From positions 7,326-18,916 of the forward strand of contig PLSY01000414.1 in NCBI GenBank assembly GCA_003164275.1: a stretch of 11,591 nt of DNA, read 5' to 3'. The translations under genes were made by a program, and so were the position numbers. Positions 1 to 11,591 of the stretch are shown here, piece after piece (within the stretch, counting starts at the first letter, position 1; each line of letters begins with the position of its first letter). The notes beneath the pieces are model-generated. The model had not been told where the DNA came from and did no database searches. It saw only the letters and a list, made by a program, of their open reading frames with translations. The DNA comes from Acidimicrobiaceae bacterium. Lineage in GTDB: Bacteria; Actinomycetota; Acidimicrobiia; Acidimicrobiales; RAAP-2.

Positions 1-681
1 GCCCAAGGCATCGTCGACAACGGCGGAACTGCGACCGCCATCACAATGGATGTCCGGGACCCAGGAGACGTCGAACGCCTTCGCGACGAGGTATTGGGAG
101 GCGGCCGGATTGATGTTCTGGTTAACAACGCTGGCCACTGGGTGGCAGTGAATGATCTTGTCAGCGGGGGACCCGACCACTGGCAGGCGCTCTACGAAAT
201 CAACTTGCTCCATGTGTTCCGGGTGACTCATGCCTTTCTCCCGTCCATGCTGGAGCAAAGAAGCGGTTCGATCATCAATGTCAGTTCAATTGAGGGGGTG
301 CGCGGCTACCCGCAGGATCCGGTCTATTCGGCATTCAAGGCCGCGGTGCTTCACTTCACTCGTTCCCTCGGTGTCGACGTGGCGGGCCGGGGGGTCAAGG
401 TCAACGCCATCGCTCCCGATCTGACCAACAGCGTGCAGTCAGACTTCGTGGCATGGGACCCTCCAGAGTGGGCGGACATGTGGTCCAAATGGCTTCCACT
501 GGGCCGGATGGGCCTACCGGTCGACCAGGCACGAGTCATATTGTTCCTTGCTAGCGAATTGTCGGACTTCATGGTTGGCCAAACCCTGAATACGGATGGT
601 GGCACGGCCGCAGCCGCAGGTTGGTACCCCACAGTCCACCGCCCAAATCGTCGGTGGACAAACCGTCCGGTTGATGCCTAA
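1..681 (+). CDS. Short-chain dehydrogenase/reductase (SDR), 5'-truncated by window edge
   Basis: NAD(P)-dependent oxidoreductase of the classical SDR family, probably acting on a hydroxyl/keto group of a small molecule in the cytoplasm. The reading frame is open from base 1, so the gene starts upstream; the N-terminal strand with the TGxxxGxG cofactor loop lies outside the window. Visible in order: the MDVRD segment (46-60; its Asp usually contacts the adenine), the NNAG motif (124-135), the helix-4 Asn (202-204, in YEINLL), the catalytic Ser (286-288, in NVSS) and the catalytic pair Tyr 325-327 and Lys 337-339 (YSAFK), 13 residues after the Ser as usual. The C-terminal part has the common SDR ending FLAS...GQTLNTDGG, then a short polar tail. 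The ATG at 46 is internal and should not be taken as the start. Substrate unknown. The nested hairpin at 712-766 probably marks the transcript end. Confidence 0.9.
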   Translation, partial: AQGIVDNGGTATAITMDVRDPGDVERLRDEVLGGGRIDVLVNNAGHWVAVNDLVSGGPDHWQALYEINLLHVFRVTHAFLPSMLEQRSGSIINVSSIEGVRGYPQDPVYSAFKAAVLHFTRSLGVDVAGRGVKVNAIAPDLTNSVQSDFVAWDPPEWADMWSKWLPLGRMGLPVDQARVILFLASELSDFMVGQTLNTDGGTAAAAGWYPTVHRPNRRWTNRPVDA

Positions 682-711
682 AACCTTTGGGCACCTCGAT
701 AGCGGCGCCTG

Positions 712-766
712 ACCGGCAGTCTGATCTCACTCAGCTTATGAAGCTGAGGCTATTGAACTGCCTGGT
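712..766. terminator. Nested inverted repeat downstream of the SDR gene, probable terminator or structured RNA
   Basis: The inner stem CTCAGCTT (730-737) / AAGCTGAG (741-748) is a perfect 8-bp pair with a 3-base loop. It is enclosed by an outer pair ACC+GGCAGT (712-720) / ACTGCC+GGT (757-766), nine pairs with one bulged T at 763. No T-run follows, so it is not a textbook intrinsic terminator, but stems without a U-tract are commonly proposed as terminators in high-GC actinobacteria. It begins 31 bases after the SDR stop and lies between two apparently convergent genes. Both strands would fold equally, so it could serve both. Confidence 0.5.
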
Positions 767-785
767 CCCCGACTCAGCTGGCATG

Positions 786-807
786 TGTTGGCCCACCCAG
801 GCCAACA
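786..807. terminator. Second strong hairpin, TGTTGGCC / GGCCAACA
   Basis: Perfect 8-bp arms (786-793 and 800-807) around a 6-base loop CACCCA; the next outer pair (785/808) would be a G-T wobble in RNA. It sits 20 bases past the nested repeat at 712-766, giving a tandem pair between the convergent SDR gene and the minus-strand small gene ending at 907. A bidirectional terminator is the simplest reading. There is no T-run after it on the plus strand. Confidence 0.45.
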
Positions 808-906
808 TCTACGGTGCAACTTCTGAGCAGTTCTTGGGGGGCGCCATCGTCTCGATCGATCAGACAATCTCCTGGGCGCACCAGACGAGTTCGACTGAGC
901 CCGCCG

Positions 907-1104
907 TCACACCTTCTCGAGTTTCCTAATCCTGACGTTTTCTCCGCCACGGCCGGTCGGTTGGTCGAGCTGAACAACCCAGATTCTTAAATGGAGGATG
1001 CGGCCCCGCCGGATGATGGTCCCGATGCGAAGTTTGACCGGAGTCTCCAAACAGCGGACCCGATCACCAGGCACGAACTTGTCGTCGGGAGTCTTCGATG
1101 CCAT
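907..1104 (-). CDS. Small basic protein, 65 aa, possible SH3/KOW-like beta-barrel; function unknown
   Basis: A 65-residue protein with alternating charged and hydrophobic stretches: a PGDRVR turn near residues 12-17, then RIGTIIRR (about 26-33), LRIWVVQLD (about 39-47) and GGENVRIRKLEKV at the C-terminus. The pattern GDRVR...GTI-R...WVVQLD...ENVR..KLE is what small SH3/KOW-type domains look like, and about two thirds of codons end in G or C by my count, as in coding DNA here. The ATG start is my choice; a TTG three codons upstream (1113) is possible. The ribosome site is weak (GGGA close to the ATG). It lies tail to tail with the SDR gene across two hairpins and head to head with the HD gene, which supports a real gene. 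No clear promoter is seen. It could still be a chance frame. Confidence 0.4.
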   Translation of the reverse strand: MASKTPDDKFVPGDRVRCLETPVKLRIGTIIRRGRILHLRIWVVQLDQPTGRGGENVRIRKLEKV

Positions 1105-1221
1105 AGATCCCAAGTGAATGGCTTAGGTCCTGTTGGAGATCTGGACCGAACGTACTACCCACTCCCAAGTGCTCCTTGCCCAGGACGCGGCACTGTGGGT
1201 CAAGGCGGCGCCCGCTGATTG

Positions 1222-1249
1222 TTGACAGGCATCCCATCCGGCGTATTAT
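1222..1249 (+). promoter_or_regulatory. Promoter of the HD-domain gene
   Basis: Consensus -35 TTGACA (1222-1227) and -10 TATTAT (1244-1249), spacer 16. Transcription would start near 1256, giving a leader of about 28 bases with a strong purine-rich ribosome site (GGGGGAGG, 1272-1279) just before the ATG at 1284. The -10 box is the left arm of the palindrome annotated at 1244-1259. Confidence 0.6.
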
Positions 1250-1259
1250 CTGAATAATA
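1244..1259. promoter_or_regulatory. Operator-like palindrome over the -10 box and start site
   Basis: Perfect 6-bp arms TATTAT (1244-1249) and ATAATA (1254-1259) separated by CTGA. A repressor bound here would cover the -10 box and predicted start point. The binding protein is unknown; the GntR regulator in this window is a candidate by proximity only. AT-rich arms raise the chance of coincidence. Confidence 0.35.
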
Positions 1260-1283
1260 AGAGTTGAACGAGGGGGAGGTCGT

Positions 1284-1895
1284 ATGGCGACCGAGTACGA
1301 CGTTGTAGCGAGCTTCACCTGCATGGACGACGGCACCGAGGCAGAGATTAAAGAGGTCATGGGCATTGCTGCCCCGTACCTCCAAGGGCATATGCTCAAC
1401 AATCTTCTCGAGATGCTGGAGAGTCTTCGCGGTCCCACGCTCGGCTATCAGGTTGACCGCTACGAGCATTCGCTCCAGACGGCCACGCGGGCATATCGAG
1501 ACGAGGCGAGTCCAGATATGTTGATGGCTGCCCTGTTCCACGACATCGGGGATGGGATCGCTCCGGCGAACCACAGTGAGTTGGCAGCAGCTGTCCTCGA
1601 GCCCTATCTCGACGACGAGAGTACGTGGGTCGTTCGCCACCACGGGGTGTTCCAGGGATATCACTACTGGCACAAGATGGGCGGAAATCGCAATGCCCGT
1701 GACCGTTACCTTGGGAATCCTTACTTCGATAGCACCGCTCGCTTCTGCGAAGCATGGGACCAGCGCTCATTCGATCCGAACTATGACACCCTGCCCCTTG
1801 AGACATTTATGCCGACCGTCAACGAAGTTTTCGCTCGGAAGCCTCGTCTTGAAGTGTTCGGCGAGGAAAACGCCCTGGTCCCATCGGGCTACTAA
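1284..1895 (+). CDS. HD-domain protein, PhnZ/MIOX-like putative di-iron oxygenase
   Basis: Soluble 203-residue metal protein of the HD superfamily. Likely ligands: His62 (YEHSLQTA), His86-Asp87 (ALFHDIGD), His97 (NHSELAA), His119/His120 (VRHHGVFQGYHYW) and Asp159 (CEAWD). His62 to His86-Asp87 is 24 residues, the spacing I recall for PhnZ (His34, His58-Asp59), and total length is similar. PhnZ and myo-inositol oxygenase are HD proteins that use a mixed-valence di-iron site and O2 to cleave C-P or C-C bonds; other HD relatives are phosphohydrolases. The aromatic-rich stretch after His120 and the CEAWDQRSFDP segment may line a pocket. Start chosen at the ATG after GGGGGAGG. It has its own promoter with an operator-like palindrome and is followed by a 265-base gap, so it is probably monocistronic. 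No C-P lyase, AEP or inositol gene is nearby, so the substrate is open. Fold is confident; oxygenase chemistry is inference. Confidence 0.75.
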   Translation: MATEYDVVASFTCMDDGTEAEIKEVMGIAAPYLQGHMLNNLLEMLESLRGPTLGYQVDRYEHSLQTATRAYRDEASPDMLMAALFHDIGDGIAPANHSELAAAVLEPYLDDESTWVVRHHGVFQGYHYWHKMGGNRNARDRYLGNPYFDSTARFCEAWDQRSFDPNYDTLPLETFMPTVNEVFARKPRLEVFGEENALVPSGY

Positions 1896-2037
1896 GGCAC
1901 CCTGTCTCTGCTGCTCGGGTCGGGCCACAACAACACCGGAGAGACAACAGAGCCGGAAATCTCAGTGGGGACCCAGGGCTGAATTGGAGTGCTGGTCAAC
2001 ACCCCACTTCATCTGCGGCTCGGGTGCCGGACTAGGT

Positions 2038-2070
2038 ACTACGTAGTCACTTTTGCCAATTCTAGATTGG
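2038..2070. promoter_or_regulatory. Two adjacent palindromes upstream of the acyl-CoA synthetase gene
   Basis: ACTACGTAGT (2038-2047) is a perfect 10-bp palindrome, followed by CCAAT (2056-2060) / ATTGG (2066-2070) around TCTAG. Both lie about 90-120 bases before the GTG start at 2161, where a promoter and operators are expected. A poor -10 candidate TAGATT (2063-2068) falls inside the second one. The rest of 1896-2160 holds only weak stems, for example AGTGGGG 1964-1970 / CCCCACT 2002-2008, and no credible gene. Confidence 0.35.
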
Positions 2071-2160
2071 GCAGTCGCGGTTCGGTATTCGGGGCCGTCC
2101 GAGGATGTTGCTGTGGCCTCCGAGTGAGGGTCAACAACGGCTACAGAAGGAGTCGAAATC

Positions 2161-3816
2161 GTGAAGGTCGAAGAGGAGACTTTTCGGAACATGGCTAACC
2201 CCGAGTTGGCTCAGCTCTATCGGCGAAAGGGCTGGTGGGGTGACGTGACCGTTGCCGACTTGGTCGATCGATGGGCAGACGAGAAACCAGACGGAGATGC
2301 CATAGTTACGCTCACCGATCGAATGAGCTGGCGCGGGTACCGGGATGCCTCCAACTGGCTGGCTCAATGTCTCGTAGCCGCTGGAATCGATCCGGGCGAA
2401 AAGGTGGCCGTGTTCCTGCCGGACGGCGCGAGCGTTCATGTGGCGTTTCTGGCCAACGAAAAGGCCGGCGCCATCACGGTCGGTATCGGAGCCCGATCTG
2501 GACATGAGGAGATCCGTCACCTCCTTCGAAGGACCGGGGCAGTCGCCATCATCACCTTGAGCGAGCACCGGCAAGAGGACATGACCTGCCTGGTCGACAC
2601 CCTTCGCTCGGAGGGAATCGCTGTGCGAAAACACATCGTCGTCCCTATTTTCGAGGCCGGTCTTGACTCGCCGATCGTCATCGACGGGATCAAATTCCCC
2701 TACGAGACGGTCGATGGGGCCCAGTTCCTGGATCGGCATCTTGGCCCGGATGACCTGTTCATGATCAACTCAACTTCAGGCACCACCGGATTGCCGAAGT
2801 GCGTCATGCACACCCAGAACTCGAAGTTGTACATGGCCCACCAGGCATGCGAGGCGGGACAATTGCGAGGAGACGAGGTTCTCCTCGGACTGGCGCCAGT
2901 GCCCTTCGGGTTCGGTCTGTTCACTACGCATTTCGTCACGGCTTTGTTGGGAGCGGCCACCGTAGTTCTGGAGCGGTTCTCTGCCGACTCGGCAATCGAG
3001 GTGATCGAACGCGAGAAGGTGACCGTCTTGGTGTGCGTCAGCACCCAGTTCAAGATGATGCTGAACTCGCCGGAGATCTTGGAGAGGGGCGTCTCTTCGC
3101 TGCGAGTTATGTTCACCGGTGGCGAGATGATTCCCTACGACGCGGCCCGAAACTTCGAGAAGGTTACGGGTTCGATCGTCTTGAACTTCTATGGCTCGAA
3201 TGAGAGTGGGTTTGCCACCGGAACCCGAGTGACTGACAGTCCCGAGCATCGGCTCCGCACCGGGGGCTCCAAACTCGCCGGCACCGACGTCCGTCTGTTC
3301 GACGAGGGTTTGGATGTGACCGACTTAGGGCGAGGACAGCCCGGAAGCCGTGGACCGTCACTTTGCCTTGGCTACTACGACGACCCAGAGGCAAATGCCC
3401 AACTGTTCACTCCCGACGGCTATCTACTGCACGCCGACATCGTGACTCTTGACGACGAGGGCTTTCTGACGGTCGTGGGAAGGAAGTCTGAAATCATCAT
3501 TCGCGGCGGCAAGAACATCAGCGCCGCAGTGGTCGAAGACCTTGTGTCAACGCATCCCGCCGTGGCGCTCGCCGCCGCAGTCCCTATGCCTGACCCAGTT
3601 TTCGGGGAAAAGGTCTGCGTATTCGTGGAACTTCGTCCCGGCACGACGGTGGACCTGGCTGGCTTGCTCGAGTTTCTCTCGACTAGCGATGCTTCGAAGG
3701 AGAACTACCCCGAGCGGCTGGTCGTACTTGATGAACTGCCCCGTTCGTCGGGAGGAAAGGTTGCCAAAGGGGTGCTGACCTCTGAGGCGGCCAAGCTTGC
3801 CGCTGTCAACACCTGA
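2161..3816 (+). CDS. Acyl-CoA synthetase / AMP-dependent acid-CoA ligase (ANL superfamily)
   Basis: Activates a carboxylic acid as acyl-AMP and transfers it to CoA, in the cytoplasm. Full length at 551 residues: the phosphate-binding motif STSGTTGLPK (about 204-213), the FTGGEM segment, adenine motif NFYGSNESG (342-350), the A7 region DGYLLHADIVTLDDEGFLTVVGR with the ribose-binding Asp426, hinge motif GRKSEIIIRGGKNIS (440-454) and catalytic Lys533 in the C-terminal motif SSGGKVAKG. In A7, LHAD replaces the usual RTGD, though the Asp is kept. GTG start chosen because AGAAGGAG (2145-2152) sits 8 bases before it; an in-frame ATG at 2191 has no such site. The overall look (length, GGKNIS hinge) recalls aromatic or alicyclic carboxylate ligases more than long-chain fatty acid ligases, but specificity is not readable. 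Convergent with the GntR gene, 42 bases apart. Confidence 0.9.
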   Translation: MKVEEETFRNMANPELAQLYRRKGWWGDVTVADLVDRWADEKPDGDAIVTLTDRMSWRGYRDASNWLAQCLVAAGIDPGEKVAVFLPDGASVHVAFLANEKAGAITVGIGARSGHEEIRHLLRRTGAVAIITLSEHRQEDMTCLVDTLRSEGIAVRKHIVVPIFEAGLDSPIVIDGIKFPYETVDGAQFLDRHLGPDDLFMINSTSGTTGLPKCVMHTQNSKLYMAHQACEAGQLRGDEVLLGLAPVPFGFGLFTTHFVTALLGAATVVLERFSADSAIEVIEREKVTVLVCVSTQFKMMLNSPEILERGVSSLRVMFTGGEMIPYDAARNFEKVTGSIVLNFYGSNESGFATGTRVTDSPEHRLRTGGSKLAGTDVRLFDEGLDVTDLGRGQPGSRGPSLCLGYYDDPEANAQLFTPDGYLLHADIVTLDDEGFLTVVGRKSEIIIRGGKNISAAVVEDLVSTHPAVALAAAVPMPDPVFGEKVCVFVELRPGTTVDLAGLLEFLSTSDASKENYPERLVVLDELPRSSGGKVAKGVLTSEAAKLAAVNT

Positions 3817-3832
3817 GGGCGATCTTGGGCTG

Positions 3833-3852
3833 AGCGGCACAAGTGTGACGCT
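3833..3852. terminator. Inverted repeat between convergent genes, probable bidirectional terminator
   Basis: The arms AGCGGCAC (3833-3840) and GTGACGCT (3845-3852) pair with one mismatch (G3837/A3848) around a 4-base loop. It lies inside the 42-base space between the stop codons of the acyl-CoA synthetase (plus) and the GntR gene (minus), exactly where a shared terminator is expected. There is no T-run on either side. Confidence 0.45.
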
Positions 3853-3858
3853 GGGCTG

Positions 3859-4671
3859 CTAGATCGAATTGAGTTCCTGATGGACCAGGAGCGGGTCGAT
3901 GGGGGCGCCGGCCTTTCGGCTAGTGGCGGTCGATCGCGCCACCTCGGATGGATAGCGCTGGGCGAACTCGAGATGTTTGGAGCACAGCTCTCGGACCTGG
4001 ACTGAGTCCCCGTCGGCGATCAGCTGGATGATTTCTGTATGGATGTCCAGAGCGTTCTGGCGCTCTTCAATAGGCACCAATCCGGGGTCTCTCATGTGAT
4101 TGGCCCAATCAGTCTCGTGGCTGGACCAGAGAACCTCGAGCGCCCCGACAATGACCTTGAGAGGCTCATTGCCGCAGAGCTCGACGATGGCTTCGTGAAA
4201 TCGCCGGGAAGTCGTAGTGGCTAAGACGAGGTCGGAGACACTCGCCAAGGACTCCTTTTGGATAGCTCGAAGCTTTGGCAGCACCGCTCGCTTGCGGTCT
4301 TTACGCTCGGCGCACAGCGCCGCACAGGCCGGCTCGCACTCTTGGAGAGCCTTTGCCACCGCCAGAGTGCCGGTGCCCTGGGAGCGAAGCACCAAGGCCA
4401 GCGTGTAGGCGACGTTGGAGGCCGAGGGACGATGGACGACGGCTCCGCCCATGTTTCCCCGCCGGATGCTGATGAGGCCCTCCGTCTCTAGGATGCGCAT
4501 AGCCTCCCGGAGCGAGGGCTTGCTGATCGGATAGGTGGCCCGTAAGACGTCCTCTTTGGGCAGGAGGTCACCATCTTTCAAGTCGCCGGTCAGAATCTGA
4601 TCCCGAAGATGATCTGCGACCGATGCAGCCACTCGCTGCCACTTCAAGTTGGCAAGTGGTACTTCGCTCAT
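3859..4671 (-). CDS. GntR family transcriptional regulator, FadR/FCD subfamily
   Basis: DNA-binding regulator, probably a repressor released by a pathway carboxylate, acting as a dimer. 270 residues. The N-terminal winged helix-turn-helix spans about 12-82: VADHLRDQILTGDLKDGDLLPKE, the recognition region SKPSLREAMRILETEGL (50-66) and the wing IRRGNMGGAVV. The C-terminal all-helical FCD domain (about 100-240) has the metal-site histidines His159 (RRFHEAI), His211 (HTEII) and His233 (SKHLEF). The Asp usually four residues before the first His is Ser155 here, so metal binding may be altered. The start is supported by AAAGGAGAG (4678-4686 on the minus strand). The gene is divergent from the aldolase/amidohydrolase unit over a 170-base gap, the usual arrangement for a local regulator; its targets probably include that promoter and perhaps the importer, acyl-CoA synthetase and HD promoters. 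It ends with a 30-residue tail after the FCD domain. Confidence 0.9.
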   Translation of the reverse strand: MSEVPLANLKWQRVAASVADHLRDQILTGDLKDGDLLPKEDVLRATYPISKPSLREAMRILETEGLISIRRGNMGGAVVHRPSASNVAYTLALVLRSQGTGTLAVAKALQECEPACAALCAERKDRKRAVLPKLRAIQKESLASVSDLVLATTTSRRFHEAIVELCGNEPLKVIVGALEVLWSSHETDWANHMRDPGLVPIEERQNALDIHTEIIQLIADGDSVQVRELCSKHLEFAQRYPSEVARSTATSRKAGAPIDPLLVHQELNSI

Positions 4672-4755
4672 GTGCGACTCTCCTTTCTCCTGTTTGTGGA
4701 CTGCCTTGTGTTGTTAGCTCAGGCTACTCATCTCGGATACACCCCTAGGATTGAT

Positions 4756-4776
4756 TGCATCGCTCTTGAAGATGCA
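4756..4776. promoter_or_regulatory. Inverted repeat in the divergent regulator/aldolase intergenic region
   Basis: TGCATC (4756-4761) and GATGCA (4771-4776) are perfect 6-bp arms, centres 15 bases apart, lying between the GntR gene and the aldolase promoter. It is placed to act as an operator for the regulator's own promoter, which I could not identify clearly. It does not match the palindrome at 4811-4825. Confidence 0.3.
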
Positions 4777-4805
4777 CGCTGATCCACGCGGTCCATTGAA
4801 CCAAC

Positions 4806-4835
4806 TTGACAGTTAAGTCCTAACTTCTAGATAAT
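4806..4835 (+). promoter_or_regulatory. Promoter of the aldolase/amidohydrolase unit, probably giving a leaderless mRNA
   Basis: Consensus -35 TTGACA (4806-4811) and -10 GATAAT (4830-4835), spacer 18. The first base of the ATG (4842) lies 7 bases past the -10 box, where RNA synthesis normally begins, and no ribosome-binding sequence precedes the ATG. Leaderless starts are common in actinobacteria. The spacer holds the palindrome annotated at 4811-4825. Confidence 0.6.
4811..4825. promoter_or_regulatory. Operator-like palindrome between -35 and -10
   Basis: AGTTA (4811-4815) and TAACT (4821-4825) are perfect 5-bp arms around AGTCC, beginning at the last base of the -35 box and filling the spacer. 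A protein bound here would block RNA polymerase. The divergent GntR regulator is the natural candidate, but the sequence is not an obvious FadR-type TGGTnnnACCA site. Confidence 0.4.
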
Positions 4836-4841
4836 AAAGCC

Positions 4842-5621
4842 ATGGCAGTCACCAGTGAAGTGGTTCGGGAGGGCGGTCTCAAGGTCTGGTCCCCATCGAT
4901 CGTCCCGCCCATTGGGGTTGATCTCACCGATCAGCAGAAGCTTGCCTGTTCGTTCCGGTGGTTGGCTCGAGAGAGCTTCTCCGAGAACATTTCGGGCCAC
5001 ATCACGTGGCAGCGATCAGGCGACGAGTCACTGCTGATCAATCCCTGGGGACTCTGGTGGCGAGAGATCTCTGCATCTGACATCTGCGCCGTGGACTTCG
5101 ACGCCAAAGTGGTCGCCGGCAAGTGGGATGTAACTCCGGCCGTGCATATCCATACCGAGCTTCACCGCCGGAGGCCGGATGCCAGAGTGGTCATTCACAA
5201 TCATCCGTATCACGCATGCGTGCTTGCTGCCGTCGGGAAGCTGCCCGACATCCACCATCAGAGTGGGACCGTGTATCTCGATGACCTGGTGATGGTTCGT
5301 GAATATGCCGGTGAGATCGACTCACCGCAGTTGGGATCAGAGCTGGCAGAGCAGATCGGTGATGCCAGCGTGGCTGTCCTAGCCAACCACGGCGTAGTCG
5401 TTACTGGGCCCACCATCGAAGAGGCGACATTCCGTGCCGCCACGTTCGACCGTGCCTGTCGCATGGCCTACGACGTGCTGTTGATGGGCGAAGCACCTAT
5501 TCAAATTCCCAAGGGTCCGGCGCTGGGTATGAAGGCGTCAATCCTCGAGCGAGGATCTGATGTCTACTTCGCGGGAGCGGCCCGACGGCTGATCCGTGAG
5601 GAACCGGACGTCCTTCTCTAG
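4842..5621 (+). CDS. Class II aldolase/adducin family protein
   Basis: Zinc-dependent lyase-fold enzyme of the FucA/AraD family, cytoplasmic, 259 residues. Seen: the substrate/phosphate loop ENISGHIT (48-55), INPWGLWW (66-73), the zinc ligands His119 and His121 in VIHNHP, and the third His183 in ANHGVVVTG. The acid that does aldol chemistry in FucA (Glu73, in SSEW) aligns with Ala100 (TPAVHIH), as in many unassigned adducin-like members, so a retro-aldol reaction on a sugar phosphate is unlikely. The family also includes decarboxylases such as those acting on dihydroxyphthalate, and epimerases; one of these fits the catabolic setting better. The ATG start is supported by promoter spacing rather than a ribosome site. 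It is the first gene of a two-gene unit, 47 bases from the amidohydrolase. Fold confident, reaction unknown. Confidence 0.85.
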   Translation: MAVTSEVVREGGLKVWSPSIVPPIGVDLTDQQKLACSFRWLARESFSENISGHITWQRSGDESLLINPWGLWWREISASDICAVDFDAKVVAGKWDVTPAVHIHTELHRRRPDARVVIHNHPYHACVLAAVGKLPDIHHQSGTVYLDDLVMVREYAGEIDSPQLGSELAEQIGDASVAVLANHGVVVTGPTIEEATFRAATFDRACRMAYDVLLMGEAPIQIPKGPALGMKASILERGSDVYFAGAARRLIREEPDVLL

Positions 5622-5668
5622 GTGAGTCCGCCTCGGTCCATCCGTTTGCCATCTGAGGAGTACTTCCA

Positions 5669-6928
5669 GTGCTTTCCCTTGACGATCTACTAGCCAACTC
5701 CGAGTTCACGGCGTCTGGCCGTGCGGGAGACAAATCTGTCACGTTCCTGCCAGAGCCACCCCGAGCCGAGCGGCTCTACACGGTCATCTCCGCCGATGAT
5801 CACATCGTGGAGCCACCGACGGTCTTCGAAGGGAGAGTGCCCAGACGCTACGCCGAGCGGGCTCCCCGGATCATCGAGAAGGACGACGGGACCGAGACAT
5901 GGGTCTACGACGGAGTCGAGCTTCCGAACGTGGGGTTCAACGCGGTCGTTGGCCGACCCGTGAGCGAATGGAGAATGGAGCCGACCCGCTTCGATGAGAT
6001 GCGCCGTGGGGCCTGGGACATCCACAAGCGCATCGAAGACATGGATCTCAACGGCATTTACGCCTCGTTGAACTTCCCCTCCTTTCTGCCGGGCTTTGCT
6101 GGGCAGCGGCTGCAGCGAGTGACTAAGGATACCGAGCTGGCGATGGCGTCGGTACGAGCCTGGAACGATTGGCATCTAGAAGAATGGGCTGGGTCCTACC
6201 CCGAACGCATCATCCCGTGTCAGATTCCTTGGCTTCTCGATGCCGAGGTCGGAGCCGAGATGATTCGCCAGAATGCCGAACGGGGATTCAAAGCGGTCAC
6301 TTTCAGCGAAGAGCCGAGCAAGCTCGGATTTCCCAGCATCCACTCTGGCTACTGGGAGCCCTTCTTCCAGGCGTGCGCTGAGACCGGCACTGTCATCAAC
6401 CTCCACATCGGCTCTTCAGGCTCGTCACCGGCGACGACAGCCGATGCGCCACCGGATGTTGCTGGTGTCCTCTTCTTTGCCTACGCCATCTCAGCCGCAG
6501 TGGACTGGTTGTACTCGTTGGCCCCCGTCCGTTTTCCCGATCTGAAGATCTGCCTGTCAGAGGGCGGGATCGGTTGGGTGCCCGCGTTGCTCGATCGGCT
6601 TGATCACATGAACCGCTACAACTCCATGTACGGAACGTGGCAGGATCCCCTGTCTCCCTCCGATGTCCTGAAGCGGAACTTTTGGTTCTGTGCCGTAGAG
6701 GATCAGTCAACCTTTGCCCTACGGGACCGCATCGGGGTCGACAACATTCTTCTCGAGTCCGACTATCCCCACAGCGACTCCACTTGGCCGGAGACCCAGC
6801 GGGTGATTCACGAGGAGATCGGCGGACTTCCTGCTGAGGACATCAAGAAGATGACCTGGGAGAACGCCTCCAAGCTTTACCGCCATCCGGTTCCACAAGC
6901 TGTCCAAGACTCACCGGATGCGTTCTAG
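5669..6928 (+). CDS. Amidohydrolase family 2 (ACMSD-like) TIM-barrel metal-dependent hydrolase/decarboxylase
   Basis: Metal-dependent (beta/alpha)8-barrel enzyme, 419 residues, cytoplasmic. Family members hydrolyse amides or lactones or decarboxylate aromatic acids (ACMSD, gamma-resorcylate and 5-carboxyvanillate decarboxylases). Likely metal and catalytic residues: Asp43/Asp44 and His45 in SADDHIVEPP (Dx-H instead of the usual HxH), His246 in NLHIGSSG, Glu298 in CLSEGGIGW, and Asp365 in ESDYPHSDSTWP. The first 36 residues before the barrel are polar and variable; the C-terminus ENASKLYRH is a common family ending. GTG start chosen because TGAGGAG (5654-5660) lies 8 bases upstream. It follows the aldolase-like gene by 47 bases and probably shares its mRNA, suggesting consecutive steps or one multi-step reaction. 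It could be hydrolase or decarboxylase; the sequence alone does not say. Confidence 0.88.
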   Translation: MLSLDDLLANSEFTASGRAGDKSVTFLPEPPRAERLYTVISADDHIVEPPTVFEGRVPRRYAERAPRIIEKDDGTETWVYDGVELPNVGFNAVVGRPVSEWRMEPTRFDEMRRGAWDIHKRIEDMDLNGIYASLNFPSFLPGFAGQRLQRVTKDTELAMASVRAWNDWHLEEWAGSYPERIIPCQIPWLLDAEVGAEMIRQNAERGFKAVTFSEEPSKLGFPSIHSGYWEPFFQACAETGTVINLHIGSSGSSPATTADAPPDVAGVLFFAYAISAAVDWLYSLAPVRFPDLKICLSEGGIGWVPALLDRLDHMNRYNSMYGTWQDPLSPSDVLKRNFWFCAVEDQSTFALRDRIGVDNILLESDYPHSDSTWPETQRVIHEEIGGLPAEDIKKMTWENASKLYRHPVPQAVQDSPDAF

Positions 6929-6986
6929 CTTCAGCCAATCGCTGAGCGAGTTAGAGCCGCGCCCTGATCTGCAGAAACCATGGCCC

Positions 6987-7012
6987 CGGAAAGTGCCGAA
7001 ACTCACTTTCCG
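6987..7012. promoter_or_regulatory. Strong inverted repeat CGGAAAGTG / CACTTTCCG upstream of the importer
   Basis: Perfect 9-bp arms (6987-6995 and 7004-7012) around an 8-base spacer, 58 bases after the amidohydrolase stop. Two readings fit: an intrinsic terminator of the upstream unit (no T-run follows), or an operator, since the right arm overlaps the position of the -35 element of the promoter at 7027-7035. It may do both. Confidence 0.5.
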
Positions 7013-7018
7013 ACCTTC

Positions 7019-7035
7019 GTTATTAATGTTATAAC
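7019..7035 (+). promoter_or_regulatory. Extended -10 promoter of the importer operon, with a small palindrome
   Basis: TGTTATAAC (7027-7035) is an extended -10 element (TGn before TATAAC); the -35 region near 7007-7012 (TTTCCG) is weak, as is usual for this promoter type. GTTAT (7019-7023) and ATAAC (7031-7035) form a 17-base palindrome over it. A leader of about 45 bases would precede the ATG at 7089, which has AGGGGGA (7079-7085) as ribosome site. Confidence 0.5.
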
Positions 7036-7088
7036 TTTGGCGAGTCACTGTCCGCTTGTAACCGGATGAAAACGAAATAGGGGGAAAC

Positions 7089-8357
7089 ATGTCGCATTCT
7101 GATGCTCTACCTTCGCGTCAGCGATCTTCAAAACAGGGACTGCTCGTTGCCGCGCTCGGAGTAGTCATTCTCGTAGCCACCGTTCTGGCGGGAACTGGGG
7201 CCGCCAGCTCGGCAGGCGCCGCCTCCGCCGGTAAGCCAGGCACGAACGCCACGGGGACGCCGATCATCGTCGGCGAGGACTGGGACTCAACCAGTGCCAG
7301 CGCTTCGTTCACCGACGTAACGGGCAAGTCAATCGGACTGGCGATCACCCAGTTGAACAAGACGGGTGGGATCAAGGGTCACCCGATCAAGCTGGTCATC
7401 GGCAACGACGAGAGTGACCCGACGAAGACACCGGCTGTCACTGAGCAGCTGGCCAGCGAGGGCGCCAAGTTCATCTTGTTCAACACCGGAACCGACGCCA
7501 CGGCCAAACCGACCATCCAGAAGTTGGGAATCCCGTCGATCGGCGTGACCGACGTTATCCCGACGTTCGCGGTGGCACCCGACAACAGCTACACCTACCT
7601 GCTGTCAAGCCCGTTGGGCGACTGGGCCTCGGTCTACTGCGGCGCCTGGAAGAAGACGGGGATCAAGACGATCGGTGTGCTCCGCGACGATTCGACCACC
7701 ACAGCTTCTCTGGATGACATTCTTTTTCCCGCTCTCCAGAAGTGCGTGAAGATCGTGGATGTCGAGACGGCGTCCGGAACCACCTCGGATGTTACGGCAC
7801 AGGTCGCCCGGCTGAAGAGCCACAACCCCGATGCGGTTCTCGTGGCAGATCTGGGTGGAAGCTTTGAGATTCTCGCCCAGGAAGGCGTGCACCAGCTGAT
7901 GCCGAGCACGCCTCGTTACTCGCTTGCCACCATTGTGAATGAGCCGGCGACCTGGTCGTTGGCCTCTGCGGGATCGCTGAATGGCGTCATTTCCATGGGA
8001 TCGCTGAACCCGAAGAATCCGCAGACGGTGAAGTTGAAGGCGTTCCTTGCTGAGCACGACGGGCCCAGCTACCCGATGACCGCTTTCGATGCCGACGCCT
8101 GGGATGCCGTGCAGCTGATGAAGACGGCAATGGTCGCGGCCGGCGGAGGCAACAACCCGGCAGCGACCAACACTCAGATGCAGGCCATCACGAAGTACCT
8201 CGCTTCGTTTGGCCAGCCAGGATACGACCTGACGTACTCGGCTACGAAGCACGCAGGGGCAACCGGGCTTTGCGGACTCGTGTTGCAGCAGTTCGGTGCA
8301 AACAACAAGCCCACCAAGGCGTTTGCTGCCTATCAGCCATCCTGTACGGGTTCCTAA
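7089..8357 (+). CDS. Branched-chain amino acid-type ABC transporter substrate-binding protein
   Basis: Extracellular ligand-binding subunit of a LivJ/LivK-type (HAAT) importer, 422 residues, Peripla_BP_6 fold. A basic N-region is followed by a hydrophobic segment (about 17-35) and an Ala/Gly/Ser-rich stretch up to about residue 47 with several AxA-type cleavage options. The usual lipobox Cys is absent: LAGT (33-36) stands where LAGC would be expected, so this looks like a cleaved or N-terminally anchored protein, not a lipoprotein. The mature part shows the family signature NKTGGIKGHPIKLVIGNDESDPTKTPAVTEQL (about 90-121) and GIPSIGVTD. Four cysteines (184, 219, 395, 419) could form two disulphides. 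First gene of the importer operon, 42 bases before the permease. HAAT binding proteins take amino acids, amides, urea, aromatic and other organic acids; the catabolic neighbours favour a carboxylate here, but this is inference. Confidence 0.92.
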   Translation: MSHSDALPSRQRSSKQGLLVAALGVVILVATVLAGTGAASSAGAASAGKPGTNATGTPIIVGEDWDSTSASASFTDVTGKSIGLAITQLNKTGGIKGHPIKLVIGNDESDPTKTPAVTEQLASEGAKFILFNTGTDATAKPTIQKLGIPSIGVTDVIPTFAVAPDNSYTYLLSSPLGDWASVYCGAWKKTGIKTIGVLRDDSTTTASLDDILFPALQKCVKIVDVETASGTTSDVTAQVARLKSHNPDAVLVADLGGSFEILAQEGVHQLMPSTPRYSLATIVNEPATWSLASAGSLNGVISMGSLNPKNPQTVKLKAFLAEHDGPSYPMTAFDADAWDAVQLMKTAMVAAGGGNNPAATNTQMQAITKYLASFGQPGYDLTYSATKHAGATGLCGLVLQQFGANNKPTKAFAAYQPSCTGS

Positions 8358-8399
8358 CCGGGCCGTTTCAATGGATCGCCTGTCGATAGGAAGCGCGCA

Positions 8400-9275
8400 A
8401 TGACGGATCCGCAATTATGGATATCAGCGGCTGAGCTCGGATGCTTCTTCGGGCTCCTGGCCCTCTCGTACTATGTCGTACTGGCCGGCACGGGGTTCTT
8501 CAACTTTGCTGTCGGCCCGTACGCCATGGTTGCGGGGCTGTGTGCGACATGGCTGGTGATCAATCACGGCTTTGAAGTTTGGGGTGCTGTGGCTATCGCC
8601 ATTGTGGCGACGATGGTGCTTGCCGCAGCCACAGAGCTCGCTGTTGTTAGACCGGTGCAGCGACGATCGGGGAGGAGTGAGTTACCCCCACTCGTCGCTG
8701 TAACGGCCGTCCTCTTCGCCATCGAGCAGCTTGCCGGCGTGATCTTCGGTTACACGACGCTGCCAGGACAGCAGCTGGTTAACTTCGCTCCGATCTTGAT
8801 CGGTTCTTCGGTGATCGCCCCATCGGACCTTCTGCTGGTGATTGTGACGGTCGTCGTGTTCGTGGCAATGGCCCTCTGGGTCAGATATGCACGGACCGGC
8901 CGTTTGCTCAGGGCTATCGGCGACGGCCGCGACGCGGCCCAACTTCTCGGTCTTCCCGTCAACAGGATCCGTCTGGTCGCCTTCATACTTTCTGGTCTCT
9001 TGGCTGGGATCGCCGGTCTGCTGTTCGCCCCCAAGGCGGGAGTCAGTTCAACGAGCGGATTGGATTGGGCGCTGAGCGGATTCCTGGCACTGGTCGTCGG
9101 GGGGACCGCCACCGTGTGGGCTCCTCTCATCGGAGGACTCATTCTTGGGGCGCTTCAGATCTTCATCCCCTTCTACTTTGGTGGTCCGTCCCTCTCCTAT
9201 TTGCTTCTCATTCTGGCCATCGTGTTCTTCGCCTTCCGCCCCCAGGGGATCTTTGTTCGACGGGTACGCGTATGA
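8400..9275 (+). CDS. livH: Branched-chain amino acid-type ABC transporter permease, LivH-like
   Basis: Inner-membrane channel subunit of the importer, 291 residues with about eight hydrophobic segments. Family signs: the N-terminal TGFFNFAVGPYAMVAG segment (LivH proteins have a similar LxNFAxG motif), the cytoplasmic coupling loop LRAIGDGRDAAQLLGLPVNRIR that contacts the ATPase, directly followed by a helix FILSGLLAGIAGLLF, and GGTATVWAPLIGGLILG near the C-terminus, the usual GGxGxxxGxxxGG region (here VWAP where GSxxGP is common). ATG start with AGGAAG (8388-8393) 6 bases upstream. The stop overlaps the next ATG by ATGA, so translation is coupled to the second permease. It pairs with LivM to form the heterodimeric pore. 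Confidence 0.92.
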   Translation: MTDPQLWISAAELGCFFGLLALSYYVVLAGTGFFNFAVGPYAMVAGLCATWLVINHGFEVWGAVAIAIVATMVLAAATELAVVRPVQRRSGRSELPPLVAVTAVLFAIEQLAGVIFGYTTLPGQQLVNFAPILIGSSVIAPSDLLLVIVTVVVFVAMALWVRYARTGRLLRAIGDGRDAAQLLGLPVNRIRLVAFILSGLLAGIAGLLFAPKAGVSSTSGLDWALSGFLALVVGGTATVWAPLIGGLILGALQIFIPFYFGGPSLSYLLLILAIVFFAFRPQGIFVRRVRV

Positions 9276-10312
9276 CCACCGAGCCCGTGGTGGACCTCAA
9301 ACCAGATGGTTCAGAGCCGAGGGGTGGTCGGCGTCCACCGTGGCCAAGCGGACTTCAGGCAAACGGCTCCCTAGGTCTCGGGATCATCGCTGCCATCGGC
9401 ATACTCGTCTGGGTCGGAACGAACGGGTACAAGCAGACGCTGCTCGTGACCGCTGCTGCGTACGCATTGATCGCCCTTGGCATGTACATCCCGTTCGTAC
9501 TGGCAGGTTCTCTGTCATTGGCCTACGGCGCCTATGCCAGCATTGGGGGGTATGCGGTCGCCCTGATTTCGACGGAGACCCACCTCCCGCTGTGGTTCGG
9601 ATGGGTGATCGGCCCAATCATCGCTGCGGTGGCGGCGGCCATCCTCGGCATGGCCACGCGACGTCTGTCGGGGTTCTACCTCGTCGCCGTCACCCTCCTG
9701 TTCAGTGAGGCCTTTCAGGAATACTTAAGTAATGCCTCCTACACGGGAGGTAACGCGGGCCTGGCCAGTTTTCGCTCACTTGATGTCTTCGGTTGGCATC
9801 CCTCGACAAATCAGCTGATCATCGCCACGACCGCCGTTGTGGTCGTCACGGCCTTCTTTCTTAATCGCCTTCGCCTGAGTCCTTGGGGCATCGTCGTTCG
9901 TTCGATGCGCGAGGTACCAGCGGCCGTGGAGGCCGCCGGGGCACGGGTCCCGGTGGCGAATCTGATCGCCCTGGCCATCGGCGCCTCGGTGGGTGCACTC
10001 GGGGGTTGTCTCTTCACGCAGATGTCGGGATCGGTTCAGCCGACCACGTTCACGCTGAATCTGGTCTTCTTGGCCATCTTCATGCCGATCATCGGAGGCA
10101 CCGGTACACCTTGGGGTGCTGCCCTCGGCGCCGTCATAGTTGTGGAACTGACATTGAACCTCCCCTCACTGCACACCAGCGGCACCTTGTTGGTTTCTGC
10201 GGGAGTGCTGGTGATCATGCTGGTCGCCCCACAAGGGGTTCTGGGCTACCTGGATACCGGACGCAAGGAAATCATGCGTGCCTTCTCGACGAAGACGCCA
10301 CCCCATGAGTGA
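9272..10312 (+). CDS. livM: Branched-chain amino acid-type ABC transporter permease, LivM-like
   Basis: Second membrane subunit, 346 residues from the ATG at 9272. The frame stays open upstream to 9065, but those codons lie inside livH and encode no membrane segment; the ATGA overlap fixes the real start. After a polar 28-residue N-terminus come about nine hydrophobic segments, with GSLSLAYGAYASIGGYAVALI (family pore motif), the coupling loop VRSMREVPAAVEAAGARVPVANLIALAIGASVGALGGCLF, and GGTGTPWGAALGAVIV, then a short cytoplasmic tail. The loop Arg-Glu-x-Pro-x-Ala-Ala pattern is typical of LivM partners of LivG/LivF. It overlaps the LivG start by 8 bases, so the operon is tightly coupled. Confidence 0.92.
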   Translation: MTTEPVVDLKPDGSEPRGGRRPPWPSGLQANGSLGLGIIAAIGILVWVGTNGYKQTLLVTAAAYALIALGMYIPFVLAGSLSLAYGAYASIGGYAVALISTETHLPLWFGWVIGPIIAAVAAAILGMATRRLSGFYLVAVTLLFSEAFQEYLSNASYTGGNAGLASFRSLDVFGWHPSTNQLIIATTAVVVVTAFFLNRLRLSPWGIVVRSMREVPAAVEAAGARVPVANLIALAIGASVGALGGCLFTQMSGSVQPTTFTLNLVFLAIFMPIIGGTGTPWGAALGAVIVVELTLNLPSLHTSGTLLVSAGVLVIMLVAPQGVLGYLDTGRKEIMRAFSTKTPPHE

Positions 10313-11165
10313 CGAGGCCCTTCTTCTCGAAGGGGTGGGCCTCGGAAAGCGCTACGGCGGAGTGGTTGCCTTGAGCGATGTGTCCATCCGACTGTCGGCA
10401 GGGGAGATCCTGGGCCTCGTCGGCCCCAACGGGGCCGGCAAGACCACGCTTGTGGACTGTATTTCGGGAACTCAATCCGCTAACTCGGGTGACCTGCGAC
10501 TGCGTGGCGTGAAGCTCTCGGGTCCGGCATCGAAGCGGGCGAAACTCGGCCTCGCCCGCACCTTCCAATATCCGCAACTGGCCCAAGACCTCACCGTTGG
10601 GGAGAACCTCCTACTGGGCAGGGTGGCCATGCGTCACAGTTCATGGTGGCGCATGATCTGGCAGGCCGTCATCGGGGCATTCTGGGTCGGTTCGACTTCG
10701 GACGCCACAGTCGTGCAAGGGATTGCCGACGAGCTCCAGATCACCCGACTCGACCGGCTCGCCGGCGATCTGACTCTAGGTGAGCAGCGCCTGCTGGAAG
10801 TGGGCCGTGCGCTCGGCCAGGATCCGGTGGTGCTGCTCCTTGACGAACCGTTTGCCGGATCGGATGCCAATGGTGTGGCTGGGATCATCGAAGTCATTCG
10901 AACGATCCAAAAGCGGGGCCACGGGATCATCCTGGTGGACCACAACGTGGACCTCGTGTCTTCCATGGCCGATCGCATCATGCTGCTGGATCAGGGAAAA
11001 GTTGTCTTCGACGGCGATCCGAAGGAGTGCATCGCCAGTCCTCAGATGCAGCGGGTGTACTTCGGTGCCGCCGATCTCGACGACGATCTTGAAGAAGGAG
11101 CCGCCGAAGACCCGCTCGCAGCGGATGGCAGTGAAGTCAGTCAGGACTTTCGCCATGTCCCCTGA
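10305..11165 (+). CDS. livG: Branched-chain amino acid-type ABC transporter ATPase, LivG-like
   Basis: Cytoplasmic ATP-hydrolysing subunit of the importer, 286 residues from the ATG at 10305. Walker A GPNGAGKTT (40-48), signature LTLGEQ (156-161; the usual LivG form is LSYGQQ, so this is a variant), Walker B with LLLDEP (catalytic Glu181), D-loop AGSD, and switch His213 in DHNVDLV. The LivG-typical region after Walker A (ARTFQYPQLAQDLTVGENLLLG) is present. The C-terminus runs about 30 residues past the usual VYFG ending as an acidic tail (DLDDDLEEGAAEDP...). An in-frame GTG at 10278 preceded by AAGGAA would add nine residues rich in Arg; I prefer the ATG because homologues start close to it. 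It overlaps livM by 8 bases and livF by 11. Confidence 0.9.
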   Translation: MSDEALLLEGVGLGKRYGGVVALSDVSIRLSAGEILGLVGPNGAGKTTLVDCISGTQSANSGDLRLRGVKLSGPASKRAKLGLARTFQYPQLAQDLTVGENLLLGRVAMRHSSWWRMIWQAVIGAFWVGSTSDATVVQGIADELQITRLDRLAGDLTLGEQRLLEVGRALGQDPVVLLLDEPFAGSDANGVAGIIEVIRTIQKRGHGIILVDHNVDLVSSMADRIMLLDQGKVVFDGDPKECIASPQMQRVYFGAADLDDDLEEGAAEDPLAADGSEVSQDFRHVP

Positions 11166-11591
11166 CCCGAACAGAGGGCTTGTTGTCGAGGGTCTGACGG
11201 TGCACTACGGCAGGGCCACGGCCCTGACGGATGTGAGCGTCACTGCGCCGAGGGGTTCGGTGACGGCCGTTGTCGGCCCGAACGGAGCCGGTAAGTCGAG
11301 TCTTCTCCTGGCCATCTATGGATCGGTCGGCTCGTCGGGACGAGTTTCAGTCGACGGTGAGGACATGACCCGGCTGAAGTCGATCGTGCGGGCCCGTTCT
11401 GGGGTGGCGATCGTGCCTCAGGGTCGCCAGATCTTTCCGAGGCTGAATGTCCACGACAACCTCCAGGTCATGGCCGAGACTCTGCGACTTCCGAACCCTG
11501 CAGTGGATGAGGCGATGGACCGGTTCCCGATCCTTCGCGAGCGCTCCCGCAATCTGGCGGGTGTGCTGAGTGGCGGCGAGCAGCAGATGCT
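11155..11591 (+). CDS. livF: Branched-chain amino acid-type ABC transporter ATPase, LivF-like, cut by window end
   Basis: Second ATPase of the importer; the first 145 residues are visible and the gene continues past the window. The ATG at 11155 lies inside the end of livG (11-base overlap), and its frame stays open to the last base. Seen: Walker A GPNGAGKSS (41-49), Q-loop Gln89 in VPQGRQIFPRLNVHDNL (the IFP-L-V--NL pattern is typical of LivF), and the signature LSGGEQQM (138-145). Walker B and the switch His are outside. It dimerises with LivG to drive transport. Confidence 0.92.
   Translation, partial: MSPDPNRGLVVEGLTVHYGRATALTDVSVTAPRGSVTAVVGPNGAGKSSLLLAIYGSVGSSGRVSVDGEDMTRLKSIVRARSGVAIVPQGRQIFPRLNVHDNLQVMAETLRLPNPAVDEAMDRFPILRERSRNLAGVLSGGEQQM

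Follow-up and report, generated by a model that had tools for sequence, protein, structure and literature searches.

The locus and its genes

The window, the whole stretch of DNA analysed (11,591 nucleotides), carries the gene of an HD-domain protein among genes for a ligase, a regulator, two proteins with hydrolase or aldolase labels and an importer. Pfam agreed with an earlier note on the same DNA in identifying the neighbours as an AMP-binding ligase, a GntR regulator with an FCD domain, an Aldolase_II protein and an Amidohydro_2 protein, and added, on the upstream side, a short-chain dehydrogenase (SDR) and, on the downstream side, an ABC importer of the branched-chain type. The features are as follows.

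1..681, forward strand: short-chain dehydrogenase (Pfam adh_short_C2), its 5' end cut by the window; module membership uncertain
1222..1249, forward strand: sigma-70-like promoter TTGACA-16-TATTAT, a consensus match only, 34 bases 5' of the HD start codon
1284..1895, forward strand: HD protein, predicted mixed-valence di-iron C-C-cleaving oxygenase (Pfam, family alignment, profile and structure searches)
1467..1469, forward strand: codon of predicted metal ligand H62, kept in 94/94 family members
1539..1544, forward strand: codons of predicted metal ligands H86 and D87, kept in 94/94
1572..1574, forward strand: codon of predicted metal ligand H97, kept in 94/94; His also in 16/16 PhnZ-type sequences
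1641..1643, forward strand: codon of predicted metal ligand H120, kept in 94/94; His also in 16/16 PhnZ-type sequences
1758..1760, forward strand: codon of predicted metal ligand D159, kept in 93/94; Asp also in 16/16 PhnZ-type sequences
2161..3816, forward strand: acyl-CoA ligase, AMP-binding family (Pfam AMP-binding); start codon uncertain
3859..4671, reverse strand: GntR/FCD regulator (Pfam GntR and FCD)
4806..4835, forward strand: sigma-70-like promoter TTGACA-18-GATAAT, a consensus match only, 5' of the aldolase-fold gene
4842..5621, forward strand: class II aldolase-fold protein, predicted TqaM/NovR-type iron oxygenase (Pfam Aldolase_II)
5669..6928, forward strand: Amidohydro_2 protein with a dinuclear monooxygenase (ARO) ligand pattern; nearest solved DitZ and PtmU3
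7089..8357, forward strand: ABC substrate-binding protein (Pfam Peripla_BP_6)
8400..9275, forward strand: ABC permease, LivH type (Pfam BPD_transp_2)
9065..10312, forward strand: ABC permease, LivM type (Pfam BPD_transp_2 from residue 126); reading frame over-extended 5', true start further in
10278..11165, forward strand: ABC ATPase, LivG type (Pfam ABC_tran)

The HD reading frame begins with ATG, encodes 203 amino acids and is directly preceded by GAGGGGGAGG. Its candidate promoter matches 11 of 12 consensus bases; positions 900-5000 hold three sites of this grade, against an average of 0.9 in shuffled sequences. An operator for the GntR regulator common to the window's intergenic regions was looked for and not found. 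Solved relatives of the ligase at E ≤ 1e-50 are the 2,3-dihydroxybenzoate- and salicylate-AMP ligases; because its nearest relatives are aryl-AMP ligases, the substrate of the window's module may be an aromatic acid or one with a ring.

Two neighbours resemble oxygenases, a likeness on which the earlier note was silent. Among solved structures the Amidohydro_2 protein is nearest to DitZ (8uyr; E 4.5e-76), for which the papers listed by a literature search on the name included no functional one, and then to PtmU3 (E 8.1e-38). D43, H45, H246, E298, D365, H368 and D370 align with residues of the same kinds in PtmU3, giving the D-x-H, H, E, D-x-x-H-x-D/E pattern of PtmU3, AibH2 and SfbO, although the protein is closest in sequence to DitZ instead. 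It carries the six ligands (Asp-x-His, His, Glu, Asp-x-x-His) and the adjacent acidic residue of the amidohydrolase-related dinuclear oxygenases, the group named ARO in passages of PMC10811679. Passages of PMC7782822 supply the AibH2 ligand list and report CoA-linked substrates for PtmU3, which fit with the CoA ligase in the window.

The nearest solved relative of the aldolase-fold protein is TqaM (E 1.5e-22); NovR is matched at E 1.4e-15, and other solved aldolases are also related (E 3e-18 and weaker). Its sequence has H-x-H and NHG motifs and, at the position of FucA Glu73, which we take to be the catalytic Glu, an Ala; this comparison used sequence only. About 180 residues align with TqaM and with NovR/CloR, which act on alpha-hydroxy or alpha-keto acids: in the relevant passages, TqaM performs decarboxylative oxidation of 3-amino-2-hydroxy-3-methylbutanoate, an alpha-hydroxy acid (PMC11880133), and CloR/NovR convert an alpha-keto acid to a mandelate and then a benzoate, using O2 and a three-His iron (PMC13111500). 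Because of the ARO ligand pattern in the one protein and the nearest match to TqaM, with NovR matched as well, in the other, the generic labels 'amidohydrolase' and 'aldolase' are probably misleading.

Fold, metal site and pocket of the HD protein

Every residue that the earlier note had named (His62, His86-Asp87, His97, His119/120 and Asp159) is found in the HD reading frame, and all six metal ligand positions are present. We aligned 94 family members, namely 17 database proteins and 77 of 122 locus proteins, hand-picked for clean ends and spread. H62, Q65, A67, A70, H86, D87, H97 and H120 are identical in all of them, and the alignment satisfies the HD-fold ligand order H...HD...H...H...D; with five ligands kept in 94/94 and D159 in 93/94, the ligand pattern is not due to chance. 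The suggested pair His119/120 resolves in favour of H120 as the likely ligand, because position 119 is His in only 64/94. The proposed 24-residue gap from H62 to H86 is there, and the HMMER alignment to PhnZ is ungapped between both positions; PhnZ presumably has equal spacing (H34-H58).

The superposition that the earlier note had called for placed PhnZ (17.7), TmpB (16.6) and MIOX (11.4) at the top of the structural ranking, with the next structure clearly lower at 8.6. Foldseek searches with the HD model gave PhnZ or TmpB for all ten matches at E ≤ 0.001, and the model is structurally nearer the known HD oxygenases than the HD hydrolases. When the family profile was run against all PDB sequences, PhnZ (E 1.5e-13) and TmpB (E 2e-11) were the sole matches below E 0.1; Cas10 and the HD protein Lmo0812 came next at E 0.19. 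A one-metal phosphohydrolase site, or nucleotide hydrolases as closest homologues, had been named in advance as findings that would count against a di-iron oxygenase with a new substrate; neither appeared, and that reading is supported. Computation shows the fold, the ligand set and the family's separation from PhnZ; we infer iron and a mixed-valence Fe(II)/Fe(III) cofactor, as well as a new substrate, and consider it quite probable that the protein belongs to the O2-using oxygenase class. Weak cytochrome b5 matches of the protein were put down to chance.

PhnZ is 2-amino-1-hydroxyethylphosphonate oxygenase and TmpB is (R)-1-hydroxy-2-trimethylaminoethylphosphonate oxygenase. The HD protein shares 22% identity with PhnZ (PDB 4n71, 4mln, 4n6w) over the structural alignment, and scores 29.5 bits against the Phn-HD model TIGR03276 (cut-off 214.6) and 23.2 bits against the TmpB model NF049941 (cut-off 300); its pocket residues differ from those of TmpB (PDB 6npa). 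All 94 family members match both models at E ≤ 1e-3, though weakly; among models other than those of HD oxygenases, the most frequent matches are to PII uridylyltransferase (15/94) and HDIG (12/94). Among 190 Alphaproteobacteria the Phn-HD model separates a full-length group at 147-239 bits from the HD family at about 30-44 bits, the latter matched over some 40-100 positions; a few fragments score 136, 66, 59 and 34 bits. Both types occur together in 21 of the 66 matching genomes, as counted by eye. A maximum-likelihood tree (midpoint root; bootstrap not fully settled) shows the 16 PhnZ-type sequences apart from the 94 family sequences with support 100/100. Membership of the PhnZ/TmpB family was rejected on the model scores far under cut-off, the separate clade and the replaced pocket residues.

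The replacements emerge from a joint alignment of the family with the 16 PhnZ-type sequences, in which the six ligand columns coincide. In PhnZ, Lys108, His62 and Arg158 presumably hold the phosphonate. Column 90 is His in 16/16 PhnZ-type sequences and Asp in 82/94 family members, column 124 is Lys in 16/16 and Gln in 92/94, column 156 is Arg in 16/16 and Glu or Ala in 61/94, and column 55 is Glu in 12/16 and Tyr or Phe in 87/94. The PhnZ-type rows come from 16 of 30 loci, filtered by a pattern (first His, following Gln and Ala, HD, Gly), so that invariance at the filtered positions is by construction; positions 90, 97, 120, 124, 156 and 159 lie outside that pattern. The HD protein also lacks the YxxE loop that passages of PMC8177086 describe for PhnZ and TmpB, and the same source places PhnZ Glu27 near the substrate's amino group. 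Since the ligand columns coincide while four other columns switch, the family, as judged from aligned residues, is one that keeps the catalytic core with a rebuilt substrate site.

These results make it highly unlikely that the protein is a divergent true PhnZ cleaving an alpha-hydroxyphosphonate, even though PhnZ is its nearest solved relative. The scores and the clade speak against it, as do the loss of the Lys, His and Arg that are invariant in PhnZ-type sequences, the presence of both types in single genomes (e.g. G1185, G1187, G1191) and the window itself, in which neither Pfam nor curated models found phosphonate genes. A TmpA-like gene beside HD in Halomonas (L063:8607-9905) favours it, passing the NCBIfam TmpA cut-off (437.6 vs 400); the 195-residue HD protein at that locus reaches only 45.9 of the 300 bits set for TmpB, so a phosphonate pathway absent from this locus may be assigned to it by automatic annotation.

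R59 (88/94) and R139 (93/94) are conserved in the family and not in PhnZ-type sequences. R59 lies three residues ahead of H62, where PhnZ-type sequences have Gln in 11/16, and recalls the strictly conserved Arg before the first His that passages of PMC8177086 call common to all HD phosphatases. The protein might on this count be a metal-dependent HD phosphohydrolase or phosphodiesterase, in keeping with its usual names: among 120 database matches listed, most of those with a name are called either 'predicted HD phosphohydrolase' or 'HD domain-containing protein'. The HD core is common to YqeK and other HD phosphohydrolases, YqeK, a hydrolase, is likewise said to have six ligands (PMC8177086, in part), and the sole Pfam domain at E ≤ 0.01 is the general HD domain (PF01966, 30.9 bits). 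R59, the six ligands of YqeK and the missing YxxE loop speak against our preferred oxygenase reading. We nevertheless consider a hydrolase unlikely and rejected membership of that group, as both profile and structure searches rank PhnZ and TmpB first by a wide margin.

Distribution and gene neighbourhoods of the family

The family is large: a database search in which 8,000 candidates were scored gave at least 7,884 matches at E ≤ 0.001. With a threshold of E ≤ 1e-15 it was found in 209 of the 1174 genomes sampled, five of these being centre genomes picked as carriers. By set, with the centre genome counted in each, the carriers were 96/247 in the class of an Acidimicrobiia genome, 23/296 in that of Prescottella, 21/274 in that of Halomonas, 67/240 in that of a Rhodospirillales genome and 2/117 in the phylum of Nostoc. 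Tandem HD gene pairs were seen at L001:9245-10549 and L266:3375-4746, and genome G159 has up to four family matches, one with an internal stop. On a Phaeobacter inhibens plasmid (L325) the member at 6992-7615 bears the annotation 'inositol oxygenase family protein', and the gene after it belongs to the sterol desaturase family, another di-iron oxygenase type.

For neighbourhoods we compared 181 loci (the window, 80 from one scan and 100 from genome searches), with genes called by our own script rather than an annotation pipeline. The first 80 loci were SAR11-heavy, and the 185 HD genes were reduced to 123 representatives at 80% identity. The window's gene set reappears in other orders in Prescottella, Nocardia and a genome from the Acidimicrobiia-class search. 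In Prescottella (L001) the order is HD, HD, aldolase II, amidohydrolase, GntR (reverse) and CoA ligase. At L195, CoA ligase and HD share one strand while the other carries aldolase II and amidohydrolase, and GntR comes next. The Nocardia locus (L002) runs GntR, amidohydrolase, HD, CoA ligase, with aldolase II not called there. At L196, from the Acidimicrobiia-class search, a reverse GntR/FCD gene is followed by co-directional genes for amidohydrolase, HD, binding protein, two permeases and ATPase, all confirmed by Pfam; ligase and aldolase II were not called at this locus. The window's regulator cluster occurs at all four loci, and its regulator, amidohydrolase and ligase clusters lie near HD in differing orders at L001, L002 and L195. 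Because the same gene set recurs at these four loci, a recurrence that computation shows, the HD gene belongs to the module. The earlier placing of the protein outside a phosphonate setting is borne out both by this recurring organic-acid module and by the replaced pocket residues.

On plasmid pTM2 of Tistrella mobilis, genes for TauD, a class II aldolase and an ABC importer are divergent from HD and GntR. Beside the module at L002 and L195 are genes resembling a meta-cleavage aromatic pathway by eye (hydrolase, flavin-monooxygenase-like and extradiol-dioxygenase-like); the only one scanned, L002:15580-16740, matches Acyl-CoA_dh_2.

Among the 123 representatives, 63 upstream genes were co-directional, at most 250 bases away and at least 110 aa long. 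Two long ORFs were omitted, and Pfam assigned the remaining 61 to TauD (11, the commonest family of all), PhyH (5), Aldolase_II (4) and ring-hydroxylating oxygenase (2), among others. TauD/PhyH (2OG) genes fill 19 of the 240 slots beside HD and 5 of the 705 slots at least four genes off (odds ratio 12), with a p value of 3e-8 that is optimistic because the models were built from clusters picked for recurring near HD; the Pfam count of the 61 upstream genes is free of that choice. Several results count against the alpha-hydroxy-acid reading set out below. Downstream genes (41 of 42, one omitted) are led by SDR with 4, PhyH having 2 and TauD 1; local models find no 2OG oxygenase within three genes in 101 of the 123 dereplicated members; and there is none at the two annotated plasmid loci, in Ruegeria and Phaeobacter, nor in the window by Pfam. 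Within 1.5 kb, TauD/PhyH genes accompany 18/114 HD family loci and 6/30 PhnZ-type loci, which makes the two pairing rates similar in magnitude, in a comparison whose models were trained on the HD family's partners and whose 114 loci were not dereplicated. Of the 240 slots adjacent to HD, 10 hold SDR-type genes, including the one in the window.

Among the many other neighbours are carnitine-type, sarcosine-oxidase-like and purF-like genes; with contexts so mixed, the family may act on several substrates. The same diversity would suit a di-iron protein of this fold whose O2 chemistry is of another kind (hydroxylation, desaturation), or one that serves in binding or sensing, and because the pocket residues differ from PhnZ-type ones the chemistry could differ too. 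We regard this as decidedly unlikely, given that the six ligands are kept in nearly all 94 members and that the three HD oxygenases treated in passages of PMC8177086 all cleave a C-X bond.

A proposed carbon-shortening reaction

Our preferred reading, in which we place about as much belief as doubt, is that the HD protein would be a di-iron enzyme with an HD fold, of the same kind as PhnZ, TmpB and MIOX, cleaving an alpha-hydroxy acid in an acid module. The alpha-hydroxy-acid step is suggested by analogy and by the partner chemistry, and as a substrate class such acids have roughly an even chance of being correct. One iron would bind the alpha-hydroxy acid and the other would activate O2; abstraction of the C2 hydrogen would then lead to C1-C2 cleavage, R-CH(OH)-COO + O2 -> R-COO + bicarbonate/CO2, giving an acid one carbon shorter. 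PhnZ converts R-CH(OH)-PO3 to R-COO and phosphate, and the proposed reaction would be the carbon counterpart of this alpha-hydroxyphosphonate cleavage. The window would represent an acid-uptake and degradation module with importer, CoA ligase and GntR regulator, in which the predicted dinuclear monooxygenase and the predicted TqaM/NovR-type oxygenase may make or consume the alpha-hydroxy intermediate. The recurring logic would be an oxygenase able to create an alpha-hydroxy acid, followed by HD.

The structural ranking and ligand set also speak for a MIOX-like di-iron oxygenase cleaving a vicinal diol or polyol, which the ligase and the amidohydrolase-type monooxygenase would supply. MIOX also aligns to the C-terminal part of the HD model, up to residue 187, and hydroxylated substrates could come from the adjoining SDR and the monooxygenase-like protein. 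Identity with myo-inositol oxygenase (PDB 2huo, 2ibn) is 14-16% and the window has no inositol genes; diol cleavage seems to us a rather unlikely alternative. Membership of the MIOX family itself was rejected, Pfam at E ≤ 0.01 giving HD alone and no MIOX match.

Cleavage of an alpha-hydroxy acid, if general, might make the HD family the general second enzyme in a modular route that shortens carbon chains in two steps, an extension that we offer tentatively. An interchangeable first oxygenase (TauD, PhyH, TqaM/NovR or amidohydrolase type) would yield the alpha-hydroxy acid, which HD would shorten. In glycine-betaine and carnitine gene sets, examples could be beta-alanine betaine to glycine betaine, beta-alanine betaine being the carboxylate twin of TmpA's phosphonate, and trimethyllysine-derived 5-trimethylammoniopentanoate to gamma-butyrobetaine. 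If so, a single catabolic module in the window would contain three metalloenzymes that use O2 but go by the labels hydrolase, aldolase and amidohydrolase.

The HD-domain oxygenases treated in two reviews (PMC8177086, PMC10574752) act on phosphonates (PhnZ, TmpB and variants) or inositol (MIOX), and the former foresees further ones awaiting discovery. Our searches of the open-access literature (HD di-iron oxygenases, TmpA/TmpB, carnitine, valerobetaine) listed no paper on a PhnZ-sister HD subfamily, and a search for COG4341 listed one paper, a genome report. If the assignment is true, a sister family whose thousands of members share the metal site but have a different conserved pocket would be an extensive and untapped source of enzymes for O2-dependent bond cleavage, and it gives directly testable enzyme pairs.

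The family also bears on counts of marine phnZ. Fifteen Pelagibacteraceae genomes carry it (L027, L040, L041, L053, L055, L056, L058, L059, L068-L071, L073, L074 and L079). A PhnZ-type gene was found in three, at about 165 bits and under the cut-off of 214.6, and was not found in the other 12, in a set of small and probably incomplete genomes. According to passages of PMC9381506, which curated its marine phnZ sequences by means of conserved residues, Pelagibacterales account for 45% of them; because 12 of the 15 carriers yielded no PhnZ-type gene, loose annotation could overstate phosphonate use.

Three Halomonadaceae loci (L051, L063 and L077, with families scanned for L063 only) share a row of genes for a TmpA-like oxygenase, HD, a thiamine-diphosphate 2-oxoacid decarboxylase, a choline-type binding protein and an aminotransferase. 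L051 also has a gamma-butyrobetaine-dioxygenase-like gene (328 bits, below the cut-off of 414.75) and, by clustering, a BKACE-type gene. This row could be a route from trimethyllysine to gamma-butyrobetaine.
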